From NCBI GenBank assembly GCA_018817425.1, contig JAHITX010000126.1, forward strand, positions 1 through 54,368: DNA of 54,368 nucleotides, in the 5' to 3' direction. The notes under the pieces are model-generated. The model saw nothing but the letters and a program-made list of their open reading frames with translations, ran no database searches and was not told the origin of the DNA. Below are positions 1-54,368 of the stretch, one piece after another; position 1 is the stretch's first letter, and the number at the start of each line of letters is the position of its first letter. The DNA is from Pseudomonadota bacterium. GTDB taxonomy: Bacteria > Desulfobacterota > Desulfobacteria > Desulfobacterales > RPRI01. The translations under genes and the position numbers were made by a program.

Positions 1-48
1 GATTTCTTTTTAAGAGATCTGGTTGAAGAAATGGGAATATCAGAATGA
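1..48 (+). CDS. 3' end of an unidentified gene
   Basis: The first 48 bases read open in frame 1 and end with TGA at 46-48, giving a 15-residue C-terminus (DFFLRDLVEEMGISE). It lies 9-42 nt upstream of the first glycosyltransferase on the same strand, so it is probably the preceding gene of the same operon. The tail is too short to assign a family, and a chance open frame cannot be excluded. Confidence 0.35.
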   Translation, partial: DFFLRDLVEEMGISE

Positions 49-57
49 TCTTATATC

Positions 58-1752
58 TTGTCATCTATAGTTGATGCGAAGCATTACAATATGGTTAATA
101 TTTCCGACAATCCGGGAAAAGATTATTCATGGTTAAGGCTGGCAGGCATTTTATTTATTTTTCTTATTGCCTATACCTGGGCACAGCCGTTCCGGGACAT
201 ATACGGCCTTGAAACCCGTAATGCACTTATGGCCCGTGAAATGCTTGAAGACGGGATTAGTCTTATTCCAAAAGCACTGGGGCAACCTTATCCCGATTAT
301 CCACCTCTTTACTTCTGGCTTGAAACCCTTTTTTCGAATCCTTCGGGTCATATTACCACCTTAAGCGCAGTACTTCCAAGCGCCCTTTCGGCTATAGGTA
401 TTTTGGCACTTACATTTTTCTTTGGGCGTAGTATCAATATACGTACAGGCTGGCTTTCACTATTAGTACTTGCCACTATCCCTAAATTCTGGCTTGAAGC
501 AAGCAGTGTTACAATTGATATGCTGCTTGCTTTTAATATCACTGCTGCCATTTTCTGTCTTTACTTCAGAGATAATAGCCAACATTTTAGGGGAAAAATT
601 ACTTATGCTATAAGTGCAGTTATTTTCCTGATATTTGCTTTTCTCACCAAAGGTCTCATAGGAATAGTTCTGCCGGGGATATCATGGGGTGGATATCTTC
701 TCTGGGAGAGACGCTGGAAACATTTATTTTCCTTTGTTTTGTTTATGGCTTCTATTGGACTGCTTTGTATGGCAATTGAATTGTTTATCGTTTCCCATGC
801 TGGAGGCAGACAACTGGTTGATGATGTTATAAGGATGCAGATCACGGGCAGAATAACAAGTAAAGCCAATAAATCAGTTTTTTATTACCCTTTACAGCTG
901 CTTGAAATCGTAAGTGTCTGGTGGCTTTTTATTATTCCGGGATTATTTCGTTATGATGATAAAAAATCAGAAAAAAGCATCTTATACCGGTTTCGTCAAA
1001 CGGTAACATCTCATTCGGCAAACCGCTTGGCAATTACATGGTTTGCAGGAACAGTTGCTGTTTTCTCACTTGCCAGCACAAAACATTCCCGATACCTTTT
1101 ACCGCTCTATCCTGCGGCTGCTATTATTCTTGCTTCTTTAATAGAGGATATTATTATCAAAGGCTCCATACTCTATAAAAATATATTTCAAAATATTATA
1201 AACGCTCTAATTTTGGCAGTATTGCTGGCTGGTTTGGTTTTTTCCTGTTTATACAGACAATTGGTGTTTGTCCCTTTTGCATTCGTTTTTATCTGGTTGG
1301 CAGCAGGGATATTTTTGTGGTTTTTCATAAGAAGACGAATAATAGAGAAATATAGTTTGATTGCCTCAATACTGCTTCTTCTCATCGTGGGACTTTCCGG
1401 ATCAAATCTTATGGTAATCCCGGCATTTTCCCATATGGCATCCGGCCGGGCTTTTATAGAAGCAGCAGAATCGAAGGTTGACCCAAAACTTCCGCTTGTA
1501 CTTTATGGTATAAATAATGATGGCGATGGCGTAAAATTTGCTCTGTACAGCAACCGTAAACCATCTGCAATTCGTTTTGTAAACACTGCCGAAGAGTTAA
1601 ATATGATTACAAAACCTTGCCTTTTAGTTTCTCGTCTTAATGATAATACAGAGCTTAAAAGTCTTTTATACGGGGAAAAATGCAATAAGATAGCAGAAGG
1701 GAAAATCTACTCGAAACAATTTGTCGCCTGCTTGCTCGGTTCAGGAGAATAG
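58..1752 (+). CDS. ArnT/PMT-like integral membrane glycosyltransferase (GT39 type), paralogue 1
   Basis: A polytopic membrane protein of about 553-564 residues. It has a first transmembrane helix (LAGILFIFLIAYTW), then the periplasmic motif GLETRNALMAREML, then GQPYPDYPPLYFW. This is the first-loop signature of lipid-phosphate-sugar dependent glycosyltransferases (ArnT, PMT family), which move a sugar from undecaprenyl phosphate to an envelope acceptor. Many hydrophobic helices follow, and there is a soluble C-terminal part from about residue 470. In ArnT the motif begins DETRYAE; here the first acid is Leu (LETRN) and only the second remains. The start is uncertain: TTG at 58 gives 11 extra residues and ATG at 91 is equally plausible; neither has a clear ribosome-binding site. 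The end overlaps the region of the next gene's Shine-Dalgarno, so the two are probably cotranscribed. Donor and acceptor are unknown. Confidence 0.8.
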   Translation: MSSIVDAKHYNMVNISDNPGKDYSWLRLAGILFIFLIAYTWAQPFRDIYGLETRNALMAREMLEDGISLIPKALGQPYPDYPPLYFWLETLFSNPSGHITTLSAVLPSALSAIGILALTFFFGRSINIRTGWLSLLVLATIPKFWLEASSVTIDMLLAFNITAAIFCLYFRDNSQHFRGKITYAISAVIFLIFAFLTKGLIGIVLPGISWGGYLLWERRWKHLFSFVLFMASIGLLCMAIELFIVSHAGGRQLVDDVIRMQITGRITSKANKSVFYYPLQLLEIVSVWWLFIIPGLFRYDDKKSEKSILYRFRQTVTSHSANRLAITWFAGTVAVFSLASTKHSRYLLPLYPAAAIILASLIEDIIIKGSILYKNIFQNIINALILAVLLAGLVFSCLYRQLVFVPFAFVFIWLAAGIFLWFFIRRRIIEKYSLIASILLLLIVGLSGSNLMVIPAFSHMASGRAFIEAAESKVDPKLPLVLYGINNDGDGVKFALYSNRKPSAIRFVNTAEELNMITKPCLLVSRLNDNTELKSLLYGEKCNKIAEGKIYSKQFVACLLGSGE

Positions 1753-1759
1753 CCAATTT

Positions 1760-3439
1760 ATGAATAAAGAAATAAAAAAATATACGATAGCGCTTATAGC
1801 CTTATATGTTTTATGCTATATACTGCCGCTTGGATACAGAGATTTGGTAATTCCTGATGAAACACGCTACGCCGAAATCGCCAGGGAGATGATTTCAGGA
1901 GGCGACTGGGTTGTTCCGCATTTAAACGGATTACGATACTTTGAAAAACCTGTTTTAGGATACTGGGCACATGCATTCTCTATCATGCTTTTCGGAGAAA
2001 ACAATTTTGCTGTTCGTTTCCCTTCAGCGCTTGCAGTCGGACTTTCAGCATTGTTGATATATTTGCTTGTATTTAAAGTTTATCGTAAGGAAGATAAAAA
2101 TAATTATTTACCGACTGTTCTTGCAGTACTTGTCTTTCTGACTTCTTTTGAAGTGTTGGGTCTGGGTAATACAGCTGTCCTCGATAGTATATTTGCTCTC
2201 TTTTTAACAGCTTCCATAGCCTTTTTTTTTATTGCTTCTGAAGAAAACCTTAAATCAGGAAGAGAAAAACTATTTTTATTGTTATCCGGAATATTTTGCG
2301 GACTTGCATTTCTTACCAAGGGATTTCTTGCCTTTGCCCTTCCCATAATGGTAATAGCACCTTATCTTGTCTGGCAAAAACGTTATAAAGATATATTACG
2401 CATGAGCTGGCTTCCTCTTCTTTTCGCAGTGCTTGTATCTTTGCCATGGAGCATTGCTATCTACTTAAGAGAACCGGATTTCTGGCACTATTTTGTCTGG
2501 ACTGAACACATCCAGCGTTTTATGGCCAATAACGCCCAGCATAGTAAATCATTCTGGTTCTTCTGCCTTATTTCACCGGCAGCTTTATTGCCATGGACAT
2601 TCTTAATTCCGGCAACCATTGCCGGAATTAGAATGCAAATAAAATTTCTTGACGCAAGCAGCCGGCTGGTAAGGTTTTCTATTTGTTGGCTTGTACTGCC
2701 TTTTTTGTTTTTTTCACTTTCAAAAGGCAAGCTTATAACTTATATTCTTCCCTGCTTTGCACCTTTTTCCGTTCTTATGGCGCTCGGCCTTTCGAATATG
2801 ACTGAAAAGGTTAAAAACAGATCTTTTAAGTTCGGAGTAGTTTTTGCCGGTATGATATTTTCGCTGATACTTCTGGCTTTTATCTATATTCAACTTTTCG
2901 GCTATCATGATTTCTATCCTTATACCCAGCCATGGAAAATGCTAATGGCTGTTAACAGTCTTGTTTTTTTTATTTTATTTTGCGGCCTTTCTTTAAAAAG
3001 CCAAAATAGCAGATCCAGCGTTTTGCTTTTCGGGATAGCTCCGCTTCTGCTGTTTTTTTCAGCTCATTTCATTGTGCCTGATTTGACCTTAGAAAAGAAG
3101 GCACCCGGCACTCTTCTTGAAAGAAATAAACAGGCTCTCGGACAGGAATCTATAATCTTATCCGATTCAAGTACTGTTGGGGCAGTCTGCTGGTATATGA
3201 AGCGAAGTGATGTATACTTACTTGAAGGTGCCGGCGAACTTGATTATGGAATAAGTTGTGCAGATTCTGCGTTTAGATTGATAGATATTAAATCGGCTGT
3301 AAGTTTGATCAATGAAAATCGTGGCAAAACAGTGCTGGTATCCAAAATTAATAATATCCGCAAATGGAAAGATCGGCTTCCCGAACCTGTTTATCAAGAT
3401 GATAACGGCTTTAACGGATTTGTGTTCCGGCGTTATTAA
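1760..3439 (+). CDS. ArnT-like glycosyltransferase (GT39 type), paralogue 2
   Basis: A 559-residue polytopic membrane protein that keeps the canonical ArnT first-loop signature: PDETRYAEIAREM, then GDWVVPHLNG and YFEKPVLGYW. The D-E pair is the acidic site thought to be catalytic in ArnT/PMT enzymes. It is therefore likely to be an active transferase that uses a polyprenyl-phosphate sugar at the outer face of the inner membrane, as ArnT does when it modifies lipid A with aminoarabinose. The substrate here cannot be read from sequence. ATG 1760 was chosen over an upstream in-frame start at 1721 because AGGAG at 1743-1747 lies just ahead and the helix KKYTIALIALYVLCYI follows directly. Start and stop of paralogues 1 and 2 are 7 nt apart. 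A soluble domain occupies roughly the last 120 residues. Confidence 0.85.
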   Translation: MNKEIKKYTIALIALYVLCYILPLGYRDLVIPDETRYAEIAREMISGGDWVVPHLNGLRYFEKPVLGYWAHAFSIMLFGENNFAVRFPSALAVGLSALLIYLLVFKVYRKEDKNNYLPTVLAVLVFLTSFEVLGLGNTAVLDSIFALFLTASIAFFFIASEENLKSGREKLFLLLSGIFCGLAFLTKGFLAFALPIMVIAPYLVWQKRYKDILRMSWLPLLFAVLVSLPWSIAIYLREPDFWHYFVWTEHIQRFMANNAQHSKSFWFFCLISPAALLPWTFLIPATIAGIRMQIKFLDASSRLVRFSICWLVLPFLFFSLSKGKLITYILPCFAPFSVLMALGLSNMTEKVKNRSFKFGVVFAGMIFSLILLAFIYIQLFGYHDFYPYTQPWKMLMAVNSLVFFILFCGLSLKSQNSRSSVLLFGIAPLLLFFSAHFIVPDLTLEKKAPGTLLERNKQALGQESIILSDSSTVGAVCWYMKRSDVYLLEGAGELDYGISCADSAFRLIDIKSAVSLINENRGKTVLVSKINNIRKWKDRLPEPVYQDDNGFNGFVFRRY

Positions 3440-3560
3440 ATATAAATAAATATCCCAAAAAATAAGGTTGCTTCATAAAAGATGTTGCTTAAAGTTTGGC
3501 GTAATTAACGAAGAAGAGTATTTCAAGAGTTTCACAGACAGCCTGAATCAGGAGTAAATA

Positions 3561-5153
3561 ATCTCTGTACATACCAAATACAGCTTTTTTATTTTAATAG
3601 CTGGAATTATTTGTTTCAGTTCATTTCTTTCCGATGACTTTCTTGGGCTTGATGACAGATATGCAGTTTTTGCACAGGAAATGCTTCGTAACGGACCGAC
3701 ATTTTTTCCAACTACTTATGGAAAGCCTTATCCTGATTACCCTGCTACTGGGACATTAATGATATACCTTGCCTCACTGCCAGGAGGTCATGTTACACCT
3801 TTTACTGCGGCTATTCCAACAGCCATAGTATCGGCATTAATTCTGGTGCTCATATTTCGTATCGGGGCCATCCATTCACTGGAATGGGGACTTATTGGAG
3901 TTGGCTTTATTCTTCTTACCAAGACTTTTGTAAGTTTGTCTCGTTGTGTTTCGCCGGATCAATTTGTAAGCTTGGCTGCAGCATTAGGGTTTTATATAAT
4001 CTATACGGCTGATGTGTTCGACAAAAAAAGGCGCCTGTTTTGGATACCGCTGATATTTGTCGGTGGTTTTTTGTTTCGTGGGCCCTTAGGATTAATAATC
4101 CCGGCAGCAGTGGTCTGCACATACTATCTGGTTGATAAAAAGATAAAATTCTTTTCTCTGATGTCTTTTGTTGCGTTGTTGGTGATGATTTTATGCTGTG
4201 CCGGACTTCTGGCAGCAGCAAGATATCAGGGTGGTGATATATTTATGCATGATGTTATAAGGATGCAGGCGATAGGCCGGTTATATGAAAAAAGCCACGG
4301 ATTCCTGTATTATTTTACTGAAGGTCTTAATCAATATGCATTATGTTATCCTGTTGCTCTTATCGTCTTAATTATATTTTGGAAGAAGATATGGGAATAT
4401 GAGAGGGATGAATACAGACTTTTGGCAAAGCTTGCGATATGGGCATTTATTGTGATAATCGGTTTGTCCTTTGCCTCAACCAAAAAAGAAAGATATATTT
4501 TGCCTGCTATGCCTGCATTGGCGCTTATTTCAGGATGGTTGATATACGGGGCAAAGGATGAAATCAGAGCGCTTAAGCTAAAACGGGGTTTTCTTAAGTT
4601 ATGTAAATATTTTCCTGCTTTAGCGTGTTTATGTGTGGTAGCTATCGGATATTTTAATTTATTAAAATCGGACGTTGATTGGCATACGGCTTCAATATTA
4701 ACCGGCATTATAGCTATAGTGGTGTGGGCGGCAGATAGACGCCTGAAAGGTTCACTAAATGAGCTTTTAAAAATTGGAGCCGGTGCGCTGACGTTATTAA
4801 TTTTGATAACCAACATCTCAGAACCTTATGCCGTTAACACCAGAGGAAACCGTCCATTTGTGGAAAAAATCTCATCAATGCAAAAAAAGAGCCCGGCTAA
4901 TATAGTATTTTATCAACTTAGGCGAGACAAGGAGGCACTATCATTACTCGCGATATATGAAGAGCCTGTTGAGCCGCTATTCATCTATAAAGCAGGAGAA
5001 ATAACCTCATGTCCGGGCGGATCATATATTATTGCCACTGAGGAGGCTTTTAAACAACTGCCTGAGAAAGTAAAAACTCTTGTAACAACAGCATACAAAG
5101 GCAAATTCTACAAAGAAGATTGTTTGGTATTAATCAGGAAATTACAAGAATGA
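3561..5153 (+). CDS. ArnT/PMT-like glycosyltransferase (GT39 type), paralogue 3, no canonical start codon
   Basis: A membrane protein closest to paralogue 1. It shares GKPYPDYPA (GQPYPDYPP in paralogue 1), a GGHVTPF/GHITTL segment and HDVIRMQAIGR (DDVIRMQITGR). The first ATG in frame, 3681, falls inside the conserved loop GLDDRYAVFAQEML, so a start there would remove helix 1 and the catalytic loop. Reading upstream, the frame encodes a good first helix (FFILIAGIICFSSFL) back to a TAA at 3555-3557 but contains no ATG, GTG, TTG or CTG. AGGAG at 3550-3554 is 6 nt before ATC 3561, so a rare ATC/ATA start, or a mutated or misread start codon, is possible. I place the start at 3561 for that reason. 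As in paralogue 1 the first acid of the DE pair is Leu (LDDRYA). Function beyond the family is unknown. Confidence 0.7.
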   Translation: MSVHTKYSFFILIAGIICFSSFLSDDFLGLDDRYAVFAQEMLRNGPTFFPTTYGKPYPDYPATGTLMIYLASLPGGHVTPFTAAIPTAIVSALILVLIFRIGAIHSLEWGLIGVGFILLTKTFVSLSRCVSPDQFVSLAAALGFYIIYTADVFDKKRRLFWIPLIFVGGFLFRGPLGLIIPAAVVCTYYLVDKKIKFFSLMSFVALLVMILCCAGLLAAARYQGGDIFMHDVIRMQAIGRLYEKSHGFLYYFTEGLNQYALCYPVALIVLIIFWKKIWEYERDEYRLLAKLAIWAFIVIIGLSFASTKKERYILPAMPALALISGWLIYGAKDEIRALKLKRGFLKLCKYFPALACLCVVAIGYFNLLKSDVDWHTASILTGIIAIVVWAADRRLKGSLNELLKIGAGALTLLILITNISEPYAVNTRGNRPFVEKISSMQKKSPANIVFYQLRRDKEALSLLAIYEEPVEPLFIYKAGEITSCPGGSYIIATEEAFKQLPEKVKTLVTTAYKGKFYKEDCLVLIRKLQE

Positions 5154-5247
5154 GAAGCCACCACTTTTTTATGAATTTCTTTTTGCAATGAAAGTATGAA
5201 TGTAAGATTATTTTTTAATGTGAAACTAATATCTTTAAGGCATCATT

Positions 5248-5919
5248 ATGAGAATTTTAATTGTCGATGACGAATATTCGCTGCTTAAACAATTACAGCA
5301 ACTTTTTGAAAGTCAGCGTTACACAGTTGAAACGGCAACAGATGGCGAGGATGCGTTTGATAAGTTGTTCGCTACCTCTTTCGATTTGATTATTTTGGAT
5401 ATCATGATGCCTAAGGTCGATGGCCTGACTGTTTTGAAAGAGATTCGAAAAGCCGGAATCAAAACTCCGGTTCTGATGCTCACGGCTAAAGGAGATGTGG
5501 ATGATAAGATCAAGGGGCTTGATCTTGGAGCAGATGACTATCTGCCAAAACCATTTTCTTCGGATGAACTGATGGCGCGTGTCCGCGCCCTTTTCAGGCG
5601 ATCAGGCGGTCAGATTGAGTCGGTATTACAGGTTTATGATCTTAAGCTTGATACCGTTAGCCGGGATGTAACAAAAGACAAAAAGTTGCTTGAACTGACT
5701 CCCAGAGAATTTTCTATTTTAGAATTTCTTCTTTATAATAAAAACAGAGTAGTATCCAGATTCAGCCTGGCCGAACATGTTTGGGGAGATGATTTTGATC
5801 CTTTCAGCATGTCAAATTTTATGGATGTTCATATCAAAAATCTTCGGCATAAAATCGGTGACTCAATAATACAAACCATTCGTGGCGTTGGCTATATTAT
5901 TAAGGATCAACAAGAATGA
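5248..5919 (+). CDS. OmpR/PhoB-family response regulator
   Basis: A 223-residue cytoplasmic transcription regulator. The N-terminal receiver domain (about 1-118) has the acidic pair D7-D8, phospho-acceptor D51 in LIILDIMMPKVDG, T79 and K101 (LPKPF). The C-terminal winged-helix DNA-binding domain (about 128-220) carries LTPREFSILEFLL, the HVWG turn, DVHIKNLRHKIG and TIRGVGYII, typical of the OmpR family. It is followed with a 4-base overlap (ATGA) by its sensor kinase. Its position after three envelope glycosyltransferases suggests, but does not show, a role in regulating envelope modification, as PmrAB and PhoPQ do for arnT. The 94-bp gap before it could hold its own promoter. Confidence 0.93.
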   Translation: MRILIVDDEYSLLKQLQQLFESQRYTVETATDGEDAFDKLFATSFDLIILDIMMPKVDGLTVLKEIRKAGIKTPVLMLTAKGDVDDKIKGLDLGADDYLPKPFSSDELMARVRALFRRSGGQIESVLQVYDLKLDTVSRDVTKDKKLLELTPREFSILEFLLYNKNRVVSRFSLAEHVWGDDFDPFSMSNFMDVHIKNLRHKIGDSIIQTIRGVGYIIKDQQE

Positions 5920-7310
5920 CGGTTAAAAAAAGGATAATACTGTTTGTTGCGGGCACCGGTTTTATCACAAGCCTGTTGTTTTCCATTGTAGTGTTTTGTG
6001 AGCTTTTAGAACAGCCTTTTTCCCTTTTGGATAAAGAACTGAGAGAAGAAGCAGACAGGGCAAGCTTGATGATCTCTATGGGACAATCAGAATCGGCATT
6101 GCCGTCTGTGGGTTCGCCAAGCTATGAAAGTTATCCCTATTGGTTAAATATTTATAAGCAAGATTCCGGAATATTAATTTATGAGTCAAAGCTTGCAAAA
6201 CTTATAAAACTTCCTTCGGTTAAACCAGGCTCCAAAGCTATTTTAAACGCCTTAAACCAGCCCGAAAACATTTCTTTGGAACAACATAAAAGAAAGCAAA
6301 CAACCTTCCGTGTAAGATCTTTCATATTTAACTATTCTGGAATAGAGTATAAAGTACAAATCGCCCGCTCTATGTCAAAACTTAAAGATGAAATCAGGGA
6401 ATTGGTTTTAGGTCTTGTTGCAGGACTTGTTTTTTCCAGCATTGCTTTAATTGTAATCAGCTATTTTGTTGCGGGAAAGATATTAAAACCGATTGGAGCC
6501 ATGAGAGACTTAACACGGAATATAAGTGAAAAGAATCTTGATCAAAGAATTCCTGTAGGTCCCGAAAATGACGAATTCAATGAACTTGCAAACACTATTA
6601 ACCTGATGCTTGACAGGCTGCAATATTCATTTGCAAGACAAAGAAATTTATTGTTTGATACGTCTCATGAAATGAAAACGCCGCTGTCTACGATGAGGCT
6701 GGCAATAGATGAAATTTGTACCGCAAACAGGGAAAACCTCCCCCCTATATTGCAGGAAAATCTCTTGCAATTAAACAATCAGGTTCTAAGGATGGAACAG
6801 CTGGTTAAAAACCTATTAAGCCTCTCATCTCTGGAAATGTTGGACCGCATCAAACCGGAAGAAGTGAACTTGAAAGATTTAATATTATCCCTTGCATCCG
6901 ATTATCGATTTTTGACAGACGAACAAAACATCAAAATGGATATCCAATTTCCTGATAAACTTATTGTCAGTGGAGACGCTGACAAGCTGAACAGAGCTTT
7001 CTCAAATATATTTGATAATGCTATTAAGTATAACATTGTAGGTGGCAAAATCACTCTTGAAGGTAAGCAGGTTTTGGATGAGGTTATAATTACAATTACT
7101 AATACAGGTCCAGGAGTAGCTTCAAATGAAACTGAAAAAGTATTTGAACAATTTTACCGGGTGGAAAAATCCAGGTCTGCCAGATACGGTGGATCAGGAC
7201 TGGGACTGGCCATAGTTAAACGTATAATAGAGCTTCATGGCGGAAATGCAAAAATGGAGAGCGTACAGGGTGAATGGACGCGGGTAACTGTTTATCTTCC
7301 ATATGTATGA
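5916..7310 (+). CDS. membrane sensor histidine kinase with HAMP domain
   Basis: A 464-residue partner of the preceding regulator, translationally coupled by an ATGA overlap. TM1 is at about 7-28, followed by a periplasmic region of about 130 residues that I do not recognise, then TM2 at about 163-186. HAMP is at about 187-240. The dimerisation/phosphoacceptor domain has H251 in DTSHEMKTPLS. The ATPase domain shows the N box (NIFDNAIKYN, 364-373), the G1 box NTGPG (396-400), the F box FEQFYRVE and the G2 box GGSGLGLAI (425-433). All catalytic motifs are intact. No obvious terminator follows; a 435-bp gap separates it from the next gene. Confidence 0.92.
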   Translation: MTVKKRIILFVAGTGFITSLLFSIVVFCELLEQPFSLLDKELREEADRASLMISMGQSESALPSVGSPSYESYPYWLNIYKQDSGILIYESKLAKLIKLPSVKPGSKAILNALNQPENISLEQHKRKQTTFRVRSFIFNYSGIEYKVQIARSMSKLKDEIRELVLGLVAGLVFSSIALIVISYFVAGKILKPIGAMRDLTRNISEKNLDQRIPVGPENDEFNELANTINLMLDRLQYSFARQRNLLFDTSHEMKTPLSTMRLAIDEICTANRENLPPILQENLLQLNNQVLRMEQLVKNLLSLSSLEMLDRIKPEEVNLKDLILSLASDYRFLTDEQNIKMDIQFPDKLIVSGDADKLNRAFSNIFDNAIKYNIVGGKITLEGKQVLDEVIITITNTGPGVASNETEKVFEQFYRVEKSRSARYGGSGLGLAIVKRIIELHGGNAKMESVQGEWTRVTVYLPYV

Positions 7311-7745
7311 ACTTAAATAGTAAAGAGAATAATTATATGAATATTACTGTTACTGGAATCAGACAATAGCCCGATTTCTTGCAGACCGGAAAATGCCGCA
7401 ACAAAGCTATTGACTTTCCCCGGTATCATATATATTTTTTATAAAGTTTCAGTAAAGTTAGTGTTTGTGGGTTTAGAAAATAGCACCGATTCATGCAATA
7501 AAAGCCTCTTAGCCCTTTTTAATTATCGCAATTGGTATAATATAATCTGCTGATGTGGAATATAAAATGCTCAAATCATTTAAAACATTCAATTTTACTA
7601 AAAGCTGCAAATAACAATAATTTGATGGACGTATAAAAAGCTGGAGAACATTTTTTGTCATTCCGGCGTAATTGCTTTAATGGCGCTTTTTTAAATAACA
7701 TGATAAATTTATATAAATAATATTTAAAACGAAGAGGGGTGAGAT
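7311..7745. other. intergenic region between the kinase and the nifU-like gene
   Basis: 435 bp of AT-rich DNA with no convincing gene. It has stop codons in all frames and only very short reading frames. It must hold the promoter of the nifU-like operon. Possible sigma-70 elements are TTGACT at 7410-7415 with an AT-rich block near 7431, and a TATAAT pair at 7536-7546 without a good -35. I cannot choose between them. No IscR-type or other operator was recognised. Confidence 0.4.
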
Positions 7746-8258
7746 ATGTACACAGAAACAGTGATGGATCACTTCAAAAAACCTAGAAATGTAGGAGAAA
7801 TGAAAGATCCGGATGGAGTGGGAGAAATAGGCAATCCTGTCTGTGGCGATATGATGAATATATATATCAAGGTTAAAGATGATATAATCGAAGATATAAG
7901 TTTTCAGACATTTGGATGCGGAGCTGCAATTGCAGTTTCCAGCATGCTGACAGAAATGGCCAAAGGTAAAACCATAGAAGAAGCAAAAAAAATTACAAAT
8001 AAATCTGTAGCTGAGGCACTTCAAGGCCTTCCTAAAAACAAGCTCCACTGTTCAAACCTTGGCGCAGATGCCCTCCAACTCGCCATAAAAGATTATGAAG
8101 ACAGAAAAGCAGGAAAAGTAAGAGTTAAGCTGCCTATGGAAGATATTCATACACATGAAGAAGGTGAAGAATGCAAATGCCCGTATTGCAGTGGCGAGAT
8201 TGATCCAAAACATGAGTTTTGCGATAATTGCGGACGAGAAATAAGCGATATTCATTAG
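7746..8258 (+). CDS. NifU/IscU-like Fe-S scaffold protein with C-terminal zinc ribbon
   Basis: A 170-residue protein. Residues 1-125 are an IscU/NifU N-terminal scaffold domain with the three cluster-binding cysteines C33 (NPVCGD), C58 (TFGCGAA) and C102 (LHCSNLG), and the conserved aspartate after C33. Such proteins assemble a [2Fe-2S] or [4Fe-4S] cluster and pass it to apoproteins. Unlike plain IscU, the protein continues into an acidic, histidine-containing linker and a four-cysteine zinc ribbon (CPYC...FCDNCGREI, about 142-165). The start has a strong Shine-Dalgarno (GAGGGGTGAG). It is paired with a NifS-like gene downstream, as usual for these systems, but the two are now separated by a hairpin element whose first base supplies the G of the TAG stop. 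Confidence 0.92.
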   Translation: MYTETVMDHFKKPRNVGEMKDPDGVGEIGNPVCGDMMNIYIKVKDDIIEDISFQTFGCGAAIAVSSMLTEMAKGKTIEEAKKITNKSVAEALQGLPKNKLHCSNLGADALQLAIKDYEDRKAGKVRVKLPMEDIHTHEEGEECKCPYCSGEIDPKHEFCDNCGREISDIH

Positions 8259-8400
8259 AGCCACTTTCAAAACGTTTCAGTTTGGTCAAGCTCAAGGCGG
8301 GCGAAAATTTCAACCACAGGAATACATTTAGTATTTCGAGGATTGAAATTTGAGCCCAACGCTTAAGATCGGCCAAAATGGGGCGTTTTGAAACTGGCTC
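8258..8400. mobile_element. MITE-like hairpin element, copy 1
   Basis: A 143-bp non-coding element, about 90% identical to 11614-11760. Its ends are imperfect inverted repeats of about 40 bp: the left end begins GAGCCACTTTCAAAACG and the right end, read on the other strand, begins GAGCCAGTTTCAAAACG. A second inverted pair (AAATTTCAA / TTGAAATTT) lies inside, so the whole element folds as a long hairpin. It is flanked by the direct repeat ATTA (8254-8257 and 8401-8404), consistent with a 4-bp target-site duplication. Excising the element with one ATTA restores a TAA stop for the nifU-like gene and a 22-nt spacer, including AAGGAG, before the nifS-like ATG. It carries no transposase and must have been moved in trans. 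Confidence 0.85.
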
Positions 8401-8427
8401 ATTAATATTTTGTAAGGAGCATAATAG

Positions 8428-9600
8428 ATGAAGGTAACAAATCTTGATTATATATCTGCCAACCCTCTTTCGCCTGAAGTTAAAGAAGCCATGATAGAAG
8501 CAATTAAAAAGGATTATGGCAATCCTTCAAGCACACACAGCTTTGGGGACGAAGCCAGAGATGCCATTGATAAGGCTCGTGAAAATGTTGCACTCTTAAT
8601 AAACAGCCCTTCTCCTGATAATATAGTCTTTACTTCATCCGGAACGGAGTCAATTAATCATGCTATAAAAGGTGTGGCTTTTGCCCATGCAAAAAAGGGA
8701 AAACATATCATAACATCAAATATAGAACATAATTCTGTATTAAAATCCCTGCGCAGATTAACAAAATTAGGTTACACGGTAACCTCCGTTGAAGTTGACA
8801 AAAATGGTGTTGTGGATCCGGCGAATGTACAAAAGGCTATAACCGATCAGACCATACTGATATCAATAATGCATGGAAATAATGAGATTGGCACAATTCA
8901 GCCGATAAAGGAAATAGCCCGTATTGCACAAGAAAATAATGTGCTTTTTCATTCTGATTGTGTGGCCTCGGTTGGAGTAATACCAATTGATGTTCAGGAA
9001 TCAGGAATAGATCTTATAAGCTTTGCCGCTAATCAATTCAACGGCCCTTCCGGAGTTGGAGGACTTTATATACGAAAAGGTGTAAGCCTCTTTCCTCTGA
9101 TTGATGGGGGTGGCCAGGAAGGCAGCAGAAGAGCCGGTACGGAGAATTTAATAGGCATAATAGGTATGGGGGTAGCAGCAGAAATTGCTAACCGGGAAAT
9201 GCAGTCCAGATTGGCCCATATGAAAAAGCTCAAAAATAAGCTTATAACCGGGTTGAAGGGAAATATTGGTGATATCATTATTAATGGACACCCTGAACTT
9301 TCTCTGCCAAACCTTGTATCGCTTTGTGTAAAATATATTGAGGGAGAGAGCATAGTCCTTATGCTTGATGAAGAAAAAATAGCAGTGTCCACCCGATCCG
9401 CCTGTGCATCAGGTTCTCTTAGAGCCTCACACGTTCTTCTTTCAATTGATATGGACTATGCCGATGCACAAGGAACCCTTATAATAACCTTTGGGAAAGA
9501 TACCACAGAAGCTGAGATCGATCGTTTTGTCGATGTATTGAAAAAAGTTGTTGCTATATTAAGAGAAATGTCGCCTTTATATAAAAAGAACAAGATCTGA
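8428..9600 (+). CDS. NifS/IscS-like protein lacking the PLP-binding lysine
   Basis: A 390-residue protein with the full fold and length of a class V aminotransferase-type cysteine desulfurase. It keeps GNPSSTHSFG, FTSSGTESIN, EH101, HSD177, the GSRRAGTEN segment and the loop cysteine C326 in STRSACASGS. Residues needed for PLP chemistry are changed. Where the family has S-x-H-K-x-x-G-P-K-G, this protein reads AANQFNGPSG, with Asn202-Gln203 replacing His-Lys. The glutamine that contacts PLP (HVDAxQ) is Ala180. The Arg that holds the substrate carboxylate is Ile352 (GTLIITFG). It should not form the internal aldimine or desulfurate cysteine. It may instead act as a scaffold partner that supplies C326 as a ligand to the neighbouring NifU-like protein. 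The frame is intact, so it is not a simple pseudogene. AAGGAG precedes the ATG. Confidence 0.88.
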   Translation: MKVTNLDYISANPLSPEVKEAMIEAIKKDYGNPSSTHSFGDEARDAIDKARENVALLINSPSPDNIVFTSSGTESINHAIKGVAFAHAKKGKHIITSNIEHNSVLKSLRRLTKLGYTVTSVEVDKNGVVDPANVQKAITDQTILISIMHGNNEIGTIQPIKEIARIAQENNVLFHSDCVASVGVIPIDVQESGIDLISFAANQFNGPSGVGGLYIRKGVSLFPLIDGGGQEGSRRAGTENLIGIIGMGVAAEIANREMQSRLAHMKKLKNKLITGLKGNIGDIIINGHPELSLPNLVSLCVKYIEGESIVLMLDEEKIAVSTRSACASGSLRASHVLLSIDMDYADAQGTLIITFGKDTTEAEIDRFVDVLKKVVAILREMSPLYKKNKI

Positions 9601-9628
9601 ATTAATAACTATTTAAGGAATTATAACT

Positions 9629-10669
9629 ATGAGTTGGGATTGGGAAAAACTTAAGAACCAGCAGGAAAGTAAACAAACTATTCCGCCACAAATGGAAAAC
9701 TTTTTCAAAAAGTTTTCTGATAAAAAGATTCCCGGACTTCCGATAATTATCCTTGTTATCTTTGTTCTGTTTCTTGCCTCTTCTATGTTTTATACAATAG
9801 GGATTGATGAGGTAGGAATTGTGCAGCGGTTTGGAAAATACACAAAAACAACACAACCCGGGCTTAATTTCAAATTGCCGGCAGGCATAGAAAAAGTAAC
9901 AAAATTAAAAATAAGACGCGTTTATAAAAAGGAGTTTGGATTCAGCTCAACAAGACCAGAGGGGAGACAGCTTTTTTCTTCTCCAACTGTAAACGAAAAT
10001 ATATCCCTGATGCTTACAGGAGATCTGAATGTAGCTCTTGCCCCCTGGATTGTTCATTACAGAATCAATGACCCTTATAATTTTTTATTTAAAATCAGAG
10101 AAGTTGATTCTCTGCTGTCAGATATGTCCGAAGCCGCAATGCGGCTTGTTATAGGAGACAGAAGTATAAATGAAGTCATAAGTAAGCGTGAAGAAATAGC
10201 TGATGAAGCAAAGATAGTTCTTCAGGCCGAACTTGATAAATCCGAAGCAGGAATAAGTATTGCAACAATCGAAATGGAAAAAACAAATGTGCCGGAACCT
10301 GTTCAGCCATCATTTAATGAAGTCAACCAGGCAGTTCAGGAAAAAGAAAAACTGATATATCAGGCAAAAGAAGAATATAATAAAGAATTGCCTAAAGCAA
10401 GAGGTGAAGCCGAAAGGACAATCAGGATAGCTGAAGGATACGCTCTGGACAGAGTAAACCGGGCAAAGGGCGATGCTTCAAGATTTGTTGCGCTTTACAC
10501 TGAATATGTGAAAGCAAAAGATGTAACCCAAAGAAGGATGTATCTTGAAATGTTAAATGATCTTCTCCCGAAACTTGGAAACAAATACATAATAGACGCC
10601 GATCAGAAGAATCTTTTACCGTTTCTAAATCTTGCAAACCAAACAGGTGCCACAAAAAATGAAAAATAG
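9629..10669 (+). CDS. hflK: HflK-like SPFH membrane protein
   Basis: A 346-residue protein with a short cytoplasmic N-terminus, one transmembrane helix (about 34-57, LPIIILVIFVLFLASSMFY), then an SPFH/band 7 domain beginning GIDEVGIVQRFGKYTKTTQPGLNFKL and a long coiled-coil-prone helix (about 220-290). It pairs with HflC, overlapping it by 11 nt. In E. coli HflK and HflC form a large periplasmic cage around the FtsH protease and modulate degradation of membrane proteins. The N-terminus lacks the long Gly-rich stretch of E. coli HflK. It starts 28 nt after the NifS-like gene with AAGGA before the ATG, so it may be cotranscribed with the Fe-S genes. Confidence 0.9.
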   Translation: MSWDWEKLKNQQESKQTIPPQMENFFKKFSDKKIPGLPIIILVIFVLFLASSMFYTIGIDEVGIVQRFGKYTKTTQPGLNFKLPAGIEKVTKLKIRRVYKKEFGFSSTRPEGRQLFSSPTVNENISLMLTGDLNVALAPWIVHYRINDPYNFLFKIREVDSLLSDMSEAAMRLVIGDRSINEVISKREEIADEAKIVLQAELDKSEAGISIATIEMEKTNVPEPVQPSFNEVNQAVQEKEKLIYQAKEEYNKELPKARGEAERTIRIAEGYALDRVNRAKGDASRFVALYTEYVKAKDVTQRRMYLEMLNDLLPKLGNKYIIDADQKNLLPFLNLANQTGATKNEK

Positions 10670-11603
10670 AGCTATCACCATATTAATAGGTTGTATGATC
10701 GCAATTTTTGTTACATTAGGTTCCGCTTTTATCGTGGATGAAACAGAACAGGTAATTGTAACACAATTCGGAAAAGTAATCAGATCTCCTATAAAAGAAC
10801 CTGGAATTTATTTTAAAATACCGTTTTTTCAGGAAGTAAATTATTTTCCTAAAAACCTCTTGCAGTGGGACGGCAAGCCAGGCCAGATACCAACTCTTGA
10901 CAAAACATATCTATGGATTGATACATTTGCCCGCTGGAAAATAGTCGATCCTGTAAAATTTTTTCAGACCGTCACTAGTGTAAATAGTGCTCTTGGACGG
11001 CTTGACGATATAATAGATCCTGCCCTAAGAAATCTAATTACATCCTATAAACTTATTGAAACGGTACGCAGGAGCAACAGAGAGCTTGATACTTTTGAAG
11101 CGGGCATAGAAATTACGGAAAAAAAGACCAGACCATTATACAAAATTACTACCGGAAGAGAAGTTATTATGCAAGATATTCTCGAACAGGCACAACCTAA
11201 ACTGGCTAAATTCGGCATTGAGCTGGTTGATGTTAAGATCAAACGCATTAATTATGTAAGGGAGGTCAGAGAATCCGTATATGGCCGAATGATTGCGGAA
11301 CGAAAACAAATAGCTGAAAAATTCCGATCGGAAGGACATGGGGAAGCTCAAAAAATTATCGGAGAAAAAGAGCGTGACTTAAAACAAATAACCTCAGAAG
11401 CATATAAAAAGGCACAGGAACTTAAAGGCGAGGCTGATGCACAAGCAACCAAGATATACGCTAAAGCATTCGGTGCTGATCCGGCTTTCTATTCTTTTGT
11501 AAAAACCCTTGAGGTTTATAACGAATCATTGGGCAAAGACAGCTCACTTGTGCTTACAACTGATTCTGAATTATTTAAATATCTTAAAGGATATCAAAAA
11601 TAA
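10659..11603 (+). CDS. hflC: HflC-like SPFH membrane protein
   Basis: A 314-residue partner of HflK. It has an N-terminal signal-anchor helix (AITILIGCMIAIFVTLGSAF) followed by an SPFH domain (VDETEQVIVTQFGKVI, then KEPGIYFKIPF) and a charged helical C-terminal half with RIAERKQIAEKFRSEG-type repeats, as in HflC. I chose ATG 10659 rather than an in-frame TTG at 10632 because it places the anchor at the N-terminus and gives the short overlap with hflK usual for this pair. AGGTG at 10643-10647 is a weak ribosome-binding site. It ends 10 nt before the second hairpin element. Confidence 0.9.
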   Translation: MKNRAITILIGCMIAIFVTLGSAFIVDETEQVIVTQFGKVIRSPIKEPGIYFKIPFFQEVNYFPKNLLQWDGKPGQIPTLDKTYLWIDTFARWKIVDPVKFFQTVTSVNSALGRLDDIIDPALRNLITSYKLIETVRRSNRELDTFEAGIEITEKKTRPLYKITTGREVIMQDILEQAQPKLAKFGIELVDVKIKRINYVREVRESVYGRMIAERKQIAEKFRSEGHGEAQKIIGEKERDLKQITSEAYKKAQELKGEADAQATKIYAKAFGADPAFYSFVKTLEVYNESLGKDSSLVLTTDSELFKYLKGYQK

Positions 11604-11613
11604 TTTTACTGTA

Positions 11614-11760
11614 GAGCCACTTTCAAAACGTTTCAGTTTGGTCAAGCTCAAGGCGAGAGAAAATTTAAACCACAGGAATACATTTTTAGTATTTCGGGGA
11701 TTGAAATTTAAGCAACCAACGCTTAAGATCAGCCAAAATGGGGTGTTTTAAAACAGGCTC
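11614..11760. mobile_element. MITE-like hairpin element, copy 2
   Basis: A 147-bp relative of the element at 8258-8400, with the same GAGCC...GGCTC ends and central inverted repeat. Differences are about a dozen scattered substitutions and two 2-bp insertions. It is flanked by TGTA on both sides (11610-11613 and 11761-11764), a 4-bp target duplication of different sequence from copy 1. This is what independent insertion events would leave. Both duplications end in TA. It lies between hflC and the terminator at 11821, so it does not interrupt a gene. Confidence 0.85.
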
Positions 11761-11820
11761 TGTAGCCTGGTTTTAAATTTATTCACAGCAAGTCGAAAAA
11801 GACTTTATATAAGCCCATAT

Positions 11821-11858
11821 AAAAAAGCGCCTACATAAAAAATAACAGGCGCTTTTTT
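11821..11858. terminator. bidirectional intrinsic terminator
   Basis: A perfect 12-bp inverted repeat, AAAAAAGCGCCT (11821-11832) and AGGCGCTTTTTT (11847-11858), with a 14-nt loop. It has the A-tract/T-tract symmetry that lets it work in both directions. It lies after hflC on the plus strand and after the small ribosomal protein gene on the minus strand, so it probably ends both convergent transcripts. Confidence 0.85.
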
Positions 11859-11859
11859 A

Positions 11860-11891
11860 TATTAAACACTAAATATATTAAACACTAAATA
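11860..11891. repeat. 16-bp tandem duplication
   Basis: The 16-bp unit TATTAAACACTAAATA occurs twice head to tail directly after the terminator. It is non-coding and lies in the 3' region of the small ribosomal protein gene. No function is evident; a simple slippage duplication is the easiest explanation. Confidence 0.7.
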
Positions 11892-11908
11892 AGAGACCGC
11901 AGGTAGCT

Positions 11909-12007
11909 TTATTTACCTTTTCTTCTCTGATGCCGCGTACGGGCTAAAAGCTTTTTATGCTTATGCCTTCTCATTTTTTTCCTTCGCTTTTTTATTACGC
12001 TACCCAA
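11909..12007 (-). CDS. 32-residue bS22/AURKAIP1-COX24-type ribosomal small protein
   Basis: A very short but convincing gene. The minus strand has a perfect Shine-Dalgarno (AGGAGGTGAT) followed by TTG and a 32-codon frame starting MGSVIKKRRKKMRRHK and ending with a LLARTRHQRRK segment. This matches the AURKAIP1/COX24-domain small proteins (bS22-like), extremely basic peptides that in some bacteria sit in the 30S subunit. 19 of the 32 residues are Lys, Arg or His. The gene is monocistronic, with a good promoter at 12058-12086 and the shared terminator downstream. Automatic gene callers often miss it because of its length and TTG start. Confidence 0.85.
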   Translation of the reverse strand: MGSVIKKRRKKMRRHKHKKLLARTRHQRRKGK

Positions 12008-12057
12008 CAGATCACCTCCTATATAATTGTAATTTTATCTAAAACCAATAATTTTAT

Positions 12058-12086
12058 TATATAAAGAAAATTCACAGAACTTTCAA
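12058..12086 (-). promoter_or_regulatory. sigma-70 promoter of the small ribosomal protein gene
   Basis: On the minus strand, TTGAAA (12081-12086) and TATATA (12058-12063) are separated by 17 bp, about 40 bp upstream of the Shine-Dalgarno. Both hexamers are near consensus, but the region is AT-rich, so this is a prediction by eye. Confidence 0.45.
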
Positions 12087-12386
12087 TCTATTTTTTTAAA
12101 TTTTTTAAATAAATCAGCTAACAACCAGCAAAATAATTTCATTGAATATTACCATTTTAATATAACGAGAACTAACTAACACTATTATTTAATCTTTGTC
12201 CATATCTTTTTATTATCAAATATAAAGTTTATTATTAAGCTTTCACGAAATTCGCTTAAAGTTTTTTGGAAAGCCTTTTGAATCGCAGTTGCCAGTTACG
12301 TACCCAATTTATAAAAATCCAATAATATGAGATAATGTTAAAAATATTTATTTGATTTTAATGTATAAATCATTAATAACATAATT
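12087..12386. other. intergenic region before the HExxH gene
   Basis: 300 bp of AT-rich DNA between the divergent small ribosomal protein gene and the HExxH protein gene. No coding frame or conserved RNA was recognised. It must contain the promoter of the rightward gene, but I see no hexamer pair good enough to call. Confidence 0.35.
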
Positions 12387-12944
12387 ATGAATTATATCGA
12401 AAAACTTTCAAAATTTAACCCAAGACAGATTAAAACTGTAAACGAGGCTGCTGAAATATCCGAAGAGCTTGTAAGCGAATATTATAAATTATCCACCAGC
12501 CAATGGCTTAGAAAACGCTACGATATAAAGACGCTTGCAAATCTTTCAACAGAGGAAATTGTTGTCGGCCCTTTCGCTCAGATAATAAAATATAAAGCTC
12601 AACCAAAAAATTCATCTCTTAGCTCATCAACATATGATTTTTACAAAATCTGTCTTCAGGACAATTCCATACTTTCTGTTGTAAAAAAATCACCACAATT
12701 AAAGCTTTATCCTTTTTTACTGTATATAATCACACACGAACTTGTCCATATCGTAAGGTTCAGTGAATATCTCCAAAATTTCAGCGCTTCCTATGAAGAG
12801 AAGATGGCTGAAGAAACAAGAGTTCATTACAATACCCATGAAATACTTAAATCCATCAAACTGATCGGACTTTCAAGTGTTTTTAAATTTTATGACAAAT
12901 GGCGTATTCCTCTTGATGAACTGCAAGATGAACCTCAAGATTAA
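12387..12944 (+). CDS. uncharacterised HExxH (zincin-like) protein
   Basis: A 185-residue soluble protein that I cannot place in a named family. Its clearest feature is ITHELVHIVRF, an HExxH motif (H117, E118, H121) in a hydrophobic helix after YPFLLY, the arrangement of zinc metallopeptidases. A third ligand could be E142, E143 or H147 in AEETRVHYNTHEIL. There is no signal peptide, so it would act in the cytoplasm, unlike most secreted zincins. The ATG has no clear Shine-Dalgarno, in contrast to its neighbours. The FmdB-type zinc-ribbon gene and groESL follow on the same strand, a context compatible with a protein-quality role, but that is speculation. Confidence 0.7.
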   Translation: MNYIEKLSKFNPRQIKTVNEAAEISEELVSEYYKLSTSQWLRKRYDIKTLANLSTEEIVVGPFAQIIKYKAQPKNSSLSSSTYDFYKICLQDNSILSVVKKSPQLKLYPFLLYIITHELVHIVRFSEYLQNFSASYEEKMAEETRVHYNTHEILKSIKLIGLSSVFKFYDKWRIPLDELQDEPQD

Positions 12945-13109
12945 TCTTAATAAAAAGCTTTATAAATTAGTTAATTATATAATCTATAAAAAACATATTC
13001 ATTTTCTTGACAACCACACAATACTGACTATATTAACCGTATTAATTTATATCAAAAATAAAACTTTTGTCTTTTTACGAACAAAATATCGGTAAGGAGG
13101 AATATTGAT

Positions 13110-13379
13110 ATGCCCATTTATGAATACGAATGCACAAAATGTGGCACAATTGAAGAAGTTATCCAGAAATTTTCGGATAAACCACTATCCAAATGCAAAT
13201 CTTGCTCTGGCAAACTTCATAAACTTATGTCAAACACTACCTTCCAGCTTAAGGGAAGCGGTTGGTATGCAACTGACTATGCCGGCAAATCGCAAGGTTC
13301 TGCACCTCCTCCCCCAAAGACCGAAAAAATCTCTGATTCCAAGAAAGCCGATAGCAGCCCTAAAACAAAAACAGAATAG
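13110..13379 (+). CDS. FmdB-family zinc-ribbon protein
   Basis: An 89-residue protein starting MPIYEYECTKCG, the hallmark of the FmdB/CxxC-CxxC regulatory protein family. It has a four-cysteine ribbon (C8-x2-C11 and C29-x2-C32) in the first 45 residues, then a low-complexity Pro/Ser/Lys tail. In methylotrophs FmdB was proposed to regulate amidase genes, but in most bacteria the role is unknown. A strong AAGGAGG precedes the start. Confidence 0.9.
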   Translation: MPIYEYECTKCGTIEEVIQKFSDKPLSKCKSCSGKLHKLMSNTTFQLKGSGWYATDYAGKSQGSAPPPPKTEKISDSKKADSSPKTKTE

Positions 13380-13688
13380 TCTATCTCTAAAAAGGAAGTT
13401 GTTTATATCAACAGTTTTTTATAACAATGTTTTTATTAATTCATCGATATATATTAAGAAAGTACTAAACCATCCCTTTACAAACAGAAAAGTATGCTTA
13501 TAGTCATAAAAAATATTTATTTATTCTGAAAGTCACATTTAAACACAAATGAATTTATTTTTTGAAGGGGGGTGGCTTAAAGATAAAAAATATTTAGTCC
13601 GTTTTTGGTCAATTTGATTATTAAATCAGGCAGTTTCTATAAATAATAATAAGTTATAATTCGTAAAATAAAAAGGAGAACTGAAACC
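13380..13688. other. intergenic region upstream of groES
   Basis: 309 bp with no gene. It holds the groESL promoter (see 13614-13643). I looked for the CIRCE operator (TTAGCACTC-N9-GAGTGCTAA) bound by HrcA and for a CTTGAA/CCCCAT heat-shock sigma-32 pair and found neither, so the heat-shock control of this operon is not evident from sequence. Confidence 0.5.
13614..13643 (+). promoter_or_regulatory. sigma-70 promoter of groESL
   Basis: TTGATT at 13614-13619 and TATAAA at 13638-13643 are 18 bp apart, about 45 bp upstream of the groES start. This is a plausible housekeeping promoter. No inverted repeat overlaps it. Confidence 0.4.
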
Positions 13689-13976
13689 ATGAAGCTTAAA
13701 CCATTACATGATCGAATTTTGGTACAGCGTGTTGAAGAACTTGCAACCACTAAGGGAGGAATTATTATTCCGGACACAGCCAAAGAAAAACCGGCTGAGG
13801 GTAAAGTTATAGCAGTTGGCAATGGAAAAATCGGTGAAGACGGCAAAAAGATTCCTCTTGAAATTAAAAAGGGAGATACAATTCTGTTCGGTAAATATTC
13901 CGGCACTGAGGTAAAAATAGAAGGAGATGAATACCTTATCATGCGCGAAGATGATGTGCTGGGTATAATTGAGTAA
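13689..13976 (+). CDS. groES: co-chaperonin GroES
   Basis: A 95-residue protein with the complete GroES sequence: [16 protein letters not shown] at the N-terminus, the mobile loop [23 protein letters not shown] that docks on GroEL, and the ending [16 protein letters not shown]. It caps the GroEL ring in the cytoplasm. It lies 40 bp before groEL in the usual operon order, with AAGGAGA before the ATG. Confidence 0.98.
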
Positions 13977-14010
13977 TTTAAATGGCTATAAACATATAAA
14001 CGGAGGATAG

Positions 14011-15675
<1,665 letters not shown>

Positions 15676-15700
15676 TTTCATAAAACCTATTATAAACTAT

Positions 15701-15737
15701 AAAGCTCCTGTGTTTTTTTAAATTCACAGGAGCTTTT
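15701..15737 (+). terminator. intrinsic terminator of groESL
   Basis: A perfect 12-bp stem, AAAGCTCCTGTG (15701-15712) and CACAGGAGCTTT (15725-15736), with a T-rich loop and a short T-run, 25 bp after the groEL stop. Confidence 0.8.
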
Positions 15738-15771
15738 CTCATTTTCACAAACGCTATAATCGCACATAGCA

Positions 15772-15800
15772 AGACAGGCATTTATTTTTAATGCCTGTCT
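15772..15800. terminator. second stem-loop after groESL
   Basis: A perfect 11-bp stem, AGACAGGCATT (15772-15782) and AATGCCTGTCT (15790-15800), with a 7-nt T-rich loop. It lacks a T-run after the stem, so it may be a 3'-end stabilising hairpin or back-up terminator rather than a classical one. Confidence 0.45.
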
Positions 15801-15953
15801 CTTACCATAATCAAACAACATATTGATAATATACTTGACAAACAAGTATATTCAAATTAATAATTATCAATAATGTCAGCTAAAAACCTTAATAATTAAA
15901 TTGCAGTCCACCTAATATTAATCTCTAATCTGCAAAACATATAGAGGTGATTT

Positions 15954-16997
15954 ATGCGCAATATTTTAAAATACAATTTTTTTATTACAATTACTTGCAT
16001 ACTAACCTCAATGATAGTTATACCTGCCTCACTCTATGCTATCGAAAACCAAGTAACACTTGAACATGAAATCGGTGTTTACTACACAATACAAAGGGGA
16101 GATACCCTGTGGGATATCTCGGATAAATATTTTGATTCTCCCTGGGTATGGCCGGAACTCTGGAAACAAAACAAGTATATTAAAAACCCTCATTTTATTG
16201 AACCTGGCGACATGCTGCGTCTTTTCTATAATAGGGAATCAGATTTAATTATTGATGAAGACCAAACACCGGAAGATAGCAATTCACAGTCTGAAAATAC
16301 CTGTGAAAAGGATATATTATACTTTAATTATCCGGCTATAGACAGTGTTGGATTTATAAAAAAAGAACCGGTCTTACCCAATGGTTCAGTATTTAAAGCA
16401 AAAGATGATAAAGTAGTAATCAGCGAAGGGGATCTCATATATATAAAAAATGAGAATAACTCCAATTTTGTACCTGATTCCAAATATACGGTTTACCGAA
16501 CCTTTGAACCCTTACCAGACAGTACGCCAGGCTCAGCAGGAAAGCAGCATTACCTCACCGGCATAGTGGAAATCAAGACAGTTGAACCTCTTTATGTTAT
16601 TGCAGAAGTATTAAAATCTTTCAGAGAAATTGCCATCAATGATTTATTGATGCCTTATGAACCAAGATCTCCCAAAATACCCATAATTGAGAGTAATAAA
16701 GGAATTGAATGCAGTATTTTAGTCCCGGAAGAAGCAAAAGAACTAATCGGTGATAATACGATAGTTTTTATAGACAAAGGTGAAAAAGACGGAATAAAGC
16801 CGGGGCAGTTTTATCATATATATTACAGAGAAAAGAAAAATGTTTCTCCTGATAGTTTAGTATCAACATATCTTGCTCCGGTTGATTTTGGTAAGTTGTT
16901 TGTTCTTATTTCAGAACAAACAACAGCATCAGCTGTTATTACAAGATCCGATAGAGAAATATTTACTGGAGCATCGGTTAGATATCCTGTAAAATAA
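15954..16997 (+). CDS. exported LysM-domain protein
   Basis: A 347-residue protein with a signal peptide (hydrophobic core about 10-25, likely cleaved after SLYA near residue 28). A LysM domain at about 43-90 (YTIQRGDTLWDISDKYF ... FIEPGDMLRL) should bind peptidoglycan glycan strands. This LysM has an insert with WPELWKQNKYI, the form common in Desulfobacterota proteins of this type. The rest, about 250 residues, contains a segment VFIDKGEKDGIKPGQFYHIY resembling the beta-barrel-like end domains of other LysM proteins. There is no catalytic domain, so it is probably a structural or adaptor protein of the cell wall. GAGGTGAT precedes the ATG. It converges on the pilin operon. Confidence 0.85.
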   Translation: MRNILKYNFFITITCILTSMIVIPASLYAIENQVTLEHEIGVYYTIQRGDTLWDISDKYFDSPWVWPELWKQNKYIKNPHFIEPGDMLRLFYNRESDLIIDEDQTPEDSNSQSENTCEKDILYFNYPAIDSVGFIKKEPVLPNGSVFKAKDDKVVISEGDLIYIKNENNSNFVPDSKYTVYRTFEPLPDSTPGSAGKQHYLTGIVEIKTVEPLYVIAEVLKSFREIAINDLLMPYEPRSPKIPIIESNKGIECSILVPEEAKELIGDNTIVFIDKGEKDGIKPGQFYHIYYREKKNVSPDSLVSTYLAPVDFGKLFVLISEQTTASAVITRSDREIFTGASVRYPVK

Positions 16998-17222
16998 TTT
17001 ATTATCTGCCTCAGAAGTTATGTAAAAATACCCCATGGCTTTAAGGGTTTATACCCCATCCGAAGAGGGTTAGAAAACAAAGGACGATGAATTCACAGGC
17101 AAAGAGGAGCATAAACCAAAGTTGTCCGGCGTAGAAAGATTTATCACAAACTCAGAAGCTAAAGTAATCTTTCTCCTTTGATATATTATTAATTAATTTT
17201 ATCAAACTGAAGAAGACAGTGG

Positions 17223-17714
17223 TTATTCTATCGAAAACGAAGACGTACCGCTTTCCTCATCAATAATACAATAAAATTCTCTTCTTCCGGCTATGCTATC
17301 AAGATTTATCGTATCCGGTGTTCCGCCATCACTGTACAACGTAGCTTCTATACGAACAAAACCATCACTACTATTATCTTCAATAAGCGCCTTTGTATTT
17401 GGAGAAAGAATTAAAACAGGATCCCTGGAAGCTCCATCAGTAGCTGTTTTTTCACCAATACGAACTCCGTCTTCCGGATTATGAGAATAATCAACATCAT
17501 CATAAGACACTATACTATCCATTACGGCAGTTAGCAATTGCCTGCCGTCGCCTAATGCCGCAGAATCGTAGGCTTTCGCCCTGCTACTTACGAACATATC
17601 AGAAGCAATTACCACAAGAATGCCTATGATTGCCATGATAACCATAAGTTCCATCAAAGTAAAGCCTTTGTTTTCTTTTAATTTATTAAGGCCTAATATA
17701 AGTTCTTCTTTCAT
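17223..17714 (-). CDS. PilA-like type IV prepilin
   Basis: A 163-residue prepilin, the last gene of the pilin operon. A short leader ends KENKG and is followed by the class III signal FTLMELMVIMAIIGILVVIA, cut before F1 by prepilin peptidase. E5 is present. The segment SSRAKAYDSAALGDGR matches the alpha-1 helix of PilA/GspG-type pilins. Where typical pilins have the helix-kinking proline 22 (AIPQF), this one reads ASDMF with Asp22. The globular part is about 100 residues with only one cysteine (near the C-terminus), so no disulfide loop is expected. I chose ATG 17714 over a start 39 nt upstream because AGGAGAGG lies directly before it and the leader then has normal length. It may be a pilin or a minor pseudopilin. 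Confidence 0.82.
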   Translation of the reverse strand: MKEELILGLNKLKENKGFTLMELMVIMAIIGILVVIASDMFVSSRAKAYDSAALGDGRQLLTAVMDSIVSYDDVDYSHNPEDGVRIGEKTATDGASRDPVLILSPNTKALIEDNSSDGFVRIEATLYSDGGTPDTINLDSIAGRREFYCIIDEESGTSSFSIE

Positions 17715-17731
17715 ATGCCTCTCCTTATATG

Positions 17732-18649
17732 TCAACTTCCGGCTTTTTGCCATTTCCCATCGATATTTACATAAGCTATATCTTTTTTATCGGGATATTG
17801 CAGATTACCGAAACCCAAGATTCCATTTTTATCTTTCCACACAAGGTATTTTTTGCTCTGCTCTGAAGCTGTAACATCAAGGTTTCTTTTATTCCCGAAA
17901 CTTTTTTCATCAGATACTAAAGTTTTTTTAGTTGTTGAAGATCTCTTCACATCATAACATTTTCCATCACTATATATTGAGATTCTTGCAATATGCGGAT
18001 ACTGAACATTGCCAAAACCTCTAACTCCCTTACCATCTTTCCAGACAAGATGTTTACGGCTAATTGTATTTTCAAAACCCATCACATTTTCAGTTTCCTT
18101 AATAAGTGAAAACTGAGGTTCGATCAGCTGAGCAGATATTATTTTTTCTTCTTTTTTAGAAACCGCTGCAGCAAGTCTGGAAACAAGATCAGAAATATCG
18201 GAAGATGCAACTTTTTTAGATGTCGAAGCTGCGGCTTTTGACGATGCAATAAAAACTTTCTTTCCTGATACTGGTTTAAGGTTTTTATCTATCGATGCAA
18301 CCAACGTTTTGCCTCCAACAATCAAACTTTTACTTAGCTTAAAATTATTCTTGCCGGGAACATATTCCCATATCACATCTTCAATAAAAGCCTTATTAGC
18401 AATATATTTAGGATAAAGATCGCTTAGAGATGCAGGATACTTCTTATTATCAACATAATATCTTTCAATGCTTCGACCCATTTTACTAAGCCCTGCTATC
18501 GGACTTTTATTGGCAATATCAACAATCCTAGCATATTCCTTTTCATTCCATTTCTTTATTTGTTCTTCTTTAGAACGATCTTTATAAGAAAAGTAACCAA
18601 CTGCAATAAGGATAGCCAGTATGCACATTATGATATATTTTTTATTCAT
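17732..18649 (-). CDS. unrecognised secreted protein with duplicated motif, in pilin operon
   Basis: A 305-residue protein with an N-terminal membrane anchor (YIIMCILAILIAVGYFSY). The segment IERYYVDNKKYPASLSDLYPKYI resembles the region after the helix in GspG-type pseudopilins. A Lys/Ser/Ala-rich linker follows. The C-terminal half carries a motif twice: LVWKDGKGVRGFGNVQYP and LVWKDKNGILGFGNLQYP, about 60 residues apart. No cysteine pairs or catalytic motifs are apparent. It ends 17 bp before the PilA-like gene and probably shares its transcript. A role in pilus assembly or as a pilus-associated protein is suggested only by location and anchor type. Confidence 0.75.
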   Translation of the reverse strand: MNKKYIIMCILAILIAVGYFSYKDRSKEEQIKKWNEKEYARIVDIANKSPIAGLSKMGRSIERYYVDNKKYPASLSDLYPKYIANKAFIEDVIWEYVPGKNNFKLSKSLIVGGKTLVASIDKNLKPVSGKKVFIASSKAAASTSKKVASSDISDLVSRLAAAVSKKEEKIISAQLIEPQFSLIKETENVMGFENTISRKHLVWKDGKGVRGFGNVQYPHIARISIYSDGKCYDVKRSSTTKKTLVSDEKSFGNKRNLDVTASEQSKKYLVWKDKNGILGFGNLQYPDKKDIAYVNIDGKWQKAGS

Positions 18650-18863
18650 ATCCCCTCAAGCACTTAATCACTTATTACTATTCATATACCACTTATCACT
18701 ATTTATAACAGTATTGAAATAAAGGATAATATGAATGTAATATAATTTCAAGTATTTTTTATATTAGAGCAATTGTATATATATGAGTAAATCCAAAACT
18801 AACATTTTTACGGTCGAAAATTCCCAACTGCATATAACAGGCATCCTCAATTTACTTTTTCTT

Positions 18864-18895
18864 CCGGCGGGAGAGAAAAAAACCGTTCCCGCCGG
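18864..18895. repeat. GC-rich hairpin between two pilin-operon genes
   Basis: A perfect 9-bp stem, CCGGCGGGA (18864-18872) and TCCCGCCGG (18887-18895), in otherwise AT-rich DNA. It is not followed by a T-run on either strand, so it is not a classical terminator. It could attenuate or stabilise the mRNA between the 107- and 305-residue protein genes. Confidence 0.5.
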
Positions 18896-18924
18896 CTTAC
18901 AGGGCATTGAAGAAGATTATTGTA

Positions 18925-19248
18925 TTAACGGCCTGATTTACTCCAGCCTTTATTGGCTTTAATATTTATAACAAAGTTTTTATTTTCCTCTTTAATATAA
19001 CTTACAGATACCTCACTATTATTTGAGATATTGTATTTCTCAAGCATTGCATCCATTATAGATGCATGCCTGAAGTAATAATAGTTTGCGCCAATTTTTA
19101 TTGCATTATCTTCTGAATTGATTTCATCAATAATGCCGGTTATTGACTCCGCATCCCCAGCAGTAATAATAGCATTTCCATACCCGTAGCTTAATGAGAT
19201 AACAAACACAATCAATGAAATTATTATTAATACTTTTCTGCTGTTCAT
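18925..19248 (-). CDS. small exported protein of unknown function, in pilin operon
   Basis: A 107-residue protein with a signal peptide (VLIIISLIVFVISLSYGYG, cleaved around residue 24) and a compact domain predicted from ESITGIIDEINSEDNAIKI and YYYFRHASIMD, with alternating beta-strand-like segments. No family was recognised. It starts 22 bp after pilY1 on the same strand. Small proteins of this type downstream of pilY1 are often pilus-related, but I have no direct evidence here. Confidence 0.7.
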   Translation of the reverse strand: MNSRKVLIIISLIVFVISLSYGYGNAIITAGDAESITGIIDEINSEDNAIKIGANYYYFRHASIMDAMLEKYNISNNSEVSVSYIKEENKNFVINIKANKGWSKSGR

Positions 19249-19270
19249 AATACTCCCCTTTATTAATTGG

Positions 19271-22200
19271 TTATAATTCTTTCCAGTAAAAAGGAATCAT
19301 TGAGCCAGGCATATCAACTTCAGGCAAAGGATATATTCTTCCACCTACGGATATGAAACCCGCCGCTTTACCTTGCCTGATTACAATAGAAACCCCGGAA
19401 GGTAAATGCTCACCAATGCTAAGATATCTGTCAAGCCTAGTATAGTTTTTCTTATCTCCATCCTCTTTGTCAATGATACCATCATCATTAATATCAGTAT
19501 CATTATCCGTAAAGAAATTATATACTGCGTTTCCTGTACAGTAATTAACCGCAAATGTCCTGGCGTTACCTTTGTATTCACATGGATTATCGTTGATGGC
19601 ATTTGGTTGATAAGTAGGCGCATATACTACTTTGGCAAATAATGTAACCGGATCTATACATTTTTCACCGTCATGATCATTTTGGTTAACAAAATCTTCG
19701 TCATTATCTACAGAAGCACAGACATCCAGTTCGGAGAACAAAAGATACCAGCCTTTTTCTTTTTCTCTGAGAAAATTTTTGATATTGGCCTTTGTCTGCG
19801 AACTTTTTATAGGATCAGTGTCAAACAACAAAAGATCAGGCTCCATAGCCCCGCATGTTACGTTAAGAAGATCTTTTTCAGTAAAAAACTCGCTATTTTC
19901 AGCATATGACCCTTGGTTCGTATTGTAGTATGCATGCGCATCGTAAAAAGCATAAAGTCCGTTTTTAACCGGTTCACATCCAGTTGATGATTTTGTAAAA
20001 CCTATAAAAGTTGGATGTTCTCTATCACCGGTTCCCATATAAAGAACAGGTACATCGGTAAAACAGTTTCCTGCAGATGATACTTCGGGACTGTAAAAAG
20101 TTTTTCTGGGATTACATATATCCGCACCCAACGCCGGATCAAATTTAATACTTGCTAAGTCGGGATGATCATCGCCAGTTGACCATGTGGAAAATTGTTC
20201 CTTATAGTAATAATCGGAGCGTTGATCAGTCATGGGATTCATTTTGAATATAAGATTCAATTCAAAGTCTGACGTGTTGCTGTTATAAGAAAGTTTCCAA
20301 ACCTGTCCGTATATGTCCGCCATATAGGCTGCAGAAAATACTCCCTTGGGACCGGTTACAACATTCGGATCTGCCGGGAAACAGTATTTCATCTGGGGTT
20401 CAAGAGTGCTATCGTATACGAATTGTTTTGCTATACTTCCGTCAGCAATGTTCAGAATATATATGCCACGTCCGGTATCATCTTTAAAAGTTGAAGTCAG
20501 CTCAAAATTTCTCGTAAGATCTGACCTGTCTTCTTTATCCGAATCATATCCTCCGGGTATAAGAAGATAACTTGCATACGTACCTAAACCTGTATCCAAT
20601 TTAATATGCTTGGGTGTGGCAAAACTTAAGCCCAATTCTGGCAGATTACTATTAGTTACCTTCCACTTGACTGTCCAGTCGCCCGCTGTCTTACTGGATA
20701 CATCCAGGGCATAATATGCCTTTCCACCCCGCCTTAAACCGAAAACCAAAAGTTTTTTATTATCACTTCCATCTTTATATTCCAGCAGCATCGGAGAACC
20801 ATCCACAGTATATACTTTTTGGCTGTCAGATTTGCTTGGATCAAAGTTTTTTAATTTTGTTATTACTTCTGTAGGCATAAAAGCAAAAACTTCATCTCCG
20901 CTATCATTATCAAATATGTGCAGCATGCCATCATTTGCACCTACAGCAATATAGCGTTTTTCAAGAATACCACCTGAATCCAGATAATCGATAATCTTTG
21001 GGCTTGAATGTATAATCGGTCCAAGGGGCCATCTTTTTGAAACCGGAGATCCTAATTCAAGAGGATCTCCTCCGGCATCCAGGGCTGTGGCTGCTGTATG
21101 GGAATCATAAGTATAACCATAAATAAAGTTTACAATATCATACACATCAGCATCCTGTGGCACTCCAAGTTCTGCTTTTGTAAGAGTATCCGTCCCAACT
21201 TTAACAAGATTTAATGAGCCGTCACATTTGTAAATATTTCTAAAAGTTGCATTAGTTGTCGTTAGTTTTCCGGAAGTATATGGTATTTTATTGTAAAGAA
21301 CCTGGGCTACTCCGCCTTTTTCAACATCACCTCCGTCAAAACTGCTTGACCAGAAAGATGTTGTTTCCGGAATCATTTCACCAACACATGTTGTCGCTGA
21401 TTTATTTGTTTTATCAACTACATACCATTCAGCATCATTTTCGCAATCAGGTTTTTCCCCATAAAGCAGTCCGTATTTTTTAATATTTCCTGTCCAGTAA
21501 AGACTCTCGTTCGGCTTAAAAAGAGCCATATAAAGTCTGTCACCGGACTGAACCCTGTTTGTTTCATCCACAGAAACAACCGGGGCAGTATATGAAGTAT
21601 ATTCCGCTATAAGAATCCCCAATGCATAAAAAGCATTAACAAGCTGGGACTTTGAATATGCCGTAAGGTACACGCCATTAGACAGTTCCGAAGCATGTTT
21701 TAACATTGATGATTCGGTGCTGAAACCAATATTGTGAACAACAATATTATCTGCGGAACGCTCTCTTTCATCTTCGGGAATCGGTGAATAATCCAAAAAT
21801 CTATGAGAATACATAAATCCAGCTATATCATCATAATAATCAGGATCAGGAGTAGGATTTTGATAAGGATCCTGGGTATAATGATATTGAGTGTCTTCGG
21901 CATTATCAAGCTCAGCATAATTTGTAACTGATGAATTCCAGTCAACCCCTAAAGTATCATTATCCGCATAGCCATCTGAAATTGTAATTACAAAGTTCTG
22001 GTTGCAACTCCTTTGAATCAGGTCAGATCTGGTATTGAATTCTTGCAGGACAAGATCCAATGACTCTGCGATATTTGAAGGGCCTGATGCGCTAAAATGC
22101 AGCAAATTATTAATAACTCCCTGTCTCTGCTCATCATCATTAAAACTCGGATTCATTGCAGGAGTTCCGTGTGATTCGCCAAATGCCTGAACCCCCCAGT

Positions 22201-23575
22201 TAACCTTTCCTCGTGTTGCTTCGACAACATTAATAATTGCGTCAATAGTTGCTTCAAGCCTTGTGAAAAATTTATAATCGGTCTTTGATTGGTATTGATA
22301 TGAATCTATTTTCCAACCTGTGGATACAGTATCAGGATCAGAATCGGTAATGAAGCGAACAAGAACCTGTTTGCCCGTTATCCAGCCTGTCCAGCCGTCT
22401 GCCGGCATGGAAGTAATAATAATAGCCGGGTCTCCACTTGTTCCGCTTTCATCATAGAGCTCTATCTTGTCACCTGCTGCAAGAGAAAGGCTTTCAAAAT
22501 GAACTTTGATTTTTGATGCTTCTCCGTTATAGATAATATTATTGGTATCCCTATCCTGTAAGGAATCGTAAGCAGGAAAATAATTTCCATCATAATCTTT
22601 GGGCGGAACCAGGTAAAAATCAACAACCGGAGTATAAAACTCGGCAGGGTAAGTGCAGTATGTCCATGCCTCATAGTCTTTATTCTGATTGGTTGTTATC
22701 CACAGGTTATAGACCGTTTGCATATTAATCCAGTTGCCGGTAATAAAGAAATAGTCTTTTGCCTTTCCGTCATCAGTGGCAGCCAGATTAACATCTGAAG
22801 TATATGAAGACGCAGGGTTTGTTGCCGCCAAGCTGCTATTTCCTCCGGATTTGTAAAAATAACCGCTGAAGGTATATCCGGGAGCCCTGATAAGGCCGGC
22901 AAATCCTTTATCTACTCTTGATCCGTCAGGATTTTCCTGCCAGTCATGAAGTTTCTTTTCCTGATTATTCGGCAGCGGTTCTCCATCAAAAGTAACCATC
23001 ACTTCCCCTGTTGTCGAATCCACTACGGTGCTCACACGCCCCTCATATCCTGCCTCTCCAGGATGCTTTCCATTTATATCTTTGAGTTCTCCTGCTGCTG
23101 TGATATACGTTTTTGTATCTGCCAACCCGTCACCATACCATAAATAAGACGGATCGGCAGCATCACCCGTAATTCCGTTTGCAAAACCTATATTGCCGTT
23201 TAAAAGATATATTTTAGTTCTGTCAAAAGCGTTTGAATCATTATAATACGCAGAACCGGTTCCGCTTCCTCCGGCAACAGGGTCCCATGCAGCTTTCCAG
23301 TCGCAGGCTCCTCCATCACAAAGCTCGCATATATATTTGTAGAATTGATGATAATCTATATCATTATCATAAACACCAAAAGCCATACTATCGGAATTAT
23401 CCACAAGAATAGTTACATTATGCCTGACTTTCGGCCGGTAAATATCTGTGTCGTCTGCAAAAGCAAGCATACTTGCTGCCGACAGAAATATAGCTATAGC
23501 AAGACCTAAATAAATATATGGTCTTGTTTTCATCTTTCCACTTGATTTAACCACAGAGTTTCTGATTGGTTTCAT
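19271..23575 (-). CDS. pilY1: PilY1/PilC-type pilus tip adhesin
   Basis: A 1434-residue exported protein. A signal peptide precedes ADDTDIYRP. The N-terminal part has a von Willebrand A-like region with a MIDAS motif, VDNSDSM (D59-x-S61-x-S63), and FVITISDGYADND. The C-terminal third is the PilC/PilY1 beta-propeller: GANDGMLHIFDNDSGDEVFAFMP (given here in part), VYTVDGSPMLLEY, LLVFGLRRGGKAYYALDVS and YMADIYGQVWKL. Near the C-terminus there is a calcium-binding-like loop (DTDINDDGIIDKEDGD). PilY1 sits at the pilus tip with the minor pilins and controls extension, retraction and adhesion, often with Ca2+. A strong AAGGAGG precedes the ATG. It is preceded by the pilX, pilV, pilW and fimT-like genes, the usual minor-pilin order. 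Confidence 0.92.
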   Translation of the reverse strand: MKPIRNSVVKSSGKMKTRPYIYLGLAIAIFLSAASMLAFADDTDIYRPKVRHNVTILVDNSDSMAFGVYDNDIDYHQFYKYICELCDGGACDWKAAWDPVAGGSGTGSAYYNDSNAFDRTKIYLLNGNIGFANGITGDAADPSYLWYGDGLADTKTYITAAGELKDINGKHPGEAGYEGRVSTVVDSTTGEVMVTFDGEPLPNNQEKKLHDWQENPDGSRVDKGFAGLIRAPGYTFSGYFYKSGGNSSLAATNPASSYTSDVNLAATDDGKAKDYFFITGNWINMQTVYNLWITTNQNKDYEAWTYCTYPAEFYTPVVDFYLVPPKDYDGNYFPAYDSLQDRDTNNIIYNGEASKIKVHFESLSLAAGDKIELYDESGTSGDPAIIITSMPADGWTGWITGKQVLVRFITDSDPDTVSTGWKIDSYQYQSKTDYKFFTRLEATIDAIINVVEATRGKVNWGVQAFGESHGTPAMNPSFNDDEQRQGVINNLLHFSASGPSNIAESLDLVLQEFNTRSDLIQRSCNQNFVITISDGYADNDTLGVDWNSSVTNYAELDNAEDTQYHYTQDPYQNPTPDPDYYDDIAGFMYSHRFLDYSPIPEDERERSADNIVVHNIGFSTESSMLKHASELSNGVYLTAYSKSQLVNAFYALGILIAEYTSYTAPVVSVDETNRVQSGDRLYMALFKPNESLYWTGNIKKYGLLYGEKPDCENDAEWYVVDKTNKSATTCVGEMIPETTSFWSSSFDGGDVEKGGVAQVLYNKIPYTSGKLTTTNATFRNIYKCDGSLNLVKVGTDTLTKAELGVPQDADVYDIVNFIYGYTYDSHTAATALDAGGDPLELGSPVSKRWPLGPIIHSSPKIIDYLDSGGILEKRYIAVGANDGMLHIFDNDSGDEVFAFMPTEVITKLKNFDPSKSDSQKVYTVDGSPMLLEYKDGSDNKKLLVFGLRRGGKAYYALDVSSKTAGDWTVKWKVTNSNLPELGLSFATPKHIKLDTGLGTYASYLLIPGGYDSDKEDRSDLTRNFELTSTFKDDTGRGIYILNIADGSIAKQFVYDSTLEPQMKYCFPADPNVVTGPKGVFSAAYMADIYGQVWKLSYNSNTSDFELNLIFKMNPMTDQRSDYYYKEQFSTWSTGDDHPDLASIKFDPALGADICNPRKTFYSPEVSSAGNCFTDVPVLYMGTGDREHPTFIGFTKSSTGCEPVKNGLYAFYDAHAYYNTNQGSYAENSEFFTEKDLLNVTCGAMEPDLLLFDTDPIKSSQTKANIKNFLREKEKGWYLLFSELDVCASVDNDEDFVNQNDHDGEKCIDPVTLFAKVVYAPTYQPNAINDNPCEYKGNARTFAVNYCTGNAVYNFFTDNDTDINDDGIIDKEDGDKKNYTRLDRYLSIGEHLPSGVSIVIRQGKAAGFISVGGRIYPLPEVDMPGSMIPFYWKEL

Positions 23576-23603
23576 AATTCCTCCTTTACAGCCAACTTAA
23601 ATA

Positions 23604-24176
23604 CTAAGTATTAGTCTTGGGACCAATTTTTCTAAATCCTTCATTTATAGTACTATACATTTGGGCCGGAGTGGGACCTTCCTGTTTTCTTATCGTTACA
23701 TCGAATATATATGAAGTAAATCCCGTACCGTACCCTTTGGGTATCGGACCCTCGCCATCGTAAATAACCCTGTAAGCATATTCATTATTACTGTCGGCAT
23801 AATTAGTTGGCCAGGTTGTATCTTTTACATTGTTAATATCCGACAGTTCAGTTGAGCTTGCACCTTTAACAGTTTCCGTCAATATTTTCTTTGTTTCGAT
23901 ATCTGTTATTGTATAATCATCGGAACAACTATCACGACCTCCGCAATCCCTGCCGGGAAGATCGGCATAACTCACATCGGCAGACACTTCAGTAACACCT
24001 CCTTCAGCAGCATAAAAATCCTGTTTTGAGAGTATGGTATTACGAAGAATCTGCATTTCAACAATGCTAAGCTTTGTTGACATTATTCCCATAAGAAGCA
24101 AAAGCGCCATCATAATAATGACAACCACCATTACCGATCCTTTTTCATTGTTTAATATTGTTACGGTTTTTTTCAT
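23604..24176 (-). CDS. pilX: PilX-like minor pilin
   Basis: A 190-residue protein with a prepilin-like N-terminus, NNEKG then SVMVVVIIMMALLLLMGI. It lacks Glu5, as is common for PilX and GspK. It then shows the PilX signature EMQILRNTILSKQDFYAAEGGVTE (in part). The C-terminal globular part contains a cysteine pair in GRDCGGRDSCSDD. Minor pilins of this type prime pilus assembly together with PilV, PilW, FimT and PilY1. It lies 28 bp before pilY1. Confidence 0.85.
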   Translation of the reverse strand: MKKTVTILNNEKGSVMVVVIIMMALLLLMGIMSTKLSIVEMQILRNTILSKQDFYAAEGGVTEVSADVSYADLPGRDCGGRDSCSDDYTITDIETKKILTETVKGASSTELSDINNVKDTTWPTNYADSNNEYAYRVIYDGEGPIPKGYGTGFTSYIFDVTIRKQEGPTPAQMYSTINEGFRKIGPKTNT

Positions 24177-24263
24177 AACCAGAGCCTTTCTAACAAGTAT
24201 TTTATATTATAAACCAGTACCTGAATCCTGATTTTAGGGATCTTTATCTTTAATATTCTGAGT

Positions 24264-24695
24264 TTAAATATCCTGTGGCTTTATATAATTTAGTCTAATA
24301 GTCTTTGTAGTTCCACTAATTGCTATAGTATATGTAATAATCATATTTATGGACTTGTGATCGGGATTATCCGTAACAGTCCATGTTACTGTACGATTAT
24401 TGTTTGTATAAGAGTGTTCTGAATTAAATGCAGGATTAAGATCATAATCACCATAAGAAAGAATCATGAGCCTTTCCATCTCATCACCACCCATTGTTGT
24501 GGCTTCAGTCGCCATTCTTGAATAGCTGTTAAGATTGGTTGATGCTATCTGCATTTTTGCCAATCCCAAAATTCCAATTGAAAAAATGGCAAGAGCAATA
24601 AGAACTTCTATCATCGTATATCCATTATTATCAGATTTTTTGTCTGATTTATCTTCAATACCGATAATATTTTCATTAAAGTTATTGCTGTTCAT
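24264..24695 (-). CDS. pilV: PilV-like minor pilin
   Basis: A 143-residue prepilin with a long leader (about 25 residues) ending DNNG and the cleaved helix YTMIEVLIALAIFSIGILGLAKMQ, a PilV/GspI-type sequence with Glu5. The globular part is short and contains TVTWTVTDNPDHKSI, a segment common to PilV proteins. It starts 28 bp after pilW in the same operon. Confidence 0.88.
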   Translation of the reverse strand: MNSNNFNENIIGIEDKSDKKSDNNGYTMIEVLIALAIFSIGILGLAKMQIASTNLNSYSRMATEATTMGGDEMERLMILSYGDYDLNPAFNSEHSYTNNNRTVTWTVTDNPDHKSINMIITYTIAISGTTKTIRLNYIKPQDI

Positions 24696-24723
24696 TCCAA
24701 AACTCCTTTAAAAATATATAAAA

Positions 24724-25563
24724 TCACTCAAAACCAAGATTTCTGCATTTAATGGTGGTTTCCAACAACTCCCGTTTATAGCTGTCGTTCGGCGTTATAT
24801 GCCTGTTGGCAACAACATAAGTATTACTATCCATATATTGTAATAGAGATGTCTTGGTTCTAGCCAGAATCCAAACCTTAATAGCTCTTATTTTATCAAG
24901 ATCAATCTCAGATGACAGAGCCGTTCCAGCTTCATCATCATCTAAATCTATTACACCGCTATCATTGGTATCAAGGATCCTGTCAAGCTTGTTATTACCA
25001 TCGGTATCTATTGCCCATAAAACAAAACCGCTGGGAGATACATCAAGTTGACCGTCTCCGTCGTTGTCATAAGCATATGCAAGACCTAATGCATCGATAC
25101 TTTCGGCAACTATTGTATATCCTGGGCTAGCACCCTTTTTTCTTCCCAGATCAAGAATTCCGACAGGACTTCCGCTCGTGTAATCATATATTTGATAATA
25201 GAAAGTGTCACTACCTACGAGTCCATCTCCATCTATATCGGCAGTAAAAGTTATTGCGCTGTTTCCATTTATATCAGTTATATCAATTATCCCAAAATTT
25301 TCGGTTGCAGTTGGATTTGGATTATATCCGGCCATACGGATGTCTTTTTCAAAAAGATACAAAGAGCCTCTTATATTCTGCTGCATATTAACAACAGCGG
25401 TCTCTTTTATGTTCATCCTGGATTGAGTATGATAGGCTGCATATATTACCCCAAGAACAATAGTTGTAAGTCCCATTACAACCATAAGCTCAACCAGAGT
25501 AACCCCTTTGTTTGAGCCTGTATAATGCAAACCGGTTCTAAATATTTTTTTTAAGTAATTCAT
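24724..25563 (-). CDS. pilW: PilW-like minor pilin with calcium-binding loops
   Basis: A 279-residue prepilin. After a leader ending GSNKG come VTLVELMVVMGLTTIVLGVIY and SRMNIKETAVVNMQQNIRG, then LFEKDIRMAGYNP, which is diagnostic of PilW/GspJ. The globular domain holds several Asp-rich loops (DIDGDGLVGSD, DNDGDGQLDV, DTNDSGVIDLDDDE) resembling dockerin or thrombospondin type-3 calcium sites. Together with the loop in PilY1 they suggest that calcium stabilises the tip complex; this is inference. It lies 14 bp downstream of the fimT-like gene. Confidence 0.88.
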   Translation of the reverse strand: MNYLKKIFRTGLHYTGSNKGVTLVELMVVMGLTTIVLGVIYAAYHTQSRMNIKETAVVNMQQNIRGSLYLFEKDIRMAGYNPNPTATENFGIIDITDINGNSAITFTADIDGDGLVGSDTFYYQIYDYTSGSPVGILDLGRKKGASPGYTIVAESIDALGLAYAYDNDGDGQLDVSPSGFVLWAIDTDGNNKLDRILDTNDSGVIDLDDDEAGTALSSEIDLDKIRAIKVWILARTKTSLLQYMDSNTYVVANRHITPNDSYKRELLETTIKCRNLGFE

Positions 25564-25577
25564 ATCAACAATTCCTA

Positions 25578-26024
25578 TTAAAAGCTAGAGCTATCGACTT
25601 TTGAAACAGTAATTCCACCGGAATTAAAGGTTTGTATCCTGTAATACGCCGAGTTCTTTTGATCTGTCAGATAAGCACTCTTATTGAACGAACAAATGCC
25701 AGCTGAAGTGAAGGTCATTTCATCGGTAGTTGACGCTCCAAAAACAACCCCGCCGCTATAACTGCTTAACATAACATTTTTATTAGCACATGGAATAGAA
25801 TAACTTCCCTCGCCTTTATCAAATGTAACTGTACAACTCTGATTCTGCCTTATTGAACTCAATTTTGCCAACTGCAAATTTCCCTGTAGTTCCGATACGG
25901 CAGTTTTTAACCCCTGGCCTTTTAACCAACTTATAATATTTGGTGTTACTATTGCAGATAGAATTGCAATAATACCTAATACTATCATTAACTCAACTAA
26001 TGAAAAACCGGCTTTTTTCTGCAT
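25578..26024 (-). CDS. fimT: FimT/GspH-like minor pilin, first gene of the operon
   Basis: A 148-residue prepilin with a very short leader (MQKKAG) and the helix FSLVELMIVLGIIAILSAIVTPN, keeping Glu5 and Pro22. LKTAVSELQGNLQLAKLSSIRQNQ and a C-terminal beta-rich domain match FimT/GspH, which in related systems contributes to pilus assembly or DNA uptake. GGAG lies before the ATG. A candidate sigma-54 promoter is 65 bp upstream. Confidence 0.85.
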   Translation of the reverse strand: MQKKAGFSLVELMIVLGIIAILSAIVTPNIISWLKGQGLKTAVSELQGNLQLAKLSSIRQNQSCTVTFDKGEGSYSIPCANKNVMLSSYSGGVVFGASTTDEMTFTSAGICSFNKSAYLTDQKNSAYYRIQTFNSGGITVSKVDSSSF

Positions 26025-26089
26025 CCTTTACTCTCCGTTACTTAAATCCAACAACTTGTTAAACTATATTGCTTGGATAGTAAGTTACT

Positions 26090-26107
26090 ATACAAACCTC
26101 ATGCCAA
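26090..26107 (-). promoter_or_regulatory. candidate sigma-54 promoter of the minor-pilin operon
   Basis: On the minus strand the sequence TTGGCATGAGGTTTGTAT matches the -24/-12 pattern TTGGCACG-N4-TTGCWW with exact spacing: GG at -24, and GT instead of GC at -12. It lies about 66 bp before the fimT-like ATG. Type IV pilin genes are often RpoN-dependent in this phylum and in Pseudomonas. The -12 mismatch keeps this tentative. Confidence 0.4.
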
Positions 26108-26266
26108 TATGTATATATACACGTACTGATTGATTCCAGAAAATGCAACTTACGCATTATCAATTGATATAACTAAAATTTATTCTATTTAAATGCCGGG
26201 AATCCAGCATGAACACAAACTGAAATAACAAGCTTTACAGGGCAAACCATTAAACTTATTTATAGA

Positions 26267-26287
26267 GCTATTAAATAATTTAATAGC
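26267..26287. repeat. 21-bp perfect palindrome upstream of the pilin operon
   Basis: GCTATTAAAT, a central A, then ATTTAATAGC: two 10-bp perfect half-sites. It lies in the 303-bp gap between purQ and the pilin operon, about 245 bp before the fimT-like start. It could be an operator or a far-upstream activator site for the sigma-54 promoter. The rest of this gap holds no recognised gene. Confidence 0.5.
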
Positions 26288-26327
26288 ATGAATTGTGACG
26301 GTAACATCAAGAGCAGCGGTATCAGGT

Positions 26328-27149
26328 TTATTGCGAAGCCATAATATAATCTACGGCATTTTTAAAAATGAGTATGCCGGTAGGAATTTGCTTGCACTCA
26401 TTTTCACCTAAGCGTTTCAGCTTTTCTTTGCGTCTTGTCCAGTCAGGATGGTTTGTGAAATGGTTATAGGCTTCAGGATGAGGCATAAGACCGAATATGC
26501 GGCCGCTGGGATCACATATACCGGCAATATCTTCTACAGATCCATTTGGATTGTAAGGATATTTTCCGTTCGCCGGTTTTCCTTCCGGCATCGCATACCG
26601 AACAACAACCTGATTATTATCAACAAGCCTTTTTATGGTTGATTCATCCGAATAAAACTTCCCTTCTCCATGTCTTATGGGAAGTTCAATATTATCCAAT
26701 CCTTTGGTAAATACACAGGGGGACAAATTATTTACTTTAAGATCCACCCAGCAATCCTTAAAATTTCCGCAGTCATTGAAAGTTAATGCGAGAGATCTTG
26801 TGGTATAGTTATTATCAAATCCCGGCAAAAGACCCATATTTACTATAGCCTGGAATCCATTGCAAATTCCTATTACAAGATTTCCCTTATCAACAAATTC
26901 AAGTATTGTATCGCCAAGTTTTGTTTTAAGTTTAACAGACTGTACTACTCCGGCCCCATGGTCATCACCCCAGCCAAATCCTCCTGTAAAAACCAGAATA
27001 TTAAAATCAGACAGGCTAATATCTCCGCCAATAAGGCTGTTTATATGAACCCTTTTAGCTTTTGCGCCGGCAAGTTCAAAAGTATATGCAGTTTCGTAGT
27101 CACAGTTTAAGCCATATCCGGCAAGCACCAGAACTTTAACCTTGCTCAT
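26328..27149 (-). CDS. purQ: phosphoribosylformylglycinamidine synthase, glutaminase subunit PurQ
   Basis: A 273-residue class I glutamine amidotransferase. The nucleophile C96 is in VIGICNGFQ, and the His-Glu pair is in LMPHPEAYNH. FTGGFGWGDDHGAG is the PurQ oxyanion-hole region. It produces ammonia from glutamine for the PurL subunit in step 4 of purine synthesis. At 273 residues it is longer than Bacillus PurQ (about 227) and matches the long form that accompanies large PurL proteins. ATG 27149 was chosen over an upstream in-frame start because it gives a 4-base ATGA overlap with purL and starts at MSKVKVLVLAGYG. Confidence 0.95.
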   Translation of the reverse strand: MSKVKVLVLAGYGLNCDYETAYTFELAGAKAKRVHINSLIGGDISLSDFNILVFTGGFGWGDDHGAGVVQSVKLKTKLGDTILEFVDKGNLVIGICNGFQAIVNMGLLPGFDNNYTTRSLALTFNDCGNFKDCWVDLKVNNLSPCVFTKGLDNIELPIRHGEGKFYSDESTIKRLVDNNQVVVRYAMPEGKPANGKYPYNPNGSVEDIAGICDPSGRIFGLMPHPEAYNHFTNHPDWTRRKEKLKRLGENECKQIPTGILIFKNAVDYIMASQ

Positions 27150-30100
27150 ATCAGCTCTCCAAAAGGCTGTTTCCATGCTTTTTTTAATGCATCAACAGAT
27201 AGGCAAATAATATTTTTGTTTTTGGTACTATTTACTATCAATTCTTTGTTTTCCGTAACCTCACCAATATTTGCATAACAAAGCCCGTTAAAAATATTTT
27301 CAAAAATATTTTTGTTTTCAGGCGCAACAGTTACTATAATCCGGCCGGCTGATTCTGAAAAAAAAATCGAATCAATACGATCAAGCCCATTAATTGGTAC
27401 GCAATCTATATCCACCCTTAAACCAAGATCACCTCCCATAGCAACCATCGCAAGATGCACACCCAAGCCCCCCCGGTAAATGCCATGGGCTGAGGCTACA
27501 AGACCTTTGTCAATAGCCTCACAAAGCGCTCTATAGAGCTTAACGAATTGAACGGGAAATACTTGCGGCACATTTAATCCGATATAACCAAAATGCTCAT
27601 AATATTCAGAAGCGCCCAGTTCGTTTTGGGTTTCGCCCAGCACATACACAAGATCTCCGGGAATTTTGCAATCCATTGTAATGCACTTATGAATATCATT
27701 TATTACGGATACGGCTGAAAACTGCATGGTTTCAAGAGCTGACGTTTTGTGGGATTCGCCGTATTTGCCCGATAGGTATCCGTCCACATACATGCTGTCT
27801 TTTCCGGATAGAAGCGGTATCTCGTATGAAAGACATGTTTTTGCAAGCGCTTTACAGGAGCGCACAAGCTGGGCGGCTTTAAATTTTCCATCGGGATTGT
27901 TAACCGGATGATACTGAACATTCGGCCAGCAGAAATTATCCACTCCTCCTATATGATCCATACTACCACCAACACAAATAAGACGCCGGACAGCTTCATC
28001 AATCGTGCAGCATGTCATATGAAAAGCATCAATTGCCGAATACATAGGTAAAATTGCCTGTGAAAAAGCAATTCCTTTATTTGAATCAAGCACAGGTCTT
28101 ATTACAACTGCATCACTGTTTATATCGCGCTTTTTTCCTACAAGCGGTTTGATAACACTACCGCCTTGTACTTCATGATCATATTGTTTACAGATCCACT
28201 CTTTTGAGCAGATATTCGGACGAGATAAAATATCAAGTAAAAGCTTATTGTAATCTTCGGGCTCTGTTATCACAGGCTCATAAAGACCGCGCATAGCAGG
28301 TGGATACCATACAGCATCAAACTCCCACTGAGGAAAGCCTGCCGCAAGCAAATCCATATCAACATAAGCACAGGTTTTACTATTATACTTAATATGAAGT
28401 TTTCCGGAATTGGTATATTCCCCGATTGCAGTACTTTCAACTGCATGTTTTGCAGATAGTTCAAAAAACCTGTCAAGATGCTCAGGTTTTACTGCAACAG
28501 TCATACGTTCCTGAGATTCCGAAACCCATATTTCCCACTGGTCCAGGCCTTCGTATTTTAATGGAACCTTATCAAGATCTATTTCACAGCCATTTGAATA
28601 TATGGCGGATTCTCCTATAGATGATGAAAGTCCTCCACCGCCATTATCGGTTATAAAAGCGATAAGGCCTTCATCACGGGCTTCGAGCAGAAAATCGTGC
28701 ATTTTCTTTTGAGTATAGGGATCACCTATCTGGACATGGCCTGCCGGAGTGTTTTCGGAAAAGACTTCCGATGAAGCCGTAACCCCATGTATGCCGTCTT
28801 TTCCTACTCTTCCGCCACACATGATAATAAAATCTCCGACAGATGTTTTCTTTAGTTCGGCAGGTTCTTTCTTAATTGTTGCAGGCATAATTCCAAGAGC
28901 GGTAACAAATACAAGACATTTTCCCATATAGCCGTGATGGAAAAGAACCTGGCCAAACGGCGTTGGTATCCCACTTTTATTTCCGCCGTCTCGCACTCCT
29001 TCTATAACTCCATCTAAAAGACGTCTTGGATGAAGATGCGGCATCAACGGGCCATTATAATCCCTGTGCCCTACACAAAAACCGTAACTGCCCATGATAA
29101 GCTTTGAGCCTTTTCCCGTACCTAAAGGATCACGATATACTCCAACTATTCCCGTGATGGCTCCGCCATATGCTTCCATGTTGGAAGGTGAATTATGTGT
29201 TTCACCGGTTATGACATAATAGTTATCCTCATCAAAAAGCCCGGCTCCGGCATTATCCCACAATACCGAAACAACCCATGGTTTTTTATCTTTAAGAAAA
29301 AGAGTTGGAGCTTCTATACAGGTCTTAAAAAGATTATCAACTGTTTCGGTATCTCCTGTCTCAAGATCTGTGTAGCGGAATAATCCCCTGAATGTATTGT
29401 GATTACAATGATCGCTTCTTGCCTGGCAGATATATTCAAGCTCAAGATCTGTTGGCTCCGACAAACCTTCGGTAGCCCGTGCGGCCAGAACATCTTCTCT
29501 TAAAAAATAAGATCTTATTGCAAAAATATCATTCGGATTTAAGGCAAGGTTTCTTTTATCACTGACCTTTTGTAATATTTCATCGCTTTTTATTGATATT
29601 GTTGAAACAGTGGGGATATGGTTTAATACTACTTTTGGAATAATATAACCAATTCCTTCCTTACTATTCCAATCGGCTTTTGAATAAATTTTAGTCTGCT
29701 GAATAATATCATTTGACAGAAGTTCACGGGCAATTTTTTCAATATTTTTACGTGACAGGTCATGGCCCTTAATACAATACCGTTTAGACGTATAAACTGC
29801 TGCATCTTTTTTAAAAGATCCGGAAATTTTTGTCCCGATCAAATCTTCTATGGCTTCTACCGCAGTACTGCCCGGATTATCTTTCACCCCCGGTTTATAG
29901 CCAACCCATATTATCCAGTCAAAATCAATTGCAATAGGATCAAATGATGAAGTTTGTATAACAGGGTTTGTAAAAATTGCGGCCTGAATCAAATTCAGCT
30001 CGTCTTTATTTAAAGCGGCATCAATGGTAACAATTGAAATGGTGCGTACTTTTGCAAGTTCAATTCCGAAATAATTTTTCGCTTTTAAACGAATACCTTC

Positions 30101-30154
30101 ACCTTCTGCATCAAGCATTTCGGGTTTTAATGCGATCTCAAGTCTATGCGGCAT
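27146..30154 (-). CDS. purL: phosphoribosylformylglycinamidine synthase, PurS-PurL fusion
   Basis: A 1002-residue synthetase subunit that converts FGAR to FGAM with ATP and ammonia. The core has the linker RSDHCNHNTFRG, the catalytic-site ETHNSPSNMEAYGGA (partly shown), DNGGGGLSSSIGESA and GKDSM. The first ~200 residues hold two PurS-like repeats: RLEIALKPEMLDAEGEGIR and later VGYKPGVKDNPGSTAVEAI. This corresponds to a covalent version of the PurS dimer, as in the N-terminal domain of large PurL enzymes, while the glutaminase remains separate (PurQ). So it is intermediate between the small PurSLQ and large single-chain forms. It lies between rseP (15 bp upstream) and purQ (4-base overlap). 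Confidence 0.95.
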   Translation of the reverse strand: MPHRLEIALKPEMLDAEGEGIRLKAKNYFGIELAKVRTISIVTIDAALNKDELNLIQAAIFTNPVIQTSSFDPIAIDFDWIIWVGYKPGVKDNPGSTAVEAIEDLIGTKISGSFKKDAAVYTSKRYCIKGHDLSRKNIEKIARELLSNDIIQQTKIYSKADWNSKEGIGYIIPKVVLNHIPTVSTISIKSDEILQKVSDKRNLALNPNDIFAIRSYFLREDVLAARATEGLSEPTDLELEYICQARSDHCNHNTFRGLFRYTDLETGDTETVDNLFKTCIEAPTLFLKDKKPWVVSVLWDNAGAGLFDEDNYYVITGETHNSPSNMEAYGGAITGIVGVYRDPLGTGKGSKLIMGSYGFCVGHRDYNGPLMPHLHPRRLLDGVIEGVRDGGNKSGIPTPFGQVLFHHGYMGKCLVFVTALGIMPATIKKEPAELKKTSVGDFIIMCGGRVGKDGIHGVTASSEVFSENTPAGHVQIGDPYTQKKMHDFLLEARDEGLIAFITDNGGGGLSSSIGESAIYSNGCEIDLDKVPLKYEGLDQWEIWVSESQERMTVAVKPEHLDRFFELSAKHAVESTAIGEYTNSGKLHIKYNSKTCAYVDMDLLAAGFPQWEFDAVWYPPAMRGLYEPVITEPEDYNKLLLDILSRPNICSKEWICKQYDHEVQGGSVIKPLVGKKRDINSDAVVIRPVLDSNKGIAFSQAILPMYSAIDAFHMTCCTIDEAVRRLICVGGSMDHIGGVDNFCWPNVQYHPVNNPDGKFKAAQLVRSCKALAKTCLSYEIPLLSGKDSMYVDGYLSGKYGESHKTSALETMQFSAVSVINDIHKCITMDCKIPGDLVYVLGETQNELGASEYYEHFGYIGLNVPQVFPVQFVKLYRALCEAIDKGLVASAHGIYRGGLGVHLAMVAMGGDLGLRVDIDCVPINGLDRIDSIFFSESAGRIIVTVAPENKNIFENIFNGLCYANIGEVTENKELIVNSTKNKNIICLSVDALKKAWKQPFGELI

Positions 30155-30169
30155 TTTATTTTATCTTTA

Positions 30170-31534
30170 TCAACTAAAAAAATATCTGGTTATATCATTG
30201 TAAAAAACAAAGATCATAAGCAAAATTAGTACGAAAATACCAACCTGCTGGGCTATTTCACGAATCTTTGTATTTACCGGTTTTCCTATTGCAGCTTCAA
30301 TAAAATAGAAAAACAAATGCCCGCCATCTAAAACCGGTATAGGAAGAAAATTCAACACTGCAAGATTTATACTGATAAGAGCCATAAAAAACAGAAAATC
30401 GGAAGCACCTTCTCTAGCCTGTTGTCCGGCCATCTCAGCAATCATTATTGGGCCGCCAAGAGTGTTGATGGATAACTTGCCCTGTATCAGCTTTGCAATA
30501 CTTACAATCGTTAAATGTGTAAACCTATAAGTCTGCCTCACGCTTTCAAACAAAGCTTCAATAACTGAAAATTTTTTCAAAAACTTATCTTCATCCGGCA
30601 AAATACCACCAGCGCTTGAAACACCAATCTTATAGCTTTCTTCAATCTCACCTAATGCATTTTTATTTTTTTTAAGCACCGGGGTTATTTTTACATCAAA
30701 AAAAGAATCACCACGTTGAATAGTTGTCAGAAGAATCTTGCCTTGACTTTCTAATATAATCTTCTGCATTTTATTCCAGCTATTGACTTTTTCACCATTA
30801 ATGGCAACTATTTTGTCGTTTTTTTCAAGCCCGGCTACCTGGGCAGGAAAACCATTCGATACCCCGCCTATAATTGCCTCTATTTCCGGATAGCCGGAAA
30901 TCCCCAAATCATAATATTTGACCTCATCCCCAAAAAGATCCTGGCCTGTATTTAATTGTGGAGAAAGTGCTATGGCAATTTCAGAATCATCCCGCTTAAG
31001 ATTCAGTGAAAGCGTACGCCCGTCGCTGCGTTTAATGGCATTAAAAATATCATACCATGAATCAACCGGCGCTTTGTCAATAGAGAGAATCAAATCGCCT
31101 TTTGCAAGCCCTGCTTTTTGGGCCGGACCTCCAATATCGATATTTCTTATTACAGGTGTGACATCCTCAATTCCCACAACCGAAAAAAATCCAAAATAAA
31201 TGACAGCAGCCAAAAGAATATTAAAGGTTGGCCCGGCAGCAACAATTAAAATTCTCTTAAAAACATGTTTATGGCTATATGAAATTGAAATATCTTCCGG
31301 GTCAAGCTCCGCATCAGGATCTTCACCTACCATTTTAACATACCCGCCAAGTGGAACTGCTGAAACGCGGTAATCCGTGATCCCGACTTTTTTCCCGAAA
31401 AGCCTTGGCCCGAATCCAAGAGAAAATTTTTCGATTCCTACTCCAAAATACCTGGCTACAAGAAAATGGCCAAGCTCATGAATGAAAATCAGTACCCCGA
31501 GTACTATAATGAATGCAATAAAATCTGTGCCCAT
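30170..31534 (-). CDS. rseP: site-2 zinc protease RseP with two PDZ domains
   Basis: A 454-residue inner-membrane metalloprotease. The zinc motif HELGH is in LIFIHELGHFLVARYFGVGI in TM1, and the third ligand region is FLPIPVLDGGHLFF near the C-terminus. Two PDZ domains lie between (GGPAQKAGLAKGDLILSI and GFPAQVAGLEKNDKIVAI). It cleaves transmembrane segments of anti-sigma factors and remnant signal peptides. It lies 26 bp downstream of dxr, the common pairing in Desulfobacterota. Confidence 0.96.
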   Translation of the reverse strand: MGTDFIAFIIVLGVLIFIHELGHFLVARYFGVGIEKFSLGFGPRLFGKKVGITDYRVSAVPLGGYVKMVGEDPDAELDPEDISISYSHKHVFKRILIVAAGPTFNILLAAVIYFGFFSVVGIEDVTPVIRNIDIGGPAQKAGLAKGDLILSIDKAPVDSWYDIFNAIKRSDGRTLSLNLKRDDSEIAIALSPQLNTGQDLFGDEVKYYDLGISGYPEIEAIIGGVSNGFPAQVAGLEKNDKIVAINGEKVNSWNKMQKIILESQGKILLTTIQRGDSFFDVKITPVLKKNKNALGEIEESYKIGVSSAGGILPDEDKFLKKFSVIEALFESVRQTYRFTHLTIVSIAKLIQGKLSINTLGGPIMIAEMAGQQAREGASDFLFFMALISINLAVLNFLPIPVLDGGHLFFYFIEAAIGKPVNTKIREIAQQVGIFVLILLMIFVFYNDITRYFFS

Positions 31535-31560
31535 AAATTATACAGCTTTCTAAAATCCTT

Positions 31561-32712
31561 TTATTCGATGATTTGCTCCAAAGCAAAATTGCGCGCCCAA
31601 TTATCAGCCTGGAGAATATCAGATAGCGCCGGATTTGCAATAACAAAGTGCTTTTCCATTGTTTTTCTTATTACTTGAGGAATATCTGCAAAGGATATTC
31701 TTTTGTTTAAAAAACCTTCAACTGCTATTTCGTTTGCCGCATTCAAAACGGCCGGAAGAGTTCCTCCAATTTTACCCGCATAAAAAGCAAGATCAATACA
31801 AGGGAATTTGTCGGTATCAGGTTTTTGAAAAGTAAGTGACCCGATAGAATTGAAATCAGGAGAATCTTGTCCTATGGAAAGCCTTTCCGGAAAAGACATA
31901 GCATACGCAATAGCCCCTCTCATATCCGGGACACCCATTTGGGCAATAACCGTTCCGTCTTTAAATGACACCATAGAATGAACAATGCTTTGAGGATGAA
32001 TAAGTACTTCAATAGTATCAACCGAAACCTCGAAAAGATGTTTGGCTTCTATAACTTCAAGTCCTTTATTCATCATTGTAGCAGAATCAATACTTATTTT
32101 TTTACCCATTTGCCAAACCGGATGGTTTATTGCATCTTCCGGTGTAATATTGCCAAATTCAGTTGAGGGAAGATTAAGGAAAGGCCCCCCCGAAGCTGTG
32201 AGCAGTATCTTATCCATATCTTTTTTACGTTGACCGGAAAGACACTGAAAAATTGCGCTATGTTCACTATCTACAGGAAGTATCTTAACGTTCTTTTCCT
32301 TGGCACTCTTGATAACTATATCACCTGCCATAACAAGAGTTTCCTTGTTGGCAAGTGCAATATCCTTTCCGGCATCAATTGCAGATAATACCGGCAAAAG
32401 CCCGGCAGAACCAACAATTGCGGCAACTACCATATCGACTCCATCCAAAGACGCGGCTGCCTTGTAGCCTTCGGTTCCATAAAGAATTTTAATATCTATT
32501 CCGGAAGTAGCTTTTTCAAGCTCTAAGGCGCTTTGTTCATCAAAGACCACAGCCATATCAGGTTTAAATTTTTTAATTTGCTCAGCAAGCAGTATTACAT
32601 TATTTTTCGCCGCAAGCGCTTTTATCCGAAACTTATGCGAAAACATTTCGACTATCTTTAGAGTATTGGTTCCGATTGATCCTGTTGAACCCAATATAGA
32701 TAAAGACTTCAT
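31561..32712 (-). CDS. dxr: 1-deoxy-D-xylulose 5-phosphate reductoisomerase
   Basis: A 383-residue enzyme of the MEP isoprenoid pathway (DXP to MEP with NADPH). The dinucleotide site is LSILGSTGSIGTNTL, and the catalytic region holds PVDSEHSAIFQCL, TASGGPF, MNKGLEVIEA and HPQSIVHSMV. ATG 32712 was chosen over a start 102 nt upstream because MKSLSILGSTGSIG is the family's usual N-terminus; the longer version would add a cysteine- and Phe-rich segment that overlaps cdsA. The ribosome-binding site is weak (GGG at -11). Confidence 0.96.
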   Translation of the reverse strand: MKSLSILGSTGSIGTNTLKIVEMFSHKFRIKALAAKNNVILLAEQIKKFKPDMAVVFDEQSALELEKATSGIDIKILYGTEGYKAAASLDGVDMVVAAIVGSAGLLPVLSAIDAGKDIALANKETLVMAGDIVIKSAKEKNVKILPVDSEHSAIFQCLSGQRKKDMDKILLTASGGPFLNLPSTEFGNITPEDAINHPVWQMGKKISIDSATMMNKGLEVIEAKHLFEVSVDTIEVLIHPQSIVHSMVSFKDGTVIAQMGVPDMRGAIAYAMSFPERLSIGQDSPDFNSIGSLTFQKPDTDKFPCIDLAFYAGKIGGTLPAVLNAANEIAVEGFLNKRISFADIPQVIRKTMEKHFVIANPALSDILQADNWARNFALEQIIE

Positions 32713-32734
32713 TATATTAAACCCGTTTTCATTT

Positions 32735-33547
32735 TTAAAACAAAAATTCCTTAAAAACCCAGGCAACCGGCGCAGCAAATAAAAGAGCGTCGATACGATC
32801 AAGAATACCGCCATGTCCGGGTAATATTGACCCCGAATCCTTAACGCCGGCAGATCTTTTTAGTTCTGATTCAAAAAGATCCCCGATCTGTCCTGCAATT
32901 CCGACACAAATAAATAATAAAATAGAAATCCCCCATGAATATGATGACAGAAAATAATATTTAAATATACCACCTGCCACAATATTTAATCCCAATCCGC
33001 CTAAAGATCCTTCTATTGTTTTTCCGGGACTGACAGATGGACAAAGCTTATGTTTTCCAAAATAAGTACCTGCATAAAAAGCCCCTGTATCTCCTGCAAA
33101 AACCAATATTAGCAAGAAATAAATCCAGGCAATTCCATCACTGCCATTTCTGATTAAAATAAGATATGAGAGAAAAAGCGGAATATATATAAGGCCCATA
33201 AGCTGTTTTACAACCAGCCATATAATATCCTTATTTGTTTTAAACTTAAAAAGAGAAATAAAACCTGAAATAATAAGATTAAATACAATCAAAAAAGACA
33301 CAATATCCGGCATATCCCTGTATACAACAAATATGATTATTATTCCGAAAAGATATGATATCAGAGGCAATGCATTTTTTATACTCTGCCTTTTTTGGGG
33401 ATAAAGCACTATTTCATAATATTCAAATAGGGCAATGATTGACACAATGCTTATAAAAACGGCAAATGCTATACTTCCGCCTTTACTTATAAGCAATATA
33501 AGAAAAGGAAGCGCTGTAAGTCCTGTAATCCAACGCTTTAAATGCAT
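32735..33547 (-). CDS. cdsA: phosphatidate cytidylyltransferase
   Basis: A 270-residue polytopic membrane enzyme that makes CDP-diacylglycerol from phosphatidate and CTP. About eight hydrophobic helices are followed by the C-terminal CdsA signature SELKRSAGVKDSG, LPGHGGILDRIDALLFAAPV. It lies 22 bp upstream of dxr on the same strand and completes the lipid/isoprenoid part of the operon. Confidence 0.95.
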   Translation of the reverse strand: MHLKRWITGLTALPFLILLISKGGSIAFAVFISIVSIIALFEYYEIVLYPQKRQSIKNALPLISYLFGIIIIFVVYRDMPDIVSFLIVFNLIISGFISLFKFKTNKDIIWLVVKQLMGLIYIPLFLSYLILIRNGSDGIAWIYFLLILVFAGDTGAFYAGTYFGKHKLCPSVSPGKTIEGSLGGLGLNIVAGGIFKYYFLSSYSWGISILLFICVGIAGQIGDLFESELKRSAGVKDSGSILPGHGGILDRIDALLFAAPVAWVFKEFLF

Positions 33548-33620
33548 GCATATATCCTATAAACTGCTTAAATATTTCAATAATTGGAATTAAGTCGCCA
33601 TCGTAAGACAGGGCTGATGG

Positions 33621-33718
33621 CTTGAGGGTTCGAGGATTTAAGGGGTCTAGTGTTCAAGCAAAATATCACTTACATCTAAATCTTGAACCCTCGAATCCTT
33701 GACCGCTGGAACCCTTTT
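33621..33718. repeat. inverted repeat of GGGTTC/GGATTC units (family B), copy 1
   Basis: The 272-bp gap between uppS and cdsA holds two imperfect inverted arms of about 36 bp. The left arm contains GAGGGTTCGAGGATTTAAGG and the right arm CTTGAACCCTCGAATCC, separated by about 24 bp. Each arm is built from alternating GGGTTC- and GGATTC-type units. The same units recur at 49961-50036. The repeat is non-coding, and its function is unknown. Confidence 0.65.
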
Positions 33719-33819
33719 GTCTAAAAATAATATTAAACTAAAGTTTCCCCCCAAAGCGAGATTATTTTCCCAACCCTTGAGTAGACTATAACCGGTGGGC
33801 GCTTATTAGTAAGTATTAA

Positions 33820-34563
33820 CTAACCGACATTACCGAACCTGCGTTCACGATTCTGATAATTAAGTATAATTTTAATGAGTTCTTCCTTGCCAAAATCCGG
33901 CCATAAGGTATCGGTTATATAAATTTCGCTATAAGCAATCTGCCAGAGCAGAAAATTACTGACCCTCATTTCACCACTTGTTCTAATAAGCAAATCAGGA
34001 TCGGGCATACCGGTAGTATAAAGGTTGTTTTCAACAATTTCATCAGTTATTGATTCAGGATCAATATTTCCATCTTTTGCCTTCCTTGCAATAACCTTAA
34101 CCATATCAACCAGTTCAGCCCTTCCGCCATAGCTTAAAGCAAGGTTAAGAAGCATCCCATTATTTTTTACGGTTAAATCCATCGTCTTTTTTAAAGATTT
34201 GCGGACTCCTTCAGGAAGCTTTTGGATCTGCCCGATTGCATTTAAACGGATGTTATTTCCCATCATCTCTTTTACTTCAGAATCAAGAAAATTTTTAAGC
34301 AGGGTCATTAAGGCTGATATCTCAATCTTGGGACGCTGCCAGTTTTCTGTTGAAAATGCAAAAAGAGTCAAAACGGAAATACCAATTTCACGACAGGTCC
34401 TAACTATTGTTCTTACGGCTTCAGATCCCGATTGATGCCCTTTAATTCTGTTCATCAGACGCTTTTCTGCCCATCGCCCATTACCATCCATTATTATAGC
34501 TATATGTCTGGGAAGTTTTGAAGTATCAAGACCAAGCGAATCAATTGATGAGCTAGAATTCAA
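33820..34563 (-). CDS. uppS: isoprenyl transferase (undecaprenyl diphosphate synthase)
   Basis: A 247-residue cis-prenyltransferase that builds undecaprenyl diphosphate from FPP and IPP. It shows PRHIAIIMDGNGRWA (catalytic Asp), GHQSGSEAVR, FAFSTENW, and the C-terminal DLLIRTSGEMRVSNFLLWQ (in part) with Arg-x-Ser. Its product is the lipid carrier for peptidoglycan and for the GT39-type enzymes at the window start. It overlaps frr by 11 nt. Confidence 0.96.
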   Translation of the reverse strand: MNSSSSIDSLGLDTSKLPRHIAIIMDGNGRWAEKRLMNRIKGHQSGSEAVRTIVRTCREIGISVLTLFAFSTENWQRPKIEISALMTLLKNFLDSEVKEMMGNNIRLNAIGQIQKLPEGVRKSLKKTMDLTVKNNGMLLNLALSYGGRAELVDMVKVIARKAKDGNIDPESITDEIVENNLYTTGMPDPDLLIRTSGEMRVSNFLLWQIAYSEIYITDTLWPDFGKEELIKIILNYQNRERRFGNVG

Positions 34564-35110
34564 GGATCTCCTTTTCTTTTTCTTTATATATATTATCGAT
34601 AATCCTTATATGTTCATCCGTTATTTTTTGCACACCATCTTGTGCTTTAAAAGCAGCATCTTCCGCTATCTCACCATCTTTTTTGAAACCCTTAATCAGT
34701 TCATTCGAATCGCGCCTTAAATTACGGACGGCAATTTTATAGTCTTCGCACATTTTATTCACAACCTTAACCAGTTTTTTTCTTCTTTCTTCCGTAAGAG
34801 GCGGGATAGATATGCGAATGATTTTGCCATCATTTGATGGTGTAAGGCCAAGATCCGATTTTAATATGGCTTTTTCAATCTCTTTAATAACAGATACATC
34901 CCAGGGTTGAACGGTAATTAAGCGGCTCTCAGGAACCGCAAGAGAGGCCATCTGATTAAGCGGAGTCAAAGTCCCGTAGTAATCAACTCTGATACCATCA
35001 AGAATTGACAACGAGGCACGCCCGGTTCTTACTCTTTTCAATTCATTATGAAGGGCAGATATCGACTTGCCCATGTTTTCCTTTAATTCCTGATATAATG
35101 ACTCTATCAT
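34553..35110 (-). CDS. frr: ribosome recycling factor
   Basis: A 185-residue protein with the RRF fold signature: ALHNELKRVRTGRASLSILDGI, YYGTLTPLNQMASL, the ISIPPLTEERRKKLVK segment and AVRNLRRDSN. It splits post-termination ribosomes together with EF-G. It lies 114 bp after pyrH and overlaps uppS. Confidence 0.97.
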   Translation of the reverse strand: MIESLYQELKENMGKSISALHNELKRVRTGRASLSILDGIRVDYYGTLTPLNQMASLAVPESRLITVQPWDVSVIKEIEKAILKSDLGLTPSNDGKIIRISIPPLTEERRKKLVKVVNKMCEDYKIAVRNLRRDSNELIKGFKKDGEIAEDAAFKAQDGVQKITDEHIRIIDNIYKEKEKEILEF

Positions 35111-35224
35111 GAGCTACTCCTTATCTATTAAGCAAAGAAAATGTAGTTTTATATTCTATAATAATTTTGGTATGTTCGTGAAAAGCTAAATATCGGTTTT
35201 CACAAAGGCGAAAACGTACGTTGC

Positions 35225-35941
35225 TTAATTGAAAATGCGGGTTCCGATATCCTCACCGCATATAACTCTTTTTATATTTCCCTTTGTCCTAAGATTAAAA
35301 ATTGCAAGCGGCAGGTGATTATCCATAGCAAGAGATATAGCCGTCATATCCATTACCTTAAGCTGTTTTTCAAGAACCTCCATGTAGGTTACGCTTTTTA
35401 GAAATTTCGCATCCTTGTTAATAACCGGATCTGAATCATATAATCCGTCAACCTTTGTTGCTTTAAGCAGAATCTCGGCATGAATTTCCTGTGCCCTTAA
35501 AACAGCAGCAGTATCTGTAGTAAAGTACGGATTACCGGTTCCTGCGGCAAAAATAACAACACGCCCTTTTTCAAGGTGACGAACTGCTCTTCTAAGTATG
35601 TAAGGTTCAGCTACTTCATGTATCGTTATCGCAGTTTGAATCCGTGTTGCGATATCATTCTTTTCAAGCGCATCTTGTAAAGCAAGGCTGTTTATAACAG
35701 TTGCAAGCATCCCCATATGATCTGCAGAGGTCCGATCCATTCCAAATGAGCTTGCGGCAATACCCCGGAAGATATTTCCTCCTCCCACAACTATTGCTAT
35801 TTGAATGCCAAGATCAAATACTGACCGGATCTCTTCGGCAACATATTTTATAACATCCGAACTTATTCCGAAACCCTGATCCCCCATCAAAGCTTCACCA
35901 CTTAACTTCAAAAGTACTCTTTTGTATTGTGGAGGTTTCAA
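35225..35941 (-). CDS. pyrH: uridylate kinase
   Basis: A 238-residue amino-acid-kinase-family UMP kinase, typically a hexamer controlled by GTP and UTP. Motifs are [38 protein letters not shown] and [15 protein letters not shown]. Start and stop fit the neighbours: 6 bp after tsf, in the conserved rpsB-tsf-pyrH-frr order. Confidence 0.97.
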
Positions 35942-35947
35942 TGTATA

Positions 35948-36544
35948 TTATTCTCCGATCTGGAATCTTACAAACCGTTTAATTATAATGTTTTCTCCAG
36001 TTTTTGCAATCAACTCACTAAGCAAGTCGGCAATGGTAATATTCGGATCCCGTACATAAGCCTGATTCATCAAACAATTTTCCTTGTAGAATTTTTCAAG
36101 CTTTCCATCCGCTATTTTATCGATCATTTTTTCAGGCTTACCCATTTCTTTAGCCTGATCTCGATATATTGCCATTTCTCTTTGAACAAGTTCCTGTGAC
36201 ACTTCTTCACGCCGGATACTGACTGGATTAGCTGCCGCAATATGCATTGCTATATTTTTAGTAAAATCTTTGAAATTGTCATTTTTTGAAACGAAATCGG
36301 TTTCACAGTTTATTTCAACAAGTACTCCAAGCTTTCCGCCCATATGTATATAAGATTGGACTGTCCCTTCCGTCATAGCCTTTCCGGCTCTTTTTGCTGC
36401 TGTAGCAAGACCTTTTTTTCTTAAATGGTCTACAGCCTTATCCATATCTCCCTCACATACGGAAAGAGCCTCCTTACAATCCATAATACCTGCTCCGGTT
36501 TTCCCCCGGAGTTGCTTTACTGTTTCCGCACTAATTGATCCCAT
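35948..36544 (-). CDS. tsf: elongation factor Ts, short form
   Basis: A 198-residue guanine nucleotide exchange factor for EF-Tu. The N-terminal UBA-like domain has VKQLRGKTGAGIMDCKEAL, and the core domain has LVEINCETDFVSKN with the TDFV motif that contacts EF-Tu. At 198 residues it belongs to the short class with a single core subdomain, unlike E. coli EF-Ts (about 283). It follows rpsB by 18 bp. Confidence 0.97.
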   Translation of the reverse strand: MGSISAETVKQLRGKTGAGIMDCKEALSVCEGDMDKAVDHLRKKGLATAAKRAGKAMTEGTVQSYIHMGGKLGVLVEINCETDFVSKNDNFKDFTKNIAMHIAAANPVSIRREEVSQELVQREMAIYRDQAKEMGKPEKMIDKIADGKLEKFYKENCLMNQAYVRDPNITIADLLSELIAKTGENIIIKRFVRFQIGE

Positions 36545-36562
36545 CTTATTTTCTCCCGTTAA

Positions 36563-37429
36563 TTATTCTGCACTTTCGATATCTTTTATTACTTCCGGAG
36601 TTGCTCTCTTGATAATTTCAATCACCGGGCCGTCAGTGCCGTTTGAGATCACTTTTCTCTCACCCGGTTTTAATTCAGAAGTAGTTTCTTCTGCTTCAGC
36701 AACATCTCCAATTTCTTTATCGGATTCCGCCTGCTTTTTTTCTTCCAGCCGTTTTTTGCCTTCTATACAGGCTGTGGCTATTCTGGATGAAATAAGTCTT
36801 ATGGAACGTATAGCATCATCATTTCCAGGAACGATATAATCTACATCATCAGGGTCACAGTTTGTATCTACAATAGATACAATTGGAATCCTCAGACGCT
36901 TGCCTTCCCGGATTGCTATGGCTTCGTGTTTAGGATCAACAATAAATATTGCTCCAGGAAGAGCAGTCATACTTCGAATACCACCTAATGTACTGTCAAG
37001 TTTTTTTCTTTCTTTTTCTTGTTTTAATCTTTCTTTTTTAGGGAACAAATTAATCGACCCGTCATTCTGAATTGAATTAAGATAATTTAGCCGGTCAATA
37101 CCCTTTTTTATTGTCTGAAAATTTGTCAGCATTCCGCCAAGCCATCTGTTCTGAATATAAAACATTTCACAGCGATTTGCCTCTTCATAAATAGACTCTT
37201 TAGCCTGTTTTTTTGTACCCACAAAAAGAACCGATTTGCCGTTTGCAACAGTGTCTTGTATAAAATCATAAGCTGTTTTAAACATCCTGACGGTTTTTTG
37301 AAGATCTATGATATAAATCCCGTTTCTAGCCCCAAAAATATATTGTTTCATTTTAGGGTTCCATCGTTTTGTCTGATGGCCAAAATGCACTCCGGCTTCA
37401 AGCAGTTCCTTCATTGTAAGATATGACAT
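36563..37429 (-). CDS. rpsB: 30S ribosomal protein S2
   Basis: A 288-residue ribosomal protein: [25 protein letters not shown] (in part), [21 protein letters not shown] and [12 protein letters not shown]. It is longer than E. coli S2 (241) because of a 50-residue acidic C-terminal tail rich in Glu, Lys and Ser. It opens the rpsB-tsf-pyrH-frr cluster and is preceded by a 181-bp leader with a hairpin at 37476-37517, where S2 autoregulation could act. Confidence 0.97.
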
Positions 37430-37475
37430 TTACTATTCTCCCTTTCTATTTGGTTAATCCTCCACCCTTTTCAAC

Positions 37476-37517
37476 CCTGCTTTAAACTTTCATTTTTTAA
37501 AAGCACCATAAAGCAGG
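37476..37517 (-). promoter_or_regulatory. hairpin in the rpsB leader
   Basis: A 9-bp perfect stem, CCTGCTTTA (37476-37484) and TAAAGCAGG (37509-37517), with a smaller CTTT/AAAG pair inside its 24-nt loop. It lies about 47-88 bp before the rpsB start. It has no T-run. By analogy with S2 autoregulation it could be a leader element, but it does not match the E. coli S2 leader closely enough for me to call it one. Confidence 0.35.
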
Positions 37518-37610
37518 TCAACAAATCTAAGGATGTGCGTCGTTTTAAATATGATTATGTAACAATATTATTTTATATCTGCAACAATTATTTTAACATT
37601 TTATGTGTAA

Positions 37611-38504
37611 CTAAAGAGGGGATTTTAGAATATAGCCTGCAAAAAACTCCGGATTTGCTACACGGCTAACAATTTTTTTAGCGGAAGATTCAATGAAATA
37701 TTCTAAAAAAGAGCTATCAGCTTTTTTAGAATAGACAGCGGATATTTTTCCTTTAATTCCTCCTAATCGGCCAGCCCATTCTATTGCATCCTCAATGTTG
37801 CCAAGACGATCAACAAGACCAAGATTTTTTGCCATTTGTCCGGTAAAAATCCGCCCATCTGCGATAGCTTTCACTTTGGCGACATCCATATTGCGCCCTT
37901 TGGAAACGGCACCAACAAACTGCATATGCGTATCATCAACAAAATCCTGAAGCAATATCTTTTCTTTTTCCGTCATTTTACGTACAGGAGATCCTATATC
38001 TTTATATTCACCACTTTTGACTACAACCGGATATAAACCTATTTTTTGCAAAATTTCTTCAAAATTAGTAAAACCGATTATTACCCCTATACTGCCGGTT
38101 ATAGTACCCGGATTGGCCATTATACCATCCGTGCCGGCAGCAATATAATATCCTCCTGAAGCTGCAACACTGCCCATTGAAGTAATAATTTTCTTTTTTC
38201 CGATTGTTTTCCTGACTTCCCGGAATATTTCCTGGGACGGGCCTACGGCCCCACCAGGGGAATCTATCCTTAAAACAATAGCCTTTATAGAATCGTTCTC
38301 GCGATATTTCTTGATATTATTAACTATTTCCTTGGAATCGGTAATCACACCTAATATTTCAATAACTCCAACCTTTTCTCCTATATTAAAATCGGAATCA
38401 CGTGTTCCAAGAAAAACAAGCATGGAAATACCAAAAATCGTCGCAAAAAAGACAGATGAAGATACTAAGATAAAAAATAGGAATGGGTGTCTTCGTGAAA
38501 ACAT
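37611..38504 (-). CDS. sppA: signal peptide peptidase SppA
   Basis: A 297-residue membrane-anchored serine protease, short form. After an anchor helix (FLFFILVSSSVFFATIFGI) come LRIDSPGGAVGPSQEI, the catalytic Ser in MGSVAASGGYYIA and the Lys in VKSGEYKDIGSP, forming the Ser-Lys dyad. It degrades cleaved signal peptides in the membrane. It is separated from rpsA by a terminator, so it must have its own promoter or depend on read-through. Confidence 0.94.
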   Translation of the reverse strand: MFSRRHPFLFFILVSSSVFFATIFGISMLVFLGTRDSDFNIGEKVGVIEILGVITDSKEIVNNIKKYRENDSIKAIVLRIDSPGGAVGPSQEIFREVRKTIGKKKIITSMGSVAASGGYYIAAGTDGIMANPGTITGSIGVIIGFTNFEEILQKIGLYPVVVKSGEYKDIGSPVRKMTEKEKILLQDFVDDTHMQFVGAVSKGRNMDVAKVKAIADGRIFTGQMAKNLGLVDRLGNIEDAIEWAGRLGGIKGKISAVYSKKADSSFLEYFIESSAKKIVSRVANPEFFAGYILKSPL

Positions 38505-38536
38505 ATATGTTTTAAAATTTGTTTAAAGTTGTTTAC

Positions 38537-38570
38537 AAAAAAAGCAGCCGTCAATTCGGCTGCTTTTTTT
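38537..38570. terminator. intrinsic terminator between rpsA and sppA
   Basis: A perfect 14-bp stem, AAAAAAAGCAGCCG (38537-38550) and CGGCTGCTTTTTTT (38557-38570), with a 6-nt loop, 9 bp after the rpsA stop. The A-tract/T-tract symmetry allows function in both directions. Confidence 0.88.
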
Positions 38571-38578
38571 GTAAAAGA

Positions 38579-40420
38579 TTATTCTCCGTTTAATTTTTCC
38601 TGAAGATTTTCCCGCAAAATCTCCCCGAAAGCAGACGTCGCTGGTTTCATATTACTTATGTAATCTGTAAGAACATTCTGATCATTATCCATTTGGAGTC
38701 GTTTGATGGAAAGACCTATTCTTCTTTCTACGCTGTTTATATTCATAACTTTAGCGTTTAACACTTCTCCAAGATTGTATTTTCCAACAGGAGTTTTGAT
38801 CTTCTCTTTACTGATTTCAGAAACATGGACAAGCCCCTCTATTCCTTCTTCAAGCTCTACAAATATACCAAAATCAGTTACATTCGTTATTGTTCCTACA
38901 ATTTCTTTTCCAACAGTATAACGCGTGCTGACTGTTTCCCACGGATCTTTCTGAAGCTGCTTTATACCCAATGAGAATCTTTCATTTTCTTTTTCTATTG
39001 CCAAAACCACGGCCTGGATAACATCCCCTTTTTTATAAAGTTCAGAAGGATGCTTTATGCGTTTGGTCCACGAAATATCCGAAATATGAATAAGGCCATC
39101 AATACCTTCATCAATACCTACAAAAATTCCAAAATCGGTTATATTTTTTACTTTACCTTCAATAGTAGTTCCAACCGGATAGTTTTCGCTTATTATATCC
39201 CAAGGATTCGGAACAACTTGTTTTACACCAAGAGAAATCCGCCTGTTTTCAGGTTTGATATCAAGGACGACTGATTCAACCATTTCACCGACAGAAAATA
39301 TCTTGGAAGGATGGCGTACTTTTCGGGCCCATGACATTTCAGAAACATGAATAAGCCCTTCAATACCTTCTTCAAGCTCAACAAAAGCACCATAATCTGT
39401 CAGGCTAACGACTTTGCCGGTAACCCGTTCGCCAATGGGGTATTTTTCCGAAGCCCTTATCCATGGATCCTCAACAAGCTGTTTCATGCCAAGGGACACT
39501 CTTTCCTTTTCCTTGTCTATGCTCAGAATTTTTACTGTAATCTTGTCTCCAACGGCAAACATTTCGGCAGGATGCTTGATTCTGCCCCATGAGATGTCTG
39601 TAATATGCAGGAGGCCATCAACACCTCCAAGATCAACAAACACTCCATATTCAGTAATATTTTTAACAAAGCCTTCAGTAATTTTATCCTCGAAAATTGT
39701 AGAAAGAGTAGCTGTTCTTTTGCTATCGCGATCTTGCTCCAGAATAGCTCTTCTTGAAAGAACAACGTTACTTCGTTTTCTGTTATACTTTAATATCTTA
39801 AAAGCAAACGTTTTCCCTACAAGTTCATCAAGATTGCGTATAGGGCGTAAATCGGCCTGAGAACCCGGCAGAAAAGCCTGCACCCCGACATCAACGGAAA
39901 AACCGCCTTTAACGCGGCTTAATATAACACCTTCTATAGTTCCGTCATCATCATGCGCTTTCTTAATATCATCCCATACCTTGACTTTCTCGGCCTTCTC
40001 TTTTGACAGAATAACCCTTTCTTCTTCGTCATCCCACCATTCCACCATAACTTCTACGGTATCTCCCGGCTCAATATTAACCTTGCCGTCTTCATCCTTA
40101 AACTCATATATTTTTATCTGTCCTTCAGACTTATAGCCAATATCGACCAAAACATAATCTTTGTCTATGGAAATAACCCTTCCGCTGACAACTTCACCTT
40201 CCTGAAAACGCTTAAAACTTTCATCATACATATCCATAAGCGTTTCCATACTTTCTTCTTGGTTTTCTTCTTGGCTTTTTTCTTGTTCAGACATTATTTC
40301 ATCCGATGTATCAGACCCAAAATCCATTTCCTGAACTTTGTCATTGTCTGCTGATTTGGAATCCAACATGTCTTCCTGATTTTGATCTTCGTTTGTATTC
40401 GAGTTAACCTGATTTTCCAT
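38579..40420 (-). CDS. rpsA: 30S ribosomal protein S1
   Basis: A 613-residue protein with six S1 RNA-binding domains, seen from repeated motifs such as FVDLGGVDGLLHITDISW, FVELEEGIEGLIHVSEMSW and FVGIDEGIDGLIHISDISW. The first two domains are divergent and bind the ribosome in other bacteria; the last four bind mRNA. It has an unusual acidic, Gln/Ser-rich extension of about 70 residues at the N-terminus (EDQNQEDMLDSKSADND and similar). A promoter is predicted at 40552-40580. Confidence 0.96.
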   Translation of the reverse strand: MENQVNSNTNEDQNQEDMLDSKSADNDKVQEMDFGSDTSDEIMSEQEKSQEENQEESMETLMDMYDESFKRFQEGEVVSGRVISIDKDYVLVDIGYKSEGQIKIYEFKDEDGKVNIEPGDTVEVMVEWWDDEEERVILSKEKAEKVKVWDDIKKAHDDDGTIEGVILSRVKGGFSVDVGVQAFLPGSQADLRPIRNLDELVGKTFAFKILKYNRKRSNVVLSRRAILEQDRDSKRTATLSTIFEDKITEGFVKNITEYGVFVDLGGVDGLLHITDISWGRIKHPAEMFAVGDKITVKILSIDKEKERVSLGMKQLVEDPWIRASEKYPIGERVTGKVVSLTDYGAFVELEEGIEGLIHVSEMSWARKVRHPSKIFSVGEMVESVVLDIKPENRRISLGVKQVVPNPWDIISENYPVGTTIEGKVKNITDFGIFVGIDEGIDGLIHISDISWTKRIKHPSELYKKGDVIQAVVLAIEKENERFSLGIKQLQKDPWETVSTRYTVGKEIVGTITNVTDFGIFVELEEGIEGLVHVSEISKEKIKTPVGKYNLGEVLNAKVMNINSVERRIGLSIKRLQMDNDQNVLTDYISNMKPATSAFGEILRENLQEKLNGE

Positions 40421-40551
40421 TAAAAAAAAATACCCCCTTAGCCTATTTTGTCACTATCAACATTTAGTGATAGCTACTGACAATCTCATTAAGTTATCAG
40501 ACTATATTTTAAAAAACAATCTTATTTTTTATTAAATATGAAAAGTTTTCC

Positions 40552-40580
40552 TATATACATAAAATTCGATATATTTTCAA
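40552..40580 (-). promoter_or_regulatory. sigma-70 promoter of rpsA
   Basis: On the minus strand TTGAAA (40575-40580) and TATATA (40552-40557) are 17 bp apart, giving a leader of about 125 nt. The hexamers are close to consensus, but the region is AT-rich. Confidence 0.42.
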
Positions 40581-40660
40581 CACATATATCAAAATATAAA
40601 CCAGCATAAAGACCGGTTTTTATAAATTCACACTTTACATCAAACTCTTAAAAAAATGAG

Positions 40661-40689
40661 TTGCACACTATAACACATTAATATATATA
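40661..40689 (+). promoter_or_regulatory. sigma-70 promoter candidate of the ATPase-chemosensory operon
   Basis: TTGCAC (40661-40666) and TATATA (40684-40689) are spaced by 17 bp, about 115 bp upstream of the ATPase start. The AT-rich background makes chance matches likely. Confidence 0.33.
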
Positions 40690-40808
40690 TTATATATAAC
40701 AGCTTCAAAATTAATGGAATCTTTTAATTCATAAACGCTGGTATTAATACGGCAATATACCGGAATTTATCAAGTAACTATAGTTTCAGATAAAGGAATT
40801 AGTTATAT

Positions 40809-43202
40809 ATGACCGTCAACCCTTCCAAGGAAAACCAAATTAAAAATAAAATCAAAGAAGCCAAAATTTACTATTCCATGGGGATGTTAGGTGATGCTTT
40901 GCATATTTATGAAAAATTACTGTCAGACAATTCTTTTACTGATTCAACAGAATTCAAACATATTCAAGAAAAAGTAAACCAGATAAAAAAAGAAGTTGAT
41001 AACAGTAAAAAAATCTCAACACCCGATTTATCAGCAAGTGATATTAACATAATTGAAAAATCGATAACAAACACAGGAAATATTAAAGATATTATTAATA
41101 ATGCACTTGCTCTTAAAGAGCTTGGTCTTGCAAGAAAGTCCTCTATAGAATTTGAAAAATTACTAAAATTCGATTGCTCAAAAGAAGGGTATACCCCGTT
41201 TACAATAATTACTGAAATGCTTTTAAATCTGTTTAAAGTTGAACCTTTTAATACAGTCCTTGAAAAAGCAAATAAAACCATTAGTGAAAACAAACTTAAA
41301 CCTACAGATATATCTCAGATAAAATTATGGCTTGGCAAGGAACTGGCTAAAAAAGACCACAATGATATTGCAATTTCATTATTCAAGGAAGCAACGGATC
41401 TTGACCCTAATAATGCAGAGGCATCGAAAAAACTAAGTGCCATGCTATCTAGTTCTTCCAATAATTCTAAATTTGATCTTCTTCTCAGCTCATCATTAGT
41501 TACTCAGGATCAGCTCCAAAAAGCTCTGGATCTTTCAAAGAAAACCGGTAAAAGCATCGAATCGGTTCTGATGGAAACTTTCAATATTGAGAAACAGGAC
41601 ATAGGCAAATCCCTTTCATTATATTATAATTGTCCTTTTAAAAGTTTTGACCCATCGTTGCCCGTTCCTGTTGAGCTTATAGGAAAACTGAAAAAATCTT
41701 TTCTTCTTCATTATACTTGGGTTCCGTTAACCTGGGAAAAGAACTATATAGAAATTCTTGTAGATGATCCGAAAGATCTTAGAAAAACAGATTATATAAA
41801 GGCTTTGATGGCAAATCAAAGAATAAAATTTTCTATAGGAATCAAAGAAGATATAATAAAATATATAGCATATTTCTTTTCAGCAGACAAATCTTCTGAA
41901 CCAATGGAATCAAACCTTGATAATCTTGATCTTCTTATACCTGAATTTTCTTTTGAAGAAGAGGAAGAAGAAATTGATACAAGCAAAGATATCGATGAAT
42001 CTTCCAGCCAGGTAGTAAGGCTTGTTGATCAGATCATTGTAACAGCTTACAGAAAAGAAGTCTCCGATATCCATTTTGAGCCCTCCCCTATTACCAAAAA
42101 GATCAGTGTCCGTTTCAGAATGGACGGCGTTTGCAATGAATACCTCCAGGTTCCAATTACAATGGCACCGGCTGTTATTTCAAGGCTGAAAATTATGGCC
42201 GGCCTTGATATTGCCGAAAGACGGCTCCCACAGGATGGAAAGATCAAAATGAACCGCAGAGGTATACCTACATTTGAGCTGCGCATGTCTACCATGCCCA
42301 CTGCGGGCGGTTACGAAGATACGGTTTTAAGAATTCTTGCAAAAGCAGGCGCAATGAAGGTTGATGATATGGGCCTTAATGAACGCAATTTAAAAATTTT
42401 AAAAAAGATCATCAGCATGCCATACGGGCTTGTACTAGCTGTAGGCCCCACCGGTTCCGGCAAAACTACAACTCTTCATTCCGCTCTTGGCCACATTAAT
42501 AAACCGGAAATAAAAATATGGACAGCAGAAGATCCTATTGAAATCACTCAGCTAGGTTTGCGCCAAGTTGAAGTCAAGCCAAGAATAGGACTCGATTTTT
42601 CAAGGGTTATGCGCGGTTTTCTACGCCTTGATCCCGATGTTATCATGATTGGTGAAATGAGGGACAAAGAAACAGCTTCCATAGGTATAGAAGCATCCTT
42701 AACAGGCCATCTTGTCTTTTCGACTCTTCACACAAACAGCGCTCCGGAAACTGTAACCAGGCTTCTTGATATGGGACTTAATCCTCTTAATTTTTCAGAT
42801 GCATTCTTAGGTGTTCTGGCGCAAAGATTAACAAGAAGATTATGTGCAAAGTGCAAAAAAGCATTCAATCCCTCAAAAGATGAATTTTATGAATTAGTTA
42901 CTGAATACGGAGAAGATAAGTTTGAAGCAACGGGTATAAAATATTCATCTGATCTTGTTTTATATACACCGGCAGGATGTGAGGCCTGCTCCGGATCAGG
43001 ATATAAAGGAAGAATGGGAATACATGAACTTATGGAAGGCACACCCACAACAAAGAGTCTTATAAAAAAAGCTGCAAATACGGAAGAACTTTTTACGCAG
43101 GCCTATAAAGATGGAATGACAACCTTAAAACAAGACGGAATAGTTAAGGTCATTAAAGGAATGACCAGTATAGACGAAGTCAGAAGAGTCTGTATAAACT
43201 GA
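40809..43202 (+). CDS. PilB/GspE-type assembly ATPase with TPR-like N-terminal extension
   Basis: A 797-residue secretion ATPase. Residues 1-215 are helical and TPR-like (AKIYYSMGMLGDALHIYEKLL-type repeats, in part). A GspE/MshE N-terminal domain follows at about 225-360 (LVTQDQLQKALDLSKKTGKS). The ATPase core has Walker A GPTGSGKT (546-553), the Asp box TAEDPIE, Walker B VIMIGEMRD (611-619), the His box LTGHLVFSTLHTN, and a C-terminal zinc site C679/C682 and C724/C727. All motifs needed for pilus extension or type II secretion are present. PilB is normally about 570 residues, so the extension is extra. It heads an operon with chemosensory genes, so those probably control this motor. AGGA precedes the ATG. 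Confidence 0.9.
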   Translation: MTVNPSKENQIKNKIKEAKIYYSMGMLGDALHIYEKLLSDNSFTDSTEFKHIQEKVNQIKKEVDNSKKISTPDLSASDINIIEKSITNTGNIKDIINNALALKELGLARKSSIEFEKLLKFDCSKEGYTPFTIITEMLLNLFKVEPFNTVLEKANKTISENKLKPTDISQIKLWLGKELAKKDHNDIAISLFKEATDLDPNNAEASKKLSAMLSSSSNNSKFDLLLSSSLVTQDQLQKALDLSKKTGKSIESVLMETFNIEKQDIGKSLSLYYNCPFKSFDPSLPVPVELIGKLKKSFLLHYTWVPLTWEKNYIEILVDDPKDLRKTDYIKALMANQRIKFSIGIKEDIIKYIAYFFSADKSSEPMESNLDNLDLLIPEFSFEEEEEEIDTSKDIDESSSQVVRLVDQIIVTAYRKEVSDIHFEPSPITKKISVRFRMDGVCNEYLQVPITMAPAVISRLKIMAGLDIAERRLPQDGKIKMNRRGIPTFELRMSTMPTAGGYEDTVLRILAKAGAMKVDDMGLNERNLKILKKIISMPYGLVLAVGPTGSGKTTTLHSALGHINKPEIKIWTAEDPIEITQLGLRQVEVKPRIGLDFSRVMRGFLRLDPDVIMIGEMRDKETASIGIEASLTGHLVFSTLHTNSAPETVTRLLDMGLNPLNFSDAFLGVLAQRLTRRLCAKCKKAFNPSKDEFYELVTEYGEDKFEATGIKYSSDLVLYTPAGCEACSGSGYKGRMGIHELMEGTPTTKSLIKKAANTEELFTQAYKDGMTTLKQDGIVKVIKGMTSIDEVRRVCIN

Positions 43203-43270
43203 TCACAATAATCAACTATCCTATGCACCCTTTTTTGCCGGCAACTTAAGAATAATTTAAAGGAAACGAT

Positions 43271-44077
43271 ATGTCAAAAACAGCCCTTGTAGTTGATAAT
43301 GATTTCTTTTTTGTCGAATTTCTATCAGAACTTCTTGAGAGTAGGGAATATAAAGTTATAAAAGCCTACGATGGGAAGGAAGGCATTACAAAAATTGAAG
43401 ATGAAAATATTGATTTAATGTTTGCTGATATTATAATGCCGAAAATTGACGGAACAGAGCTGATAAAATTTGCACGAATGAAATATCCTGAGAATTGTTT
43501 TGCTATAGTAGCGGTTTCAGGCACGATAATAGAACGTATAGATACTCTTACCAGCATAGGTGCCGATTATTATATAGCTAAAGGCCCTATGGAAAAAATG
43601 GCGGTTAACATAAGTGAATTGATAGATAAAATTGAAAACAATACTTTTAATAAATCCGAAATCGCTGAAATAATTGAATCCGGCAATCTTTTCCCAAGAA
43701 GAGAAGCAGTTGATCTTTTAGATTCCATCAGGTTTCATAAAGCTATAATAGAATGTGTTGGTTTCGGCATTGTAAATATTGACTTTGATACAAAAATTAT
43801 TGGAATAAATTCATGTGCCATAGACATATTAAACAAGACCACCATTGAACTTTTAAACCGACCCGTTACCGATATTTTCTCTCCTGAAGACAAATCAAAA
43901 TTTATTAACACAGTAAAGAATTTTGTTAAAAACAATGAATCTAACGAAACCTCATTTACTACTATTATTAATTCAAAAAAAATAAGAGTTGTAATCACAT
44001 TATTAACCGTTGAAAATAAAGTTGTAGGGCTGATACTGGCTTTGGAGGATTGCGACAAATGGGAAGAACAAGCTTAA
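43271..44077 (+). CDS. response regulator with receiver and PAS domains
   Basis: A 268-residue cytoplasmic protein. The receiver domain (1-120) has VVDND (D9), phospho-acceptor D53 in MFADIIMPKIDG and a lysine at about 104 (YIAKGP). A helical linker precedes a PAS-like domain at about 150-262 (FHKAIIECVGFGIVNIDF, INSCAIDILNKTTIELLNRPV). There is no DNA-binding or enzymatic output domain. In this operon it is the only CheY-like receiver, so it could accept phosphate from CheA and pass the signal through the PAS domain to the pilus motor or receptor; this is inference. It overlaps the receptor gene by 19 nt. Confidence 0.85.
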   Translation: MSKTALVVDNDFFFVEFLSELLESREYKVIKAYDGKEGITKIEDENIDLMFADIIMPKIDGTELIKFARMKYPENCFAIVAVSGTIIERIDTLTSIGADYYIAKGPMEKMAVNISELIDKIENNTFNKSEIAEIIESGNLFPRREAVDLLDSIRFHKAIIECVGFGIVNIDFDTKIIGINSCAIDILNKTTIELLNRPVTDIFSPEDKSKFINTVKNFVKNNESNETSFTTIINSKKIRVVITLLTVENKVVGLILALEDCDKWEEQA

Positions 44078-45372
44078 AAAACAAACTTATAATGTATTTT
44101 TTAATTCTGCTGTTAATTGTAATTGTCGTAATTGCAACGGTAAATCAGACTACGAATGATTTCTTTTTAGCTCAGGGGCTTTCAATTGCTCTTGCTATGG
44201 CTATTGGAACCGTGTTTGGAATTATTTTTTCGCGGTCAATTACTTCGCGTTTAAATAAACTTAGCAAGGTCGCCAAAGAAATCAGCTGTGGCGATTTAAC
44301 ACAAGAAATACAAATCATATCCAGCGATGAAATCCGGGATCTTGAAGAAGTATTTTCTTTAATGGTTAATCACCTAAGAGCATTACTTCTTGATATGAAA
44401 AACGTTTCTTTTAAAATCCATACCACTAACTCAATGTTAAAAATACTGGGGAAAAAGCTTTTAGAAAACAGCAATGATATAGATATCACAGCCAAAGTTA
44501 TTGCGGAAAGTTCTGCCAAACAAACGGAAATTGTAAACTACACTTCTTTAAAGTTTAACAACACTATCAAGGTAATGGATAAGCTGGTAAAACAGTCAAC
44601 CCAAACTATTTCAAAAGTAGATGAAGCAATCAAAAAAACTCAAAAAGGGGAAATAAATGCACGTGAAATAATAAGTCACCTTGAGCTTGTACTCAAACAA
44701 ATGAGTGACTCCGCTCAACCTATTTCAAGATTACCTGAAAAAGTAGAAAAAATAAAAATAGTGACAAATGTAATAGAAGGTATTTCCCAGAAAACAGATC
44801 TTCTGTCTCTCAATGCTTCAATCGAAGCAACAAGAGCCGGTGAATCCGGTAAAGGTTTTGCCATAGTTGCCGAAGAAATAAGAAATATGGCTGAAAGTTC
44901 AAAACAGTCATCAAAAGCTATTACAAAGCTAGTTGAAGATATTCTGGAAGACAATCATATGCTTAAAAATTTCTTAGCCAAGAATCAGGCAGAAATTGAT
45001 AAAGGAAATAAAATTATACACGGTATTGTTCAAACATTTAGTGATATGCTTCTTGGTGTAAAAGATATATTTTCTGAAATAAAAACCATTGAAGAAACCA
45101 CAGTTTTACAGGCCCAGGAACTTAGAGGTTTTTCGGAACATTTCCAAAAGCTTTCTGTTTATGCATCCAGAAACTATGAATCTACTCAAAAAACTACTGT
45201 TTCAGCAAGTAACCAGAAAAATGAAGTTAAAAAAATGGCAAGCGCAATAAATTTACTGGACAAACTTTCTCAAAAGATGATGGAAACGCAACAGCATTTC
45301 ATCCTTCCGGAACAGCCGCAACAAATGCCAAAAAAGTTAAATAATGAAAATAAAGATGATAAACAGCTATGA
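44059..45372 (+). CDS. methyl-accepting chemotaxis-type receptor without periplasmic sensor domain
   Basis: A 437-residue receptor. Two transmembrane helices (about 11-28 and 39-58) are separated by only about 10 residues, so there is no periplasmic ligand domain. A HAMP domain (about 58-110) and a long coiled coil follow. The signalling tip GISQKTDLLSLNASIEATRAGE and GFAIVAEEIRNMAESS is conserved and should bind CheA and CheW. ATG 44059 was chosen over TTG 44050 because GGAGG at 44044-44048 has a normal 10-nt spacing only to ATG. No cheR or cheB is present, and I did not see a clear C-terminal CheR-docking pentapeptide. It may sense membrane state or a partner protein. Confidence 0.88.
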   Translation: MGRTSLKNKLIMYFLILLLIVIVVIATVNQTTNDFFLAQGLSIALAMAIGTVFGIIFSRSITSRLNKLSKVAKEISCGDLTQEIQIISSDEIRDLEEVFSLMVNHLRALLLDMKNVSFKIHTTNSMLKILGKKLLENSNDIDITAKVIAESSAKQTEIVNYTSLKFNNTIKVMDKLVKQSTQTISKVDEAIKKTQKGEINAREIISHLELVLKQMSDSAQPISRLPEKVEKIKIVTNVIEGISQKTDLLSLNASIEATRAGESGKGFAIVAEEIRNMAESSKQSSKAITKLVEDILEDNHMLKNFLAKNQAEIDKGNKIIHGIVQTFSDMLLGVKDIFSEIKTIEETTVLQAQELRGFSEHFQKLSVYASRNYESTQKTTVSASNQKNEVKKMASAINLLDKLSQKMMETQQHFILPEQPQQMPKKLNNENKDDKQL

Positions 45373-45785
45373 AATTATTCGTTTTTAAATCAAAAGATAA
45401 ATATATTGGAATAGAATCCGAATATATTTACAGGATAATTGATGATTATAAAGTAACACCGGTATGCCTTACTCCAAAATGCTATGCCGGCCTGATATTT
45501 TACAGAGGAGAACTTTTTGATGTAATAAATATCAAACTTCTTCTTGGAAGTTCAGAATACTCCGAAAGTGCTTATGATGAATTAATACAAAACCAGCGTA
45601 TAATTATTGTTAAATGGCATAATAAAAAGCTTGCTGTTATTCCGGATGAAATAATCGGCATGATATGGATAGACGGCGACTTCGAAGGCTTAAGCATATA
45701 TCACCATGAAGATAAAAATATAAATTTAATAACACCAGATTATATCTGGAAAAAATTATTAGAGCTTTCCTATGGATATCACTAA
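45369..45785 (+). CDS. CheW-like coupling protein
   Basis: A 138-residue CheW-domain protein (VFKSKDKYIGIESEYIYRII, YAGLIFYRGELFDVINIKLLLG) that links receptor tips to CheA. It starts within an ATGA overlap of the receptor gene and overlaps cheA by 14 nt, so the three are translationally coupled. The domain is somewhat divergent, but the core hydrophobic pattern and RGELFDVIN are typical. Confidence 0.88.
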   Translation: MKLFVFKSKDKYIGIESEYIYRIIDDYKVTPVCLTPKCYAGLIFYRGELFDVINIKLLLGSSEYSESAYDELIQNQRIIIVKWHNKKLAVIPDEIIGMIWIDGDFEGLSIYHHEDKNINLITPDYIWKKLLELSYGYH

Positions 45786-47364
45786 ATATGAAAAGATATT
45801 TGCTCAGGAATCAGACAAATATCTAAAAGAACTTGATGATCTATTAATGCAGGTCGAAAAGGATTTATCAAACCTTGCTTTGTGGGCAGAGATTCACGGC
45901 AAAATCCATTCTATTAAAGGTATGGCTAGAGCTCTTAGTTTGAATAAAATTTCAGATTTATGCCATTTAATGGAAGACTGGAGTTTGACTTTTCAAAAGG
46001 GCACAATAAACAGTTCTCCTGATGCCGTTCAAGCCCTTTTTGACAGCTCTGATTTTTTAAGATATCTTGTTTCAAAAAAAGGATCCATCGAAACCTTTGA
46101 AGATCAGAAATTGTATAGCAGTCTGATATCCAAATTTGAAAAAAATCCTTCCGAACTTACTAAAACAGGATCGCCAACTCAGAAAGATCAAACAACAAAC
46201 CTTTATCAATCTTCTGCTTTAACTATAGATCATGTAAAAATAAAGTATTCTTTTATTGAGGAGCTTCTTGGACTAACACAGGAAATACAGCTTCTTGCTA
46301 AAAATTTTCCAACTTTTTCAGACAATCAGATGACATCGGGTCTTAAAAACTGGATCGATCATTATGCCACTTTGATGAAAGTTCTATATTTTAAGTTAAC
46401 ACAGCTAAGATTGATGAATGTCGGCGATTTTGCAGATCTTTTTTTAAAAAGCATTAGAAATATAGCAAAAGAATCTAATAAAAGCGTTAATATTGAAATA
46501 ATCGGCAGTGAAATACAGGCGGACATTACTCTTCTTGAGCGTCTTCGTGAACCAATGATACATATTTTCAGAAACTGTATCGCTCATGGTATTGAACCGG
46601 CAGAAGAGCGAACCAATACAGGAAAACCTGCAAACGGTAAAATTACAATTGAAACAAGAAGTGAAAAAGAGAATTTATTCATCAAAATCCGCGATGACGG
46701 ACGCGGTATAAATAAGTCTTCCATCATTCAATATCTCAAAGAAAAGCAATCAATGGATGATGAAGATATTGGCAGAATGTCTGAAGAGGAACTCTACAAT
46801 ACTATTTTAAGTCCGGATTTTTCTTCATCTGCTAAAACAACGGAATTATCCGGCAGAGGTATTGGCATGAATGTTGTTGCTCAGTCAATTGATTACCTGG
46901 GTGGCTCCTTGTCCATATCTTCGGAAATTGGAAAGGGAACAGAGTTTACTATCAAATTACCGCTGTCACTCTCAATCATTTATGCAATTGTATTTTCAAT
47001 AGGAAAATATAACCTGGCAATCCCCACTCTGTATGTCGAATCAATAAGCAATATAGATGCATCTTCTGACGAAGATATTACTTCTTATTACAATATCAAA
47101 AATTTTATCGGGGAAGAAGATAACAAAAAAAATAGCTATAATGTGTTAAATCTAAAATATTTTAATAATCAGGCAGCCATTATTGGGAATCAACCCACTT
47201 TGCATTTTATAGTAGATAGTATTATCGGGAACCGGCCTCTCATGGTTTTGCCGACAGGAGAGCTTATGTCAGGAATAAAACTCTTTTCCGGCATCGGTAT
47301 TATGGAAAACGGGGACGTCACCCTGCTTCTCGACATAGATAAACTTCCATCGCAAAATCAATAA
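45772..47364 (+). CDS. CheA-type histidine kinase
   Basis: A 530-residue cytoplasmic kinase. An Hpt domain (1-110) has phospho-His H46 in IHGKIHSIKGMARALS. I see no P2 response-regulator-docking domain, only a linker at about 125-150. A dimerisation region precedes the ATPase domain with N box HIFRNCIAHGIEP, G1 RDDGRGIN and G2 SGRGIGMNVV. The C-terminal CheW-like regulatory domain (about 395-528) begins LPLSLSIIYAIVFSIGKYNLAIP (in part). At 530 residues it is shorter than E. coli CheA (654). It ends the operon that begins with the assembly ATPase and converges on the malic enzyme gene. Confidence 0.92.
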   Translation: MDITKYEKIFAQESDKYLKELDDLLMQVEKDLSNLALWAEIHGKIHSIKGMARALSLNKISDLCHLMEDWSLTFQKGTINSSPDAVQALFDSSDFLRYLVSKKGSIETFEDQKLYSSLISKFEKNPSELTKTGSPTQKDQTTNLYQSSALTIDHVKIKYSFIEELLGLTQEIQLLAKNFPTFSDNQMTSGLKNWIDHYATLMKVLYFKLTQLRLMNVGDFADLFLKSIRNIAKESNKSVNIEIIGSEIQADITLLERLREPMIHIFRNCIAHGIEPAEERTNTGKPANGKITIETRSEKENLFIKIRDDGRGINKSSIIQYLKEKQSMDDEDIGRMSEEELYNTILSPDFSSSAKTTELSGRGIGMNVVAQSIDYLGGSLSISSEIGKGTEFTIKLPLSLSIIYAIVFSIGKYNLAIPTLYVESISNIDASSDEDITSYYNIKNFIGEEDNKKNSYNVLNLKYFNNQAAIIGNQPTLHFIVDSIIGNRPLMVLPTGELMSGIKLFSGIGIMENGDVTLLLDIDKLPSQNQ

Positions 47365-47406
47365 AGCCCGCCACACTTTGATGAACGTTAATAAAGTCAA
47401 TCAAAT

Positions 47407-49941
47407 TTAATCATTCTCAAGATGATACCCCGATTCACCCTCATAGATTAATGTATGAGTCCTTTGCGCAATTTTTTCAGGATCAACTTTAATTTTCGCG
47501 ACGCCTGATTCCATAGCTGCACGCGCAACCGCAGCAGCAACCGCAGGAGGAACATTAAAATCCATTCCCATAGGAATAATGCACTCGGGATTAAGTGTTT
47601 TGTCTGAAACAAGAGCGGCTACAGTTCTTGCTGCCGCTATCTTCATCTCCTCATTAATCATCCTTGCACGAACATCCAATGCTCCTCTGAATACACCCGG
47701 AAAAATCAAGGAATTATTGACCTGATTGGGAAAGTCCGATCTGCCTGTAGCCACAATCAATGCTCCGGCCTCTTTTGCCTCATCCGGGTGAATCTCAGGT
47801 GTTGGGTTGGCAAGCGCAAATATGACGGGATCTTTTGCCATAGTTAAGACCATTTCTTTTGTAAGAGCCCCTGCAACAGAAAGGCCTATAAAGATTTCAG
47901 ATCCTTTAATGACTTTAGCAAGATCTCCTTTTGTTTTTTCAGGATTTGTCTGCTCAGCCATTTCATCTTTAATCCAGTTCATACCTTCTTTTCGCCCTTT
48001 ATATATGGCCCCGTTTTTATCACAAAGTATAATTTGTTTTATTCCTATCTCCATTATAAGTTTGCAAACAGCAATGGCTGCGGCACCGGCTCCGTTTATT
48101 ACAACCTTCACATCCTCAGCTTTTTTGCCGGATATTTTGAGTGAATTAAGTAAAGCAGCCGTGACAATAATCGCAGTTCCATGCTGGTCATCATGAAATA
48201 CAGGGATATCCATCTCTTCTTTAAGGCGTCTTTCGATATAAAAGCAACGGGGCGCTGATATGTCTTCAAGATTTATTCCCCCGAAAGTCGGGCTCATTCT
48301 TTTTACGATCTCAACAATTTGATCTGCATCCTGCGTACATAAACAGATTGGGAAGGCCTCAACTCCGGCAAAAGTCTGAAACAAAATTGCTTTGCCTTCC
48401 ATTACAGGCATCGCAGCCTGCGGGCCGATATTGCCAAGACCAAGCACAGCACTACCATCTGTAACAATGGCCACAAGATTTCCCTTGGCAGTGTAGTCAT
48501 ATATCAATTCAGGGTTTTCTCTTATCAATCGGGCCGGCACTTCCGCAAAAGGAGGCATGTAAAACTGGCCGAGAATATAATTATCCTTGATCGCTATTTT
48601 ACTTCTTATCTGGAGAACCCCACGGTATCGCCTGTGAAACTCAAGAGATTCTTCCTCAATCGACTTTTTTTTCGGATCAGGTGGCTCAATTGGCCACTGC
48701 CCTTCATATACATACCTGCGTGTCATATCGGAAATCAAAGCCGGGTCCACATCCCCTTTGGCTTCTCCTGTCTGTATAGCAGCCTTTGCAACCGCTTCCG
48801 CAATTTTAGGGGCAACCCGAAAGTCAAATATTTTCGGCATAACATGCTCAGGAGCAAGTTCCTCGGAACTTACGCAATCAGCAAGAGCCTGAGCCGCAGA
48901 AAGTGCCATTTCAGTATTAATATTACTTGCTCTTGTTTCAAGAATACCTCTGAAAAAACCGGGGAAAATCATCGCAACATCAGACTGATTCGGGAAATCA
49001 GCTCTGTTAAATACCATAACTTTTGCACCTGCAGCGCGCGCTTTTTCCGGCATAATTTCAGGATGAGGAATTGAAAGCGCAAAAACTATCGGGTCCTTTG
49101 CCATGGATTTTATCATATCCCCGCTAAGAACATTTCCGGATGAAAGGCCGATAAAAACATCTGCGTTTTTAAGAGCCTGCTCGAGAGTTCCAGTAAAATT
49201 TTCAGGATTTGTGATTTTAACTATTTCCCATTTCGCCCAGCTCATTCCTTTCAGCCGATATTTATACAAAGCGCCGTCTCTGTCACACACTATCACCTGT
49301 TTTATCCCGGCTTTTATTAGAAGATCCGCACTGGCAAGACCGGCCATGCCGGCGCCATTTATTACTACCCTGGCGTTGATAATATCCTTACCAACAACCT
49401 TCATTGAATTTATCAAAGCTGCAAGTACAGGTATTGCGACTCCAAGCCCATGATTATTAAATACCGGTATATCCGCGGCTCTTTCAAGATGATCTGTAAT
49501 AGTAAAGCTTTGGGGACTGGCAATGTCTTCTAAGCAAAATGCTCCGAAAGTAGGTGTAAGAGCAAGAGCTGTTTCAATAAACTCATAAGGATCTTTTGTC
49601 CTGATGCATATCGGAAGAGCATCCACACCGGCAAATGTCTTGAATATAACTGACTTTCCCTCCATAACAGGAAGTGCTGCTTCAGGACCTGCATGACCAA
49701 GCCGAAACAGCCCGGAACCGTCCGTTAAAATTCCTACTGTATTTCCGCGGCATGACAGCGAATAAGACTGTACGGGATCTCTTGCGATTTCCAAACAGGA
49801 TGAAGCAACTCCTGGGGTATACACAAGGCTTAATATTTTTGAGTCCTTTATTGGTATCTTGGGAGAAACGCCGATAACTCCGCGGTAGCGTTTCCTGTAT
49901 GCAAGAGCTTGTGCTTCCTGATTAGTAATTTTGTCCGGCAT
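47407..49941 (-). CDS. tandem-fused malic enzyme (two malic-enzyme units)
   Basis: An 844-residue protein made of two full malic-enzyme units, about 1-422 and 423-844, that align along their length. Malic enzyme interconverts malate with pyruvate and CO2 using NAD(P). Unit 2 keeps most core motifs: [20 protein letters not shown] (K517), [15 protein letters not shown] (D584-D585), INGAGAA and NPTPEI; its catalytic-Tyr motif is YMPPFAE rather than YTPGVA. Unit 1 keeps YTPGVA (Y41), PVMEGK (K96) and LEDI but reads FNNHGLGVA in place of [23 protein letters not shown], and SIPHPEI in place of NPTPEI. So unit 1 lost metal- and malate-binding residues while unit 2 changed the Tyr loop. No MaeB-type phosphotransacetylase domain is attached. 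Confidence 0.9.
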
Positions 49942-49960
49942 TTAAATCTCCTTCAAAAAA

Positions 49961-50036
49961 GGGTTCCGGGATTCGATGGTTCCAGGATTCAAGAGATAAG
50001 CACCCTTCACTTGAATCCTGGAACCCTTGAATCCTT
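49961..50036. repeat. inverted repeat of GGGTTC/GGATTC units (family B), copy 2
   Basis: A 16-bp perfect stem, GGTTCCAGGATTCAAG (49978-49993) and CTTGAATCCTGGAACC (50010-50025), with a 16-nt loop, flanked by further GGGTTC/GGATTC-type units. It fills nearly the whole 99-bp gap between the RNase HI and malic enzyme genes. Read on the minus strand it is followed after 11 nt by T6, so it may also end RNase HI transcription. It shares its units with 33621-33718. Confidence 0.75.
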
Positions 50037-50040
50037 AATA

Positions 50041-50721
50041 TTAAATTTTTGATCCGTTTTTTACAGCATTGGTTGCAAGAAAATCGGCAAGTTCATTTTC
50101 TTTATGACCTGCATGACCTTTAACTTTAATAAGCTTAATATCATGAAAATTTTTCATTTTCACTTTTATTGAGTTTATTAACTCAATATTTTTTTTTGGT
50201 TTCCAGTTTAAAGAAAGAACACCGTGAGAATAAGAACTATCTGTAAATATTCTTACCGGTTTTTTGGTTGTCTTAAGTTCCGTTAAAGCAACTTTTATTG
50301 CTTCCAGTTCTGCAATATTGTTAGTAGCAATTCCGATATATTTTGATATTTCTTTCTCATGTTCTCCAAAACGAAAAAAAACCCCTATGCCTGATGGCCC
50401 AGGATTGCCGGATGATGCACCATCAGTATAAATACAAATGGCATCGGAAGGTATAATTTCCTTTAAGGCAGAATCTTTATCGGGTTTTTTTAAAGAATTT
50501 CTACCCAATGGTTTTTTCTTGGTTGTCTGTGTATCGGTGTTTATAGAATCTACAGGCTCAAGTTTATTTTCATAAACCCAGTATTCATAGTCCTGCTTGG
50601 TATTATATTTAATTAAAACTTTTCCGTTTTTAATTACCGGTTTTTCTTCGGATGAAAAGGCCTGCCAGACTTTGTTGCCCTTAAACATCTTTCTTTTCCA
50701 TAAGATATCATTTTCTTCCAT
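50041..50721 (-). CDS. rnhA: ribonuclease HI with extra N-terminal domain
   Basis: A protein of about 226 residues (from ATG 50721; an in-frame TTG at 50748 would add 9). The RNase H domain (about 94-220) has the complete catalytic set: D100 in YTDGASSGNPGP, E138 in NNIAELEAI, D161 in FTDSSYSHG, H203 in KVKGHAGH and D213. It cuts the RNA strand of RNA-DNA hybrids. The first about 90 residues form a separate region (KMFKGNKVWQAFSSEEKP, IKYNTKQDYEYWVYENKLEP) followed by a Lys-rich linker. I do not recognise this domain; it is not the viral-type hybrid-binding domain of RNase H1. The gene starts close behind the NamZ-like gene. Confidence 0.9.
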   Translation of the reverse strand: MEENDILWKRKMFKGNKVWQAFSSEEKPVIKNGKVLIKYNTKQDYEYWVYENKLEPVDSINTDTQTTKKKPLGRNSLKKPDKDSALKEIIPSDAICIYTDGASSGNPGPSGIGVFFRFGEHEKEISKYIGIATNNIAELEAIKVALTELKTTKKPVRIFTDSSYSHGVLSLNWKPKKNIELINSIKVKMKNFHDIKLIKVKGHAGHKENELADFLATNAVKNGSKI

Positions 50722-50749
50722 AATTAATAACCCAGCCGACAAACCCAAT

Positions 50750-51925
50750 TTACGAGTAAAGATGATATTTAGAGCTTATATCAAGATACTGCTCAAGCTC
50801 AACTTTCCATGATTTTTCTATATCTTCAATATCAACATTGTTTTCAATTGCACTGCGGATCTCATGATTTCCAGAGATAAGATCTATAGGATATTTTTCA
50901 AATTCATATTCATAAGGAGGAAGTTTCCACGCAAAATTATTTCTACAGCATTGAAATACTGCTTGAAGTAATTTCAAAGATGAATAATATGGTTTATACT
51001 TAATGGGATCTGTAACATGAATCTGAAAACCTCTGCACAGCTCACCCTGCCATTTGTTTGATGTGGGCTCAAATGCAACCGGTCTTAATATGGCGCCGGA
51101 AAGTTTGTTCCCGCCTAAAAAAGATATAATTTTATCAGTTTCTACAAACGGGGCTCCAAATATTTCAAAAGGCTGAGTTGTACCACGTCCTTCCGAGATA
51201 TTTGTACCTTCCCATATAACCTGGCCCGGGTAAACAATGGCGGAAACAGGATTCGGAAGATTCGGAGAAGGAGTAATCCATGGAAGAGAAGTTTGCCAAA
51301 AAAACATATCTCTTCTCCATCCTTTCATAGGAATTACTTCAAGGTCACAGTTTATATTAAAATGTTTATTGAAAAGCTGTGCCAGTTCTCCTATTGTAAG
51401 ACCGTGTCGCATTGGTATGGGATAACGCCCAACAAAAGAAATATATTCGGAAGAAAGAATATTGCCTTCAACCGCAATACCACCTATCGGATTAGGCCTG
51501 TCAAGAATAACAACTTTCTTGCCAAATTTCTTAGCAGCCTCAAGGCAGTATGACATTGTATATATAAAAGTATAAACGCGCGTACCAACATCCTGAAGGT
51601 CTACAAGAAGAATATCAATAGGCTCAAACATCTCTTTTGTCGGTATGCGTGTTTTTCCGTATAGACTGAAAACCTGAATGCCCAGCGTATTATCGAAAAT
51701 GTTTTCAGACTCAATCATATTATCCTGTTTTTCTGAAAAAAAACCATGCTGGGGAGAATAAAGAGCAGCCAGTTTTTCAGGAAATTTTTCGTTTATCAAT
51801 TCCCTTGCATGATTAAAATTACTGTCAACGGAAGCCGGATTGCATAAAAGTCCAAGGCGCTTTCCGGAAATAAATGACGGAGGTGATTTTATAAAATTTT
51901 CAAGTCCGCTAAAAGCAGTAGGCAT
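50750..51925 (-). CDS. NamZ/DUF1343-type exo-beta-N-acetylmuramidase
   Basis: A 391-residue protein of the DUF1343 family (GH171; Bacillus NamZ releases terminal MurNAc from peptidoglycan fragments). Family motifs are GLLCNPASV, YSPQHGFFSEKQDNM, DLQDVGTRVYTFIYTM, LDRPNPIGG, MRHGLTIGELA and WEGTNISEGRGTTQPFEI. No signal peptide is visible, so it may act on recycled cell-wall sugars in the cytoplasm, whereas many relatives are secreted; a missed upstream start is possible but unlikely given the 22-bp gap to the protease gene. Confidence 0.88.
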   Translation of the reverse strand: MPTAFSGLENFIKSPPSFISGKRLGLLCNPASVDSNFNHARELINEKFPEKLAALYSPQHGFFSEKQDNMIESENIFDNTLGIQVFSLYGKTRIPTKEMFEPIDILLVDLQDVGTRVYTFIYTMSYCLEAAKKFGKKVVILDRPNPIGGIAVEGNILSSEYISFVGRYPIPMRHGLTIGELAQLFNKHFNINCDLEVIPMKGWRRDMFFWQTSLPWITPSPNLPNPVSAIVYPGQVIWEGTNISEGRGTTQPFEIFGAPFVETDKIISFLGGNKLSGAILRPVAFEPTSNKWQGELCRGFQIHVTDPIKYKPYYSSLKLLQAVFQCCRNNFAWKLPPYEYEFEKYPIDLISGNHEIRSAIENNVDIEDIEKSWKVELEQYLDISSKYHLYS

Positions 51926-51947
51926 TATATATAAATATCTCCTTCAG

Positions 51948-53507
51948 TTATTTTTTACTCCATACATCTTTAAGATCATCGCTAAACTGATACCGGATTC
52001 CATTTTCATTTAAAATCTCTTCAGTAGCCGCTTCAATCTCATTATGCTTAAAAACAAGGCATTCACTTCTTGTGTTTGCAAATCTGAAGATAACAAATTC
52101 TTCCTTGTTATCTCTTAATGTCTCAACAAGATGAACCAGGTTTTTAATCGGCACATCATTTACACTTTTAATTACTCCAAAGGGGCCTCTTGTATCATAG
52201 CCTTTGGTAATCCTGTGAGAAAACATAGGGGAAAATACAGCGACTAATTCTTCACCCTCAAAAGAAACATTATCCGACATGCGAGTCACAACAGGGCTCC
52301 CGATAGCAGCCAGTAAAAGCGATATTTTATCGGTTTTCAATACCTGCTGAATATAGAACTGATCTAATTCAACAAAAACCAGCGGGCCATAAATAAAATA
52401 TCTTGGATAATTGAAACCTTTAAACCTTATAAGCTTTTGAGATTCAACACTAACAGGCACATCTATCTTTAGCTGCTCTTTTTTTCGGATAATTGTAAGC
52501 GGAACTTTTCCATCTTTGGCTATCCTTGGAACAAGATAAGTGGCAGGAAGTCTTAAGTCTCCGTTGATCCGGATACGGCCTTCATTGTCAATAGAATAAT
52601 CACCAATATGAGTGATAATATCCCATGGTTTAAGTGGAAAGTCAGGATATATGTTTTTTACTCCCTGGACTACCATTCCGGTTGTCTCGCCTGAAATATT
52701 AAGACTTCTGCGCAACGCATCATTTTCAAGCGTCTGCATCCGGATCCCATTTATCATAGGTTGACCTTCATAGCTACCATCAGCGGCATCTTTTAAAAAC
52801 ATTTGAATTTCTTCAACAGGAATAAGAAATCCGATGTTTTCAGCAGCCATAATTTTACTGCAAACAAGACCAATTAACTTCCCACCGGCTACTGCTGCTC
52901 CGCCGCTATTGCCGGGGTTTAGTGCAGCATCAATTTGTATCAGCAAACTTGGAAGCCCGTAAAAAACGGCCCGATACTCTATTCGTGACACAATCCCTTC
53001 TGTAACGGATTGCTCAAAACCACCCATAGGATATCCGTACACAGAAACAGGATCTTTTGCTTTAGGAAGCTTGTCATCAAAATATAAGGGGGGGTTACTA
53101 TCAAAAAATTCATCATTTTTAATTTGCAGTAAAGCAAGATCAACTTCGGGAGATTGTGCAATTACTGTTGCTTCAATCTTATCGGCAGATTGATAGGGTT
53201 GAATATAGATCTGCTGAGCAAAAGCAACTATATGCGCATTGGTAAGTATTCTGCCACCTTCAATTATTACACCTGATCCTGAAATCTCACGCTGAGTATT
53301 TTTGGTCCAGGGTCGTATTATATCCGGCAATCTTTGGGTAGCAATTATTTTCACAACAGATTGAGAAATCTGATCTTCCGCATACACAGTAGATGCAAAA
53401 GAATAGATAACAATAACACTTAAAAGAAGAATTATAATTTTATTCACAAAACATATTTCTTCTGCACAGTTGGGAGCACAGCTATTTTCTTTTGTATTAA
53501 ATCTCAT
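51948..53507 (-). CDS. Deg-like exported serine protease with PDZ-like C-terminal part
   Basis: A 519-residue protein with a long N-terminal region, a hydrophobic signal (IIILLLSVIVIYSFAS, cleavage likely after VYA near residue 43) and a trypsin-like protease domain. The triad is H92 (TNAHIV), D123 (EVDLALLQI) and S201 (NPGNSGGAAV). The C-terminal half contains one PDZ-like region (MVVQGVKNIYPDFPLKPWDIITHIGD, in part) and a further 200 residues that resemble degenerate protease/PDZ repeats, as in plant Deg9-type proteins. It should act in the periplasm. ATG 53507 has AGGA nearby; an alternative GTG start at residue 21 would shorten the cytoplasmic lead. A good promoter lies at 53586-53614. 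Confidence 0.87.
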   Translation of the reverse strand: MRFNTKENSCAPNCAEEICFVNKIIILLLSVIVIYSFASTVYAEDQISQSVVKIIATQRLPDIIRPWTKNTQREISGSGVIIEGGRILTNAHIVAFAQQIYIQPYQSADKIEATVIAQSPEVDLALLQIKNDEFFDSNPPLYFDDKLPKAKDPVSVYGYPMGGFEQSVTEGIVSRIEYRAVFYGLPSLLIQIDAALNPGNSGGAAVAGGKLIGLVCSKIMAAENIGFLIPVEEIQMFLKDAADGSYEGQPMINGIRMQTLENDALRRSLNISGETTGMVVQGVKNIYPDFPLKPWDIITHIGDYSIDNEGRIRINGDLRLPATYLVPRIAKDGKVPLTIIRKKEQLKIDVPVSVESQKLIRFKGFNYPRYFIYGPLVFVELDQFYIQQVLKTDKISLLLAAIGSPVVTRMSDNVSFEGEELVAVFSPMFSHRITKGYDTRGPFGVIKSVNDVPIKNLVHLVETLRDNKEEFVIFRFANTRSECLVFKHNEIEAATEEILNENGIRYQFSDDLKDVWSKK

Positions 53508-53585
53508 AGGATCCTTTCATACATCTTAACATTATTTAATTTGCTGTTTTGCGGTTTACAATCCTAATACTTTGTTCTTACTATA

Positions 53586-53614
53586 TATATATCGATAAGA
53601 ATTTTGAAAGTCAA
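53586..53614 (-). promoter_or_regulatory. sigma-70 promoter of the Deg-like protease gene
   Basis: On the minus strand TTGACT (53609-53614) and TATATA (53586-53591) are spaced by exactly 17 bp, about 80 bp before the start codon. The -35 matches 5 of 6 consensus bases. Confidence 0.5.
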
Positions 53615-53698
53615 CGCTTAAGGTACAGATTATCTGCTTTATATAATAAAGATAATTTTATATATTTAGCCGCTGGCATAGCAAGTTATAATGACTGC

Positions 53699-54364
53699 CT
53701 ATGTGCTCAACCCTTTCTTTTCCGCTTCTTTTCGTAATTCGGAATATACTTTCAGATGATCAATTTCAGCAGCTGGACAAACATTATTGCATTCTCCGCA
53801 CATAACACAGGCAAAAAGGCCGTTTTGAACTGCTTCTAGGACCCTGTCTGCTTCATCAAATGGATCGTAGTAACGCAATCCTAATGCAATAATTCCTGCA
53901 GGACCTATAAATTTTTCAGGATCTTTGTCTTCATTTATTACAGGGCAGGCTGCAACACAGCTCAAACATCTGCAGCACCATTCAAGATTGCCGATCTCTT
54001 TAGCCAGGGCCGGGTCCATTACCGCAGTGATATCACTTTCTACAAGTGGTTTTGATCTTACTCTTGACTCTATTTTGGCAATTCTTTCCAGGATTTTGCT
54101 CTTATCCACTATAAAATCACGAATAACCGGAAAACCCTTCAATGGCTCAAGAACGATATCCCTGTCATTTTTTATGGGTGTAAAACATGCCATCATCGGT
54201 TCGCCGTCAAGCATCATGGCGCATCGCCCGCATACCCTTCCCCGGCAGGAATAATCAAAGGCAATTGCTTCGTGGTTCTCATGAACATATACTATTATTT
54301 CAAGAACCGTTATGTTTTTCTTCCATGGAACATTATAGATTTTGTAATAAGGTTTTGCATCCAT
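53699..54364 (-). CDS. succinate dehydrogenase/fumarate reductase-type iron-sulfur subunit (possibly partial)
   Basis: A 221-residue protein with the cluster layout of SdhB/FrdB. A 2Fe-2S ferredoxin domain has CRGRVCGRCAMMLDG and the fourth Cys in MMAC. A C-terminal dicluster domain has CCRCLSCVAACPV and CVMCGECNNVCPA. It passes electrons between the flavoprotein and membrane anchor in succinate oxidation or fumarate reduction. FDYSCRGRVCG differs from the usual RRSCREGICGSC. The ATG at 54364 is 4 bp from the window edge, so the true start may lie outside and its partner subunits are not visible. It is separated by 191 bp from the protease gene. Confidence 0.85.
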   Translation of the reverse strand: MDAKPYYKIYNVPWKKNITVLEIIVYVHENHEAIAFDYSCRGRVCGRCAMMLDGEPMMACFTPIKNDRDIVLEPLKGFPVIRDFIVDKSKILERIAKIESRVRSKPLVESDITAVMDPALAKEIGNLEWCCRCLSCVAACPVINEDKDPEKFIGPAGIIALGLRYYDPFDEADRVLEAVQNGLFACVMCGECNNVCPAAEIDHLKVYSELRKEAEKKGLST

Positions 54365-54368
54365 TGCC

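Follow-up and report, generated by a model that had tools for sequence, protein, structure and literature searches.

This study asked what an IscS/NifS-like protein still does in a bacterium once its PLP lysine has been lost, given that ISC-type iron-sulfur (Fe-S) cluster assembly in bacteria is taken to receive its sulfur through cysteine desulfurases. The window, meaning the whole stretch of DNA analysed, is a contig of 54,368 nucleotides (JAHITX010000126.1, assembly GCA_018817425.1) from a member of the Desulfobacterales. It encodes such a protein, here called S, directly after a small scaffold protein, U. The features needed for the argument are as follows.

7746..8258, plus strand: U, a NifU_N/IscU-type scaffold of 170 aa, with the cluster-site residues Cys33, Asp35, Cys58 and Cys102
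8172..8231, plus strand: zinc-ribbon-like tail of U, Cys143 to Cys162, CxCxxC...CxxC (from Cys conservation and weak family matches)
8428..9600, plus strand: S, an IscS/NifS-like protein without the PLP lysine, an ORF of 390 aa with its frame intact
8965..8967, plus strand: codon 180 of S, Ala replacing the PLP-contacting Gln (from alignment and orthologue counts)
9034..9036, plus strand: codon 203 of S, Gln replacing the PLP Schiff-base Lys (from alignment and orthologue counts)
9403..9405, plus strand: codon 326 of S, the mobile-loop Cys (from alignment and orthologue counts)
9481..9483, plus strand: codon 352 of S, Ile replacing the substrate-binding Arg (from orthologue counts)

Alignment of S with the second NifS of the same genome (L001) and with other homologues placed FAANQFNGPSG of S opposite LSGHKIHAPKG, with Asn202 at the position of the His and Gln203 at that of the PLP Lys. 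Likewise, DCVASVG stands opposite DAVQAMG, with Ala180 at the Gln position, and GTLIIT opposite GSIRFS, with Ile352 at the Arg position, while the loop Cys326 is retained within TRSACAS. The alignments give the positions, while the roles of the Lys (Schiff base), the Gln (PLP contact) and the Arg (substrate) follow work on IscS. The initial annotation had claimed the loss of these three residues from an intact frame that keeps C326, and had called for an alignment with IscS/NifS homologues, which confirmed all three substitutions.

By family and by fold S belongs with IscS. It scored 248 bits against the Pfam family Aminotran_5, and its score of 304.8 bits for the IscS subfamily model NF002806 exceeds the cut-off of 304 by 0.8 bits, so that automatic annotation may label proteins of this type cysteine desulfurases. 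It lies below the cut-off of the NifS equivalog TIGR03402 (450.7 bits, cut-off 530.75), for which L001 scores 629.3, and below the cut-off of the IscS equivalog too. The AlphaFold2 model of S has a pLDDT of 90.7, and its 20 best fold matches among solved structures, found with Foldseek, are all IscS/Nfs1 chains (TM to query 0.92-0.97), including human Nfs1, Archaeoglobus fulgidus IscS and E. coli IscS. Compared with the group I cysteine desulfurases (IscS/NifS), then, S has the fold, the family similarity and the loop Cys, but lacks the Schiff-base Lys of the His-Lys pair, the substrate Arg and the PLP-contacting Gln. With the lysine-less IscS of A. fulgidus it shares the missing Lys, the loop Cys and an adjacent IscU gene.

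The partner gene lies 169 bases upstream of S. U passes the NCBIfam model TIGR03419 (NifU_clost) with 194.8 bits against a cut-off of 187.9, scores 169 bits against Pfam NifU_N, and has the three cluster cysteines and the Asp of a NifU_N/IscU scaffold. An alignment of 95 rows, made up of 94 partners of S orthologues and the window's U a second time, has Cys102 in all 95 rows and Cys33, Asp35 and Cys58 in 93, the remaining two rows starting later in the protein. In the tail, Cys145, Cys148 and Cys159 are present in 95 of 95 rows, Cys162 in 94 and Cys143 in 93. Four queries gave weak matches to zinc-ribbon families, mostly below cut-off, and L052 alone passed one, Zn_Ribbon_1. The AlphaFold model of U gives the tail at low confidence, so it is by sequence that this segment is a candidate zinc ribbon.

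Among 389 genomes of the order, 85 gave a match of at least 471 bits, the next match being at 363 bits; these order-wide searches used draft assemblies, and those for S and for NifS/IscS-type proteins scored at most four candidates per genome. Within the best 80 of 587 relatives on named contigs were 20 loci (L042-L061) with 57-74% identity to S, labelled Desulfobacterales, Deltaproteobacteria, Desulfobacca, Syntrophus and others, and U lies upstream of the S orthologue in all 20. For residue counts, a set of 97 orthologues (clade A) was defined as the tblastn matches of at least 430 bits among the fetched loci, 112 loci being reduced to 97 proteins by merging identical ones. In 94 of the 97, U lies upstream of S within 419 bases, and the remaining three are at contig ends, which bears out the earlier claim of an adjacent NifU-like partner.

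None of the 97 orthologues has any of the three catalytic residues. Position 203 is occupied by Thr (34), Pro (32), Gln (13), Ser (7), Arg (7), Ala (2), Ile (1) or Gly (1), and never by Lys; it is not conserved as Gln. Position 180 is Asp in 86, Ala in 7, Thr in 2, and Ser and Asn in one each, never Gln, and position 352 is Val in 83, Ile in 6, Leu in 6, and Met and X in one each, never Arg. In contrast to these, His101, Asn152, Asp177, Asn202, Cys326 and Gln348 are invariant, and position 323 is always basic (Arg 81, Lys 16).

These data bear on the idea that S is a decaying paralogue without function, for which one could cite the variable residue at the Lys site. A close orthologue with U upstream, at 10001-11116 of locus L061, could also be cited; its frame is intact but some 15 residues, the Cys loop among them, are missing, and, having scored under the 430-bit cut, it lies outside the counts for the 97 proteins. 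This protein indicates that the loop Cys may be dispensable in places, or else that its assembly is faulty. Decay is nevertheless extremely improbable. The dN/dS values of S against two congeners are 0.09 and 0.07 (0.070/0.77 and 0.071/1.04), so selection on S is purifying; the loop Cys and the partner are constant features of the 97 proteins, and the gene is present in 85 of the 389 genomes. A sequencing error or pseudogene was rejected on the same dN/dS values and the 97 lysine-less orthologues. The loss of residues in S is thus not local decay or chance.

The initial annotation had also raised the possibility that a Lys from another position serves as the Schiff base in homologues. None is evident, because the sole position with Lys in more than 90% of the lysine-less clade described below, Lys81, has Lys as its commonest residue in the lysine-bearing homologues as well (29 of 54); a takeover of the Schiff-base role by another Lys was therefore rejected. 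A related alternative is that S holds PLP or PMP non-covalently and catalyses some other reaction without a Schiff-base Lys. The invariant His101, Asn152 and Asp177, which we take to be PLP contacts, mean that PLP could still be bound and used, and this counts against a catalytically silent S; the retention of Thr238 in 72 of 97 orthologues likewise favours such an enzyme. Set against this are the complete absence of the substrate Arg and the Gln, the want of a replacement Lys, the loss of Thr238 in the other 25 and the lack of a conserved metabolic neighbour, so that we consider such an enzyme very unlikely.

A tree of 84 proteins was used to place the loss. It contained 26 of the 97 clade-A proteins, seven of clade B and five other lysine-less proteins, together with 27 of the 54 named lysine-bearing homologues and 19 lysine-bearing proteins from the order. 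All 38 lysine-less proteins fell into one clade with support of 100/100, requiring a single change of Lys state, and the same split was recovered in a quick search without 38 active-site columns (SH-aLRT 98). The window genome's own NifS, L001, is on the lysine-bearing side. The tree is unrooted; since Lys is usual in the family, it was probably lost rather than gained.

Besides clade A, the lysine-less group comprises a clade B, found in the same order, and five further proteins, among them some from Scalindua, Omnitrophota and Anaerolineales MAGs. The members of clade B (L279-L284, L021, L108) are IscS-like too; their motif ends in LGAPKG and their loop reads NTGSACASKA. The five proteins outside both clades (L062, L063, L064, L075, L094) have Gln at the Lys site in four cases and Arg in one.

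A U match was found at 32 loci of named homologues with a lysine-bearing NifS/IscS match (within L065-L121); it lies downstream in 29 of them, and none of the 32 U homologues has a zinc-ribbon-like tail. Among the other lysine-less loci, the U of L108 (clade B) has the tail, those of L062 and L021 do not, and the four basal proteins L063, L064, L075 and L094 have no U match in the fetched flanks. The pairing and the tail therefore belong to clade A rather than to every lysine-less protein. No third conserved gene was found across the 97 S-U loci: the commonest other family occurs at 21 of them and is probably spurious, because its ORF is antisense to U, and a gene that we take to be nadA-like lies nearby at eight. 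In the window, S is followed by genes that are presumably HflK/HflC-like and U is preceded by what appears to be a two-component system, neither of which is common as a neighbour across the 97 loci. Promoter and terminator scans gave signals about equal to those of shuffled sequences.

Whether S and U could form the only assembly system of a cell was examined first for the window's organism. Its genome encodes L001, a lysine-bearing NifS adjoining a long NifU, and has no match to SufB/D; a dsrA match of 621 bits, over the cut-off, agrees with the sulfate-reducer setting assumed at the outset. A second, lysine-containing desulfurase is thus present, so the organism is not desulfurase-free, and S-U as its sole Fe-S system was rejected, as L001 keeps the Lys. 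The pair is, in this organism, a second system parallel to NifS-NifU. L001 has 41% identity to S, the same fold family and likewise a NifU-type partner gene, but it has the His-Lys, Gln and Arg residues and passes the NifS cut-off (629 bits), which S does not, and the C-terminal part of its 276-aa NifU does not resemble the tail of U.

The picture differs between relatives. Another NifS/IscS-type match was found in 68 of 80 pair-bearing genomes, and of 48 additional copies examined in genomes of this kind, 44 have the Lys and four belong to clade B. The other 12 had no second match at 1e-20. For eight of these, a PF00266 search at 1e-6 returned only S, a phosphoserine aminotransferase and matches of at most 41.1 bits; the last are presumably other PLP enzymes, and the name of the aminotransferase is likewise our assignment. 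The remaining four (G130, G068, G183, G191) are 79-84% complete. G130 resembled the eight in a search at 1e-10, G068 and G183 had one further distant PF00266 match each, and G191, with a distant Lys-bearing relative among its matches, was excluded from the desulfurase-less count. An additional genome, G058, belongs to the same genus as G106 and G140; it has a fragment of S at a contig edge (60% identical, no Lys), apart from which the PF00266 search found only that phosphoserine aminotransferase and a 38-bit match.

Six pair-bearing genomes were consequently left in which no lysine-bearing desulfurase or SufB/D was detected: G069 (99% complete), G140 (99%, contamination 6), G058 (97%), G106 (93%), G159 (91%) and G223 (91%). 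All six have dsrA, which was found in 18 of 19 genomes tested, the exception being G258. G212 (86% complete) resembles the six in having the pair and no detected desulfurase or SufB/D, whereas G258 and G309, with the pair and no detected desulfurase, do have SufB/D. G071 has two NifS/IscS-type matches, one of clade A and one of clade B and neither with the Lys, together with SufB/D; this genome was outside the PF00266 check. The PF00266 and PF01458 searches were positive in all 14 named control genomes. Across the order, SufB/D is rarer with the pair (16 of 85 genomes) than without it (157 of 304), with a Fisher p of 3.5e-8 that is uncorrected for kinship and counts G058 as lacking the pair. 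The earlier description of a 'desulfurase-free' ISC system of bacteria therefore fails for the window's genome, with its lysine-bearing NifS and NifU, but appears to hold for several of its relatives.

These genomes help to weigh two further explanations. Cys326 of S might be a station in a persulfide relay, receiving sulfane sulfur from an active NifS or another donor and handing it to U. Its invariance in the 97 orthologues would suit this role, as would the mostly Lys-bearing NifS/IscS copies that accompany the pair in 68 of 80 genomes, the organism's own included; but six pair genomes, 91-99% complete, offer no PF00266-type desulfurase as feeder (rhodaneses being outside the search), and we regard the relay as unlikely. 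Alternatively, S might act in regulation or trafficking, occupying U or other IscS-binding proteins and so restraining or routing assembly by another system. Regulatory pseudoenzymes commonly lose catalysis while keeping fold and partner, a pattern that S would fit, and the 68 genomes would supply a system to regulate. The same six relatives, however, show no other tested assembly system, and U retains its cluster ligands; we regard a role in regulation or trafficking as quite unlikely.

Absence of a desulfurase is not confined to genomes with the pair. In the order, 36 of 389 genomes had no NifS/IscS-type match at all, and among 20 of these that were listed, 12 had SufB/D and eight did not; these eight have no clade-A pair either. 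Seven of the eight (G015, G019, G039, G076, G110, G139, G149) are 65-83% complete, but the eighth, G054, is rated at 100%, and searching with PF00266 likewise detected no desulfurase in G054, G015, G019 or G139. For G054 (L319), in which nothing was detected, either the absence is false or some further system is present, and system-less drafts of this kind imply that some absences in the set are false or unexplained. G208 (L318, 96% complete) and G155 (L320, 99%) have SufB/D without the pair, and PF00266 at 1e-9 found only the phosphoserine aminotransferase; they apparently possess SUF/SMS-type scaffolds without a cysteine desulfurase. Desulfurase absence is accordingly not peculiar to the pair and is commoner in the order than the pair alone explains, a pattern that agrees with a general use of sulfide.

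Loss of desulfurase chemistry in an IscS homologue has a precedent. In excerpts of two papers, A. fulgidus IscS is described as having Asp in place of the Lys and no desulfurase activity, with Cys321 acting as a ligand to the cluster on IscU (PMC7585200, PMC9769115). The A. fulgidus IscS-IscU complex (PDB 4EB5, 4EB7 and 4HVK, and the D199K variant 4R5F) thus resembles S-U in its IscS fold without the PLP Lys, its loop Cys and its IscU partner (PMC7585200, PMC9769115), so the likeness proposed in the initial annotation was upheld both by fold and by the published loss. Foldseek alignments gave 42-44% identity between S and A. fulgidus IscS. They differ in that the Lys site is Asp in the archaeal protein (PMC7585200) and Thr, Pro, Gln, Ser, Arg, Ala, Ile or Gly in the S orthologues, and in the zinc-ribbon-like tail of U and the whole bacterial clade that is lysine-less here. 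A special kinship of this clade with A. fulgidus IscS is not suggested by the order of profile scores, as a profile built from six lysine-less proteins that lie outside clade A gave it 503 bits, less than the 577 bits of the lysine-bearing 9wep. IscS1 of Methanosarcina acetivorans is also reported, in the part of PMC7585200 that mentions it, to be without the catalytic Lys, and a mode of action similar to that of A. fulgidus IscS is proposed for it; the IscS1-IscU1 pair is archaeal and is likened to S-U by description only (PMC7585200).

Other known systems share single aspects. The MIS system (MisS-MisU, e.g., of Helicobacter pylori) is, from excerpts of PMC10653786, also a two-gene unit of an IscS-like and an IscU-like protein, but it has a cysteine desulfurase (PMC12192291, in part), whereas the catalytic Lys, Gln and Arg are missing from S. 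Identification of S as MisS was rejected, MisS being a lysine-bearing desulfurase. The SMS system of methanogens (SmsCB/SufBC) is described, in the same excerpts of PMC12192291, as assembling Fe-S clusters from sulfide without a desulfurase, as is proposed for S-U, but its scaffold, an ABC ATPase with a SufB-like protein, is unrelated to U, and SufB/D went undetected in the window's genome. In anaerobic E. coli, according to excerpts of PMC13015791, H2S rescues the loss of IscS and not that of IscU; the same source has H2S slightly helping cells that lack both, which counts against the explanation preferred here. Desulfurase-dead IscS is therefore already published for archaea, while neither the bacterial clade nor its use as a sole system was found in open-licence literature: no title or abstract opening in open-licence PubMed Central described a bacterial lysine-less IscS.

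The explanation that best accommodates these observations, to which we give a probability of about 0.6, is that S, a catalytically silent homologue of IscS, would be the structural half of an Fe-S assembly complex of the (S-U)2 type with sulfide as its sulfur source. What is seen is that the catalytic residues are lost across a conserved clade, that the loop Cys is kept, that the cluster site of U is intact, that the two genes are encoded together and that some drafts lack other systems alongside. On this model S would dock U as IscS docks IscU, and the loop Cys326 might complete or gate the cluster site beside the three cysteines of U, in the manner of Cys321 of A. fulgidus IscS. The sulfur would be inorganic sulfide from dissimilatory sulfate or sulfite reduction, not cysteine, and the zinc-ribbon-like tail of U may help to handle metal or to dock. 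The use of free sulfide and the bridged cluster that the initial annotation raised are inferred features of this model. S-U would work beside a normal NifS-NifU in the window's organism and is probably the sole system of some relatives. Counting against this explanation are the NifS and NifU of the window's own genome, the loop-less L061, the four basal proteins with no U match in their fetched flanks and the genomes that show no desulfurase although they do not have the pair.

For the six relatives, S-U may be the sole system and may be fed by sulfide; a lysine-less S that is still paired with U, together with this possible sole use, suggests that clusters are made directly from sulfide. The wider proposal is that desulfurase chemistry has gone from the IscS-like S of a bacterial lineage, that S and the zinc-ribbon U build clusters from sulfide, and that they are the sole system, with no desulfurase and no SUF, in some sulfate reducers. 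It is weakened by the further genomes in which nothing was detected and by the basal proteins with no U close by, and we put it forward tentatively, at somewhat less than even odds. If the pair does run on sulfide, ISC-type assembly needs no desulfurase chemistry in sulfidic cells, and this would bear on the origin of Fe-S assembly before a cysteine-based sulfur supply. Bacterial proteins of the S family also allow the structural and the catalytic role of IscS to be told apart, which until now has depended on A. fulgidus IscS.

Elsewhere in the window, three consecutive ORFs at 58-5153 on the plus strand resemble, by our assumption, membrane glycosyltransferases of the ArnT type. An ORF of 1434 aa at 19271-23575 on the minus strand lies near prepilin-like ORFs at 17223-18649; it has a VWA-like start and is PilY1-like in appearance.
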